A DNA stretch of 64,000 bases from an uncultured Acetobacteraceae bacterium (GTDB taxonomy: Bacteria > Pseudomonadota > Alphaproteobacteria > Acetobacterales > Acetobacteraceae), in contig CAMKWS010000001.1 of assembly GCA_946476985.1 (NCBI GenBank), forward strand, positions 62,001-126,000. The letters are read 5' to 3'. Shown here one piece after another: positions 1 through 64,000 of this stretch. The notes beneath the pieces were generated by a model. It did not search any database. It worked only from the letters and a program-made list of their open reading frames with translations, and had not been told where the DNA came from. Numbering within the stretch: the first letter of the stretch is position 1; every line of letters begins with the position of its first letter. The position numbers were made by a program, and so were the translations under genes.

Positions 1-26
1 AAGGGGGCCAAGGCCCCCTTTTTAAT
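1..26 (-). terminator. Rho-independent terminator downstream of secF (bidirectional hairpin)
   Basis: AAGGGGGCC-AA-GGCCCCCTT perfect stem with flanking T/A tracts, immediately after the secF stop. Confidence 0.7.
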
Positions 27-53
27 GCTTGCACCTTAAATAAGAACTCTGCG

Positions 54-983
54 CTACGCTCCGCGCCGCAATCTCTTTTGCCCCATTAACAAAAGAAGGG
101 GAGCAGCAATAAAGATTGACGAAGATGTTCCCACGACAATACCAAAGAGCATGACAGAGGCAAAACCTGTCAAGGTACTTCCCCCAAACAGAGCTAGAGG
201 CAACGCTGCGAGAAAGACCGTCATTGATGTACCTAATGTCCGGTTCAATGTTTCATTGATGGAGAGGTCAAGCAGCTCCCGCAAAGGCATTTTCCGGTAT
301 TTGCGGAGATTCTCACGTACGCGGTCATAAACCACCACTTTATCATTTGTAGAATACCCCAAAATGGTTAGCAAAGCGGCAACCATGACAAGGTCAAACT
401 CAAAGCGGGTAACAACAAGAAAACCAATAGTTTTTGTTAAATCTAAGATGAGAGTGATCACAGCACTCAAAGCAAACTCACGCTCAAAGCGGAACCAAAT
501 ATAGACCAGAATCATACCCAAGCTGAATACTAGAGCCAGGATGCCATTCCGGAACAATTCAGCAGAAACAGAACCTCCAACTGCATCGGCACGTTCAATT
601 TGAATATCTGGCTCAGCTTGAGTGATAACCGTTCTGACGTGGTCAACAAGCTTTTGCGTTATACGCTCATCTTCACCACCGCGTGGAAGGTTAATGGCAA
701 TACGCACATCATGGGGTGAACCGAAAGATTGCACAGAAGCAGCATCAATATGAGCGGCCTCTAGAATTTGTCTCATATGAGCAGGTGTTTCGATTGCTTG
801 TGAGTGTGTTTCAACAATAACACCACCGCGAAAATCTAAGCCTAAATTTAAGCCTGGCATAAAGAACAAGGCAATGGAGGCTATAGAAAGCAGGGCTGAC
901 ACAATCAAACCGGCATGACGCCCACGCATAAAGTGGATCTGCCGATCATCACGTACAAAACGAAGTAGGGGACGAGAAAGCAT
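54..983 (-). CDS. secF: Protein translocase subunit SecF
   Basis: LDFRGGVIVE motif, GYSTNDKVVVYDRVREN motif and multi-TM topology; start moved to the internal Met (MLSRPLLRFV), which avoids overlap with secD. Confidence 0.95.
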   Translation of the reverse strand: MLSRPLLRFVRDDRQIHFMRGRHAGLIVSALLSIASIALFFMPGLNLGLDFRGGVIVETHSQAIETPAHMRQILEAAHIDAASVQSFGSPHDVRIAINLPRGGEDERITQKLVDHVRTVITQAEPDIQIERADAVGGSVSAELFRNGILALVFSLGMILVYIWFRFEREFALSAVITLILDLTKTIGFLVVTRFEFDLVMVAALLTILGYSTNDKVVVYDRVRENLRKYRKMPLRELLDLSINETLNRTLGTSMTVFLAALPLALFGGSTLTGFASVMLFGIVVGTSSSIFIAAPLLLLMGQKRLRRGA

Positions 984-988
984 AGCGA

Positions 989-2530
989 TCAGACCGGTAA
1001 TTTTTGTGGGCGTGTATGCGCATACCAACGAACAATCAGCATGCGAGAGAGCACAAGGGTTGTGAATAATGTGGTAACGATACCAATCGTAATTGTAAGG
1101 GCAAAGTTACGAACTGCACCTGTCCCAAATACGAACAACATAACATGAGCCAAAAAGGCCGTAGCGTTACTATCTACGATCGTATTTGTTGCACGTTCAA
1201 ACCCGCTTTGAAGGGCCTGCAATGGCTTGCGTCCCGCCGAGACTTCCTCTCGGATGCGCTCATTAATCAGGATGTTGGCATCGACTGCCATACCCAATGT
1301 TAGCAAGATACCAGCCATGCCTGGCAATGTAAGCGTTGCCTCAAACAGAGAGAGGATCGCTAAGATCATCACGAGGTTAGCAAATAGTGCGATATCCGCA
1401 TAAAGGCCAAAGCGTGCGTAAAAGAACAGCATAAAAAGCACAACAAGCCCAAAGCCCACAGCCAAGCTCACGACACCAGCGTGAATGGATGCGATACCAA
1501 GGCTCGGGCCAATGCTACGTTGTTCTACAACAGTAAGCGGTGCAGGTAATGCACCTGCACGAAGAAGTAGTGCAAGATCAGACGCTGAGCGTGCTGAGAA
1601 ATTACCCGTAATGATACCTTGGCCAGCTGTAATAGGGCCATTGATGACAGGGCTCGTGATGATACGGCCATCCAAAACAATAGCAAAAGGCTTACCCACA
1701 TTCTCTGTTGTGATGCGGGCAAAATCATCAGCACCTTTATTATCAAACTTGAGAGAGACAACCCATCGACCCTCGCTCATGGTTGCGGCGGCATCGGCTA
1801 AGTTAGCACCATCAACATCAATGTGATCCTGCACTGCCAACTGACCACCATTGCCTTCAGCGAGAGGCAGCATTGTTGAGCCTGGGCCTGCATGAGTTGG
1901 ATCCGCCGAAACAAGATGGAAGGTCATCCGAGCGGTTGTGCCCAAAAGGGCTTTAATTCGTTGTGGATCGCTAATGCCTGGTAATTCTAGAACAATGCGG
2001 TCCTCTCCCTCGCGGGCAATGCTTGGGTCAATCGCTCCAGTGCTATCAATACGGCGGCGTACAATCTCAATAGAGCGTGTTACAGCTTCTTTAGCTCTGG
2101 CACGAACAGATTCTTGTGTAAGGGAGATAATGATACGGCCATTTTCTTCGCTAAATGCGAGTTCACCGGGGATTGCTGGTGTTAATTTTTCTAGAGCGGC
2201 GCGTTCATCTGCACGTTCGCTATTCGCTCTTGGTGTAATTTCAATTGTGCCGTTTTTATCATTCCGTTGAATATTGGAGTAGCCTAAATGGGCGCTTAGC
2301 AGCGCCTGACGTGCTTCCCCCTCTAGGGATTGCAGCCTATCATGTTGGAGTGTTTGAGTATCTAACTTTAAGAGAAGATATGATCCGCCACGCAGATCTA
2401 ACCCCAAATGGACCTGCCTCCACGGCAACGATGAAGTAGGGGCATTAAAAAAGTTAGGAAGGCACAGCAAAGCGCTGATAAGGCAAATGCCTACAACACC
2501 TAACATCCTGATGCGGCTGTAATACATCAT
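989..2530 (-). CDS. secD: Protein translocase subunit SecD
   Basis: LGLDLRGGSYLLL, GMAVDANILINERIREE motifs; adjacent to secF. Confidence 0.96.
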   Translation of the reverse strand: MMYYSRIRMLGVVGICLISALLCLPNFFNAPTSSLPWRQVHLGLDLRGGSYLLLKLDTQTLQHDRLQSLEGEARQALLSAHLGYSNIQRNDKNGTIEITPRANSERADERAALEKLTPAIPGELAFSEENGRIIISLTQESVRARAKEAVTRSIEIVRRRIDSTGAIDPSIAREGEDRIVLELPGISDPQRIKALLGTTARMTFHLVSADPTHAGPGSTMLPLAEGNGGQLAVQDHIDVDGANLADAAATMSEGRWVVSLKFDNKGADDFARITTENVGKPFAIVLDGRIITSPVINGPITAGQGIITGNFSARSASDLALLLRAGALPAPLTVVEQRSIGPSLGIASIHAGVVSLAVGFGLVVLFMLFFYARFGLYADIALFANLVMILAILSLFEATLTLPGMAGILLTLGMAVDANILINERIREEVSAGRKPLQALQSGFERATNTIVDSNATAFLAHVMLFVFGTGAVRNFALTITIGIVTTLFTTLVLSRMLIVRWYAHTRPQKLPV

Positions 2531-2690
2531 AAGGGGCTAAACAACCTCATAAACTTGGTAGCAAAGTACCAGTAAATAATCTCATAATTCGGGGGGCGAG
2601 CATGCCTTGTTCAGCTTGGTTATGCAACCATATAAGCGCGTGCCGCAGTGTTATGTTCCCCTAATCAGGGGAGAATGCTATGTATATTAT

Positions 2691-3668
2691 ATGAAAAAGC
2701 CATATCTAAATGTCGGCGTTGTAGGGGTTGGCTATTTTGGCCGTTTCCATGCGTTGCAGGCAAAGCGTCATAAAAGAGAAAATTTGGTTGGAGTGTATGA
2801 TCCCAATCAACAACAGGCAGAGCGTATTTCCCACGAAATGGAAACACGAACCTGTTCCTCTTATGCTGCATTGCTAGAGATGGCAGATGCTATCATCATT
2901 GCCTCCCCAGCAGAAACGCATTACCCGCTAGCACGGCAAGCGTTAGAATCTGGTTGTCATGTCTTGGTCGAAAAACCAATAACAGCCACGCAGGAAGAAG
3001 GAGAGGAACTTGCTTCCTTTGCTGAAACATGCGGGCGCGTGCTGCAAGTTGGTCATCTTTTACGCTATTCTGCTGAGCATAAAGCCATCACCGATAGGAT
3101 ACAGCGCCCTCTTTATATCGAGGCCACACGCATTGCCCCTTATAAAGTGCGAGGAACAGATGTCTCCGTTGTATTGGATCTTATGATCCATGATCTAGAT
3201 CTTATCTTGTCTATCGTGGATAGTCCCATTTTGAGTATCGATGCTATGGGAGCTGCCATTTCAAGTGAGTATGAAGATCTTGCAAATGCACGTATTCGTT
3301 TCAAAAATGGGTGCGTTGCAACGATTGCTGCAAGCCGTGTTTCTGTGAAAACAGAACGCAAAATGCGTTTCTTTTCACAAGAAGGCTATTTGTCAGCCGA
3401 TTTTATGAGTCGTAAGTTAACTTTTCTTAACCGACATACAGGTATGATGCTGCCTAATAGTGGAGGTTTCCGCAGACGAACTGTTCGCTGGGAGGAACAT
3501 GATAATCTCGCAGCGGAACATGATTCTTTTGTGGCAGCTTGTCTTGATGGGGCTCGCATTGTGGTGGATGCTCAAGCTGGCTTGCGTGCGTTGAATGCCG
3601 CATTAAAGGTGAGTGAAGAGATTGAGCGCTCTCAAGAGATTGTCCGACAATCAGGCCTTATTGTCTAA
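2691..3668 (+). CDS. Gfo/Idh/MocA family oxidoreductase
   Basis: N-terminal Rossmann GVGYFGRFHALQ, HVLVEKPITAT (EKP motif); start likely at the internal Met MKKPYLNVGVVG. Confidence 0.85.
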   Translation: MKKPYLNVGVVGVGYFGRFHALQAKRHKRENLVGVYDPNQQQAERISHEMETRTCSSYAALLEMADAIIIASPAETHYPLARQALESGCHVLVEKPITATQEEGEELASFAETCGRVLQVGHLLRYSAEHKAITDRIQRPLYIEATRIAPYKVRGTDVSVVLDLMIHDLDLILSIVDSPILSIDAMGAAISSEYEDLANARIRFKNGCVATIAASRVSVKTERKMRFFSQEGYLSADFMSRKLTFLNRHTGMMLPNSGGFRRRTVRWEEHDNLAAEHDSFVAACLDGARIVVDAQAGLRALNAALKVSEEIERSQEIVRQSGLIV

Positions 3669-3702
3669 GTTATGAGATTTCTATGAATGGGAGAAACATA
3701 AA

Positions 3703-4149
3703 ATGACATCTGTTAGTTATGAGACCTTTAGAGACGGGAACCCGTATCTCAGCTTGTTGATATTCATCTTTTTAATTACGGCCTTGGTGGCAATTTATTT
3801 TGTACCAAGCATTATCGCCATGATGCGTAAACATCCTCAAAGATGGCTGATACTTTTGTTCAATATTTTTTCCGGTTGGACTGGGATTTTGTGGGTTGGT
3901 CTATTTGTATGGTCAATCTGGCCTAAAGAGCATCTCTATCAGGCCTATCATTTTTTAGGCCTAGCAAAAGGAGGATCCTTCTTAGGCTGGGGCCCTTACC
4001 ACGAGCACAACACCGTACAAGCTTATTCCAAGGACTCTTCTAAAAATGAAGCATCCCATCGGCTTAAGCAGTTAAGTGAGCTCAAAGAAGGCTCCATCAT
4101 CACAGAAGAAGAGTTCAATGCTGCAAAAGCACGTCTTCTAAAGAAGTAA
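3703..4149 (+). CDS. Superinfection-immunity (T4 Imm-like) membrane protein with C-terminal SHOCT domain
   Basis: Two TM helices with Y-F-x-P-x-I-x-A and FNIFSGWTGILWVGLFVWSIW pattern, C-terminal RLKQLSELKEGSIITEEEFNAAKARLL (SHOCT-like). Confidence 0.7.
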   Translation: MTSVSYETFRDGNPYLSLLIFIFLITALVAIYFVPSIIAMMRKHPQRWLILLFNIFSGWTGILWVGLFVWSIWPKEHLYQAYHFLGLAKGGSFLGWGPYHEHNTVQAYSKDSSKNEASHRLKQLSELKEGSIITEEEFNAAKARLLKK

Positions 4150-4156
4150 GATAAGG

Positions 4157-4201
4157 CTGCACCTAGGTTTCTTTATTAGGGTTAACGAAATCTAGGTGCA
4201 G
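4157..4201. terminator. Long stem-loop between convergent genes (bidirectional terminator candidate)
   Basis: CTGCACCTAGGTTTC ... GAAATCTAGGTGCAG inverted repeat (one G-T/wobble position). Confidence 0.5.
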
Positions 4202-4206
4202 GCGAT

Positions 4207-6018
4207 TTAATTTTCCAACTCTTCTTTTTTGGCTTCTAGCTCTAACCAACGCTCCTCAGCCAGACTGAGTTCCTGCTCGGTTTTTTGTAAGGCAGCGGTT
4301 ATTTTTTCAAAGCGCACAGCGTCACGACTATATAACTCTGGGTCAGCTAGTGCGTTGCGGCATAAGTCTGCATCTTTTTCCAATTTAGCCATTTTATCAG
4401 GCAATTGGTCGAGCTCTCTTTGTTCTTTATAGCTTAACTTGGCTGCTGTTTTAGCCGAGCGCTGTTGAGATGAGGTCTGCGCATTATTAGAGGGCTCATT
4501 ATTAGGTTTGTTGCGCCCTTTAGGGGCTGCGCCTTTACGCTGGGCGAGCATATCAGAATACCCGCCAGCATACTCAATCCAGCGTCCATCGCCTTCAGCT
4601 ACAAGCGTTGAGGTTGCCAAACGATCCAAGAAGTCACGATCATGGCTTACCAACAAAACTGTACCGTTATAATCGCCCAGCATATCTTGCAAAAGATCAA
4701 GCGTCTCAAGATCAAGGTCATTTGTCGGTTCATCAAGCACAAGCAGGTTGGAAGGACGTGCCAATGCTGCGGCTAAAGCAAGGCGTCCTCGTTCACCACC
4801 TGAAAGATGACTTACAGGTGTGCGTGCTTGTTCCGGTCGGAAAAGGAAGTCTTTCATATAACCAATGACATGGCGCTTCTCTGTTCCCACTTGCACCATT
4901 TCTCCATGGCCATCAGTAAGAAAGTCTGCAACTGTTTGCTGCCCATCCAATGCACTACGCTGCTGATCAAGCGTGACCATTTGGATAGACGGGCTAAGTT
5001 TTACCTCGCCAGATTGCGGGGTTAGATTCCCCGTTAAAAGGCGCAACAAGGTTGTTTTCCCAGCGCCATTAGCTCCACAAACCCCTAGGCGGTCGCCTTT
5101 ACTAATTTTAAGAGTGAGATTTTCTATGAGGGAGCGATCTGGGTAGGCCCATTTCAGGTCCTCGGCCGAAATAACAATCTTACTGGTGTTTTCTGCCTCA
5201 CTAGCAGTTAGTTTTAAAGTTCCTCGCTGCCGAGAAGCAATATCTTGCCGTTCTGCACGGAGTGTCGCCAATTCTGCAACGCGGCGTACATTGCGTTTCC
5301 GGCGAGCGGTGACGCCATAGCGCATCCAGTCTTCTTCACGGGCAATTTTACGGTCCAGCTTATGAGCAGCTCGTTCGGCCAGTTCAATTTGTTCATCTCT
5401 CCACGATTCAAAATGAACAAAATTGGCGTCTAAGCGCTGGGTTTTCCCTTCCTCCAGCCAAATAACAGACTTACATAATGTTTCCAGAAATCGTCTGTCG
5501 TGGCTAATGATAATCATCCCAGCCCCAGATGCTAGAAGTTCCCGCTCAAGCCACCCAATACAGGGGAGATCAAGATGGTTTGTTGGTTCATCTAACAAAA
5601 GGAGGTCGGGCTCTGAGGCAAGAGCTTTAGCTAAGGCGCAGCGGCGTGCTTCTCCGCCTGAAAGGCTTGCACAAGCTTCATCTCCTGTTAGCTCAAGCTC
5701 CATAAGCATGGCACGCGCTTTATGGAAGGATGTCTCATCCAAATTTGCCGTGACATAATCAAATGTCGTTTTCCAAGATGATAGATCAGGTTCTTGAGGA
5801 AGATAATGTACTTTAAGACCTGGCTGAAGGAAGTAATCTCCACTATCAGCTAAGAGCTCTCCAGCGGCAATGCGCAGCAGAGTTGATTTCCCTGATCCAT
5901 TACGCCCTACAAGACAAAGCCGCTCTCCAGGGAGGACTGAAATCTCTGCGCCATCAAGAAGAGGGCGGCCACCGAGGGTAAAAGTAATATGCTGTAAATT
6001 TAGAACTGGTGCAGACAT
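4207..6018 (-). CDS. uup: ABC-F family ATP-binding protein (Uup-like)
   Basis: Two Walker A (GRNGSGKST, GANGAGKTT), two LSGGE signatures, C-terminal coiled coil. Confidence 0.85.
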   Translation of the reverse strand: MSAPVLNLQHITFTLGGRPLLDGAEISVLPGERLCLVGRNGSGKSTLLRIAAGELLADSGDYFLQPGLKVHYLPQEPDLSSWKTTFDYVTANLDETSFHKARAMLMELELTGDEACASLSGGEARRCALAKALASEPDLLLLDEPTNHLDLPCIGWLERELLASGAGMIIISHDRRFLETLCKSVIWLEEGKTQRLDANFVHFESWRDEQIELAERAAHKLDRKIAREEDWMRYGVTARRKRNVRRVAELATLRAERQDIASRQRGTLKLTASEAENTSKIVISAEDLKWAYPDRSLIENLTLKISKGDRLGVCGANGAGKTTLLRLLTGNLTPQSGEVKLSPSIQMVTLDQQRSALDGQQTVADFLTDGHGEMVQVGTEKRHVIGYMKDFLFRPEQARTPVSHLSGGERGRLALAAALARPSNLLVLDEPTNDLDLETLDLLQDMLGDYNGTVLLVSHDRDFLDRLATSTLVAEGDGRWIEYAGGYSDMLAQRKGAAPKGRNKPNNEPSNNAQTSSQQRSAKTAAKLSYKEQRELDQLPDKMAKLEKDADLCRNALADPELYSRDAVRFEKITAALQKTEQELSLAEERWLELEAKKEELEN

Positions 6019-6141
6019 ATCTCTGATGTGAGGAAAAGAGTGAAAATTTGCAATAAAAAACAGCGTATAAATGCGTAGAAAGATTTTTCCGATATAAAAG
6101 TTATAATCTGTCTGTTTTTCTTTTGCCGACTTGCCCTATAT

Positions 6142-7851
6142 ATGGAAGCCATGAAGGCAGATAGGAAGATGCTAAAGGGCTGGATAAGGCAGCAAAATCG
6201 CGCCAATCGGTCCTCCACGATCAGTATGGCCCTGATGGGTATGTTAAATGTTGGCAGCGGCGTGGTTCTGGCATGGAACTTAGCCGCCATTTTGGCTGAA
6301 CTGCTGACGGGCAGAACGAACGTTAATTATACGCATCTCATCTTCTTCGTATGCGCTTCTATTGTCCGTGTCATTTTGGGGTATCTACAAGAGATTACCG
6401 CCCTAAGAAGTGGTGAAAAAGCACGCAAGCGCCTTCGGCGTGCTTTGCTGGAACGCTTTTTTACGCAAGGCCCTTCTTTGTTACGCTACCAGCATAGCGC
6501 AGCTCTTGCCTCTATGTTGACGGACAGAGTAGAGGCGCTAGAGGGGTATTTTTCTCGGTGGCTGCCTGCATCAGCTCTATGGGCAATTGCACAATGGTTT
6601 GTCGTTGTGGTGGTGTTTACTCAGAATAAGCATGCAGGTCTTATCCTGGGAGGGTGCTGCTTAATTCTTCCTGTCTTCCAAGCTGTTTTTGGAATTGCTA
6701 CTTCCATAGCCTCACGTCGTCAGTTCATGGCCATGAACCGTTTGCAGGTGCGTTTTCTTGATCGTATCCGAGGGATTGCAACAATTGTTCTATCCGGCAA
6801 TGCTGAGCGTGATGCACAAGCCCTTGGTCAGGCAGCAGAGGAATTGCGTAAGCGTACAATGAAGGTGCTTCGGGTTGCCTTCTTAACTTCCGCTGCAACT
6901 GATATCGCTATGATTGTTGCCTTGGTCTGGATTGTTATTGACCAAGGGCAGCAGCTTCTTCATGGGAATTCCTCAGCGCATGTGACAGGGATTATCTTCT
7001 CTGTTCTTATGGTCCCTGAAGCATTTGCGCCATTTCGTGCATTATCCGCTGCGTATCAAGACCGAGCACAAATTAGTTCAACGGGAGAGGCTATCCAAAA
7101 ATTACCTGCACAGCCTAAAAGTACTCTAACCGTTGATACAAAGGCACTAAAACAGCCTCAACGGAATGAGAATGGTGCGAGTTTAGAAGTCGAACATGTT
7201 TGCTACCGCTGGCTAGATGATCGCCCTTTAGCGTTAGACCATGTTTCGTTTAATCTAGAATCTGGCGATATCGCTTTATTGGAAGGGCCTTCAGGCGCTG
7301 GAAAATCCACTTTGATTGAGATGATCTTAGGTTTTATTAAACCGCTTCAAGGGCATCTACGCTTTGGCGGAGTGGATATGGCACAATTGCACCCTTCCGA
7401 AGTCACACGACATATTAGCTGGATTGGTCAGAAGCCTGTTTTATTTGCAGGGACACTTAGAGAAAATATTCTTTTTGCAAGCCCGGATGTGGATGAAGAG
7501 CAACTTCAAGCTGCGTTAGAGGCTTCAGCCATTACGGATTACCTTCCTATGCTGCCAGATGGTTTAGATACCCTTATTGGCGAAGGTGGCTTTGGGCTTT
7601 CTGGAGGACAAGCGCAGCGTGTTGCGATCGCTCGGGCTTTTCTAAAAGATGCCCCTTTATTGATCATGGATGAGCCTACAGCTCATTTGGACCCGGCAAC
7701 AGAGTTAGAAATTCTACAAGCTTTGAAGAAGCTTCTTAAAGGTCGAACTGCACTCATCTCAACTCACTCTCCTCAGTTCCATAATATTGGGGAAACTAAG
7801 CGCTTAATCATGCAAGAAGGGCGCATTGTCTCTCAGGAGATATCGTCATGA
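6142..7851 (+). CDS. cydD: Thiol reductant ABC exporter subunit, CydD-like
   Basis: ABC transmembrane + NBD (GPSGAGKST, LSGGQAQRVAIARAF); overlaps partner exporter gene. Confidence 0.75.
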   Translation: MEAMKADRKMLKGWIRQQNRANRSSTISMALMGMLNVGSGVVLAWNLAAILAELLTGRTNVNYTHLIFFVCASIVRVILGYLQEITALRSGEKARKRLRRALLERFFTQGPSLLRYQHSAALASMLTDRVEALEGYFSRWLPASALWAIAQWFVVVVVFTQNKHAGLILGGCCLILPVFQAVFGIATSIASRRQFMAMNRLQVRFLDRIRGIATIVLSGNAERDAQALGQAAEELRKRTMKVLRVAFLTSAATDIAMIVALVWIVIDQGQQLLHGNSSAHVTGIIFSVLMVPEAFAPFRALSAAYQDRAQISSTGEAIQKLPAQPKSTLTVDTKALKQPQRNENGASLEVEHVCYRWLDDRPLALDHVSFNLESGDIALLEGPSGAGKSTLIEMILGFIKPLQGHLRFGGVDMAQLHPSEVTRHISWIGQKPVLFAGTLRENILFASPDVDEEQLQAALEASAITDYLPMLPDGLDTLIGEGGFGLSGGQAQRVAIARAFLKDAPLLIMDEPTAHLDPATELEILQALKKLLKGRTALISTHSPQFHNIGETKRLIMQEGRIVSQEISS

Positions 7852-9485
7852 CACGACTAGCACCATTTCTAAATGTATGGAAAAAACGTTGGGCGCGCTT
7901 ATTACTTGGCTTGACCTTAGCTGAATTGTCTATTTGTGCGGCTTTTCTACTGATGGGGCAAACCGGCTCTCGGCTTGGGGCAGCAACAGCTAGTGGGGCA
8001 GTTGGCTTTGCTTTGCTTCGCTGGGCTGGCTCGTCTCGTATTTTACTGCGCTATTTTGAGCGTCTTGCCACACACGATGCAACATTTCATGTTTTGGCAG
8101 ATATCCGCGTATGGTTTTACAGACGTCTCGCTCAAGGAGCAGCGGCTGGTCTTGGCTTTCGCCGCTCAGGTGATTTGCTCTCCCGCTTAGTGTCTGACGT
8201 TCAAAGCTTAGATAGTTTATATCTCCGCATTTTAGTGCCTATTTTAACGGCTTTTGTCAGCTTGCCGATCGTCATATGGTTAGTGGTTAAAAATAGTATA
8301 CCTTTGGCTATTTCTATTGCCGTCCTCTTCATTATCACGGCATTTTTATTGCCTTTCTTCGCAGCAAGAATAGCTTACCGCTGGGGGCCGGATCTGCAAA
8401 CAGCCCAAGCTGAGCTGAATAACCAAGCGTTAGATTTAACAACAGGGCTTCGCGAACTGCGGATATTTAACCGAGAAGCTACTGCCAAAGAGAAACTTTT
8501 TGCGAGTGAAGACACTTTTTACCGCCTCCAACACCGTCAAGGGATGGCAATGGCTCACATCCATGCCGTTTCCTTATTCCTGACAAAGCTAGGTGTTATC
8601 TGCGTATTAGCAGCTTGTGCGGGTATTGTATTCCCACGCCCTCAGGCTGTTATGGGCATGACCATTCTCTTTGTGGTGATGACGGCTTTGGATAATATCG
8701 TAGACCTCCCGCGTGCGGGCTTAATCTTAGGGCAAGTTCGTCACGCAGCAGAACGCGTTTCTGAAGTCACAATGGTTTCTCAAACCTCCCATCAGGATGG
8801 TCAAAACTCTGCCCCTGAGGGATATGAAATTGAGTTTAAAAATGTATCATTTGGTTGGACGGATGAACGACCTGTCCTCAACGACATTTCATTACGGCTA
8901 CGCGAAGGGGAGAGGGCAGCGCTAATTGGCCCCTCAGGTGTTGGAAAATCTAGCCTTGCAGCACTTTTGTTAAAAGTTGCTACACCACAAAGAGGAAGCA
9001 TTACTCTAGGAGGAGGCAATATTTCCTCTATGAGAACTGACGCAGTAAGAGGTCGTATTGCATGGCTGTCTCAGGCGAGCCACCTTTTTGATGACACTAT
9101 CCGTGCTAATCTTCTCCTAGGCAGAACCAATATATCGGACGATGAAATGTGGTCTGCACTAGAACAGGCACAAATTGCTGATTTTGTACGGTCTTTGCCA
9201 GAAGGGCTTGATGCTTGGATTGGTGAAAATGGGTCTAAGATTTCTGGTGGGCAAGGGCGCCGCATTGCTCTTGCACGTGTTCTTCTCTCCAAAGCTCCTG
9301 TGCTTGTGCTAGATGAGCCGGGAACGGGGCTTGACCTTGAAACTGAAAAGGCATTTCTCAAAACATTAAATGGCCTAGAGCAATCCCGCACGATCTTGCT
9401 TATTACACATCGTTTATTGGGGGTAGAGCAGTTAGACCATCTCTGGACGTTGAAAGATGGGAGCCTCGCCTCTCACCGTCTGTAA
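7848..9485 (+). CDS. cydC: Thiol reductant ABC exporter subunit, CydC-like
   Basis: ABC TM + NBD (GPSGVGKSS, SGGQGRRIALARVLL); 4-nt overlap with upstream subunit. Confidence 0.75.
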   Translation: MTRLAPFLNVWKKRWARLLLGLTLAELSICAAFLLMGQTGSRLGAATASGAVGFALLRWAGSSRILLRYFERLATHDATFHVLADIRVWFYRRLAQGAAAGLGFRRSGDLLSRLVSDVQSLDSLYLRILVPILTAFVSLPIVIWLVVKNSIPLAISIAVLFIITAFLLPFFAARIAYRWGPDLQTAQAELNNQALDLTTGLRELRIFNREATAKEKLFASEDTFYRLQHRQGMAMAHIHAVSLFLTKLGVICVLAACAGIVFPRPQAVMGMTILFVVMTALDNIVDLPRAGLILGQVRHAAERVSEVTMVSQTSHQDGQNSAPEGYEIEFKNVSFGWTDERPVLNDISLRLREGERAALIGPSGVGKSSLAALLLKVATPQRGSITLGGGNISSMRTDAVRGRIAWLSQASHLFDDTIRANLLLGRTNISDDEMWSALEQAQIADFVRSLPEGLDAWIGENGSKISGGQGRRIALARVLLSKAPVLVLDEPGTGLDLETEKAFLKTLNGLEQSRTILLITHRLLGVEQLDHLWTLKDGSLASHRL

Positions 9486-9509
9486 CTGCGATGAAGAGAA
9501 AGACGACTT

Positions 9510-11396
9510 TTGACCTCTGATCAAGCGCAATCTGGCACGAGCTTTTCTAACCCAATAGATCACTTTGCCCGTTATATAGGAGAAACTCCAGAGACCGTTT
9601 TACATAAGGTCTTTGGTTTCCCTGCATTTAGGGGGCTGCAAGATGCTGCTGTAAATGCGGTAATGAATGGAGAGGACACGCTCGTCCTCATGCCTACAGG
9701 AGGAGGCAAAAGCCTTTGCTATCAAGTCCCTGCAATATGCCGTAAGGGGGTAGGATTAGTCATTTCTCCACTCATTGCCTTGATGGAAGATCAAGTTGCT
9801 GGATTGCGCCAATTGGGGGTACGAGCTGCGGCTCTCCATTCTGAAATGGAGTATAATGATCAGCTTACCATCAGAGAGGACCTGCTCTGTGGGCAACTCG
9901 ACCTCCTGTATATTTCGCCTGAAAGATTACTCTCAGCTTACAGCCTAAATCTCTTACGACAATGTCCACTATCGCTTATCGCTATTGATGAAGCGCATTG
10001 TGTATCTGCATGGGGGCATGATTTTCGGCCTGAATATCGAGAGCTGGCTAATTTACGGCAAATATTCCCTAATGTTCCACGCATTGCTCTTACAGCTACG
10101 GCAGATCCTCGCACGCGTAACGATATTCTATCAGCATTAGATATGCCCACAGCTCATGTGTTGATGGGTAGTTTTCATCGCAGTAATTTATTTCTGCAAG
10201 TCCAACCCAAGATCTCTGAAACCACCCAAGTTATTAACGCCCTAAAACGACATATGGGGCATGGAGCCGCAATCGTATATTGCGGTAGCCGCAAAAAAAC
10301 AGAGAAGCTAGCCGCCCATTTAAGAGGGAAGGGCTATACAGCCTTTGCCTTCCACGCAGGCCTGGCACCTGCAGAGAAAAAGAATGTCCTCACGCGGTTT
10401 CGCTCAGGGGAACCCATGGTTGTTGCTGCAACAATTGCTTTTGGAATGGGGATAGATCGTCCAGATGTGCGAGCTGTTATCCATCTTGATATGCCGACCT
10501 CGCCAGAGGGCTATTATCAGCAAATTGGGCGTGCTGGTCGAGATGGCGAACATTCACACACACTCTTACTTCATAACGGGGAAGGTATTGCTCGTGCTCG
10601 GTATTGGTTAGAGGAATCCCAAGCTCCAGATACTGAAAAACGTGCCATGCAAGGGCGGCTTGAGAGTATGATCTCTTTTACAGAGACAACGGGTTGCCGA
10701 ACTCAGGCCATTCTTGCTTGCTTTGGTGAAGACTTTCATGAACCTTGCGGCCACTGTGATAACTGTCTTCACCCACCGTTTACCTTTGATGCAACAGAAG
10801 CTGCGCAGAAGGTTCTTTCCACTGTTTATCGCACTGGTGAACGTTTTGGAGCAGTCTTATTGACAGCCGTCTTAAAAGGTAAAATGACCGACACGGTTGA
10901 AAAACACGCTCTTCAGCATTTGTCTGTCTTTGGAATTGGAAAAGATAAAACAGAAAGCTGGTGGCGTATGGTTATTCGACAACTTATTGCCCGTGGCGCC
11001 ATCGGTATGACGGGTGAGCATGGAGGCCTTGGCTTAAGACGGGACACAGCACGGCCTATTCTGCGAGGTGATGTTCCCGTTTCATTAAGAGATGATGCTC
11101 CTATACAAGCCTTATCAGCCTCAAATAAAATCAAAAAAGATAATGATGAAGAAGAGTTATCGGAGAGAGAATACCGCGCTTTCTTAGCGTTAAAAATGTG
11201 GCGAAGAGAAGAGGCATACACACAAGAGATACCGCCTTATATCATTTTCCGAGATGCAACATTGAAAGATATCGTCCGGGTTTATCCAGCCGATGTGCGT
11301 GAGTTAGGAGAAGTACGTGGAGTAGGGCAGAGCAAGTTGGAACGTTACGGAGAGGATGTTATTCGGATCTTACAGGATGAATATAAAAAAGGCTGA
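9510..11396 (+). CDS. recQ: ATP-dependent DNA helicase RecQ
   Basis: MPTGGGKSLCYQVP, DEAHC, GRAGRDG, CGHCDNC zinc-binding, C-terminal HRDC. Confidence 0.96.
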   Translation: MTSDQAQSGTSFSNPIDHFARYIGETPETVLHKVFGFPAFRGLQDAAVNAVMNGEDTLVLMPTGGGKSLCYQVPAICRKGVGLVISPLIALMEDQVAGLRQLGVRAAALHSEMEYNDQLTIREDLLCGQLDLLYISPERLLSAYSLNLLRQCPLSLIAIDEAHCVSAWGHDFRPEYRELANLRQIFPNVPRIALTATADPRTRNDILSALDMPTAHVLMGSFHRSNLFLQVQPKISETTQVINALKRHMGHGAAIVYCGSRKKTEKLAAHLRGKGYTAFAFHAGLAPAEKKNVLTRFRSGEPMVVAATIAFGMGIDRPDVRAVIHLDMPTSPEGYYQQIGRAGRDGEHSHTLLLHNGEGIARARYWLEESQAPDTEKRAMQGRLESMISFTETTGCRTQAILACFGEDFHEPCGHCDNCLHPPFTFDATEAAQKVLSTVYRTGERFGAVLLTAVLKGKMTDTVEKHALQHLSVFGIGKDKTESWWRMVIRQLIARGAIGMTGEHGGLGLRRDTARPILRGDVPVSLRDDAPIQALSASNKIKKDNDEEELSEREYRAFLALKMWRREEAYTQEIPPYIIFRDATLKDIVRVYPADVRELGEVRGVGQSKLERYGEDVIRILQDEYKKG

Positions 11397-11448
11397 GACA
11401 ACATACTGCCCCAGCCTTAATGATAATTTTATAAAATGATATTTGGCC

Positions 11449-11949
11449 CTATGGCTGCTCGTGCGGTTCGGGAATACTGGGGAGCATAGCAAAAGAAGCT
11501 GTAACATCTCCAACATCTTGAAAATGAAACGTAAAAGGTACATCGCCTCCTGGTTGGAAATCAGCTTTAAATCCCTGGCAAATGAGGTGATACCCCCCCA
11601 TAGGAAAAACTAATGTACCATCATGAGGGACGGCCATTCTCTGAAAGATATCCTCCACAGCGTGGATACTTTGAAGAGCCACCTGGCTGTTACGATTAGA
11701 GATCACAGATTGGCACGCTGGAGAAGATACTCCACGGAGCAATACGTCAGAAGAGTTATAGTTACTCAGTGTAAATGTTCCATAAGCGAGGCTAGCTCCT
11801 TGGTACCCAACGTGAAGGGTAGCGTTATTCACCTCAATTGCATGGGATGTTGGAGGGGTTTGCCCCATAGCTATGCCCACACTGCCAATAACTACAGCAG
11901 CTAGTGCTAATATGCGATGAACGCGCATTTTACCTCCCGTGTTTCCCAT
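11449..11949 (-). CDS. PCu(A)C-type copper chaperone
   Basis: Signal peptide; M(x)n pattern with VPHDGTLVFPMGGYHLIC and DVTASFAML typical of the family. Confidence 0.75.
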   Translation of the reverse strand: MGNTGGKMRVHRILALAAVVIGSVGIAMGQTPPTSHAIEVNNATLHVGYQGASLAYGTFTLSNYNSSDVLLRGVSSPACQSVISNRNSQVALQSIHAVEDIFQRMAVPHDGTLVFPMGGYHLICQGFKADFQPGGDVPFTFHFQDVGDVTASFAMLPSIPEPHEQP

Positions 11950-12106
11950 AATCGAATGTCCATACTATGCCTAAATGTGTTTCTTTGCTTTGAGCTATGC
12001 AAAAACTTTAGCTGAAATTGAGAAAGAAAAAAACGCTGTATTCCTCAAAGCGATGCTTTCCGGTAAACTAGAGAATAGTTGAGGACGCAAACGCCTCATA
12101 TTTTTA

Positions 12107-12607
12107 TTGGGATGGGCCATGCATTGTCCTTTTTGTGGGAACCAAGAAACACAGGTTAAAGATAGCCGCTCAACAGAAGATGGTGCAGCTATTCGCCGCC
12201 GCCGTGTGTGTTGTGCTTGTGCACAACGTTTTACAACAATTGAGCGGGTACAGCTGCGTGAACTTACCGTGATCAAGTCAGATGGAAGACGAATCCCTTT
12301 CGATAGGGATAAATTAGCACGCTCCATCCGTCTTGCTCTGCGTAAGCGCCCAGTTGATGATGTTCGGCAAGAACGCCTGCTAAATGGCCTTGTCCGTCAA
12401 CTGGAATCTTCAGGTGACCAAGAGATCGCCTCAAAAAAAATCGGTGAGTTGGTCATGGACGCATTGCGTGAAGTTGATGGTGTAGCGTATGTCCGTTTTG
12501 CCAGTGTATATAAGGACTTTCGCGAGATTGAGGCTTTCTCAAAACTTCTTGTTGATATGAGTTCTTCCACTCCCGCATCTGATGCCCCCTCTCAGGAGAC
12601 CCCATGA
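12107..12607 (+). CDS. nrdR: Transcriptional regulator NrdR
   Basis: MHCPFCG...DSR...[18 protein letters not shown] zinc ribbon + ATP-cone. Confidence 0.96.
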
Positions 12608-13077
12608 CTGAACCAACATCTACTCCTTCACGCAAGCGTGCTAGAACGATCGCTCGTGTTGCGGCCACGCAAGCTCTTTTTCAGTGTGAGCAAAGCGGCA
12701 CCAGCCCTGAGACGGTTCTTAAAGAGTTCATTCGCCACAGACATATTGCGCCAACAGCCCAATTTGAAGATGGTCATATCCCTGATGCGGATCTCACATT
12801 ACTGGAAGAGATTGTACGAAATTCCGTACGGAAGCAGGATGAAATTGATAAGAATCTGGTCGCATTGCTACCTGAGAGCTGGCCTTTAGAGCGTATTGAC
12901 CCCGTTTTGCGGGCGTTACTACGGGCTGCCCTGGGTGAAATGATGGGTGATCTTCCCACGCAAATCGCAATTAATGAATATCTTGACGTAGCTCATGGCT
13001 TCTTCAGTGGAGATGAGCCTCGTATGGTGAATGGTATTCTTGATCAATTCGCACAGCAACGAACAAAATCTGCCTAA
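12604..13077 (+). CDS. nusB: Transcription antitermination factor NusB
   Basis: [14 protein letters not shown] ... [12 protein letters not shown]; 4-nt overlap with nrdR. Confidence 0.92.
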
Positions 13078-13092
13078 AAGAAAGACATTCTT

Positions 13093-14037
13093 ATGGGAGA
13101 GTTTGACTTTATAGCCCGGCATTTTCGCCCTCTTGCAGGTGAGGGGGCAATGGAATTGCGGAATGATGGTGCCATTCTCTCCCTTTCTGCAGGGCAGGAG
13201 CTCGTTCTATCAAGTGATACAATGGTGGAGAATCTTCATTTTCTGCCAGATGACCCTCCTGAAACGGTTGCGCAGAAACTACTACGCTGCAATCTCTCGG
13301 ATCTCGCAGCCATGGGAGCTAAACCTTACAGATACATGCTCAATGTGAGTGTACCCCCTGGCCGGCATTACGATGATTCATGGTTTGGCCGCTTTGCATC
13401 GGGGCTACAGGCTGACCAAAATATGTTTGGTCTCTCTTTATTGGGCGGAGATACAACTGGAAGTCCTAAAGGCCTCACACTTACTCTCACTATTCTAGGA
13501 ACGGTCCCTAAAGGGCAGGCCCTGCGCAGAGATACAGCTAAAGAAGGGGATAGTGTCTGGGTTACTGGTAGTCTTGGTAAAGCAGCGCTTGGCCTACAAG
13601 CACGGAAAAACAGACTTGATGATCCAGATGGTACGCTAACCCAAGCTTATCGGGTTCCCACACCTCGTGTTGGTTTATCTTTATATGGGATTGTGAACGC
13701 GGCGATGGATATATCGGACGGTCTGCTGCAAGATTCCGGTCATATTGCCGAAGAATCCCATGTATCCATTACGTTATATGAAAGTCTTTTGCCCTTTTCT
13801 CCAGCAGTAAGACGGCATCTAGAACAATGGCGTGAGACAATTCTACTGGGCGGAGATGACTACGAGATTCTGCTCACATGCAAGGCTGAGCGTGAAGACG
13901 ACCTACAAAAGCACTGCCAATTAAACAACGTTGCCGTTACAAAGATTGGAATGGTTACGGCGGGTAGAGGCGTTACAATGCTAGATACCAATCAGCAACC
14001 TATCTCATTCTCTAGAACAGGTTGGCAACATTTCTGA
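13093..14037 (+). CDS. thiL: Thiamine-phosphate kinase ThiL
   Basis: GEFDFIARHF, DTMVENLHF, NLSDLAAMGA, GGDDYEILLT motifs. Confidence 0.95.
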   Translation: MGEFDFIARHFRPLAGEGAMELRNDGAILSLSAGQELVLSSDTMVENLHFLPDDPPETVAQKLLRCNLSDLAAMGAKPYRYMLNVSVPPGRHYDDSWFGRFASGLQADQNMFGLSLLGGDTTGSPKGLTLTLTILGTVPKGQALRRDTAKEGDSVWVTGSLGKAALGLQARKNRLDDPDGTLTQAYRVPTPRVGLSLYGIVNAAMDISDGLLQDSGHIAEESHVSITLYESLLPFSPAVRRHLEQWRETILLGGDDYEILLTCKAEREDDLQKHCQLNNVAVTKIGMVTAGRGVTMLDTNQQPISFSRTGWQHF

Positions 14038-14071
14038 GTGTAGGAGAGAATATCATTCCTCCCACACTCAG
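14034..14071. terminator. Hairpin between convergent thiL and GNAT gene
   Basis: CTGAGTGT...ACACTCAG with internal GGAG/CTCC pairing; no clear T tract. Confidence 0.4.
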
Positions 14072-14116
14072 CTTAGTCTAAATACGACACATTAACTCAG
14101 ATTAACTGCCTGTTTC

Positions 14117-15295
14117 TTATTCAGAGAGATGCTTCTCATATAAACGATGTGTTTTATGAGGATGAGGCACTAAAGATTCTGCCAGATTACGCATTCCTAC
14201 GTCATTCTCTAAAACCCAGCCCAGCTCAACCCATTTATAAGGCAATGAACGGCCACGGCGCATAAGCTCTACGATAGCAAATGACGGAAGTAGAGAGCCC
14301 ATCATTGTGCCGCGCAGCTTGCTCGTTACTCCAAGTAAAATCACACGTGCTGAACGGAACTTATGCGTTAACAAGCGATACCCAAGCTTTGCCCAACCCA
14401 ATGGAGATGGATTGCCGCCTAAATCCCCAGCAATGTCATAGAGATTGGGCAAGACCATTGCCATGGCAACAGGCTCACCATTTTGGTCAATTTGCACATA
14501 ATGTTCAGGACGCAATAACGGCTTGATTTGCTCAATCATGGCGACCATTTCATAATCTTGCATCGGCACAAAATTATATTTGTGAGACCATGCATCATTA
14601 TAGAGCTTCCGCAGTACCTCACCTTGGGCTGCAATCTCTTTCTTAGAGAGAGAACGGGTCGTGATACTACTCAAGCGTCCTTCGCCCAGTTTTAAGTTGC
14701 CGGGAACCTTGAAGCGTTCTTCCACATTATCATCAAGCTCGAGACGGTAGCTGAGCAAATCTTGCGTCTTTGTATAGCCTGCTTTGCGAATCAGCTCATC
14801 CAGACCTTTGGGGTGCCACGGAATCGCAATCGTTGGCTGTGACAATTGTCCATCAACCATAGTCCCTGTTTCTGCATTACCGCTAAGAGTAACAGGGCCT
14901 CGAACATAATGAATTTGCCGTTGTTTAAGCCAATCTTCCGCAGCTTTTAAGAGGGCAGAAACAATAGAAGGTTCGGGCAAAGAATCTAATGCACCAAATT
15001 GCCCAATTCTTTCTTTCCAATGCTCAATCGCTTTGTGATCAATGATCGCTGCGATTCGCCCGACAGGGTTTCCGTTACGCCATGCTAAAAAATATTGAAT
15101 ATCCGCATGCCTAAAAATAGGGGACGTTTTCGGGTCAAGAAGGTGCTTTTGCTCCATATCCAAAGGAGGCACAAAGCCTTCCATCCCCTTATAAATACGG
15201 CGGGGAAGAGTAATAAACCGACGCAAATCACCTATTTTCGTGACAGGTCGGACATCAACTACATCAGAATTAAAGTTTGGCGTTTCGCATTGCAT
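14117..15295 (-). CDS. GNAT-like N-acetyltransferase family protein (about 390 aa)
   Basis: Full-length ORF; ...RNGNPVGRIAAIIDHKAIEHW... pattern seen in large GNAT-fold proteins. Confidence 0.6.
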   Translation of the reverse strand: MQCETPNFNSDVVDVRPVTKIGDLRRFITLPRRIYKGMEGFVPPLDMEQKHLLDPKTSPIFRHADIQYFLAWRNGNPVGRIAAIIDHKAIEHWKERIGQFGALDSLPEPSIVSALLKAAEDWLKQRQIHYVRGPVTLSGNAETGTMVDGQLSQPTIAIPWHPKGLDELIRKAGYTKTQDLLSYRLELDDNVEERFKVPGNLKLGEGRLSSITTRSLSKKEIAAQGEVLRKLYNDAWSHKYNFVPMQDYEMVAMIEQIKPLLRPEHYVQIDQNGEPVAMAMVLPNLYDIAGDLGGNPSPLGWAKLGYRLLTHKFRSARVILLGVTSKLRGTMMGSLLPSFAIVELMRRGRSLPYKWVELGWVLENDVGMRNLAESLVPHPHKTHRLYEKHLSE

Positions 15296-15356
15296 AAAGG
15301 AGGCTATACTCCTACATGAGCTTTCCGGCTAGAGGGCAAAAAATGAAAGGGCTTCC

Positions 15357-16163
15357 ATGTCCAAACTTAACGACAACTCTTCAACACCTAAACACCACAT
15401 TCTAATCACAGGCGCCTCAAGCGGTATTGGTGCTGCCCTTGCGGAGTTTTATGCGCGCCCCAATATCCATTTGACACTCTGGGGACGTAGTGAAGAGCGT
15501 TTAGAAAAAACAGCTGAAACTGTCCGCGCAAAAGGAGCAACTGTCGCTACCTTCAGCATAGACATCACAAATGCTGAAAGCGCAATTGAAGCTTTACGCA
15601 AAGCTGACGATGAAGCACCTGTGGATATGCTGATTCTCTCTGCTGGTATGGCAGATATTCGCCCACAAAACGCTTTGGCAGAAGCAACAGACACCGTGTT
15701 GAAGATGTCTATGGTAAATTTTGCAACTCCTGTAGCCATGGCAACAGAAATGGCAGGACGTATGGCAGAGCGTAAAAGTGGCCATATTGCACTTATGGGC
15801 TCAGTTGCATCCTTCCATGATCTGCCATTAGCAACAGTCTATAGCGGGTCTAAGGCAGGGATTGGCCGTTTCAGCACGGCTTTACGTGCAGCGATGACAC
15901 CTCATAATGTAAAGATTACCCTCATCGTGCCTGGCTTTATTGATACACCTATGAGCCAGCGCCTTGAAGGTGAGCAAGCTTTTCTTGTTCCGGTTGATAA
16001 GGCCGCTCGTAAGATTGCTAGAGCGATTAATTCTGGCCGCGGGGTTTTAGTGTTCCCATGGGTCTTCCAATTGACCCGCCTGTTGGAAGCTGTGCTTCCT
16101 CGTGCTCTTGCACACAAGATCCTGCGTCGTCTTGAAATTATGCAACACCCGCCCGCTGCGTAA
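15357..16163 (+). CDS. SDR family NAD(P)-dependent oxidoreductase
   Basis: TGASSGIG, YSGSKAG catalytic motif. Confidence 0.9.
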   Translation: MSKLNDNSSTPKHHILITGASSGIGAALAEFYARPNIHLTLWGRSEERLEKTAETVRAKGATVATFSIDITNAESAIEALRKADDEAPVDMLILSAGMADIRPQNALAEATDTVLKMSMVNFATPVAMATEMAGRMAERKSGHIALMGSVASFHDLPLATVYSGSKAGIGRFSTALRAAMTPHNVKITLIVPGFIDTPMSQRLEGEQAFLVPVDKAARKIARAINSGRGVLVFPWVFQLTRLLEAVLPRALAHKILRRLEIMQHPPAA

Positions 16164-16314
16164 TTTAATTATCACAGCTATATGGTTTCTCTGTTTTTGC
16201 TTTCTTGTTTGAAGGGTTTAAAGCAAGAAAGTAATTACAGAGTAGCAATTAGATGCTTGCGAGCTTAACTGTGTCGTGGGAAAAGTGGACATTGCTTAGT
16301 GAAGGAAGAGCGCT

Positions 16315-17307
16315 ATGAAAGAAATTGTTGCCGTTGATATCGGAGGTACCCACGCTCGGTTTGCAATTGCGTCTATCGAGAATGGGCATGTTGTTGAACT
16401 TGGTGAAGCAACAACCTTAAAATGTGCTGAACATGCATCTCTAGCTCTAGCATGGGAAGCATTTAGCCGGTCATTGGGGCGCCCTGTCCCACGTGAGGCG
16501 GGTATTGCGGTTGCCTGCCCTATCACTGGCGACATTCTCAAAATGACAAATAACCCATGGATCATTCAACCAACTCAGCTTGGTAAGCGCTTGCAACTGG
16601 ATGATTTTGCCCTGGTAAATGACTTCGGTGCGGTAGGGCACGCTGTAGCTCAGGTTGGTCCTGAATATATGCGCCATCTCTGCGGGCCGGATGTCGATCT
16701 GCCTGAAAAAGGTACCATCACTATTTTAGGGCCAGGAACAGGCCTCGGTGTAGCAACATTGCTTCGCGGAGAAGACGGTTATCACGTTATTGAGACGGAA
16801 GGTGGCCATGTTGATTTCTCCCCATTAGATGCTGTTGAAGATCATATCCTTGTTGCATTGCGAGACCGTTTCCGCCGTGTCTCTGTCGAGCGTATCGTCT
16901 CTGGCCCGGGGCTAACCAATCTTTATGAGGTGATTGCTGAGCTTCAAGATCGGCCAATAACCATTAAGGATAATCGTACACTATGGACAACAGCTATGGA
17001 GGGGAGTGATACCCTTGCGGCTGCTGCATTAGAACGTTTCTTCTTAAGCCTTGGGTCTGTCGCTGGTGATCTAGCACTAGCCCATGGTGCTCATGGTGTC
17101 GTTGTAGCTGGCGGTTTAGGCCAACGCTTGGCTGATATTCTACCTCACTCTGGATTTGCTGAACGCTTCCTTGCGAAAGGACGTTTTGAGACAATGATGA
17201 GTGAAATGCCGGTAAAAATTATTACACATCCGCAGCCCGGGCTTTATGGAGCTGCTGCTGCCTATGCCAGTAAAGACGCTCGCAAAGGCGCTACACAGCC
17301 TTCATAA
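16315..17307 (+). CDS. glk: Glucokinase
   Basis: VDIGGTHARFAIA, NDFGAVGHAV, LGPGTGLGVA, ETEGGHVDFSP. Confidence 0.95.
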   Translation: MKEIVAVDIGGTHARFAIASIENGHVVELGEATTLKCAEHASLALAWEAFSRSLGRPVPREAGIAVACPITGDILKMTNNPWIIQPTQLGKRLQLDDFALVNDFGAVGHAVAQVGPEYMRHLCGPDVDLPEKGTITILGPGTGLGVATLLRGEDGYHVIETEGGHVDFSPLDAVEDHILVALRDRFRRVSVERIVSGPGLTNLYEVIAELQDRPITIKDNRTLWTTAMEGSDTLAAAALERFFLSLGSVAGDLALAHGAHGVVVAGGLGQRLADILPHSGFAERFLAKGRFETMMSEMPVKIITHPQPGLYGAAAAYASKDARKGATQPS

Positions 17308-17344
17308 AAAAAAGCATTTGCACTTATTAAAAAAAATAAGTGAT

Positions 17345-17380
17345 AATCCCAAGGAGTTTACAAAGCTCCTTGGGATTTTA
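17345..17380 (+). terminator. Rho-independent terminator of glk
   Basis: AATCCCAAGGAG-TTTACAAAG-CTCCTTGGGATTTT, 12-bp perfect stem. Confidence 0.8.
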
Positions 17381-17435
17381 AAGATTACCTTCATAATTTT
17401 GGGGAGAGCAGGCAAAGGCAATTCGCCGCTATGGG

Positions 17436-18122
17436 GTGATTGGAATGATACGTTTTTCTCATTTAATCATGGCTGCCTGTATTACTCTCTCAGGATATTG
17501 TGGTGTTCAATCAGGAGAGACGACCTTTCATAAATTACACTCATTGCTACCTCCACCGCCGGTTATGACTTCAGAGCTCGGCAAGAGGGATGTGTTCATT
17601 TATCAAAATACAAGACATCTCATCGGAACAGCTCGGTGGAAGCAAGCTATCCATGATGCTCGGGTTGGCTATGATGGTACGATTGAAGACTTCTTGCAGG
17701 CGGGCCATATCTCACTGACACCTGTCGACCATATAAAACTCATACATCGTCTAAAAATTGTGCAGCAAATGGCACGCCACCATATGACTGTTGAAAAAAA
17801 TATTTGGAAACGCCGACGTCCTTTTGTGGATTACGGTGGAAGAAGTTGTGTTGTTGGTCGTCGGCGTTTTTTTCCAAGTTGGTCATATCCATCTGGGCAT
17901 ACCGTCCGCGCTTATAGTATTGCACTCACTCTTAGTGATATGTTCCCAGCGCATAGAACCGAACTCCTTCAAAAAGCTCATGATTTTTCTGAAAGTCGCA
18001 TCATATGCGGAATGCATTGGCAATCTGACGTTGAAGCAGGAACACAGCTCGCATATCTAATATTTGAAGCTCAAGAAGAAATGAAAAGAGAATTTTTACG
18101 ATCAAATAAATATATTCAATAA
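17436..18122 (+). CDS. PAP2 family phosphatase (class A acid phosphatase-like)
   Basis: K(x)6RP (KNIWKRRRP), PSGHT, SR(x)5H(x)3D (SRIICGMHWQSD). Confidence 0.85.
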   Translation: MIGMIRFSHLIMAACITLSGYCGVQSGETTFHKLHSLLPPPPVMTSELGKRDVFIYQNTRHLIGTARWKQAIHDARVGYDGTIEDFLQAGHISLTPVDHIKLIHRLKIVQQMARHHMTVEKNIWKRRRPFVDYGGRSCVVGRRRFFPSWSYPSGHTVRAYSIALTLSDMFPAHRTELLQKAHDFSESRIICGMHWQSDVEAGTQLAYLIFEAQEEMKREFLRSNKYIQ

Positions 18123-18133
18123 GTTAATGTTCT

Positions 18134-18502
18134 TTAGAACAAGACTTTGAATCTATTAACTATATCAAAAAATATGTGGGGAGGTAGTGTTTCAATAAAT
18201 TTTGTTTGTCTTGCTCTAAAATCTAAAGAACGTGGATAACAGATAATCACGATACCTGTTGTTTTGAGAGGTTTCTCTAAAGGGACGCCTAATTTACTTC
18301 GACGTATAAAATTCCCATGATTTGTGATGGGTAGTACGGTTACTACACCGTTTAATAGTTGATTAAGTCCTGTTTGGGAAATCACCAGAACCGGGCGATA
18401 CCCTTTTTGCTCGTGTCCTGCCGTAGGGTTAAGATTAACCCAATAAAGATCTCCCTGCTTAATTACAGAGTCTCTCGGCCTTCCGATTGGCTGTTTAACC
18501 AT
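18134..18502 (-). CDS. Type II toxin-antitoxin toxin, MazF/PemK family
   Basis: IKQGDLYWVNLNPTAGHEQKGYRPVLVISQ, VVTVLPITN; overlaps an AbrB/MazE-like gene. Confidence 0.85.
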   Translation of the reverse strand: MVKQPIGRPRDSVIKQGDLYWVNLNPTAGHEQKGYRPVLVISQTGLNQLLNGVVTVLPITNHGNFIRRSKLGVPLEKPLKTTGIVIICYPRSLDFRARQTKFIETLPPHIFFDIVNRFKVLF

Positions 18503-18717
18503 GTCGCATCTTTCATTTTATCTGAAATGTCAGAGGGAGTGCCTTCTAGGAGTTCATCAAGCGTATAATCTGGAGCTGGTTTAGTGATGCTTAATCGATC
18601 ACCATCCACATGTACTCCGACTTGAGAACCAGCTTTAAGGCTTAGTTCTTTGAGATATTCTGCGGGAACTTCCATAACTACCGAAGAACCCATTTTCTTT
18701 AACTTGGCGATTTTCAT
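18463..18717 (-). CDS. Type II toxin-antitoxin antitoxin, AbrB/MazE family
   Basis: KLKKMGSSVVMEVPAEYLKELSLKAGSQVGVHVDGDRLSI swapped-hairpin domain; start at internal MKIAKLKK. Confidence 0.85.
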   Translation of the reverse strand: MKIAKLKKMGSSVVMEVPAEYLKELSLKAGSQVGVHVDGDRLSITKPAPDYTLDELLEGTPSDISDKMKDATWLNSQSEGRETL

Positions 18718-18788
18718 AGCATTCTCCAAAGTTCAAGAGGCTACATTTAGGGAGGATTATCTATCCTCACCATATTACCATAATCCTC

Positions 18789-19061
18789 CTATTGCGCGGG
18801 GGGATGTTTTGTATCCTGCAAGGCTCTACACTCTGCGCGCTCATTCCCGTAATCTGTCAAAAACACAGGCACCATTTTTAAATGAGGATGAGTTACCAGC
18901 TCCTCAGATAAAGCATGAAGTTCCATAGGGTGATAATTCACCAAAGGAGGACAGATAAAACGCTCAGTTCTAGAAGCACAGCTCGTGAACGAAAGAAATA
19001 ACAGAACCAAGGCATAGTTTAAGCCGAAACAAGACAGGTATTTTTTAAAATATTCCCTCAT
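18789..19061 (-). CDS. Rz1-like outer-membrane spanin lipoprotein
   Basis: Signal with lipobox-like LSFTSC, then CPPLVNYHPMELHALSEELVTHP...LTDYGNERAECRAL typical of Rz1-like proteins; start overlaps the upstream gene by 17 nt. Confidence 0.6.
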   Translation of the reverse strand: MREYFKKYLSCFGLNYALVLLFLSFTSCASRTERFICPPLVNYHPMELHALSEELVTHPHLKMVPVFLTDYGNERAECRALQDTKHPPAQ

Positions 19062-19278
19062 CAAGATACCTGATAAGTTGTTCGATATTACGAATACCGT
19101 TTGTACGAGCCTCCAAAGCACGCTGAAGGGCCCGAGATTTTGCTACGGCACCATCATTTCTGAATTTTTGTGTTTGGATATTGGCCGAATTACGTCCTGC
19201 ACGATGACTAAACCATGCCAAGAGACAAATAATCCCAAGAATTATAAGTATAATGCTTCCTAGAAAATATATCTTCAT
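19045..19278 (-). CDS. Rz-like inner-membrane spanin candidate
   Basis: 77 aa, N-terminal TM helix followed by charged helical periplasmic tail; overlaps the Rz1-like ORF. Confidence 0.5.
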   Translation of the reverse strand: MKIYFLGSIILIILGIICLLAWFSHRAGRNSANIQTQKFRNDGAVAKSRALQRALEARTNGIRNIEQLIRYLDEGIF

Positions 19279-19440
19279 GATTAATTCACATATAAAAATA
19301 AAGAAAGATCATAAATTATAATTATTTATCACATTCATTTATAAATAAAATATTTCCTATTTTATAATATAGTTCATACTTATTAACTTTTGTTTAGTAT
19401 TAAAATATTATCCTTCCTTATGGGTCTTAAGGAGGGTGTC

Positions 19441-19653
19441 ATGAGAAAACTTTCATTTACAGAAATAGAATGTGTCGCTGGTAGAGGAAGTGGCATTTGG
19501 GACCAAATGTCCGATGCGATGGCGGCTGTTTCAGCCGCATCAGCGGCATTAGCTTTAGTGCCATCACCGGCATCTTTACCGTTAGGTGTGTTCTCTGGGG
19601 TAACAGGACTTATGTCTGCTGGAGCGAGCTATATGGGGCACGTTGCACAATAG
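19441..19653 (+). CDS. Bacteriocin/microcin-like precursor peptide (70 aa)
   Basis: RBS AAGGAGG, leader MRKLSFTEIECVAGRG resembling double-glycine-type leaders, small hydrophobic Ala/Gly/Ser-rich core with GxxxG-like spacing; start re-called inside the 19390 ORF. Confidence 0.55.
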   Translation: MRKLSFTEIECVAGRGSGIWDQMSDAMAAVSAASAALALVPSPASLPLGVFSGVTGLMSAGASYMGHVAQ

Positions 19654-19674
19654 AATCCTTTATAAGAGGTTATA

Positions 19675-19854
19675 ATGAAGGTCTTTTCTTTTATCTTCAT
19701 AATTTTCCTCGCTCTTGTATGTGCCTATTTATTCACGAATGTTTTCATCGTTCTACTGCTGCGGGTGCAGGATGTTTTCAGAGAAACTTCATTTCTGTGG
19801 TTCTTACCGTTTCTTATTGTCGCATCTGTAGTTATTTCTTTTCGGCTGAAATAA
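19675..19854 (+). CDS. Small hydrophobic membrane protein (59 aa), candidate bacteriocin immunity protein
   Basis: Manual translation: MKVFSFIFIIFLALVCAYLFTNVFIVLLLRVQDVFRETSFLWFLPFLIVASVVISFRLK*; RBS-like AAGAGG upstream, 21 nt after the bacteriocin-like stop; not in the ORF track (<60 aa). Confidence 0.5.
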   Translation: MKVFSFIFIIFLALVCAYLFTNVFIVLLLRVQDVFRETSFLWFLPFLIVASVVISFRLK

Positions 19855-19872
19855 GTAAGGATTTAGCATGAC

Positions 19873-19907
19873 CGCAGGGGGCAGGTTTATTGCACCCCTG
19901 CGTTTTT
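19873..19907 (+). terminator. Rho-independent terminator of the bacteriocin-like unit
   Basis: CGCAGGGG...CCCCTGCG stem followed by TTTTT. Confidence 0.8.
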
Positions 19908-19927
19908 ATTAAATGACTTCAACGTAT

Positions 19928-20587
19928 TTAATTCTTTTTGAATAAGCCTTTAAGCACAAGAGCAATCCCCCCCAAAATTCCAGCCGCTCCTGTTACAATT
20001 TTTGTAAGATCAAAAGATACTCTCTTTTGAATAAATGGCAGTGCACCACTGGCGATCTCAGAAATGCAATGCATAATCTTATCAAACTTTGATGCCGACT
20101 TTCCCGTAACGGCTGTGTAGATATCTTCTCCCGACTTAATAAGATCTGTTAATCCTGTATGGTTTGAAGGAGGAGAGGGAGCATTAGGGTCATCATAAGC
20201 TACCTCTCTTACAAGATCTCCATAGGGATCTTGTCCATTTTCAAAATAAATAATCGCTCTCATCAATTTTAAAAGCAATTCTGGCGTGGGAGGCCCCAAT
20301 TGTTCTTTCGCCTGAACTCCAACAGATTTAGCAACATAGTTAATGTATGAGTTGGTATCATTCTCAATCGGTGGCGCCCATTTTGAAATAATGCCATGCA
20401 CCGTATCAATCTTGTCACGCTTCATATAAAGGACTAGTTGCCGACGAAGAGCGGCCAAGCCTTCTCGGGGAGTTTTAAACACTGCAAAGCGCCCATTAGG
20501 ACCAGGTTCTTTTGTTGCCCCGGCTTGGCCTACAAAATTGAGATTTCCGGGGTTATTATTACGAATTCCACGAGGTACTGTCGTCAT
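19928..20587 (-). CDS. Phage lysis/structural lysozyme-like protein (RNNNPGN family) with C-terminal hydrophobic segment
   Basis: PRGIRNNNPGNLNFVGQAGA...RFAVFKTPREGLAALRRQL; C-term GAAGILGGIALVLKGLFKKN. Confidence 0.7.
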   Translation of the reverse strand: MTTVPRGIRNNNPGNLNFVGQAGATKEPGPNGRFAVFKTPREGLAALRRQLVLYMKRDKIDTVHGIISKWAPPIENDTNSYINYVAKSVGVQAKEQLGPPTPELLLKLMRAIIYFENGQDPYGDLVREVAYDDPNAPSPPSNHTGLTDLIKSGEDIYTAVTGKSASKFDKIMHCISEIASGALPFIQKRVSFDLTKIVTGAAGILGGIALVLKGLFKKN

Positions 20588-20589
20588 GA

Positions 20590-20907
20590 TTATCCTCCAA
20601 AGAGATGGGGATAGATGGCGTGGATGAGCTGATATAATCCAACAGCTATGCCACCACCAATCGTACCACCTGCGCTGATAGCGCCATATAAAATTTTAGC
20701 TTTGCCTGTATTAGCCTCAATAATTTGACCTTTAATGTCTGCAATGCCTCGACGTGTTTCTTCAGATAGTTCCGCAATTTGCTGAGAAAGAATTTGAATT
20801 GCATCGTCATGACGGCTCTGTATTGCTTCCCCAGCAGCCATACGTTCACGTGTTTGTATGAGCGTTTCTCGAACTTGTTCAAATTCCTCTCGGGAAATAT
20901 CTTTCAT
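20590..20907 (-). CDS. Holin-like/coiled-coil protein with C-terminal TM
   Basis: Coiled coil then ILYGAISAGGTIGGGIAVGLYQLIHAIYPHLFGG; directly upstream of the endolysin-like gene; start at MKDISREEFEQ. Confidence 0.5.
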   Translation of the reverse strand: MKDISREEFEQVRETLIQTRERMAAGEAIQSRHDDAIQILSQQIAELSEETRRGIADIKGQIIEANTGKAKILYGAISAGGTIGGGIAVGLYQLIHAIYPHLFGG

Positions 20908-21169
20908 AGATCCTCTAGCCATATATATGTGCCGTGCGGATGCAGCTGAGGCTTTGTTCTGACACACGGCTCTATAGCTAGCCCTAGAGCCGGTAAAATT
21001 ATTTATCGGGTCTGCTCGGGGAAGAGGTTCTTCTTCCTTCATTATAATAACTCCATTGTTTCATAGGTTTTTAATTAAATATAATTAGCGTATTAATAGA
21101 ATATATATTTAGATAAAGATGATTTATTTAAATTTTAATTTGGAAGGGGATTATTCCCACCATATTTCA

Positions 21170-21367
21170 TTATGTTATATTTTCTAAATCTTTGCACAAT
21201 GTGGCCATTTCCGAATAAATGGTGAAAAGGTGGTCACAAACAACACCATTAAAAACTTCATAATTTGTTTCACGATCACCAGCACCAATAGCGGTCACAC
21301 ATGCCATATCGCTGACTTTCCGCATAATCTCCCAAAGGCGCTCATGGTAGGGGAGAGTATTATTCAT
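21170..21367 (-). CDS. Hypothetical small protein (phage-associated)
   Basis: 65-aa ORF with an AGGAGG upstream of the start; no recognised motif. Confidence 0.4.
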   Translation of the reverse strand: MNNTLPYHERLWEIMRKVSDMACVTAIGAGDRETNYEVFNGVVCDHLFTIYSEMATLCKDLENIT

Positions 21368-21456
21368 ACATTCCTCCTTTTAATTCTTTGCGCTCTTTTA
21401 GTAGAAGATATAACAAGGTCTATGATACAGGCGCCCATAGGGAGTCCTCTCAAGCG

Positions 21457-21636
21457 TTAGAGGCATCGTTGTAATCTGGGCGGTATGTCGATGCCTTTTC
21501 GTGTAGCATTTATTTCTTGTGCAAGAAGGCTACACCATTCTTGATTAGTGCTACAGTCGTTAACTGCCGATAGCACCCCAAAAGAGCGAAGTAATTCTTC
21601 ATTCAGGATGAGGTGAATACTTTTGAACACTCTCAT
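21457..21636 (-). CDS. Hypothetical small protein
   Basis: Internal start MRVFKSIHLILNEELLRSFG...; divergent from RHH gene. Confidence 0.3.
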   Translation of the reverse strand: MRVFKSIHLILNEELLRSFGVLSAVNDCSTNQEWCSLLAQEINATRKGIDIPPRLQRCL

Positions 21637-21680
21637 ATATACCTCACAAGAAACTCTTGGGAGCAGTTTCAGGATAACAT

Positions 21681-21699
21681 TTGCACTCTTTGAGTGCAA
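21681..21699. promoter_or_regulatory. Palindromic operator-like site
   Basis: TTGCACTC-TTT-GAGTGCAA perfect 8-bp inverted repeat between divergent ORFs, upstream of the RHH gene. Confidence 0.45.
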
Positions 21700-21744
21700 T
21701 ATCTTTTTATAGTTTCCTAAATATAGCGTAGGTAAAGAATCATC

Positions 21745-21996
21745 ATGAATAAGAAACCAACATCTATTACAGTTCGCTTGGGTGAAGATTTATTACACCA
21801 AGTTCGCCTTTCAGCTGCTCATAATGCACATTCAATGAATGCAGAAATAACACGGCTTTTGCGCTTGGCGCTTCGTGACAACCCTCCTGGGAGCGTACAT
21901 ATTTCTTCAAAAACACCAAAATTAAGCAAGGAAGATATTGCAGAATTGGTTCGATTATTTGAAGAAGCTGTGATCCGTATAGGGCTTAGAGAATGA
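21745..21996 (+). CDS. Arc-like ribbon-helix-helix DNA-binding protein
   Basis: SITVRLGEDLLHQVRLSAAHNAHSMNAEITRLLRLALRD. Confidence 0.75.
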   Translation: MNKKPTSITVRLGEDLLHQVRLSAAHNAHSMNAEITRLLRLALRDNPPGSVHISSKTPKLSKEDIAELVRLFEEAVIRIGLRE

Positions 21997-22046
21997 GAAA
22001 GTATTTTAAATAACATGTCACAAATGTACATATGATACACTCTTAT

Positions 22047-22442
22047 TTAGCGGCTATATATTCTATTACACGGTATATTAGGGCCTCCTGATATTTGATG
22101 ACATCTCTCTTCATCATTACGAAGTAAAATTTCCTTATGAACTTCTACTTCAATGCGCCTTAATACGGAGAAGGGAACATTTACATTCAAAAAATGTAGA
22201 TGTTTCACATGCATTTTAAACGGAACACACCGAACAACATCGCCATATTGCAGATTCAGGTGAGGCGCCCCATACCATGTCAGATAAAGATCTGCTCTAT
22301 GCCTAGGGCTCGGTCCTTTATTGATCCATACGATGATAGCAATCTCGCCGTGTACTCTGATCACAACTCCCATGCCGGGACGAGCAGATATGATTGCTCC
22401 CCTCTTGATCCAATCTTTGGAAAGCAAGGAAAGGGAGAACAT
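22047..22442 (-). CDS. Hypothetical protein, possibly divergent PemK/MazF-like fold
   Basis: IKRGAIISARPGMGVVIRVHGEIAIIVW...GDVVRCVPFKMHVKHLHFLNVNVPFSVLRRIEVEVHKEI; pattern only. Confidence 0.35.
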   Translation of the reverse strand: MFSLSLLSKDWIKRGAIISARPGMGVVIRVHGEIAIIVWINKGPSPRHRADLYLTWYGAPHLNLQYGDVVRCVPFKMHVKHLHFLNVNVPFSVLRRIEVEVHKEILLRNDEERCHQISGGPNIPCNRIYSR

Positions 22443-22542
22443 TGGATATCCGCTGCATTACAGCCAACAAAAAAGCCGTGCACCCTAACGGCTACACGGC
22501 TAACGACTATACTCTTCTGATACGATTATCGTGCTACGGTCG

Positions 22543-23154
22543 TCAAGCGATACGTGGACTGCTCAAGATTTTTTGTCCACGAACAATCAAACGTCTCATT
22601 CCTTCTTCTGCCAAATCATATTCACGACACAGCACAGCAAGGGATGGATAGGCTTTATAAGCCTGAGCCGCAGCAATAGCTCGCTCCATATCCCTGCGGC
22701 GCTTATCTTGTGCGTAATCATGCAAGAGCGTAAGAGTTTTAACTACTTGCTCTACAGCTTTGTGTTTCTGGCGACTTTTGCTCAATGCGGGCCAATTATA
22801 TTGACCAATAGCTGAAAAGGACCACCCTAAAACCAAGAGCTGAACAAGTATTATATGGTGTTGTAAACCCGCATAATTCCAAAACTCTTTAATAGGGAGC
22901 CATGCTTTCCCGCGGAGTAGGGTAAAAGTAAATAGATTACCCGGAACAGTTGGCCCTCCTTTATTTTTCATCTCATCACAATAACCATTTATAGCCAACT
23001 CCCAATTAGCAAGCCATTTATGTGCTTCCATAAGGATGTTATCGTTTAATTTTTTTTGTAACACCTTCAGTGTATTAGATCTGCGCATCCGATGGGATGA
23101 ACCTTGTCTAGGAATTTGTTTCATACGTTCTTGAGATAATGTCTTCATATCCAC
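22543..23154 (-). CDS. Hypothetical phage-type protein with C-terminal helical/HTH-like region
   Basis: 203-aa ORF; MERAIAAAQAYKAYPSLAVLCREYDLAEEGMRRLIVRGQ; divergent to repressor. Confidence 0.5.
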   Translation of the reverse strand: MDMKTLSQERMKQIPRQGSSHRMRRSNTLKVLQKKLNDNILMEAHKWLANWELAINGYCDEMKNKGGPTVPGNLFTFTLLRGKAWLPIKEFWNYAGLQHHIILVQLLVLGWSFSAIGQYNWPALSKSRQKHKAVEQVVKTLTLLHDYAQDKRRRDMERAIAAAQAYKAYPSLAVLCREYDLAEEGMRRLIVRGQKILSSPRIA

Positions 23155-23314
23155 ATTCCTCTAACGCCATAAAATACGTGAAATATCTGCTTAGGATGCC
23201 TCTTTCTTCATCGCAGGTTGAGAGATGTAGAGGGTATCTGATCATTCTCCCTAGAAAGGGAATTAGTTACCTCAGATATTTCGAGGCAAAGAGCAGACCA
23301 ACAACCTGCCTTTG

Positions 23315-23328
23315 TAGGATTTATCCTG
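23315..23328. promoter_or_regulatory. Operator-like palindrome 1
   Basis: TAGGA-TTTA-TCCTG upstream of the S24 repressor. Confidence 0.5.
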
Positions 23329-23353
23329 TGATATAGCTTAAAGTCAATTAATA

Positions 23354-23367
23354 TAGGAAAAATCCTA
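23354..23367. promoter_or_regulatory. Operator-like palindrome 2
   Basis: TAGGA-AAAA-TCCTA (perfect), upstream of the S24 repressor. Confidence 0.55.
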
Positions 23368-23372
23368 CTTTA

Positions 23373-24101
23373 TTGTCGTATGCTATCCGTTTTATGGTGT
23401 CACTCATTATGACAGTCTCTTCCGTAGCGTTACGCTTAGAAAAGAAACGTCTTGAAAAAGGCATTAGCCACAGAGCGTTAGGCCTAAAGTCTGGCGTTAA
23501 TCATGCATATTTAAAAAATTTACTTGAGGGAAAATCCCAAGAGCCACGGCGCAGTAAAGTAGAAGCCCTAGCTAAGGCTCTAGAATGTCCGGTCGAATAT
23601 TTCTATGAAAATGATGTATCCGAGCATGAATCCACCCCTCATCAGATTCAGCCGCCCATTTTACAAAAGTCTAAGGCTTGCGCACCAACTGTTGCGATCC
23701 CTATGTACACCATTGCCGCAACACCCCAGGGAACCACTGCCCTAAAGGCAGAAAACGGGACAGCGTGGCATATTCCAATACAGGACCTTGCCCCATTTAT
23801 TTCTGATACTAAAGAAATTGCAGGCGTTATATTATACGGAGATTCGATGGAGCCAGTATTTCGTTCTGGTGAACGTATTTTATTCGACTTCTCTCTAAAT
23901 AAAATAACAACAGATGGCGTTTATCTTATAACTACTCCAACTGGGGTAGCGATTAAACAATTACAAATCATTCCTGATGAGGCTCATAATACCACTATTA
24001 TTCGTGTCTCAAATAAAAATCCTGGATATGCCTCTTACGACCTATCTATCAATCAAATTACAGTGCATGGACGCGCCATTGCCAAATGGATGTGGCTATA
24101 A
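23373..24101 (+). CDS. S24 family (CI/LexA-like) phage repressor
   Basis: N-terminal HTH (ISHRALGLKSGVNHAYLKNLLEG), C-terminal GDSMEP serine and VAIKQL lysine motifs; true start may be 23394 or 23409. Confidence 0.88.
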   Translation: MSYAIRFMVSLIMTVSSVALRLEKKRLEKGISHRALGLKSGVNHAYLKNLLEGKSQEPRRSKVEALAKALECPVEYFYENDVSEHESTPHQIQPPILQKSKACAPTVAIPMYTIAATPQGTTALKAENGTAWHIPIQDLAPFISDTKEIAGVILYGDSMEPVFRSGERILFDFSLNKITTDGVYLITTPTGVAIKQLQIIPDEAHNTTIIRVSNKNPGYASYDLSINQITVHGRAIAKWMWL

Positions 24102-24159
24102 CCCGCCTCTTCCCAGGCGATGATCTATTCAAAACACAACTTTATGAAAATCTTAAATA

Positions 24160-24173
24160 ATGGAACAATCCTA
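24160..24173. promoter_or_regulatory. Operator-like palindrome 3 (one half-site mismatch)
   Basis: ATGGA-ACAA-TCCTA downstream of the repressor, upstream of the 24241 ORF. Confidence 0.35.
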
Positions 24174-24189
24174 CAATTGCGCTTGAATT

Positions 24190-24203
24190 TAGGATATATC
24201 ATC
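24190..24203. promoter_or_regulatory. Operator-like palindrome 4 (imperfect)
   Basis: TAGGA-TATA-TCATC upstream of the 24241 ORF. Confidence 0.3.
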
Positions 24204-24240
24204 CAGTATGTTTGGGGCATATCCTTTGTGAGGTGATATT

Positions 24241-24531
24241 ATGAATCATCTTAATGAAACGCCCTTCTTTAATGCTCTCAAAAATAGGGCTTCCCTTTTC
24301 AATACTGAGGCCTACAGCCCGCAAGAAGATGTGGCACTTCTACAAGCCATTTCCCTTGCTATTGGCATTATCGGGGTCTCTGGGGTGAGTGAAGGCAACA
24401 GAGCGAGGTTGGAACTTGCTCAGATGGCACTCTCTGCCGTCCGCCGCAATATGGAAACCAAAGGCACAGCAACACAAAACCGTAGGGAGGTGTATGGAAA
24501 TGCTAATCTTCCTCCCATCCAGCGCTCCTAA
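24241..24531 (+). CDS. Hypothetical phage early protein
   Basis: 96-aa ORF preceded by AGGTGATATT; downstream of repressor and operator-like sites. Confidence 0.5.
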   Translation: MNHLNETPFFNALKNRASLFNTEAYSPQEDVALLQAISLAIGIIGVSGVSEGNRARLELAQMALSAVRRNMETKGTATQNRREVYGNANLPPIQRS

Positions 24532-24579
24532 CAAAATAAACTCAAATCCCACTAGCATCAAATGTGGAGCCCCAAATAT

Positions 24580-24819
24580 ATGCCACAGCGCATTCCCCAA
24601 AAAGATATCACAAAATTATGCCCACCAGGCATCCTTGAACGCGCTCAGGCTCTTCATGAAGAGGGCACTTATAGTGCCCAAATAAAAGAGCAAATCTTGG
24701 GGGATTTGGAAGATATAAAACGGTACGAACATTACCGCATGAAAGGCCTTGCCGACTTACACCGTTTGCATGTGATGGATTCTGCAGAAGCTTTGTTAAA
24801 AGCTGGAATACTTAAATAA
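24580..24819 (+). CDS. Hypothetical protein
   Basis: MPQRIPQKDITKLCPPGILERAQALHEEG...; same-strand cluster. Confidence 0.45.
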   Translation: MPQRIPQKDITKLCPPGILERAQALHEEGTYSAQIKEQILGDLEDIKRYEHYRMKGLADLHRLHVMDSAEALLKAGILK

Positions 24820-24842
24820 CAACGAGAAACAGGAACAACGAA

Positions 24843-25025
24843 ATGGCCTCAAACTTCCTTAAACCATGTCCATTTTGCGGGGGAAGAAACCTTCTTTTTG
24901 CCGCAGCCATTACGACAATTTCGTGCGCAGATTGCTGGGCAACAGGCCCACAACACCGTACCAATTTCAAAGTGGCAACTACTCAATGGAACATCAGAGC
25001 AGACGAAGGGCCAATGTGTAAGTAA
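24843..25025 (+). CDS. Lar-like (restriction alleviation) zinc-ribbon protein
   Basis: LKPCPFCGGRNLLF...ISCADCWATGP...TQWNIRA. Confidence 0.65.
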   Translation: MASNFLKPCPFCGGRNLLFAAAITTISCADCWATGPQHRTNFKVATTQWNIRADEGPMCK

Positions 25026-25238
25026 AATTTCCATGCTGAGGCAGTCCGCTTCATCCATCAAATTGCCGCCATTACAAGGCATGCAACACTCAGAGAGGTT
25101 AATGGATATACAATTGAGGCAGACCAAAAACGCCTAGCTCGAAAAAGCATTTCCTAAATAGAAAAGCAAAATATTTAAGGGGAGGGGAGTAAGACAGTAC
25201 AGCAGAAGTGGGGTAAGACTGTCGTTATCAAACATTCC

Positions 25239-25312
25239 TGGAGGTCTGGGCGGGAATCGAACCCACATACGCGGATTTGCAGTCCGATGCATAGCCATTC
25301 TGCCACCAGACC
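25239..25312 (-). tRNA. tRNA-Cys (anticodon GCA)
   Basis: Reverse complement GGTCTGGTGGCAGAATGGCTATGCATCGGACTGCAAATCCGCGTATGTGGGTTCGAATCCCGCCCAGACCTCCA folds as a cloverleaf; acceptor GGTCTGG/CCAGACC, CCA encoded. Confidence 0.95.
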
Positions 25313-25469
25313 TTGGAATGTGTGCCCCTTCATAAAGCTTATCTGTCATGGGTCAATAGGAAAAATTCGATATGGATTTTTTTTTACTTATCATCCCTCA
25401 GAAGCTATCCTACACTCTGCTTTATTAAATTTGTATATTCCAATCTTTCCTAACCCGCAGGCTGGCCAA

Positions 25470-26951
25470 ATGAGCTCACGTTTTTACCGTTCGACATATG
25501 CTAAATGGTCAGTGGAATTGGGGGTCGGAGTATGTTTGGTTGTGCCAACGTCTCCTAGCATTGCGCAAAGCTATACAGGAAGTGGCAGCCCAGAGTTTGT
25601 ACCCCATACGCTAAAAGAGGCTCTCTCTATGGCGTATTTAACAAATCCTCAATTGCGTGAGGCACGTGCACAGTTACGAGCCATAGATGAACAAATGCCA
25701 GCCGCCATGGCAGGGTGGCGCCCGATAATCCAAGGAAATGCAAGCCTTACCTATTATAAGGGTAATAGTAGCTATACACAAACAACTCAGATCCTTGGGC
25801 ATGATGTTAAAATCCCTAACATCCAGCGCTACTCAAGTGGGGGGTATAATGCGGGCGTTAATATTACACAGCCCCTATACCAAGGTGGTAGAACCATCTC
25901 GAATATTCGAATGGCAAAAAACCAAATTTTTGCCCAGCGAGCTCATTTAATTCAAGTTGAGCAACAGGTCCTCTTTAACGCCATGCAGGCTTATGTAGAT
26001 GTCGTGGGAGATGAACAGTTACTGCAAATTAGCATCAATAATGAACGCGTGCTGAGGCAACAATTAGATGCTACTAATCGACGCTTCCATCTAGGAGAAT
26101 TGAGCCGAACAGACGTTGCACAAGCCCAAGGTGCTTTGGCTACGGCCTCAGCTAGCCGTCAGCAAACAGAAGGCTCCCTACAAGCAGCACAAGCAGCTTA
26201 TGTACAGGCTGTTGGTGTTGCCCCTGCACCAGATCTTTTACCCCCTCAGCCGTTAGCTTTGCCTGTCAGCCGAGAAAAGGAGGCTATAGCTGAAGCAGTT
26301 CGCAACAATCCTGCCGTAGTTGCCGCACTCTTTTCTGCAGCGATGCAAAAAGATAATATTTCTGTTCAAATGGCTGCTATTCTTCCCAAAGTCTCTGCCA
26401 GCTTGGGGTATCAACGCACTAAAGACCAAGGAGCGGCTGATTCCCTACAAGATAACAAGTTTGCGGCTCTTACTTTGCAAGTCCCTCTGTATCAAGGGGG
26501 AAGTGAGTATGCAGCTGTTCGCCAAGCAAGACAAACAGCCGTTACAGCACGGCATGAAGTGGATGTGCAGCGCCGACAAGCTTTAAGTGATGCTTCATCT
26601 AGCTGGCAATATTATGTAGCCGCAAAAGAGGCGCTCCGCAGCAATAAAATTGCTGTGACTGCAGATATTGCCGCCTTAGCTGGTGTAGAACGACAAGCCT
26701 TAGTCGGTACAGCGTCTACGTTAGCCGTGCTTCAACAACAACAAACACTTTTGCAAGCACAACAAGCACTTATCCAAAATGTCACATCCTTAGTGACCGC
26801 ATCTTACCAAATTGCCATGAGTATGGGCCGCTTGACGGCTGTTAATTTGAAGCTAGACGTCCCTCTATATGATGAAAAAGCATATTATCGGGCTGTCAAG
26901 AACCGTCTCTGGGGAACCGGGGACTACAGCATTAACCAACCAGGACGATAA
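25470..26951 (+). CDS. tolC: TolC family outer membrane protein
   Basis: LKEALSMAYLTNPQLREARAQLRAIDEQMP..., YNAGVNITQPLYQGGR repeats; start re-called because the 25287 start overlaps tRNA-Cys. Confidence 0.88.
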   Translation: MSSRFYRSTYAKWSVELGVGVCLVVPTSPSIAQSYTGSGSPEFVPHTLKEALSMAYLTNPQLREARAQLRAIDEQMPAAMAGWRPIIQGNASLTYYKGNSSYTQTTQILGHDVKIPNIQRYSSGGYNAGVNITQPLYQGGRTISNIRMAKNQIFAQRAHLIQVEQQVLFNAMQAYVDVVGDEQLLQISINNERVLRQQLDATNRRFHLGELSRTDVAQAQGALATASASRQQTEGSLQAAQAAYVQAVGVAPAPDLLPPQPLALPVSREKEAIAEAVRNNPAVVAALFSAAMQKDNISVQMAAILPKVSASLGYQRTKDQGAADSLQDNKFAALTLQVPLYQGGSEYAAVRQARQTAVTARHEVDVQRRQALSDASSSWQYYVAAKEALRSNKIAVTADIAALAGVERQALVGTASTLAVLQQQQTLLQAQQALIQNVTSLVTASYQIAMSMGRLTAVNLKLDVPLYDEKAYYRAVKNRLWGTGDYSINQPGR

Positions 26952-27043
26952 TGAGATATTTTTCCCGTAAGGGCTATCGGCAAGGACGACTGCTGATGAT
27001 ATGAAGGGGCATCTGTCATCGACCAGCATAAGACCCGGGAACA

Positions 27044-29749
27044 ATGTCCGAACAGAAAATGAATGCTTCCTTAGCCGTTTCCACTTTGGAGAAGGCCTTC
27101 ATCCCTGCCCACTATGAAGATACATTGTATGCGCAGTGGGAAGAAAATGGTGTCTTTAAAGCCCGTCCAGAAGAAGATGGCCAAGCATTCTCTATTATGT
27201 TCCCGCCACCTAATGTGACAGGCACCTTGCATCTTGGTCATGCATTAAACTTTACCCTCCAAGATATTCTTATCCGCTGGCAGCGTGAAAAAGGGAACAA
27301 TGTTCTTTGGCAGCCGGGGACAGATCACGCTGGTATCGCAACTCAAATGGTGGTCGAGCGTGCTCTTGATAAAGAAGGAGTAAGTCGCACAGCTCTAGGA
27401 CGTCCTGGGTTTATCGACCGGGTCTGGGAATGGAAAGAGGAATATGGCGGCACTATCATCAGGCAATTACGCCGCTTAGGGGCATCTGCTGATTGGTCTC
27501 GCGAGCGCTTTACGATGGATGGAGGCCTTTCACGCGCTGTTCGGAAGGTTTTTGTTCAGCTTCATAAAGAAGGGTTAATTTACCGAGATCGCCGCCTCGT
27601 AAACTGGGACCCCATCTTCCGCTCTGCTATTTCCGACCTTGAAGTTGAGAATAAAGAAACAAAAGGTTCTATGTGGCATATCCGCTATCCTCTCGAGGAT
27701 GGGCGCACAATAACCATTGCCACAACACGTCCTGAGACAATGCTGGGTGACGTTGCTGTTGCCGTTAATCCAGAAGATGATCGTTATAAGGACATGGTTG
27801 GCCTTAAGGTCATTTTGCCACTGACGGGGCGACAAATTCCTATCATTGCAGATGAACATTCAGATCCGGAAAAAGGCACCGGAGCAGTTAAAATCACACC
27901 GGCGCATGATTTCAACGACTTTGAAGTTGGTAAAAGGCATGACTTGCCGGCTCCAACCATTCTCGATGAAGCAGCTTGCATTTGGCTAGATGAAATTCAG
28001 TCTGAGCTTAAAGATATTGCCGGTTTGGCTGATGTCGGTTTTGTTAAATCCCTCTCTGGGATGCATCGTGATGAAGCCCGTAAAACAATCGTAGCTGAAT
28101 TAGAAAAACTAGAATGGCTAGAAAAAATTGAGCCACATGTCCTGCAAGTACCCACCGCAGACCGTGGCGGAGCTATTGTGGAGCCACGGCTGACATTACA
28201 ATGGTATTGTGATGCGCCTAAGCTAGCACAACCAGCCGTTGATGCTGTTAAAGCTGAAAAGATGGTCTTTGAACCGCGTCAGTGGGAAAATACTTTCTTT
28301 GCATGGATGAGAGAGCTCCAACCATGGTGTATTAGTCGCCAACTTTGGTGGGGGCACCGTATTCCTGCATGGTACGGTTCCGATGGGAACACTTATGTTG
28401 CAGAGACAGAAGAAGAAGCACAGCAGCAGGCTGGCGAAGGGATTACCCTTACACAAGATGAAGATGTGCTTGATACGTGGTTCAGCTCCGCCTTATGGCC
28501 ATTTACCACACTAGGCTGGCCAGATAAGACCGAGGCACTAAAGCGCTATTACCCAACGAGTACTCTTGTTACAGGTTTTGATATCATCTTCTTCTGGGTC
28601 TCTCGAATGATGATGATGGGATTACACTTCATGGGTGAAGTGCCGTTCCGCAAAATTCTCATCCATGGTTTGGTGCGAGATGAACAAGGACAAAAAATGT
28701 CCAAATCTCGTGGCAATGGAATTGACCCGCTTGACCTCATTTCAGAATTTGGAGCTGATGCAACGCGTCTTGCTATTGCTTCTGGCGCAGGGCTCGGCCG
28801 CGATATCAAACTTGGCCGCTCACGTGTTGAAGAGCATCGAGCATTTGTTACTAAACTATGGAATGCCTCTCGCTTCTTGCAGATGAACGGTGTTGAGCCT
28901 AAAGAGGATTTTGACCCAGCACAGGTTAAATCCACCTTAGCACGCTGGATTATTGAAGAGGCTCGCAAGGCTGTTGCTCACCTTGATTCAGCGCTCCAAG
29001 CATCTCGTTTTGATGAATATAGCCGAGGATGCTATCATTTTGTCTGGAACATATTCTGCGATTGGTTCGTAGAATTCTCTAAACCTACGTTCAAAACAGA
29101 AGGAGCGGAGGCTGAAGAGCTTAAAGCTGCAGGCGCATATGTTCTAGGCATCATCCTGCGCATGATGCACCCGGTTATTCCATTCGTCACGGCAACATTA
29201 TGGAAGAAACTGGGGTATACCGGTGCTTTTGAGCGCCAGAGCTGGCCGAATGTCCCGCAGGTTAATGGTGCTGAAGCTGCGGCTGATGAAGTCAACTGGG
29301 TTATCCGTCTCATTAGTGAAGTACGGACTGTGCGCGCAGAGATGAATGTTCCACCATCTCGTAAGGCACCGCTTCTTTTAAGGGACGCTTCACCTCAGAC
29401 AATAAAACGTGCGGGACAATGGCAAGATGCAATCGGGCAAATGGCTCGTGCTTCAGAAATTAGTCCCTTAAGTGCAGAAGCCCCGAAAATGGCAGCGCAG
29501 ATTGTCTTGGATGAAGCGACAATTCTACTGCCTCTAGAGGGCATCATTGACCTTGATGTAGAACGTGCACGTTTGCAAAAAGAAATCACACGCCTTGAGA
29601 CAGAAATTGGAAAGGTAGAGAAGAAATTAGGGAATGAGAACTTCGTTGCCCGAGCTAAACCCGAAGTTGTGCAGGAAAACCGTGACCGGTTGTCAAGCTT
29701 CCAAGAGGAACATGCAAAACAGAAAAAGGCCTTAGCTCGCCTCGCATAA
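27044..29749 (+). CDS. valS: Valine-tRNA ligase
   Basis: PPPNVTGTLHLGHALN, WWGHRIPAWY, KMSKSRGNGIDP, C-terminal coiled coil. Confidence 0.97.
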   Translation: MSEQKMNASLAVSTLEKAFIPAHYEDTLYAQWEENGVFKARPEEDGQAFSIMFPPPNVTGTLHLGHALNFTLQDILIRWQREKGNNVLWQPGTDHAGIATQMVVERALDKEGVSRTALGRPGFIDRVWEWKEEYGGTIIRQLRRLGASADWSRERFTMDGGLSRAVRKVFVQLHKEGLIYRDRRLVNWDPIFRSAISDLEVENKETKGSMWHIRYPLEDGRTITIATTRPETMLGDVAVAVNPEDDRYKDMVGLKVILPLTGRQIPIIADEHSDPEKGTGAVKITPAHDFNDFEVGKRHDLPAPTILDEAACIWLDEIQSELKDIAGLADVGFVKSLSGMHRDEARKTIVAELEKLEWLEKIEPHVLQVPTADRGGAIVEPRLTLQWYCDAPKLAQPAVDAVKAEKMVFEPRQWENTFFAWMRELQPWCISRQLWWGHRIPAWYGSDGNTYVAETEEEAQQQAGEGITLTQDEDVLDTWFSSALWPFTTLGWPDKTEALKRYYPTSTLVTGFDIIFFWVSRMMMMGLHFMGEVPFRKILIHGLVRDEQGQKMSKSRGNGIDPLDLISEFGADATRLAIASGAGLGRDIKLGRSRVEEHRAFVTKLWNASRFLQMNGVEPKEDFDPAQVKSTLARWIIEEARKAVAHLDSALQASRFDEYSRGCYHFVWNIFCDWFVEFSKPTFKTEGAEAEELKAAGAYVLGIILRMMHPVIPFVTATLWKKLGYTGAFERQSWPNVPQVNGAEAAADEVNWVIRLISEVRTVRAEMNVPPSRKAPLLLRDASPQTIKRAGQWQDAIGQMARASEISPLSAEAPKMAAQIVLDEATILLPLEGIIDLDVERARLQKEITRLETEIGKVEKKLGNENFVARAKPEVVQENRDRLSSFQEEHAKQKKALARLA

Positions 29750-29775
29750 GGCCCCTTACAATATATTTATCATTA

Positions 29776-29806
29776 AAAAGGCCTCCCTTAATTGGGGAGG
29801 CCTTTT
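29776..29806. terminator. Rho-independent terminator after valS
   Basis: AAAAGGCCTCCC...GGGAGGCCTTTT 12-bp stem. Confidence 0.85.
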
Positions 29807-29822
29807 CAGTATCTGCTACGTT

Positions 29823-29863
29823 AAAAAATATTCCTGCACCCTTTGCATGAGCAACAGGAATAT
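29823..29863 (-). terminator. Rho-independent terminator of ilvD
   Basis: Minus strand ATATTCCTG...CAGGAATATTTTTT. Confidence 0.7.
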
Positions 29864-29872
29864 CCGTGCATA

Positions 29873-31726
29873 TTAGCGCTTTTTAACAATAATCTGTGAG
29901 AGATCTCTCACAGCACCATGCGCCGCACTCGTTGTCATCGCTGCATAAGCCTTCAGCGCTGTGGAAACCTGCCGCTCACGCTGCGGTTGCCAACCTGTTG
30001 CACCTTTCTCATGCATCGCCGCACGACGTTGTTTTAGAGTAGCGTCATTAACATCCAAATGCAGCAGACGTGCAGGAATATCAATGATGATACTATCACC
30101 TTCCTCCACAAGGCCAATTAACCCTCCCTCAGCAGCTTCAGGAGAAATATGCCCAACAGAAAGACCTGAACTTCCACCAGAAAAACGGCCATCCGTGATC
30201 AGCGCACAAGCTTCCCCCAAACCCATAGATTTCAGATAACTCGTTGGGTACAGCATTTCCTGCATGCCTGGGCCGCCTTTAGGACCTTCATAGCGAATAA
30301 CAACAACATCACCCGCAATGATTTTCTTGCCCAAGATTGCATTTACTGCAGCATCTTGGCTATCGAAGACACGTGCACGTCCCTTAAATTTTAGGATATT
30401 CTCTGCAACGCCAGCTGTTTTCACAATGGCTCCATCTTCAGCAAGATTACCATAAAGCACAGCAAGGCCGCCATCTTGTGAGAAAGCATGCTCACGCTTG
30501 CGCAGCACACCATTCTCACGGTCCTTGTCTAATTCTTTATAGACACTTGCCTGGGAGAACGCTTCAACCGTCCGTACACCACCCGGAGCAGCACGAAATA
30601 ACTCCTCTGCCTTCGCACTCTTTTGAATAATATCCCACTCTTTTAATGCACTTGCCAAGGATGGGGCATAAACAGTTGCCGTTGATGTATCAATCAGACC
30701 TGCACGATCTAATTCACCTAAAATAGCCGGAATCCCTCCTGCACGGTGAACATCCTCCATATGCACATTTGCTACAGATGGGGAAACTTTGCAGAGATGA
30801 GGCACTTTACGAGACAACGCATCAATATCACTCATGGAGAAATCAACACCTGCCTCATGAGCTGCCGCTAACAAATGTAACACTGTGTTAGTAGAGCCCC
30901 CCATAGCGATATCTAATGTCATCGCATTGGTGAATGCCGCTTTAGTTGCAATGCCACGTGGAAGAGCCGTGGCGTCTCCTTGCTCATACCAACGCCGTGC
31001 AAGAGCAACACTCAAATGACCGGCCTCTAAAAAAAGCTCTTTGCGGCGAGCATGCGTAGCTAGCAAAGAACCATTCCCAGGTAATGACAGTCCTAATGCC
31101 TCTGTCAGGCAATTCATTGAGTTTGCAGTAAACATCCCCGAACATGAACCACATGTAGGACAGGCGGAACGCTCAACCTGTTCCGAAACTTCATCGCTAA
31201 CACGTTCATCCGCTGCAGCAACCATAGATGTTACAAGATCAACAGCTCGTTCAATGCCATCCATATCTGCCTTACCGGCTTCCATAGGACCACCGGACAC
31301 AAAGATAGTTGGGATGTTTAACCGCAATGAGGCCATGAGCATCCCAGGAGTGATCTTGTCACAATTACTAATGCACACTAAAGCGTCCGCACAATGTGCA
31401 TTAACCATATATTCAACAGAATCAGCGATAAGCTCACGGGAGGGGAGGGAATATAACATTCCGCCATGCCCCATTGCGATGCCATCATCTACAGCGATCG
31501 TGTTGAACTCTTTGGCAACACCACCTGCTTCCTCAATAGCTGAGGCAACAAGTGCCCCCATGTCTTTAAGATGAACATGCCCAGGCACAAATTGCGTAAA
31601 GGAATTCGCAATAGCGATAATGGGTTTATTAAAATCGTCATCCTTCATACCTGTTGCACGCCAAAGAGCACGTGCCCCGGCCATGTTACGACCACGGGTA
31701 CTAGTATGAGAGCGATAGGCAGGCAT
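29873..31726 (-). CDS. ilvD: Dihydroxy-acid dehydratase
   Basis: [53 protein letters not shown]. Confidence 0.97.
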
Positions 31727-31874
31727 GGGAAACCCCTTTTATAAAGGAACGTATAAACGTATTAGATTGTAAGAAAATGTAACATATAAGAAAAAAATTG
31801 AAAGATATGAAAACAGCAAAGAAAGCCCCCTAGTCGTAGAGCTTTTATCGTTCCATATAAGTAGACACACATTT

Positions 31875-32429
31875 TTGATCTTTATGGAACTACGAATGTC
31901 TCAAACATCCTCAATCCTTCTCGGGGGCGGTTGCTTCTGGTGTGTCGAAGCAATCTTCACAGGCTTGCGGGGCGTTGTCTCAGCCAAACCAGGATATGCC
32001 GGTGGCCATATGGAGCGGCCAAGCTATGAAGATGTCTGCACAGGCGAGACCGGTCATGCCGAAGTTGTTAAGCTCGTATTTAATCCTACAGACATTAGCT
32101 TAGAAGATATTCTACGTGTTTTCTTTACAACCCATGACCCAACACAACTTAATCATCAGGGTGATGATGTAGGAACGCAATATCGTTCGGTTATCTTTGC
32201 CGACGAAGAGCAGCAGAAAATTGCCCGTGCTGTGCGTGATGATATCACCAACCAAAAAATATGGGAGAATCCTCTTGTAACGGCTATTGAAGGGCCGACT
32301 CCTTTTTGGGAAGCCGAAGAAAAACATCACGATTATTTTGCACGCAACCCAGAAACATCTTATTGCGCAGCTGTCGTTGCTCCAAAGGTTGCAAAGGCAC
32401 GTAAACTCTACCGTGACCGTCTAAAATAA
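31875..32429 (+). CDS. msrA: Peptide-methionine (S)-S-oxide reductase MsrA
   Basis: GGGCFWCVEAIF, GYAGG, YRSVIF. Confidence 0.96.
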   Translation: MIFMELRMSQTSSILLGGGCFWCVEAIFTGLRGVVSAKPGYAGGHMERPSYEDVCTGETGHAEVVKLVFNPTDISLEDILRVFFTTHDPTQLNHQGDDVGTQYRSVIFADEEQQKIARAVRDDITNQKIWENPLVTAIEGPTPFWEAEEKHHDYFARNPETSYCAAVVAPKVAKARKLYRDRLK

Positions 32430-32450
32430 AAGGACTACTTGAGAAATAGA

Positions 32451-32475
32451 ATAACCGGCCCACAAAGCCGGTTAT
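32451..32475. terminator. Terminator hairpin after msrA
   Basis: ATAACCGGC-CCACAAA-GCCGGTTAT. Confidence 0.6.
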
Positions 32476-32519
32476 CATTTCTTCTTTCGCCGAAGCTCAA
32501 AGAAATAAAAGAGACAGTT

Positions 32520-33839
32520 TTACTCGTCATCTTCTAGCAAAAAGCGATCTGTCTCTTCGTCATAGCTGAAAAGACAAGCATACCGTGCCCATGAGATTGC
32601 CGTACTCAATGTCTGCTTTGCATAACTTGCAGACATTGAGTTTTCTAACTTCCGGCGGAAATAGTCAGCATCAATATAATGATTTGCACGCTCATCTAGT
32701 GTGCCACGAATCAACTTTAAAAGTGGCACGGAGTGAAGCAAAGCACCTCGCATAATGTCTCGCCGAGCATCGGCGTCTCCCTCCACAAAAGTTTGCCCCG
32801 TATTAGTCAGGAAAATGTCACCATCCTCAAGATCAGCAAAATCTAAAAGTTGCAGGGTTTCCCCCAGTGGGAAAAGGTCATCCAACGTCATTTGCAATCT
32901 TTGAGCGAGTTCAGGCAAATCCGCTCTCCCAGATATGGGAGCATGCTCTAATGCTTCCATCAGCCCTACAAGAAGCTCAATAGACAGGTCTGGCAAGGCG
33001 ATAAACTGTTCGTCTTCTCCAGACACTTCTTCGGTCAAAGATGCATTAATCTCCGCTTCAGAAACACTCGGCGCCCGAAGGGTCATCAATGTATAAATCT
33101 GATCGACAAAATGTCTAAAAGACGCCTCTTGTCGGTTGCGTGGGTGAGGGAAGGGCACTGGTATTTCATGTGTAATCCGGCCTGGGTTTGATGAGAAAAG
33201 CAATATCCGGTCACACATAAGCACGGCTTCCTCAATCGCGTGCGTTGCGAGTACCATAGCTTTTAACGGAGCAAGCCGCTTGTCCTTCCAAAGCTCAATC
33301 AAATCTGTTCGTAAGTTTTCAGCACTAAGATGATCAATATTAAGAAAAGGTTCATCCAAAAGCAGCACCTCAGGCTGGCGTGCTAATGCACGTGTAAGAG
33401 AAACCCTTTCCTTCAATGCATCAGAAAGCTCTCTAGGATAAGCTCCCTCATACCCATCCATGTCCATGATTTCGATAATATCATCAACACGTTTTTCTCT
33501 CTCCACGTGAGGCAGCTTCTTCGCCTCTAATGCTAGGAGAACATTTTCACGTACAGTCAACCATGGAAATAAAACATCATCTTGCAAGACAATTGAGACC
33601 GCTTCCAACATCTGTGGTGTTGCTGTGTTACTCCCCCACAAGATGCTTCCTTTCATAGGAGATTCTAGTCCTGCTATAATTTTTAACAGACTAGACTTTC
33701 CAGATCCTGAACGCCCCACTAATCCCAAGATTTCCCCTGGGCGAACCTCAAGATTCACCTGCTCTACAATCGGCAATTCTTGATTGCGTGATTTACGCGC
33801 GAATTGTGCACAATCAGCTAAACGTAACAGAGCACTCAT
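32520..33839 (-). CDS. ABC transporter ATP-binding protein (NitT/TauT type) with C-terminal AAA-associated domain
   Basis: GRSGSGKSSLLKIIAGL, NBD plus ~180-aa C-terminal extension; overlaps permease gene. Confidence 0.85.
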   Translation of the reverse strand: MSALLRLADCAQFARKSRNQELPIVEQVNLEVRPGEILGLVGRSGSGKSSLLKIIAGLESPMKGSILWGSNTATPQMLEAVSIVLQDDVLFPWLTVRENVLLALEAKKLPHVEREKRVDDIIEIMDMDGYEGAYPRELSDALKERVSLTRALARQPEVLLLDEPFLNIDHLSAENLRTDLIELWKDKRLAPLKAMVLATHAIEEAVLMCDRILLFSSNPGRITHEIPVPFPHPRNRQEASFRHFVDQIYTLMTLRAPSVSEAEINASLTEEVSGEDEQFIALPDLSIELLVGLMEALEHAPISGRADLPELAQRLQMTLDDLFPLGETLQLLDFADLEDGDIFLTNTGQTFVEGDADARRDIMRGALLHSVPLLKLIRGTLDERANHYIDADYFRRKLENSMSASYAKQTLSTAISWARYACLFSYDEETDRFLLEDDE

Positions 33840-35362
33840 GAATGGACCTTATATTTACGAGAGACACGCTCCTGGAGAGGAATAAATACTCCCCAGCGCA
33901 ATGCTGCGGCCAACAGGGTTATAAAAAGAAGAAACAGGCATTGCACACCATATGCATGGCTCCGCAAAGCTAAAAGAAGAGTTCCACCAGCACTTGAACT
34001 TGCGTCAACACTCTCCGAAGCGAAGAGTTCAACGAGGTAGACGTTACTCCAAAACAAGAAGAGAACCGCCAAAGCCCCTTGCAATAAAGCAGGGAGTAGA
34101 AGGGGCAATTTGACGTGCTGCCACATAGGAATAAAAGGTAGTCTAAGCTGTTGCCCCATTAATAAAAGCCGTTCAGCAATCGGATTAGACTCTTGATAAA
34201 GCACTCCCCAGCCTGCTCCTCCTAATACAGCTAAGACGGGCAGGATCACAGCAGGCAGACCGAGTTGTTTTACACAAAATGGGTAAAGCAAAAAGAATGG
34301 GAAAAACGCACAAGCGAGGGAAAAACGGCGAAGGATTGACCTATAGACCGTGGGCAGGCTTAAAGTCAGTCCTCCAATACCCCCCCAAAATAAACCTCCT
34401 ACAACAAGTGGCAATACTCCATACGAGAAAAGACCTAACACCCCTCCCTGCCAAGGCCATAACTCATAGCTAAGAAGTGAAGATAACAAGCCGACCACGC
34501 CTAAGCCTGTAAGTAATGCTGGATCCTTCCACCATGCTACAGGGCGTTCATCCTGTTCCTCTCTCTCAAAGGTACCAGTACACACGGTATAGCGTTGGCT
34601 ACGTTTTAAAAACGGCCCTATAACACCATGCTGCACCACAGCTATAAGAAGCAGAGACAGCATAAAAATAGAAACAGCCTTTACGCTTCGCCCTGCATAA
34701 AGCTCTGTAATAAATTCAGCTCCTAGCCCTTTATACGGCGCTGTGGAGAAGAGGGTTTCGAGTGCCTCGGCTCCCAAAATTCTTAACCAAAAGTCAGGGA
34801 AATCTCGGAGAACACATTGTACAAGATCTGAGAAAGCAAAAGGAATATGTAACCGCCAGAAAAAATGCCAACGATCTAACCTAAGGGCCCGTGCACTCTT
34901 AATATAATCAGCAGGGATGTTGTCTTCTGCCTGCAAGACAACATGCACGCTGCGTACAATCAAACTAAATGCAGCGATTACACTTACTGTCCAAAAAGAC
35001 GGCAAAACAGCATATACCAACCCAATCATACATAAGGCCGGAATATCTATCAAAGAGGCGGTCATCCAATAAATGATGCGACGCAACCACCTCGAACATG
35101 CAGCGAGACCTAATAAAAGGAAATTCCCTAAGGCTGTTAAAAAAAGAGCTAAAAGAGTTTTTCCTAAGGTTGCAAAAAAGCTCTGCCACACAGGGGGCAC
35201 GGTCAAAGAACCGTCTATGGGGAGCAAGCCACCCTGTAGCAATAAAAAATAAAGCCCTCCCATAATGAGGAGGCAGCAAGACAAGCCACTACCACAGCAG
35301 ACAAATAGCCAACGTGTGGAAATACCTTCCCAATTAGCAAATGGCAGCAAGCGTCGTCTCAT
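33836..35362 (-). CDS. ABC transporter permease, fused double BPD domain
   Basis: Two inner-membrane halves with EAA-like segments (ARALRLDRWHFFWRLHIPFAF; GQQLRLPFIPMWQHVKLPLLLPALL). Confidence 0.8.
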   Translation of the reverse strand: MRRRLLPFANWEGISTRWLFVCCGSGLSCCLLIMGGLYFLLLQGGLLPIDGSLTVPPVWQSFFATLGKTLLALFLTALGNFLLLGLAACSRWLRRIIYWMTASLIDIPALCMIGLVYAVLPSFWTVSVIAAFSLIVRSVHVVLQAEDNIPADYIKSARALRLDRWHFFWRLHIPFAFSDLVQCVLRDFPDFWLRILGAEALETLFSTAPYKGLGAEFITELYAGRSVKAVSIFMLSLLLIAVVQHGVIGPFLKRSQRYTVCTGTFEREEQDERPVAWWKDPALLTGLGVVGLLSSLLSYELWPWQGGVLGLFSYGVLPLVVGGLFWGGIGGLTLSLPTVYRSILRRFSLACAFFPFFLLYPFCVKQLGLPAVILPVLAVLGGAGWGVLYQESNPIAERLLLMGQQLRLPFIPMWQHVKLPLLLPALLQGALAVLFLFWSNVYLVELFASESVDASSSAGGTLLLALRSHAYGVQCLFLLFITLLAAALRWGVFIPLQERVSRKYKVHS

Positions 35363-35473
35363 GACCTGCCCATGGGTAATCGAACCTTCATAGGGGGATT
35401 TTACCAGATGCTATGATTAAGGATAGCGTTGATTTTCTAAAAATTAATCAACCGCCTTATTTTCAATGAACGC

Positions 35474-35926
35474 TTAATGCCCTGTGCTGCCAAAACCGCC
35501 TTTTCCTCTAGCGGTATCATCTAAGGAAGAACATTCTTCCCATGCCATCCGCACAACAGGAGCTATCACCCCTTGGGCAACCCTCATTCCACGCTCAATG
35601 ACGAAATCTTCCTGCCCCGCATTGATCAAGATAATCTTCACCTCACCACGATAATCTTCATCAATCGTGCCAGGGCTATTAGGCACCATGATCCCATGTT
35701 TAAGGGCTAGGCCCGAACGAGGACGAATTTGTAATTCATAATTTTCAGGTAAAGCAATGCACAACCCCGTCGGAATTAAAACTCTTTGCCCTGGCACTAC
35801 AGTTACCGGTTCTGTCACCGCTGCCTGAAAATCCACTCCTGCAGCGCCGCTTGTACCATATTGGGGAAGCGCCAGACCTTCTGCGTGAGGGAGGCGTACA
35901 ACACGAACATTCACATTGTTAGACAT
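35474..35926 (-). CDS. dut: dUTP diphosphatase
   Basis: [42 protein letters not shown]. Confidence 0.96.
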
Positions 35927-35961
35927 AACAAAACACTACATTATTTAGAGGGAGGGAAAAC

Positions 35962-37152
35962 TCAAACGCTGGCAGCAAAAAAGGCTGCAATACGCTCTGC
36001 AAGACGTTCTGCCAATGCTTTTTTATCCATTTCTGGCCACGTTTCTTCTTCCTCTTTATCGGAGAAAAAATGAACCTGATTACGACTACCACCAAAGCAA
36101 TATTTACTAACATCATTCGCAAGCAACCAATCACATCCCTTACGTTGACGCTTTTGTCGAGCATGATCTTTTACAGATTCAGTCTCAGCCGCAAAACCTA
36201 CAACGAGAGTAGGGCGTAAGGTACACTGGCTTAGAGTTGCCAGAATATCTGGATTTTCCACCAACGATATTGCAGGAGGCCCATTAGCCGTTTTTTTTAA
36301 CTTATTCGCATGCTGGCTTTCTGCACGCCAATCACTTACAGCAGCCACACATACAGCCACATCAGCCGGCAAGGCATCTAAGCACGCTACCTTCATTTCC
36401 TCAGCGGTTTGTACATCAACTCGTAAAACCCCGGGAGGGGTTGATAGGGCCACAGGACCGCTCACAAGCGTAACGCTAGCCCCCAGCCTTGCAAGAGATT
36501 CAGCAATTGCAAACCCCTGCAGCCCAGAAGAGTGATTCGAGATATAGCGCACCGGATCAATCGGTTCGCGAGTTGGGCCTGCTGTTACAAGAACCTTTCG
36601 TCCTGATAAAGCAGAAGAGCGCCCCAAAAGCTTTACCGCTTCATCAACAATAGACTCAATACTGGCCAAGCGCCCCACACCTGTTTCACCACAGGCCATT
36701 TCACCTTCCACAGGCCCTACAAAACGTACACCACGTTTTTGAAGCGTCTGAACATTATTATGAGTAGCTGGATGCTGCCACATGTGAACATTCATAGCAG
36801 GCGCTAAGAGAATAGGGGCATCAGTCGCCAATAAAAGGGTTGTCGCAAGATCGTCAGCTAACCCATGTGCCATGCGGGCCATGAGATTAGCCGTTGCAGG
36901 GCAGACCACAACCGCATCTGCTGACCGAGCTAATTGAATATGGCCTATTTGACTTTCTTGAGCTGCCTTGAACAATTCATCATGCACGGCAGAGCCACAT
37001 AAAACTTCAAGTGATAGCGGGGTTACAAACTCTTTTGCTGCAGCCGTCATGACAGGAGTTACATCCATTCCTTGCCGTCTTAGCTCGCGCGCAACATCCA
37101 GCGCTTTATACGCAGCTATACCACCTCCAAGGATGAGCAATACCCGAGGCAT
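35962..37152 (-). CDS. coaBC: Bifunctional phosphopantothenoylcysteine decarboxylase / phosphopantothenate-cysteine ligase
   Basis: GGGIAAYKALDVAREL, APAMNVHMW, VTAGPTREPIDPVRYISNHSSG. Confidence 0.95.
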   Translation of the reverse strand: MPRVLLILGGGIAAYKALDVARELRRQGMDVTPVMTAAAKEFVTPLSLEVLCGSAVHDELFKAAQESQIGHIQLARSADAVVVCPATANLMARMAHGLADDLATTLLLATDAPILLAPAMNVHMWQHPATHNNVQTLQKRGVRFVGPVEGEMACGETGVGRLASIESIVDEAVKLLGRSSALSGRKVLVTAGPTREPIDPVRYISNHSSGLQGFAIAESLARLGASVTLVSGPVALSTPPGVLRVDVQTAEEMKVACLDALPADVAVCVAAVSDWRAESQHANKLKKTANGPPAISLVENPDILATLSQCTLRPTLVVGFAAETESVKDHARQKRQRKGCDWLLANDVSKYCFGGSRNQVHFFSDKEEEETWPEMDKKALAERLAERIAAFFAASV

Positions 37153-37154
37153 AA

Positions 37155-37943
37155 TTAAAGGCGCCAGCCAGAATGAATCGCAACAATGCCACCAGAGAGA
37201 TTTTTATATGTTACCCGCTCTAACCCGGCATTACGCATCATCAAGGCAAGCGCCTCTTGATCCGGAAACATACGAATGCTTTCAGCTAAATATTGATAAC
37301 TCTCCGCATCACCTGCAATCATTTGCCCCATTCGCGGCAAAACCTGAAAAGACCACGCATCATATATGGGAGCTAGTGCAGGGCTCTCTACGCGAGAAAA
37401 TTCCAGACAAAGAAAGCGTCCACCTGGCTTCAATACACGCCGCACTTCCCGCAGCACGGCGTCTTTATCGGTGCAGTTACGCAAGCCAAATGCCATAGAA
37501 ACTCTGTCCATAGAGGCATCAGGAAAGGGAAGAGCCTCTGCATCAGCGACACAAACATCAATATCGCTAATCAGACCAGCTTTAATGGCTCTTTCACGCC
37601 CGACAGTGAGCATTGCTTCATTAATATCAGATAAAACAGCGTGCCCACCACCACGACGCAACCAGCCAAACGTAATATCTCCAGTACCGCCCGCTAGATC
37701 CAGCAAACGATGATTCGGCTGAGGCGAGAGCATCGTAACAAATATACGCTTCCATACCCGGTGAATGCCCAAAGACATGGCGTCATTCATCAGGTCATAT
37801 TTACCCGCAACGCTCTCAAAAACCTGTCGCACTAAAGGTTTTTTCTCATTACGCGGCACATCACGATATCCGAAATCAATCGTATCACGATCAAAATCAG
37901 CTGACGAAGAAGGGGAGGTGTGGGATGAAAGCTGTTCAGTCAT
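37155..37943 (-). CDS. ubiE: Ubiquinone/menaquinone methyltransferase UbiE
   Basis: YDLMNDAMSLGIHRVWK, DLAGGTGDI, FGLRNCTD. Confidence 0.95.
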   Translation of the reverse strand: MTEQLSSHTSPSSSADFDRDTIDFGYRDVPRNEKKPLVRQVFESVAGKYDLMNDAMSLGIHRVWKRIFVTMLSPQPNHRLLDLAGGTGDITFGWLRRGGGHAVLSDINEAMLTVGRERAIKAGLISDIDVCVADAEALPFPDASMDRVSMAFGLRNCTDKDAVLREVRRVLKPGGRFLCLEFSRVESPALAPIYDAWSFQVLPRMGQMIAGDAESYQYLAESIRMFPDQEALALMMRNAGLERVTYKNLSGGIVAIHSGWRL

Positions 37944-37972
37944 AACCTATCGTTATCTCATTGCGGGTATTT

Positions 37973-38875
37973 ATGCCAGAACTCCCAGAAGTTGAAACAC
38001 TCCGTCGAAGCCTTCAGCCTACCCTTCAGGGCAATACCCTTACAGATATATATGTTAACCGCCCAGACCTCAGAAAACCATTTCCACCTCATCTTAAGAC
38101 GATTCTTCTAGGAAAAACGATCCATCGGCTAAGGCGGCGCGCGAAATATCTTCTCATTGATTTTGACCATAACTGGACGTTACTCATTCACCTCGGCATG
38201 TCGGGAAGAATTTTTATCGACCCTGTAGCCGCTCCGCCGCCACGCAAACATGAACATATGGTGCTTGTCACCAATAAAGGCGTTCGCATATCTCTTGTTG
38301 ACCCGCGACGTTTCGGCTTGGTTGACCTCTATAAAACGAGTGAAGAAAATACCTCACCCTTACTGCGTCATTTAGGATTAGAGCCCTTAGATGACATCAC
38401 CTTTACACCAAATGCACTCTTCCAAGCTCTTTTCACAACACGGAGCCCTCTTAAAAACGCCCTCTTAGATCAACATCGCATAGTCGGCTTGGGGAACATT
38501 TATGTATGTGAAGCTCTTTTCAGAGCGCAACTCAGTCCGTTAAAAGCTGCCAACACCCTTAGCAAAAAAGAAACCAATTTACTCCACTCCGCCATTGTTT
38601 ATATTTTGCAGCAAGCAATTGAGGCTGGAGGCTCCACCTTACGAGACTATGTCCACACAGACGGACGCCCAGGAGCCTTTCAGGAGCTACATCTGGTTTA
38701 TGGAAAAGAAGGGGGAAATTGTCCCCGCTGTGAAGGAAAAGGCCGCATAGTAAGCATTAAGCGCATCACGCAAAGCGGTCGATCCACATTCTTTTGTTCC
38801 CATTGTCAGAAAAATGGGGATAAAAGAGGAGAACTATCAAAGAGAAAGCTTGACGTACCCTCAATGGGAGCGTAA
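37973..38875 (+). CDS. mutM: Formamidopyrimidine-DNA glycosylase
   Basis: [14 protein letters not shown]-terminal zinc finger [30 protein letters not shown]. Confidence 0.96.
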
Positions 38876-38925
38876 ATGGCAGACATTATTTTGTAGCGAA
38901 CTTATCCGCAGGAAAACCGAAGCCC

Positions 38926-39195
38926 ATGGCAAACACCGCATCTGCCCGTAAACGTATCCGTCAGAACGAGCGCCGTCGTCTGCGTAATGCTTCTCGGCTG
39001 TCTCGTATGCGCACTTTCATCAAGCATGTTGAAAAAGCTATCCTTTCTGGCGACAAAGCCTCTGCAGCTGAAGCTTTCCGCGCTGCTCAGCCTGAATTGC
39101 AACGCGCAGCTGGTAAGGGTGTGATTTCCCGCAACACAGTGAGCCGTAAACTTTCTCGTTTGTCAGCTCGCATTAAATCCCTGTCCGCAGCTTGA
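38926..39195 (+). CDS. rpsT: 30S ribosomal protein S20
   Basis: [33 protein letters not shown]. Confidence 0.97.
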
Positions 39196-39243
39196 TTTAT
39201 TGAGCCTAAAGACACGCTTTCATTCGCATGGAAGCATTTGAGA

Positions 39244-39269
39244 GCGCGCCTTTTGGCGCGTTCTTTTTT
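39244..39269 (+). terminator. Rho-independent terminator of rpsT
   Basis: CGCGCC-TTTT-GGCGCG followed by TTCTTTTTT. Confidence 0.8.
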
Positions 39270-39419
39270 CGTGAGACACGCTCTGTAAACTTCACTTAAA
39301 GCGAGTAGAGTTTGCAGAGAGGCTACCAGTGGCCTTGCTTGTTAGCGAAAACTACTTGATTACACCTTCCGGCGAGCATTACCCTATCCGCTGGTACGAA
39401 TGCAATATGGAGATCAGAA

Positions 39420-40883
39420 GTGGAAAAAGCTCAGTCCCAGGACGTTGCTATGGCCTCTTCTGATGCACTTACTCTTTCTGAGTCGTGGGGGCGTATTCGT
39501 GACCGTCTTAAAGGTGAAGTAGGCGATGTTGAATATCGCATGTGGATTCAACAAATCGTTCTGGGGCCACTAGATGAAGATGAGATCATTCTCTACCTTC
39601 CTGAGCGTTTCTTACGAGATTGGGTGCGTGCTCAATACGGCGAACGCCTCCAATCACTTTGGCAGCAAGAAAGTAGCCTAGTTCACCGCGTTGAACTTCA
39701 GGTTCGCAAAACAAGCCCAGCCGAATCTTCGTCCAATACAAACACGCATGCAGAAACTTCCGCTGCACAAAGCGGTATTGCCGCAATCGCCCGTGAAGAT
39801 GCAGCTGCTCTCGACCAGCAAGCGACAGGTGGCGCACCCAGCGGTGAAGTTCGTAATGATCTAGCTGTCCCTCTAGATAAACGCTTCACGTTTGATAGCT
39901 TTGTTGTCGGCAAACCAAATGAATTTGCCTACGCCTGCGCTCGCCGTGTTGCAGAACGACCTGCAAGCCCAGGTTTTAATCCGTTATTCCTTTATGGTGG
40001 TGTAGGTTTGGGTAAAACCCACCTTATGCATGCTATTGGCTCCGAACTTATTACGCGGGGAAATGTTTCAGTAGCCTATATGTCTGCTGAAAAATTTATG
40101 TACCGCTTTATCGCCTCCATGCAGGCAAAATCACAAATGGAATTCAAAGAACAACTACGTTCTGTTGATGTTTTGATGATTGATGATCTGCAGTTCCTTA
40201 TTGGCAAAAATAGCACTCAGGAAGAATTCTTCCACACATTCAATGCCCTTGTAGATGCAGGCCGGCAGATTATCGTCAGTGCAGATAAAAGCCCGTCTGA
40301 CCTCTCTGGTCTTGAGGACCGCCTGCGTACGCGCTTGGGCTGTGGCATGGTGGCAGATATTCATGCAACGACCTTCGAATTGCGCATTTCCATTTTGGAA
40401 GCAAAAGCACGCGCTTCTGGCACCCCTGTTCCAGCAAAAGTGCTTGAATATCTTGCACATAAAATCACAACCAATGTGCGTGAGCTTGAGGGGGCTCTAA
40501 ACCGTCTGATCGCGCATGCCGACCTCGTTGGGCGTCCTGTTACGTTAGAATCAACACAGGATGTCCTTAAAGACATGCTCAAGGCCCATGAGCGACGTGT
40601 CACGATTGATGAAATTCAACGAAAAGTTGCCGAACATTGGAATATCCGCCTTACGGACATGTCTTCTGCTCGGCGAGCACGTGCTGTTGCTCGGCCTCGT
40701 CAGGTGGCTATGTATCTAGCAAAACACCTTACAAGTCGCAGTTTGCCTGAAATTGGCCGTAAATTTGGTAACCGAGACCACACAACGGTCATGCATGCTG
40801 TGACGCGTGTAACTGAACTTATGGAGCAGGATCCCAGCTTTGCTGAGAGTGTCGAGCTTCTAAAACGCATGTTAGAGAGTTAG
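39420..40883 (+). CDS. dnaA: Chromosomal replication initiator DnaA
   Basis: GGVGLGKTHLMHAIG, DVLMIDDLQFL, GNRDHTTVMHAVTRV. Confidence 0.97.
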   Translation: MEKAQSQDVAMASSDALTLSESWGRIRDRLKGEVGDVEYRMWIQQIVLGPLDEDEIILYLPERFLRDWVRAQYGERLQSLWQQESSLVHRVELQVRKTSPAESSSNTNTHAETSAAQSGIAAIAREDAAALDQQATGGAPSGEVRNDLAVPLDKRFTFDSFVVGKPNEFAYACARRVAERPASPGFNPLFLYGGVGLGKTHLMHAIGSELITRGNVSVAYMSAEKFMYRFIASMQAKSQMEFKEQLRSVDVLMIDDLQFLIGKNSTQEEFFHTFNALVDAGRQIIVSADKSPSDLSGLEDRLRTRLGCGMVADIHATTFELRISILEAKARASGTPVPAKVLEYLAHKITTNVRELEGALNRLIAHADLVGRPVTLESTQDVLKDMLKAHERRVTIDEIQRKVAEHWNIRLTDMSSARRARAVARPRQVAMYLAKHLTSRSLPEIGRKFGNRDHTTVMHAVTRVTELMEQDPSFAESVELLKRMLES

Positions 40884-40956
40884 AGGTCTTTCCAAGCTCT
40901 CATCTATTTTGTTAAATAGAGACACGAAACTGTTCGATAAGGCTTTTGGGGTCATC

Positions 40957-42081
40957 ATGAAATTTACGGTTGATCGCGCACCATTGCAGCGCGCACTATC
41001 ACACATCCATGGTGTTGCGGAAAAACGCAATACTATCCCCATTCTAGCCAACGTACTGCTTACCCATGACGGTGAAGCTTTACGCCTGACAGCAACGGAC
41101 ATGGAAATTGCCGTTGTTGAGGAAATTCCTTCTGAGGGAACGCGTGCTGGCTCTGTCACTGTTCCTGCTGCTGTTCTTTTTGAGATTGTTCGTAAACTTT
41201 CGGATGGTAGCCAAATTGAGTTTGAGCAGAAAGACCCAGAAGAGCCACTCCACTTGCGTGCAGGTCGCTACGCTACAAGCTTAAACGTTCTTCCTGTAGA
41301 TGATTTCCCAGCCATGGTTGCCGGTGATCTTCCGCACCATTTTACCATTCAGTCTTCTATTCTTCGGACATTGATTGATCGCACGCGTTTTGCAATGTCC
41401 AGCGAAGAAACACGTTATTATCTCAACGGCATTTATCTCCATATCGCTATGAAGGGAAAAAAGAACGTTCTCCGCGCCGTTGCTACCGATGGGCATCGCT
41501 TAGCAAAGGTTGACACCGAATTGCCTTTCGGCGTTGAAAAAATGCCGGGTGTTATCATCCCACGTAAAACCGTAACAGAAGTACGGAAATTGCTTGATGA
41601 CGACAGTGCCTCCATTGAAGTGGCGCTTTCTGAAACGCGTATCCAATTCCGCATTGGCTCCATCTTGCTAACCTCAAAACTGGTAGATGGAACCTTCCCG
41701 GAATATTCACGTGTTATCCCAGAAAACAACACACGTATTCTGCGCGTTAGTAAGCAAGATCTTGCCTCCGCCGTTGGGCGCGTGGCTGCTATTAGCCAGG
41801 AACGCTCTCGTCCTGTTAAGCTGACTGTCACAAAAAATCATCTGACCCTCTCTGCCATTAGCCCAGACCAGGGTGTGGCTAAAGAAGAACTAGATGAAAA
41901 CAGCGTCACATATGACAGTGATGAAGTTGAGATCGGCTTCCAAGCTCGCTACCTGACAGACATCACAGACCAGATTGATGCTGAGGCTGAATTCGCATTG
42001 GCCGACAGTGCCTCGCCAACGCTTATCCGTGATACAGAGCAGCCATCCGCTCTGTATGTGCTTATGCCGATTAGGGTCTAA
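40957..42081 (+). CDS. dnaN: DNA polymerase III beta subunit
   Basis: MKFTVDRAPLQRALSHIHGVAEKRNTIPILANVLL; C-term YVLMPIRV. Confidence 0.97.
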   Translation: MKFTVDRAPLQRALSHIHGVAEKRNTIPILANVLLTHDGEALRLTATDMEIAVVEEIPSEGTRAGSVTVPAAVLFEIVRKLSDGSQIEFEQKDPEEPLHLRAGRYATSLNVLPVDDFPAMVAGDLPHHFTIQSSILRTLIDRTRFAMSSEETRYYLNGIYLHIAMKGKKNVLRAVATDGHRLAKVDTELPFGVEKMPGVIIPRKTVTEVRKLLDDDSASIEVALSETRIQFRIGSILLTSKLVDGTFPEYSRVIPENNTRILRVSKQDLASAVGRVAAISQERSRPVKLTVTKNHLTLSAISPDQGVAKEELDENSVTYDSDEVEIGFQARYLTDITDQIDAEAEFALADSASPTLIRDTEQPSALYVLMPIRV

Positions 42082-42089
42082 TCACCCCC

Positions 42090-43193
42090 TTGCAGTTACA
42101 ACGCCTCACATTAACGAATTTTCGTAATTACCGGCGTTGTGTCTGGGAGCCTGCCGCTTCTATATCTGTTCTCACAGGCCAGAATGGAAGCGGTAAGACC
42201 AACATGCTGGAAGCTTTATCGCTTTTAGCACCAGGGCGAGGTCTCATTAACTCTCCCTCTCATTTGTTACCTCGACACGGTACGAATGAGTGGGGCGTAA
42301 GCGCCACGCTTAAAAGAGGGGGGGACCGCTTTAATCTTTCGACAGGCAGCGTAGAAGGGAAGGGACGACGCAGCTTTCTACTTGAAGGTGAAAAAGTCCG
42401 TACGCAGTCTGATATTGCTCCGCTTTACGCATGTGTATGGCTTACCCCACAAATGGATCGCCTCTTCCACGAAAGTGCTGCTGGCCGTAGACGTTTTCTT
42501 GATAGATTAACAGTCGCCCTTGTACCTGGTCACGCACAGCAACTCATGGCACATGAACGCTCGGTCATGAGCCGCAATCGGGTACTCCTAGAGCAACCTC
42601 ACGAGACAATTTGGCTTGATTCCCTCGAAGATTCTATCAGCCGCCACGCTGTGGCAGCAACTGCGGCGAGATTAAATCTTATTGAATCTTTACATAACAT
42701 GCCTTTCGGCAATGAGGATTTTCCACAGACAATTTTTCAACTGAACTGTCCCATTGCCCGACAATTAAACCAGATGCCTGCCTTGCAGGTAGAAGATGCT
42801 CTGCGTAAGGAACTCAAACGCACACGCCATCATGACCAAATGCGAAAAAGCACCTCTATAGGAGCGCATAAGGCTGATTTTACCTTACTGGATAAGAACA
42901 GCCAACGTGACGCTACACACTCGAGCAGCGGTCAGAAAAAGATAATGCTTTTAAGCGTTATTCTATCTCACGCCCATTGCATCACACGAGCATGGGGAGA
43001 AGCACCTGTTATCCTCCTGGATGAACCGCTGACGCATCTGGATGAGAAGCGCCGCACCGTTCTTATGGAAAGCTTACTCGCATTAAACACAACAACCCTC
43101 CTGACAGGCACAGAAGATGATCTTTTTGCCCCTTTAAAGGGGAGTGCTGAATTTCTTCATATCTCAAATGGTACACTCTCTTATGCATCATGA
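42090..43193 (+). CDS. recF: DNA replication/repair protein RecF
   Basis: LTLTNFRNYRR, GQNGSGKTNMLEALSLL, SSGQKK. Confidence 0.95.
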   Translation: MQLQRLTLTNFRNYRRCVWEPAASISVLTGQNGSGKTNMLEALSLLAPGRGLINSPSHLLPRHGTNEWGVSATLKRGGDRFNLSTGSVEGKGRRSFLLEGEKVRTQSDIAPLYACVWLTPQMDRLFHESAAGRRRFLDRLTVALVPGHAQQLMAHERSVMSRNRVLLEQPHETIWLDSLEDSISRHAVAATAARLNLIESLHNMPFGNEDFPQTIFQLNCPIARQLNQMPALQVEDALRKELKRTRHHDQMRKSTSIGAHKADFTLLDKNSQRDATHSSSGQKKIMLLSVILSHAHCITRAWGEAPVILLDEPLTHLDEKRRTVLMESLLALNTTTLLTGTEDDLFAPLKGSAEFLHISNGTLSYAS

Positions 43194-43310
43194 GGGATAA
43201 ATATTCATTTTTGAGCAAGATTTCCGAATGATAAACTGCACTAGCACTGGTCATTAGTAGCTTATCGCAGTATATTTCCCCTTTGTATCCGTTGACCGTA
43301 ACCGGAGTAG

Positions 43311-46650
<3,340 letters not shown>

Positions 46651-46717
46651 CAAAATAGCCTATAACAGCAGGCCCCCATCACGAGTTTAAAAGACGTTTC
46701 TGAGAGGTATCCCCATT

Positions 46718-48046
46718 ATGAGTTCCGTAACAACCGCTGTTATTTTAGCTGCTGGTATGGGGACGCGTATGAAATCACGGCTTCCTAAAGCCATGCAACG
46801 GCTTGGAAACCGCCCAATGATCAGTCACTTGATTGAGACTGCCGAAAAAGTTGTGGACCAAATCGTAGTGGTAATTGGGCCAGATATGGAGCAACTCGCA
46901 AGGGTCGTAACTCCTCATAAAACTGTTGTGCAGAGCGAACGACTTGGCACAGGGCATGCCGCAAAAATTGGGCTTGATGCAATCCAAGAGGGAAGGGCAA
47001 TCATCCTGTATGCGGATAACCCGCTTCTGACTCAGAAAACAATGCAGCACCTTTTGGCGGCTCATACTCAAGAAACATCTTTAGCCTTATTAGGCATGAC
47101 GCCTAACACACCAGGCCATTATGGCCGCCTTATTACTAACAAAGAGGGCGGGGTAACGCGCATCGTTGAATTTAAGGATGCTTCAGAAGAAGAAAAACAA
47201 ATAACACTCTGCAATGCAGGAATGATGTGTGCTGATGTCAAGCACCTTAAAGAATGGCTAGGAAAGATCACACCTAACAACGCACAAAATGAATATTACT
47301 TAACAGATATCGTTCAACTAGCAGCGCAACAAGGGCGTGTGTCATGTGTAGAAGGAAGTGAAAACGAGCTAGCTGGGATTAATTCTCGTACAGAACTCGC
47401 TATTGCTGAAAATCGCCTCCAAGAACGACTACGTCAGCACGCTATGGAACAAGGTGTTACTTTGGTTGACCCTTCTTCTATCTATCTCAGCACAGACACT
47501 GTGCTTGCATCTGATGTCACAATTGAACCGAATGTGTTTATCGGCCCCAATGTTACCCTGCATGAAGGCTGCACTATCCGTGCGTTTTCTCACCTCGAGG
47601 GTTGCACTGTTCATTCTGGCGCCATCATTGGCCCTTATGCACGCTTACGCCCTGGAGCCATTTGTGAATCAGAAAGCCATGTTGGTAATTTTGTCGAGCT
47701 CAAAAATGCAACCTTAGGCCGTGGCAGCAAAGCAAATCATTTAAGCTACTTAGGGGATGCAAAAATCGGCGAATATAGTAACATTGGTGCAGGAAGCATC
47801 ACCTGTAACTATGACGGCGTTTTTAAGCATCAAACAACCATTGGTAGCCGCTGTTTTGTCGGGTCAAATAGCATTATGGTAGCTCCGGTTCAGATTGGTA
47901 ATGACGCATTGACTGCAGCAGGAAGTGTCATTACCCAATCAGTCCCAGCTGAGGCCTTGGCGTTTGGGCGTGCACGGCAAACTAACAAAATGGGGCAGGG
48001 GCTTGCCTTGAAGCAAGCACTAAAGAAGAAAAAGGAGCAGGGCTGA
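46718..48046 (+). CDS. glmU: Bifunctional UDP-GlcNAc pyrophosphorylase / glucosamine-1-P acetyltransferase
   Basis: LAAGMGTRMKSRLPKAMQ, left-handed beta-helix C-terminus. Confidence 0.96.
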   Translation: MSSVTTAVILAAGMGTRMKSRLPKAMQRLGNRPMISHLIETAEKVVDQIVVVIGPDMEQLARVVTPHKTVVQSERLGTGHAAKIGLDAIQEGRAIILYADNPLLTQKTMQHLLAAHTQETSLALLGMTPNTPGHYGRLITNKEGGVTRIVEFKDASEEEKQITLCNAGMMCADVKHLKEWLGKITPNNAQNEYYLTDIVQLAAQQGRVSCVEGSENELAGINSRTELAIAENRLQERLRQHAMEQGVTLVDPSSIYLSTDTVLASDVTIEPNVFIGPNVTLHEGCTIRAFSHLEGCTVHSGAIIGPYARLRPGAICESESHVGNFVELKNATLGRGSKANHLSYLGDAKIGEYSNIGAGSITCNYDGVFKHQTTIGSRCFVGSNSIMVAPVQIGNDALTAAGSVITQSVPAEALAFGRARQTNKMGQGLALKQALKKKKEQG

Positions 48047-49869
48047 TGTGTGGTATTTGTGGCGTTGTTGGGCATCGTCCCGCTACTCCAATTGTATTTG
48101 AAGGCCTACGCCGTCTAGAATATCGTGGATACGATTCGGCGGGGATAGCTACCGTTGACAAAGGCCAGGTTGCCCGTTGCCGTGCCGCTGGTAAGTTGGA
48201 CAATCTAGGTAAAGCTCTGCAGGAAACTCCTCTGAGCGGCTCAACTGGTATTGGACATACAAGATGGGCCACACATGGTGCTCCCACAACAACCAACGCA
48301 CACCCTCATCGAGCTGGGCAGGTTGCTATTGTCCATAACGGTATTATCGAGAACTTTTCTGAATTAAAAAAAGTCCTAGTAGCCAAAGGCCGTCACTTCG
48401 AAACAGAAACCGATTCAGAGGCTGTTGCCCACCTCCTTGATGAGCATATCCAACAAGGTATGTCTCCTAAGGATGCAGCTTTTGCGACAATTCAAAAGCT
48501 ACAAGGCGCTTACGCCATTGCAATGATCTTTGAAGGACATGATAACCTTCTTATTGGGGCTCGCCACGGCGCACCTTTAGCAATTGGCTATGGAGAAGGG
48601 GAAATGTTCCTCGGGTCCGATAGTCTTGCATTAGCCCCTCTCTCAGACCAAATTACATATCTGGAAGATGGCGACTGGTGCGTTTTGACGCAGGATAAAG
48701 TAGAAATTTTCAACGCAAAAGGGGATAGTGTTGAACGTCCAGTCCAAACCACGTCTCTCACCACAGGACAAATCGGGAAGGACGGCTATAGGCACTTCAT
48801 GGAGAAAGAACTCCACGAACACCCTGTCGCAATTGGCCAAACATTACAGCGCGTTATTGATCCCGAAACACGGCGCATTGCTCTTCCTAAAATGCCGTTT
48901 GACGCAGCCACTCTCCCTCGGGCGACTATTACAGCCTGCGGCTCTGCCTTTTATGCAGGAGTGGTTGGCCGCTATTGGCTTGAAGAGTTTGCAAGACTTC
49001 CTGTTGATATTGATGTCGCTTCAGAACTGCGCTATCGCAACCCGCCGCAGCCTAACCAAGGTTTAGCGTTACTCATTTCTCAATCAGGAGAAACAGCAGA
49101 TACTCTCGGCGTTTTAAGAGAGCTAAAAGCTGCTGGACAACGCATTGTCTCCGTTTTGAATGTTGAGCATTCCACAATGGGGCGCGAGAGTGACCTCGTG
49201 CTCGGTATGGTCGCAGGCCCAGAAATCTCTGTTGCCTCAACCAAAGCTTTCACCGCTCAGCTCTCTGTTCTCGCAGCACTGACAATTGATTTCGCACGTA
49301 GCCGCGGTACGTTATCCGAAGAACGCGAACGTCAGCTCACTGATAGTCTTCTAGATCTACCATCCCACGCTTTAGATGTTCTTGGGCTATTTGATGAAAT
49401 TAGGTCTATGGCTCGTGTCATTGCGCAGGCACGCGATGTCCTTTATCTCGGGCGGGGCATATGTATGCCTATTGCTCAAGAAGGCGCTCTTAAGCTCAAA
49501 GAAATTAGCTATATTCACGCAGAAGCCTACGCTGCGGGTGAGCTTAAGCATGGTCCTATTAGCTTGATCGACCATACCGTCCCAGTCGTTGCGATCGCAC
49601 CATCGAATATTTTGTTTGATAAGACCCTCTCAAACCTACAAGAAGCCAAAGCAAGAGGAGGGCGTATCCTTGTATTTACCGATGCTAAAGGCGCTGAGCG
49701 CTTGAAGGATGTTGCTGAACACATCGTTGTCTTACCAGATATTGACGCCTTCGCCGCACCTATTCTGTACACTATACCGGTACAAATCTTAGCTTATGAG
49801 GTAGCTCTTCTGAAAGGCACTGATGTAGACCAACCGAGAAATTTGGCAAAATCTGTGACCGTCGAATAA
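48046..49869 (+). CDS. glmS: Glutamine-fructose-6-phosphate aminotransferase
   Basis: MCGICGVVGHR, EYRGYDSAGIA, two SIS domains, C-term DVDQPRNLAKSVTVE. Confidence 0.97.
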   Translation: MCGICGVVGHRPATPIVFEGLRRLEYRGYDSAGIATVDKGQVARCRAAGKLDNLGKALQETPLSGSTGIGHTRWATHGAPTTTNAHPHRAGQVAIVHNGIIENFSELKKVLVAKGRHFETETDSEAVAHLLDEHIQQGMSPKDAAFATIQKLQGAYAIAMIFEGHDNLLIGARHGAPLAIGYGEGEMFLGSDSLALAPLSDQITYLEDGDWCVLTQDKVEIFNAKGDSVERPVQTTSLTTGQIGKDGYRHFMEKELHEHPVAIGQTLQRVIDPETRRIALPKMPFDAATLPRATITACGSAFYAGVVGRYWLEEFARLPVDIDVASELRYRNPPQPNQGLALLISQSGETADTLGVLRELKAAGQRIVSVLNVEHSTMGRESDLVLGMVAGPEISVASTKAFTAQLSVLAALTIDFARSRGTLSEERERQLTDSLLDLPSHALDVLGLFDEIRSMARVIAQARDVLYLGRGICMPIAQEGALKLKEISYIHAEAYAAGELKHGPISLIDHTVPVVAIAPSNILFDKTLSNLQEAKARGGRILVFTDAKGAERLKDVAEHIVVLPDIDAFAAPILYTIPVQILAYEVALLKGTDVDQPRNLAKSVTVE

Positions 49870-50199
49870 TCTCAAGAGGGGGGCTGGCAAGGGAAATGCC
49901 ATAACCTCCCTCAACCTTATATCTATTACTAAAAAAATTAATGCTATTTTAGAGTATTTACTCCGCAAAATCGGCTTACTAACAGTTGCTTAATCTCTGT
50001 TTTATCCTTAGATTTAGCGGGTGATTCATGCTTGGCTAAACAATGCTACAAAATGATAGGATGTGCCTATTATTTAGCATAATTAACAGGCATCATAAAT
50101 TCAAAAAGGGGGAGATAAACTCCCTCCATGGCGTCGTAGTCACAAAATTTTAGTGGGCCAACGGAGTGTTGAGCAAGAGATGAGAAGGGAACAAAACAG

Positions 50200-52782
50200 A
50201 TGGAAATAGGGCTCGCTGCTGTTCTGCTTACCCTCGTTTTCTTGCTTTTTTTGATCAGCTTTATTCCCCTGCTTGCAAAGAAGGTCAATCTCCCTGAGAC
50301 AGTGATCATTGCAGCATTAGGGATTATCCTCGGGACGACTGCATCATTAATTAGCAACTCTTTGGGAATGGATCTTCTTGAAGGGCCCGCGAATGCTCTT
50401 TTAGGTTTCCCTATTAACAGTGAAGGTTTCTTGCTGATCTTCCTGCCACTCTTGGTCTTCCAAGGTGCGATGGGGATTAATGTACGCAGCCTAACACATG
50501 AAATTGCAACAGTTCTACTTCTTGCTATTGTTGCCGTTGTCGTGTCTACCGCAACCATCGGCTTTGCTTTATATCCTTTTGCGCAACAAAGCTTGATTGC
50601 TTGCTTCCTGCTCGGGGCTATCGTTGCCACAACAGATCCGTCTGCTGTGGCTAGCATCTTCCGAGAGATTGGTGCCGCAGCTCGTTTGACACGTCTCGTA
50701 GAAGGCGAAGCACTTCTCAATGATGCTGCAGCCATTGCTATTTTTACAATTCTAGCTGCAGCCATTACAGCGCATCATGAAATCAGCTTCCAAGAAGCTT
50801 TCCTTGATTTCCTAACCAACTTCTCCGGTGCTGTTATCATTGGTGTTGCCGTTGCACGCCTGACCATGTTGCTTGTGACCGTTATCAGCGGCTATCCTGC
50901 GGCCGAGATAACACTTTCTCTTGCCTTGCCATACGGGGTATATATCCTGTGTGACAATGTACTCGGCTTCTCCGGTGTTGTTGCTACAGCGTCCGCTGGT
51001 CTTACAGTATCCGCCTACGGGCCTTCGACATTCCGCCCTCAGACATGGCGTTTCTTAAAAGACCTATGGGAACAAATTGAGTTCTGGGCGAGTACACTTG
51101 TCTTTATGCTAGCCGCCATGCTGGTGCCGCGCATGATGATCGGCATTACACGCTGGGACTTCCTCCTTATTTTTGTGGCTAGCCTTGCCGCACTCGCAGC
51201 ACGTGCCGTTGTCATTTTTGGGCTATTACCACTGCTCAATATTACCCGCCTATCTCCACCTGTTCCAACAGGTTTCAAAACAACAATGGCATGGGGTGGG
51301 CTACGCGGTGCGATTACCCTTGCGCTGGCTCTAGCTGTTAATGAAAACCCTCATATCAATGATTCCATTACCCATTTTGTAGGGATTGTCGCCACGGGCT
51401 TTGTCCTAACGACGCTCCTTGTAAACGGAACAACGCTGCGTCATTTGGTACTCTTCCTAAAACTGGATAGACTCTCACCAATTGATGAAGCGTTACGTAA
51501 TCAGATTATTGGTATTGGCCTAAGCCAGGTCGCCCAACGTGTGGCCCGTGTGTCAGATGAGTTGAGCTTCCGTGAGCGTACACGCAGTGGCGTAATTAGC
51601 CGCCTAGAACATCGTGCTGAGAAAGAAAAAGCCGCCAATAATTTCGAAACAGCTCTTGGCAACCGTGATCGTGTTAATATGGCACTGTTAACTATTGCCA
51701 ACCAAGAGCGCTCTCTTTTGTTGGATCTTTTCCGCTCCCAAGGCATGTCTAGCCGTCGTGTGATGGAAACTCTCCTTCGCACCGCAGAAGCCATGGTCGA
51801 TGCAACCCAACTGGAAGGGCGATATGGCTATATCACAACACGCCGCAAAAGCCTGCAGCCATCATTCCGCTTCCAAGTTGCACAGTTCCTACATAAACGC
51901 TTCCATATCGATCGGCCACTTACTCTATGCATGATGGAACGCTTTGAAACACTCATTGTGTCTCATCTGGTCACGACATCTCTAATTCGCTTCGTCCGTG
52001 AACGGATGGAGCCTACATTAGGAAGCCGCATCACAGAAATCGTGTCTGAGGTTCTTGGGCGGCAACGGAAATTGCTAGACGATGCTCTTGCTGCATTGCG
52101 TTTACACTACTCTGGCTATTCCGAAGCTTTAGAGAGCCGTATTCTGAGGCAAATTGCTCTGCGCCTTGAGGATGAAGAGTACGCATCTCTTGCCAAAGAT
52201 AACCTTATCTCTCGAGAGCTTCATCGGGAATTGCACCGTACAATTGAAGCGCAGAGGAACCGTCTCGATACACCATTGCGCTTTAACCTTCGCAGCGGAA
52301 TTGAGCAGCGTCTAAGAACATTCCCAGCGTTTAATGGCGTGCCTGATGGGGCACTGCATGACCTCGCAAGCCGAGTATTCATCTGCTTCCTTTCCCCAGG
52401 GGAAGAACTCATTCGCAAGGGTGAGCCTATTCAAACAATCTATGCTCAGGTTGCTGGGCTAGTAGAAACAGCAACAAGCACAGAGCATGAAGCCGTTATG
52501 CTTGGAGCAGGGGATTTGATTGGCGCCAATAGTCATATTCATAAACAACGCGCCCAGAGAACTGTCCGCTCTTTGCAATTCTCTCATATGCTGGCAATTC
52601 CTCAGGCTGACTTTGATGATATTCTGAAACGTTTCCCAATTGTGAAACGTCAGATCATCAAGCGTCATGGCATGCGTCTTGAAGGAGAGCTTTTAGCTAG
52701 TGTGGTGACTAAAAAAGGGAAAGATATGGCCCCTGCTAACGATGCTAGTTTTATTGTCTCCAAAACAGAGGGCTCTAAGTAA
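50200..52782 (+). CDS. CPA1 Na+/H+ antiporter with C-terminal cyclic-nucleotide-binding-like domain
   Basis: Multi-TM, ATTDPSAVASIFREIG, EGEALLNDAAAI; C-term FICFLSPGEELIRKGEPIQTIYAQVAGLVE. Confidence 0.85.
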   Translation: MEIGLAAVLLTLVFLLFLISFIPLLAKKVNLPETVIIAALGIILGTTASLISNSLGMDLLEGPANALLGFPINSEGFLLIFLPLLVFQGAMGINVRSLTHEIATVLLLAIVAVVVSTATIGFALYPFAQQSLIACFLLGAIVATTDPSAVASIFREIGAAARLTRLVEGEALLNDAAAIAIFTILAAAITAHHEISFQEAFLDFLTNFSGAVIIGVAVARLTMLLVTVISGYPAAEITLSLALPYGVYILCDNVLGFSGVVATASAGLTVSAYGPSTFRPQTWRFLKDLWEQIEFWASTLVFMLAAMLVPRMMIGITRWDFLLIFVASLAALAARAVVIFGLLPLLNITRLSPPVPTGFKTTMAWGGLRGAITLALALAVNENPHINDSITHFVGIVATGFVLTTLLVNGTTLRHLVLFLKLDRLSPIDEALRNQIIGIGLSQVAQRVARVSDELSFRERTRSGVISRLEHRAEKEKAANNFETALGNRDRVNMALLTIANQERSLLLDLFRSQGMSSRRVMETLLRTAEAMVDATQLEGRYGYITTRRKSLQPSFRFQVAQFLHKRFHIDRPLTLCMMERFETLIVSHLVTTSLIRFVRERMEPTLGSRITEIVSEVLGRQRKLLDDALAALRLHYSGYSEALESRILRQIALRLEDEEYASLAKDNLISRELHRELHRTIEAQRNRLDTPLRFNLRSGIEQRLRTFPAFNGVPDGALHDLASRVFICFLSPGEELIRKGEPIQTIYAQVAGLVETATSTEHEAVMLGAGDLIGANSHIHKQRAQRTVRSLQFSHMLAIPQADFDDILKRFPIVKRQIIKRHGMRLEGELLASVVTKKGKDMAPANDASFIVSKTEGSK

Positions 52783-52792
52783 GAGCCCTCTG
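52766..52792. terminator. Hairpin overlapping antiporter stop codon (convergent terminator)
   Basis: CAGAGGGCTCT-AAGTA-AGAGCCCTCTG perfect 11-bp stem, no T tract. Confidence 0.5.
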
Positions 52793-52799
52793 CACATCG

Positions 52800-54206
52800 T
52801 TACGAAGAGAATATCTTTCGTGCATATAGGCTGGCAAACAGCATCCCTATAGTAGATAGAAACGCTGCTCCTGAATGTATTCCCCAAAAAGTATAATCGG
52901 GTACGCGGTGTAACAGAGTTGCTATTTTGCCAACCATGAGATTGGCAAGAAAGATATTCAGCGTGAAGCAAGACACTAAAATAGTGTTTACTTTTTGAGG
53001 CGCATATTTAGAAAAAAGAGCTAGTCCAATCGCAAATGTTATGCTGCACCCAACGTCATTGAGTGTATGAAAAGCTAAACCCCACCATAGGCTAATTTCA
53101 TGAGGTCTCACATAAGCCCAGCTAGGATAGGCTAAAAAGAGAGGCCCCACTGTTGCAATAGCACTGCCAATGGTAATTTTAGTCATATCATGCAGAGGGC
53201 GGTAGCGCCGATCATACCACTGCCAAAACCATAAGACGAAAATACCTGTTAGTAAGCTGACGATACTGTCCAAAGACACTAGCGTACTTACAGGGCAAGC
53301 AATCCCCAGCACTGTGAGCTGATAATGTTCCGCTCCCCATAGGAGATACCCATCCATAATTTCTTGGTTAGGAACAGCGCCTATTGCAAACAAAGCAACA
53401 AGTCCTAATAGAAAAAAAACTTTCTTTTTTTCTATACGCCCTAAGGTTGTTATTTGGGGAGTAGGTGCTTCTGGAAGAGGGGAGGAATAAACCTCTTCAG
53501 CGGGAAGGTAATGCCGCCATCCTGTATATAATGCTAATGCGATTGCCATTCCAAAAGCTGTCGTCAGAAACGCCCAGTGCCAAGCAATATTCCCTAGAAA
53601 AGCACATAGAACTGGAGATACAATCGCCATCCCCTGAATACTTAGCGTATAGATCTGATACGCATCAGAACGGCGCCTGTCATTAAGAGAATATAACGCT
53701 CCTACCTGTGCTTTTAAGCTGCCGCATAAGCCAACACCGATAAGAAATAAGAGTAGGGCGATAGCAAAGCACCGCTCCACACTCATAAGTGCGAAACTCA
53801 CCGTTAGGAGAATAGAGCCAATTAATGTGGTTTTCGTACGGCCAAGCCATCGATCTGCGATGAAACTCCCCGCAAAGGGCGCTGCGAAGATAACAGCCAT
53901 AATTAACCCAGAAAGGCTACCAGCAGTCGCATCCACGCCTATGGGGGCATACAATATGCGATTTAATGATAATAGGGTAGGTAGGCCAATAATTTTCTCA
54001 ACACGCTCAGGATGCTGAAAAATATCTTTTAGATATACAACAAGAATAGCTAACATTCCGTACTGAGAGAATGACATCCAACCCTCAGTCCAGAATAATA
54101 CCCATAACCCTTTAGGATGCCCCCATACATCTTTTGAGACATGTTCTGACACATGAGAGGAGCTAGTAGGTGATGGGAGAGGATCACTCAACAAATGGTC
54201 CGGCAT
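52800..54206 (-). CDS. POT-family peptide MFS transporter
   Basis: MFS with HPKGLWVLFWTEGWMSFSQYGM (E..E.F/ExxER-like region), 12+ TM. Confidence 0.8.
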   Translation of the reverse strand: MPDHLLSDPLPSPTSSSHVSEHVSKDVWGHPKGLWVLFWTEGWMSFSQYGMLAILVVYLKDIFQHPERVEKIIGLPTLLSLNRILYAPIGVDATAGSLSGLIMAVIFAAPFAGSFIADRWLGRTKTTLIGSILLTVSFALMSVERCFAIALLLFLIGVGLCGSLKAQVGALYSLNDRRRSDAYQIYTLSIQGMAIVSPVLCAFLGNIAWHWAFLTTAFGMAIALALYTGWRHYLPAEEVYSSPLPEAPTPQITTLGRIEKKKVFFLLGLVALFAIGAVPNQEIMDGYLLWGAEHYQLTVLGIACPVSTLVSLDSIVSLLTGIFVLWFWQWYDRRYRPLHDMTKITIGSAIATVGPLFLAYPSWAYVRPHEISLWWGLAFHTLNDVGCSITFAIGLALFSKYAPQKVNTILVSCFTLNIFLANLMVGKIATLLHRVPDYTFWGIHSGAAFLSTIGMLFASLYARKIFSS

Positions 54207-54353
54207 AAATGATCTAGTTCAGTTAAAAGCCACAAAGAGCATTTCTTTTTGCAGTCCTGTACGGTGAAAGCAATATTCCAAAGATGGAATAAGTGACATA
54301 CATTTGTCGTATAATATATATTATGCCAACTAATATCAGAAAAACACAACAAT

Positions 54354-55160
54354 TCAGCAAACGAAATGCTGTAACGGGCCGCGAGAAGACACAAGTCCTA
54401 ATGTATCAGCTTGTGATAACGCCTTGCATAAATATGTTTTTGCTAAATGAACAGCCTCTGGAAGCTGATGCTGGGTCATATAAAACGCTAAAGCTGATGA
54501 CAGCGTACAACCCGTTCCACGCCCGTGGGGTGTATCTATGCGAGAACTTTCAAACCAATAAGACTTACCCTCTGATGTCATCAAAAGATCTGGGCTATTT
54601 CTCTCGCCATCCAAATGCCCCCCTTTTAACAACACAGAACATCTAGCCTGCTCACACAACATCTCAGCATGCCGCAACATCTCTAAACGCGTGCATGCCT
54701 TTTGTGGAAGCTGTAACAACCGAGCCGCTTCGGACAAATTAGGTGTTATCACACTTACATACGGAAAAACCTCACGCATAAGAAAACAAGCTAAACTATC
54801 TTCACATAGCCCCTGCCCCGAACTAGCTTTCAATACAGGATCTAATACGATAGGTGTCCTTCGCTTTACCCCCGCTAAGAATGGTACAATGGCTTTTGCA
54901 ATCTCTTCTGATGGTAGCAATCCTATTTTCACAGAAGAGATCGGAAATTCTTCTGTGATCGAATGTAGCTGCGCCGTAAGCAAGTACGCAGGAAGAGGTA
55001 AAATTTCACTTACAGACATACTATTCTGCGCAATCACAGCCGTCGGAACAATAAGAGCATATCCTCCTAGTGCAGAAATCGTTTTTACATCTGCAATAAT
55101 CCCCGCTCCGCCTGTGGGATCCGTTCCTGCTATGGTCAGGGTTGTAGATATTCTCTCCAT
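54354..55160 (-). CDS. thiD: Hydroxymethylpyrimidine/phosphomethylpyrimidine kinase
   Basis: TIAGTDPTGGAGIIADVKTISALGGYA, DTPHGRGTGCTLSSALA; start at MERISTT. Confidence 0.93.
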   Translation of the reverse strand: MERISTTLTIAGTDPTGGAGIIADVKTISALGGYALIVPTAVIAQNSMSVSEILPLPAYLLTAQLHSITEEFPISSVKIGLLPSEEIAKAIVPFLAGVKRRTPIVLDPVLKASSGQGLCEDSLACFLMREVFPYVSVITPNLSEAARLLQLPQKACTRLEMLRHAEMLCEQARCSVLLKGGHLDGERNSPDLLMTSEGKSYWFESSRIDTPHGRGTGCTLSSALAFYMTQHQLPEAVHLAKTYLCKALSQADTLGLVSSRGPLQHFVC

Positions 55161-55165
55161 ACTGT

Positions 55166-56173
55166 CTACAGTTCCTGATGTTTTGCAGCCAGCAAGGCGA
55201 GATTCCGGTATCCCTGCTCCCATAATAACGCTGCCGCACGGGCAGCTCTGGCGCCGCTTTGACATACCAAAACAATACGTGAATCTATGAAAGGTAAATC
55301 AAACTCTTTCACACGGCTAAATTGATCCAATGGGATATGTCTCAAATTTTCATGTGGGCAAGAAGGTTTTTCACCAGGAACACGTACATCAATAACGAGA
55401 TCAGTCTGTTCCAGCTGCTGATACGATAAAAACGGCCACACTTTATCTGGCTCTTGAGCCGTCAAAAATGAAAAAGAACTCATCCTCAAAGAAAGAGCAT
55501 CCCAACGATATAATATCCCTGTAGGTGACGGCTTGATATCAAGCAGCAAAGAAAAGTATAATTGCGCTTGGAGCATGCCAACCATCCCGACAACGGACCC
55601 CATTACCCCCGCTGTACGGCAATCTTGGGCCTTCTGCTCCAGAACAGGAAAAAGAGCGCGATAGCTCGGAGCATTTTTACAAAAAATGCCTACATATCCC
55701 CCCCATCTTATAGCTGAAGCGCTTATGAGAGCTATACCTAGCTCACGACACAAGTCGCTCAGCATATAAGTTGTTGCGAAATTATCCGCAGCATCAAATA
55801 CAACAAGCCGACTATGCTTCTCTGCATTAGCCTGTAAATTTTGCAACAGTGCCTTAGTGTTATCAGCCTGCGCGCCTGTGACATGAGGCGTAAGCGTGAC
55901 AGACGGGTTTAACGCCCGTAGATGACGCACTGCCGCTATGGCCTTTTTCTCCCCAATATCGGCCATCCTATACAGTGTTTGTCTATGTAAATTCCCCTCC
56001 TCTACGACATCATCATCCATAATATGAATATGCCCTACCCCCGCCCCAATGAGCGTAGGTAACAGAACAGCCCCTAGCCCTCCTGCACCGACAACTAATA
56101 CCTGTGCAGAGGACAATTTTTCCTGCCCTAATATACCTATCTCGGGCAGACAAATTTGTGCATCATATCGCAT
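55166..56173 (-). CDS. thiF: ThiF/MoeB-like adenylyltransferase with C-terminal rhodanese domain
   Basis: GAGGLGAVLLPTLIGAGVGHIHIMDDDVVEEGNLHRQ; C-term VIDVRVPGE...VLVCQSGARAARAAALL; start approximate. Confidence 0.88.
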   Translation of the reverse strand: MRYDAQICLPEIGILGQEKLSSAQVLVVGAGGLGAVLLPTLIGAGVGHIHIMDDDVVEEGNLHRQTLYRMADIGEKKAIAAVRHLRALNPSVTLTPHVTGAQADNTKALLQNLQANAEKHSRLVVFDAADNFATTYMLSDLCRELGIALISASAIRWGGYVGIFCKNAPSYRALFPVLEQKAQDCRTAGVMGSVVGMVGMLQAQLYFSLLLDIKPSPTGILYRWDALSLRMSSFSFLTAQEPDKVWPFLSYQQLEQTDLVIDVRVPGEKPSCPHENLRHIPLDQFSRVKEFDLPFIDSRIVLVCQSGARAARAAALLWEQGYRNLALLAAKHQEL

Positions 56174-56175
56174 GG

Positions 56176-56787
56176 TCATAGCGACCGCCCGGCCAGTATT
56201 TTCTGCCAATAGTGAATACGGGAGCTGATATCTCCATTTCGAAAAATATCACTAACGGCCGATATAGCTGCAGCACCAGCTTCTAAACACAAAAGCCCTC
56301 TCTCTGCGGTAATCCCGCCTATGGCAACTAAAGGAATAGGATCAATAAGCCGTCTCCATTCCTTCACTCGTTCAACCCCTTGAGGAGCCCAAGGCATGAC
56401 TTTCAATGTAGTTTCCCACACAGGGCCGAGGGCAATATAAGTAGGATTTACCGCCCTCGCATTCTCAAGTTCTGTATGGTCATGCGTACTGATCCCCAAT
56501 TTCACACCAGCTTTGTGAATATATGGAATATCAGCAGACAACATATCCTCTTGGCCTAGATGGATATATTCAGCCCCCTCTTCCAAGGCGATCTCCCAAT
56601 GATCATTCACAACCAAAGTAGCGCCCACAGACGTGCATATCTTCAAAGCCATGCGTACTTCGGAAGATAAGTACGCCCGATCCGAAGATTTTACTCTTAA
56701 CTGAACAAATCGCGCCCCAGCTTTTACAGCGGCAGCAACCTCATCAGCCGTCCCAGCTATAGGATAAAATACATCTGGTAATATCAT
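56176..56787 (-). CDS. thiE: Thiamine phosphate synthase
   Basis: [35 protein letters not shown]. Confidence 0.92.
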
Positions 56788-57575
56788 GATAGATCTGCCC
56801 GCCCCATAAGAGGGCTAGATGGCATAGCTCCTTGATACGGCTCAATTGGGCAGGCTTTATAAGCTGCGTGCCCAGCCTCGATGGCTTGCGCAAATGCTTG
56901 AGCCATCAAAACAGGATCACCCGCACGAGAAACAGCTGAATTCAGCAAAACAGCATCAAAGCCCATTTCCATAGCCTCTGAAGCTTGAGAGGGGCGTCCA
57001 ATGCCAGCATCAATAATCAACGGAACCGAAGCAAAATGCTGACGGTAAGCTTGTAGAGCATTTCTGTCAGACAAGCCTTGCCCACTGCCTATCGGTGCAG
57101 CCCATGGCATAAGAACTTTACAACCGGCTCTGACAAGACGCTCTCCCACACCTAAATCCGCTGTTGTATAAGGAAAGACATTGAAGCCTTCTTCGATGAG
57201 AATACGCGCCGCATCTACAAGCCCGAACACATCAGGGTTTAAAGCGACATCATCTGATATCACTTCAAGCTTGATCCAATTTGTTCCCATCACTTCACGC
57301 GCCATCTGCGCCGTGGTGACAGCCTCTTTAACTGAATGACAACCAGCTGTATTAGGCAAAATCCGTGCGCCACTTTGGCTAATTAAGGACCAAAAATTCT
57401 GCCCTGTTGCTTTTGCTTCCCCGCTCAGACCTAGGCTCTCACGCCTAAGAGAAACCGTTACAACTTCTACTCCTGCCGCCTTGATGGCGGATTTCAAAAT
57501 AGTCGGAGACGGATATCGAGCAGTGCCCAGTAAAAAGCGGGACTCTATTTCACAATCGTACAAGTTAAGAGCCAC
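56784..57575 (-). CDS. thiG: Thiazole synthase
   Basis: [50 protein letters not shown]. Confidence 0.96.
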
Positions 57576-57579
57576 TATT

Positions 57580-57773
57580 TTATCCCCCCTGCATAGGAGA
57601 CAAAACCTCTATCTGGTCTCCTCCTTTGAGCAAGGCATCATGCCGCTCATTCGCAGGCACAAAGTACCCATTAAGCGCTGTGGCAACAGCCGCATTCCCT
57701 AAGCCTAGCTCTTCCAAAAGAAGAGCTAATGAAGGAACCAAATGATGCGGTTCGCCATTTACATGGATCATAC

Positions 57774-57777
<4 letters not shown>
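57580..57777 (-). CDS. thiS: Sulfur carrier protein ThiS
   Basis: 65 aa ubiquitin-like with ...[10 protein letters not shown]-terminal GG. Confidence 0.92.
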
Positions 57778-60618
<2,841 letters not shown>

Positions 60619-60626
60619 CTATATTT

Positions 60627-60717
60627 TCCCGTTCCTTCGCCGGCATGACCCGGATCAGGTTCAAAGGGTTCGGCTTCGCCGTCTCAGCCCTGCATAAAAC
60701 AGGACACCCCCCGGAAC
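60627..60717 (-). promoter_or_regulatory. TPP riboswitch (THI element) upstream of thiC
   Basis: Minus strand contains GGGGTGTCCTG...GGGCTGAGA...GAACCCTTTGAACCTGATCCGGGTCATGCCGGCGAAGGAACGG. Confidence 0.93.
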
Positions 60718-60793
60718 ATTCTTTTTGAGTATCTAGCTTTCTATATACCGTCAAGTATGAATTTATTTATCCGGTTATACAAACTTAGCTCTT

Positions 60794-61876
60794 TTACAAA
60801 CCGTAATAATATCGAGCAAACCTACGCCCTAGAGAGGTTAATATTTCATAACCTATCGTTCCCGTCATTTCGGCTATAGTCGTTACATCTTGTTGGGGAC
60901 CAATAATAGAAAGCCAATCCCCCTCTTTGCACTCTTCTGCTGTAAGCTGAGTAACATCTACCGCCAAACTATCCATAGAGACACACCCTAAGACAGGCAG
61001 TCGTTTATCACCCGCCCATAATGCCCCGCTTCCGGAAAAGGAACGAAATATACCATCTGCATATCCAATCCCCACAGTCGCAACCCTCATAGGAGATTGA
61101 GCACGATACGCAAATCCATATCCTACAAAGTCGCCGCTTTTGATCGACAGTATCTGCAATATTTGAGCTTCAAGCGTAACAACTGGCTTGAATGGGCTTA
61201 TTCCCCCATTAGGTAGCACCCCATGCAAGGCCACTCCCGGACGAACTAGCTCAAAATGATACTCTTGCCCGAGGAAAACCCCAGAAGTCGCAGATAGTGA
61301 CCTCGGCACTCCCGGAAAAGCTCTACACATCCGCACAAATCGCTCACGCTGCATTTCATTCGCGGGATGATCCACTTGGTCTGCACAAGCTAAATGACTA
61401 ACAAGCAGAACGGGTCTAAACTCTTCTAAAGAATCATCCGTCAGATCATCTTCCGATATCCCAAAACGAGACATCCCTGTATCAAACTGCAAAGCCGCTG
61501 GATGTTCGCAACCGTCCTGAGCACAAAAACTGCGCCATTGCCGAATCTGCTCCAGGCTATTCAAAACAGGGATAAGCCTATTCTGAGCTAAGATTTCAGG
61601 CCGTCCTAATGCAAAACCATGCAAAACAAAGATCCGCTTTTCGGGTAGCAGAGCCCTAAGTGTACACCCCTCTTCTGGCTGAGCGACAAAAAAAGTCTCA
61701 ACCGTGTCTTTTAAGCAACCCACGACCTCTGCCATGCCTAAACCATACGCATCCGCCTTAACCACAGCAGCGCACTCAGCCTGAGCGGCTTGAGCCGCAA
61801 CTACAGTATAATTTTGCTTTATCGCTGCTAGGTTGATTTTCAGTCGTGCTGTAGCCTGTTGGCAGTTTTGCGTCAC
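60794..61876 (-). CDS. alr: Alanine racemase
   Basis: AAVVKADAYGLG PLP-lysine motif, SHLACADQ, VGIGYADG. Confidence 0.93.
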   Translation of the reverse strand: MTQNCQQATARLKINLAAIKQNYTVVAAQAAQAECAAVVKADAYGLGMAEVVGCLKDTVETFFVAQPEEGCTLRALLPEKRIFVLHGFALGRPEILAQNRLIPVLNSLEQIRQWRSFCAQDGCEHPAALQFDTGMSRFGISEDDLTDDSLEEFRPVLLVSHLACADQVDHPANEMQRERFVRMCRAFPGVPRSLSATSGVFLGQEYHFELVRPGVALHGVLPNGGISPFKPVVTLEAQILQILSIKSGDFVGYGFAYRAQSPMRVATVGIGYADGIFRSFSGSGALWAGDKRLPVLGCVSMDSLAVDVTQLTAEECKEGDWLSIIGPQQDVTTIAEMTGTIGYEILTSLGRRFARYYYGL

Positions 61877-62257
61877 TTTCGGCCCTTTATTCCCCCAAAA
61901 ATATCTCCTCCTTTTATGAAGGATAGCTTTTTTTGGGAAGTGCTAAGAACCACTTCTTAACAGCAAAAAGCAACTTATTTTATCCCTTAATCAGTGAAGC
62001 TCTCCTACTCAGCCCAAGCTTCAGAAAATCTTTCATCCATTCAAAATGATGCTCACAGAAAAATAATTTATAAATTTCGAACCCTAAAATTGTTTCACAT
62101 GCTTGAGGCGGAGGGGGATTTTGTATTAGAGACGTGACACAACCTTCCCACCTCACGTTGCTTAGGTGGTTTTGTGCTATCCACTCGGATAGAATTTTTT
62201 TGATTTCGCAGGGGCCCCGATGACATATCTGGTGGTCCAAACGGAGCTAGTCCAGGT

Positions 62258-64000
62258 TTGACCGAGGCCAACCAAAATTCCAACACCGCCCTCTCCATTA
62301 CGCCAAGCCGCTCTGGCATTGCACGCCGCTATGGAGACTTTCCTAGCTTTGCCGCTGCTCTTGATTACGCAGCCCAAGGGGAAAGTGGTTTTAACATCTA
62401 TTCCGGACGCGGAACCCTTCTCGAGGTTCTGCCCTACCGCAAATTACGTGAACAGGCTCATGCAACGGCACGCCGCTTGCTAAGTTTAGGCTTAAAGCCG
62501 GGAGATCGCGTCGCAATCGTTGCTGAGAGTGATGGTGACTTTGCGCGTATCTTCTTTGGCTGCCAATATGCTGGTCTTGTTCCCGCTCCCTTGCCTCTGC
62601 CGGTGGCATTTGGCGGTAAAGAAGGTTACATTGAGACCCTCCGTGGAATGATTACAAGTGCATCGGCACGTGCTGTTGTTATTCCAGATGTCATCGGTGG
62701 TTGGGCCGCAGACATCATCGAAGGCTTTGACCTCCGCTTTGGCGGCTCCCCTGCTGAATTAATGTCATGCGAGGAAAAGGATATTCCTCTACCTGAAATT
62801 CAGGAAGATGGCTTATCTTACCTGCAGTTCTCTTCAGGTAGTACACGCTTCCCCATGGGAATTAGCGTGACACAGAAGGCTGGCATGGCAAATGCGCATG
62901 CTATTGCAAAATACGGCCTACAGGTTTTCCCAAGTGAAGATCCTCGTGATGACCGTTGTGTCTCTTGGCTGCCGCTTTATCATGACATGGGCCTAGTAGG
63001 TTTTTTCCTCACGCCAATGACATGCCAGCTATCTGTTGACCTTCTTCCAACACGTGAGTTCGCACGCCGCCCACATGTTTGGCTAGAACTTATCTCCCGC
63101 AATAAGGGTACACTCTCTTACAGCCCATCTTTTGGCTATGAGCTCTGTGCCCGCCGTGGAGCCCGTGAAGAGATTGATCTTTCTTCATGGCGTGTGGCTG
63201 GTATCGGCGGTGATATGATCCGCCCTCATATCATGAAAGGCTTTGGTGAAGTTTTCGCAGAACGCGGCTTTGATGCTCGTGCATTTGTCGCCAGCTACGG
63301 CATGGCAGAAACTACACTTGCTATCAGCTTTGCCCCACTGAACACAGGGCTTCGCACTGATAACGTTGATCTGCGCCGTCTAGAAGAAGAAAACTACGCG
63401 CACCCTGCTGATAAAGCGACAGCGACACCACGTGAGTTTGTTCTCTGCGGTGTTACCCTCCCCGGTCATCAGCTTGAAGTGCGTGACCCTTCTGGGAAAG
63501 TTCTGCAAGAGCGTGAAATCGGTACCGTTTATGTCCGCGGTCCAAGCTTGATGACTGGTTATTTCAATCGTCCAGAAGAGACAGCTAAAGCACTCTCTGC
63601 TGATGGGTGGTTGAATACTGGCGACATTGGCTACCTCTTAGATAATCAGGTTGTCATCACTGGCCGAGCAAAAGATCTCATTATCATCAACGCACGTAAC
63701 ATTTGGCCGCAAGACCTTGAATGGGCTGCTGAGCACGAGATTGACTCTCTTCGCTCCCGTGATGTTGCTGTTTTCTCTGTTGATGACAGTGCTGGTGAGC
63801 GCGTTGTGGCTCTTGTCCAGTGCCGCCTCACAGCAGAAGAACCTCGCGAGGCTCTGCGCAGCGAACTGACAGCTCTTTTCCGTCGTCTGCACGGTATTGA
63901 TGTCCAAGTTGAGTTGGTGCCCCCTCGCTCTCTTCCTCAGACCTCATCAGGTAAACTTACACGGGCACGTGCTAAGAATATGTTCCTGAATGGGGACTTC
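62258..64000 (+). CDS. Fatty acyl-AMP ligase (FAAL/FadD-like), 3' truncated by the window edge
   Basis: Manual translation from TTG: MTEANQNSNTALSITPSRSGIARRYGDFPSFAAALDYAAQ...LSYLQFSSGSTRFPMG...SWLPLYHDMGLVGF...ASYGMAETTLAISF...NTGDIGYL...GRAKDLIIINARNIWPQDLEW...; open to 64000 (581 codons, no stop), absent from ORF track. Confidence 0.92.
   Translation, partial: MTEANQNSNTALSITPSRSGIARRYGDFPSFAAALDYAAQGESGFNIYSGRGTLLEVLPYRKLREQAHATARRLLSLGLKPGDRVAIVAESDGDFARIFFGCQYAGLVPAPLPLPVAFGGKEGYIETLRGMITSASARAVVIPDVIGGWAADIIEGFDLRFGGSPAELMSCEEKDIPLPEIQEDGLSYLQFSSGSTRFPMGISVTQKAGMANAHAIAKYGLQVFPSEDPRDDRCVSWLPLYHDMGLVGFFLTPMTCQLSVDLLPTREFARRPHVWLELISRNKGTLSYSPSFGYELCARRGAREEIDLSSWRVAGIGGDMIRPHIMKGFGEVFAERGFDARAFVASYGMAETTLAISFAPLNTGLRTDNVDLRRLEEENYAHPADKATATPREFVLCGVTLPGHQLEVRDPSGKVLQEREIGTVYVRGPSLMTGYFNRPEETAKALSADGWLNTGDIGYLLDNQVVITGRAKDLIIINARNIWPQDLEWAAEHEIDSLRSRDVAVFSVDDSAGERVVALVQCRLTAEEPREALRSELTALFRRLHGIDVQVELVPPRSLPQTSSGKLTRARAKNMFLNGDF

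Follow-up and report, generated by a model that had tools for sequence, protein, structure and literature searches.

Does a 70-amino acid open reading frame (ORF) with a small membrane protein encoded just behind it constitute a bacteriocin and its immunity protein, and is the pair self-contained, as the initial annotation of this locus proposed? The locus lies within the 64,000-nucleotide stretch of DNA analyzed here (the window), in a 1.88-Mb genome (G000) of the genus Bombella, of bee-symbiont type. We assign a probability of roughly 60% to a revised answer, namely that the peptide is microcin-like and is exported in trans by the host C39 system, with a 59-amino acid membrane protein providing immunity.

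The precursor, its leader and the adjacent membrane protein

The 70-amino acid ORF (MRKLSFTEIECVAGRGSGIWDQMSDAMAAVSAASAALALVPSPASLPLGVFSGVTGLMSAGASYMGHVAQ; 19441–19653, plus strand) was assigned as a microcin-like precursor from its reading frame, its leader pattern and a leader profile. It is preceded by a strong ribosome-binding site (AAGGAGGG, 19430–19437, plus strand) containing AAGGAGG, and is followed after 21 nt by the 59-amino acid ORF (19675–19854, plus strand), an arrangement that direct reading of the sequence bears out as first described. Residues 1–15 (MRKLSFTEIECVAGR; 19441–19485, plus strand), located before GSGIWDQ, form a C39-type leader, with Leu at position –12, Glu at –8, Ile at –7, Val at –4, Gly at –2, and Arg at –1. 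These positions are as in five other leaders of the same genome and 34 leaders of other Acetobacteraceae, except for –1, at which those leaders carry Gly or Ala. The hydrophobic recognition positions reported for such leaders are –4, –7, and –12 (PMC10885120), which here are Val, Ile, and Leu, and the consensus for ComA is Leu(–12)-X3-Glu(–8)-Leu(–7) (PMC6363468).

The leader had previously been described as double-glycine type, and controls on both pattern and profile uphold this. The leader DNA pattern has one site in the window and none in 100 shuffles. Genome-wide it has exactly six sites, which are the 70-amino acid ORF and five peptides linked to an exporter, and the number stays at six with one mismatch allowed. 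The GG/GA version of the pattern gave 44 matches in 22 of 348 family genomes, as compared to one for a reversed control. A weight matrix built from 34 leaders, all of other genomes, gave the ORF 22.1 bits, against –0.1 bits for the runner-up among 3,959 start codons of the window and a maximum of 10.7 bits in 60 random windows; the training leaders were gathered with a pattern that the ORF also satisfies, and that pattern is derivable from the five exporter-linked peptides without the ORF. Those five score 19.0–31.3 bits, a range that includes the value for the ORF. Chance resemblance to a leader is ruled out by these controls.

Past R15, the core is 55 amino acids in length and 51% Gly, Ala, and Ser, consistent with its earlier description as small, Gly/Ala/Ser-rich, and hydrophobic. 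Its predicted mature mass of 5266 Da (cleavage after residue 15) is within the range of class II microcins (about 5–10 kDa). The C-terminus (SYMGHVAQ) is without the Gly/Ser-rich siderophore-attachment end of class IIb siderophore microcins. A single-sequence AlphaFold model of the peptide has two helices (pLDDT 71) and no match in the PDB, and was given little weight for these reasons. No convincing homologue of the peptide was found in 60 relatives, 85,462 species genomes, IMG/VR, phages, or plasmids, and none of the 59-amino acid protein in 40 relatives, phages, or IMG/VR; with neither protein having a detectable homologue, there is no sign of purifying selection. Neither has an above-threshold match in PHROG, NCBIfam, or Pfam. 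The family search suggested in the initial annotation thus gave no bacteriocin membership for the peptide, the MccV family (PF17508) matching at E 0.028 and 15.4 bits, below the Pfam gathering cut-off of 27.

The 59-amino acid protein has two hydrophobic segments (residues 3–21 and 40–58) and is a putative two-transmembrane immunity protein. In class II microcins, an immunity protein of 51–216 amino acids with transmembrane helices is encoded next to the peptide (PMC10233263), and the size of the ORF falls inside this range. The assignment as an immunity protein is supported by architecture, which is shared with another genome of the family (G293), in which leader-bearing precursors directly precede multi-transmembrane proteins of 70 and 96 amino acids. 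Most Acetobacteraceae leader peptides have no small transmembrane gene beside them. The combination is therefore a minority architecture, and favors a toxin/immunity pair specifically where it is present. The G293 locus (L232 867–7593) is itself an array of leader precursors, several directly before small multi-transmembrane proteins, set between fragments of ABC exporter genes, and resembles the repeated duplication of precursor/immunity units.

Downstream of the pair is a hairpin with a T-run (19865–19912, plus strand; stem at about 19873–19902), identified by folding. The Rho-independent terminator claimed here finds partial support: the hairpin has a folding energy of –21.8 kcal/mol (z = –3.98), equaled by none of 200 shuffles, but it is not listed by a consensus terminator scan.

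The C39 exporter of the host and its linked peptides

The initial annotation noted that no dedicated exporter lies in the window, which is correct; the window does contain a TolC-family gene (25287–26951). It also suggested a search of the rest of the genome for a C39-peptidase ABC exporter, and this search located one, a 706-amino acid C39-ABC protein (L022 8968–11088) that is the single C39 match in the genome (PF03412, E 3e-35). The motifs of the Cys/His/Asp triad are intact (ECGLAC, HFVVL, and NDPARG). An HlyD gene (L022 7622–8971) comes before it and a divergent TolC gene (L022 6054–7484) lies beside the two, all on contig C6. This is the only complete C39-ABC/HlyD/TolC set in the genome and is on a different contig from the 70-amino acid ORF, so that export would need to be in trans. 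The proposal of a bacteriocin unit thus keeps its C39-type leader, microcin-like core, and adjacent two-transmembrane protein, and gains an exporter within the genome, but loses self-containment. Recognition of the precursor's leader by the host C39 exporter is well supported.

Five small ORFs adjoin the exporter and start with MR[KED]L[SN]xxExxxV[AS]GG. No immunity-type gene adjoins them, and their cores are repeat-rich and soluble-looking. These peptides (e.g., with FFPPE repeats) are not toxin-like, which indicates that in this genome a C39 leader alone does not make a bacteriocin. They are encoded at L022 11209–12820 and resemble neither standard bacteriocins nor any family; three have repeated motifs of the [LI]xFPPE type (e.g., KLLFPPEVAKM and RLFFPPEVEAM), and three of the five have a repeat of the GVI[IV]G[NR] type.

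Exporter and leader peptides are associated across the genus. A C39 exporter occurs in 7 of 11 Bombella genomes, and leader peptides occur in six of the seven with the exporter and in none of the four without it (Fisher P 0.015). One genome (G005, L083) has a C39 exporter yet no leader peptide recognizable by the strict pattern, nearby or genome-wide. In B. favorum, B. intestini, B. mellum, B. apis, and B. pluederhausensis (L079–L082, L084), Gly-rich leader peptides of 129–138 amino acids are located near a C39 exporter; four of the species have them as a divergent pair. In a further genome (G244, L116), a leader peptide gene is tandemly duplicated along with a neighboring dehydrogenase-like gene of ~317 amino acids.

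Phage-derived context in Bombella and in a second genus

The gene pair is contained within a genome-specific, phage-derived island of ~7 kb (18134–25238, approximate limits), which went unnoticed in the initial annotation and is bounded on the right by tRNA-Cys (25239–25312). Nine Bombella genomes have orthologous GLK (often with PAP) followed by TolC and ValS, with all island genes absent, and it is this comparison that defines 18.13–25.24 kb as an island. Its GC content is 41%, as compared to 46.6% for the window. Two of the nine genomes have other inserts, of 5–6 kb, in the same GLK/PAP-TolC-ValS interval. The PAP/tRNA-Cys/TolC interval (window 17300–25320; L142 8053–13385) is an insertion hot spot, occupied in another Bombella genome (L142) by a Sel1-like repeat protein and three tandem secreted paralogues of ~350 amino acids.

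The leftmost island genes encode a PemK/MazF toxin and a MazE-like antitoxin (18134–18729, minus strand; PF02452, E 2e-21 for 18134–18502), the latter assigned by position and sequence. Next are an Rz1-like lipoprotein with a Cys-containing signal peptide (18789–19076, minus strand; counterpart L091 6378–6608), which overlaps the end of Rz, and an Rz-like spanin (19045–19278, minus strand; phrog_214, weak, E 0.0045; counterpart L091 6605–6838). On the other side of the pair are a gene for an endolysin-like protein that ends in a hydrophobic domain (19928–20587, minus strand; phrog_873, E 6.9e-45), relatives of which occur in Bombella prophages and viral contigs, and, upstream of it, a holin-like membrane protein of the lysis cassette (20590–21042, minus strand). 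The latter has no convincing family match and was assigned by gene order and resemblance as in L091 5975–6313. A CI-like S24 repressor (23373–24101, plus strand; phrog_4, E 1.1e-27; PF00717) lies further right. The precursor and its partner thus sit between the endolysin and Rz/Rz1 genes, on the opposite strand. Related cassettes in other Bombella prophages, and in one more prophage of the host genome, run in the order Rz, Rz1, membrane gene, endolysin, with no such insert. No integrase or structural gene was recognized in the island and no attachment-site repeats were found, which makes it a remnant or a satellite. The phage collection contained no relative of the island DNA, and no such leader occurs in the 851 kb covered by 80 viral loci whose endolysins are related, which indicates that the arrangement is not general.

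A second case occurs in a genome of another Acetobacteraceae genus (G023), which has its own C39 exporter. Two tandem leader-bearing peptides, of 73 (VSGG) and 75 (VSGR) amino acids, are found there as an identical pair in two copies (L087 4347–4866 and L088 5848–6367), in prophage DNA, with tail genes (Mu Gp48-like, PF10076; fibre-adaptor, PF23148) on one side and a cell-wall hydrolase of the lysis genes (PF07486) on the other. As in the Bombella island, a C39 leader precedes a small-residue-rich core beside lysis genes, and one junction is Gly-Arg. Unlike the Bombella unit, the G023 pair consists of two tandem peptides, with a 139-amino acid membrane protein downstream, and no similarity between their cores and that of the 70-amino acid ORF was noticed. 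Judged from these two sequence contexts, there appear to have been two or more entries of C39-leader peptides into the late regions of Acetobacteraceae phages.

The Gly-Arg junction differs from the GG/GA of class II microcins; junctions described for C39 leaders are GG, GA, or GS (PMC6363468, PMC10885120). Substitution G18A is tolerated and G18P blocks cleavage, Arg not being among the changes tested (PMC5311971). Among ~41 distinct leaders, Arg at –1 occurs only in the 70-amino acid ORF and one G023 peptide (MRELSTEELFFVSGRKNFSW, two copies). No other Gly-Arg leader occurs in 388 family genomes, and both of these are in phage-derived DNA (2 of 3 prophage peptides versus 0 of ~38 others, P 0.004, an association noticed after the fact). 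A candidate third case, in G276, was rejected, its junction being Gly-Ser on inspection.

Competing readings and relation to known systems

The phage context raises the question of whether the pair belongs to the lysis machinery, as a holin and antiholin whose leader resemblance is coincidental. The initial annotation had named a phage holin or structural peptide as the outcome that would speak against a bacteriocin, and the context is indeed phage-derived, with two hydrophobic proteins encoded between endolysin and Rz genes. We consider this very improbable, since the leader match lies far beyond chance and argues against a holin, the pair runs opposite to the lysis cassette and has a terminator-like hairpin to itself, related Bombella cassettes already have a membrane gene of their own, the 80 viral loci contain no such leader, and PHROG matches neither protein. 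Even less probable is that the peptide is a prophage-borne inhibitor or decoy, its leader recognized but its Gly-Arg junction cut slowly or never, blocking the host's peptide export. Such a role would explain intact recognition residues next to an abnormal junction, and the confinement of Gly-Arg leaders to phage-derived DNA; however, that association was seen after the fact among three prophage peptides, one member of the G023 pair has an ordinary GG, and immunity better explains the adjacent transmembrane protein.

The abnormal junction might also reflect decay, the Gly at –1 having been lost (GG to GR) in a deteriorating prophage remnant, with little or no peptide produced, or the peptide left unprocessed. 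The island's want of recognized integrase and structural genes fits this, as does the absence of any homologue by which conservation could be seen. It is nonetheless improbable given intact ORFs, a ribosome-binding site, a strong hairpin, and the independent recurrence of Gly-Arg in an intact ORF in both G023 prophage copies. A C39-exported peptide need not be a toxin, and the ORF could instead encode a secreted signal, or a surface or biofilm peptide, with the 59-amino acid protein in some other role. The five exporter-linked peptides, with no immunity-type neighbors, are in keeping with such a function, and a role in biofilm development is reported for GG-leader small secreted proteins of Synechococcus (PMC4997328). 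The 70-amino acid ORF, unlike those five, has a hydrophobic core with two predicted helices and its own adjacent two-transmembrane gene, making a non-toxin unlikely.

We therefore return to the microcin-like peptide with an immunity protein. The pair would be an accessory unit of moron type carried by a phage, in which a small membrane protein guards against a C39-leader peptide. In the lysogen, the chromosomal C39-ABC/HlyD/TolC exporter would recognize the precursor through its leader, and cleavage past residue 15 would free a hydrophobic, helical, Gly/Ala/Ser-rich peptide of 55 amino acids. The peptide may act on closely related bacteria at their inner membrane. The two-transmembrane protein would provide self-immunity, and a lysogen, or a carrier of the island, would gain the advantage when competing with near kin.

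As judged from sequence, the unit is microcin-like but is not filed as a class II microcin. A GG/GA leader junction and a linked exporter are among the defining features of that class (PMC10233263), and the unit lacks both this junction and a nearby C39-ABC and membrane fusion protein. The class II features present are the C39 recognition residues in the leader, the predicted mass of the mature peptide, and the PCAT, MFP, and TolC in the genome, with triad motifs. Among known systems, it resembles class IIa MccV (CvaC-Cvi with CvaAB-TolC) in its 15-residue leader of the MR-x-L-x-x-x-E-x-x-x-V-x-G type, hydrophobic core of ~5 kDa, adjacent small transmembrane protein, and C39-ABC/HlyD/TolC set in the genome. 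It differs from MccV in its Gly-Arg junction, its exporter on another contig, its location in a chromosomal phage island rather than on a plasmid, and its sub-threshold match to the MccV profile. It shares a C39 leader and a small-residue-rich helical core with class IIb two-peptide bacteriocins (lactobin/cerein type), but is a single peptide in a Gram-negative host and matches no NCBIfam bacteriocin family.

Bacteriocins on phages are already known as such, and phage-borne bacteriocins, in which a bacteriocin-type gene is likewise carried by a temperate phage, are reportedly treated by Dragos et al. 2021. Sublancin is carried by SP-beta and brings its own transporter, whereas here the exporter is that of the host and the gene pair is inside the lysis cassette. 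What would be new is a variant, a microcin-like pair that depends on the host pump, has a Gly-Arg junction, and lies inside a lysis cassette. No literature linking prophage, class II microcin, and leader peptide was found in a narrow text search, which is no proof of novelty.

Bombella has been linked to the protection of bee larvae. In 22 Bombella genomes, no bacteriocins were reported with BAGEL4 (PMC9147383). Bombella is now seen to have C39 exporters and leader-bearing peptides (including in B. apis, B. favorum, B. intestini, B. mellum, and B. pluederhausensis), as well as an orphan precursor in a phage island. Two questions can now be put to the test: can microcin-like weapons that rely on a host pump be spread by phages, and how much variation does a C39 peptidase accept at its cleavage site? 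More speculatively, temperate phages of Acetobacteraceae might carry exporter-less C39-leader peptides in or beside the lysis module and parasitize the host C39 exporter, with Gly-Arg a maintained variation (through slow cleavage, leader retention, or exporter blockade) rather than decay, although we regard this generalization as unlikely. If true, phage-borne weapons of this kind would function nowhere but in hosts already equipped with the pump.
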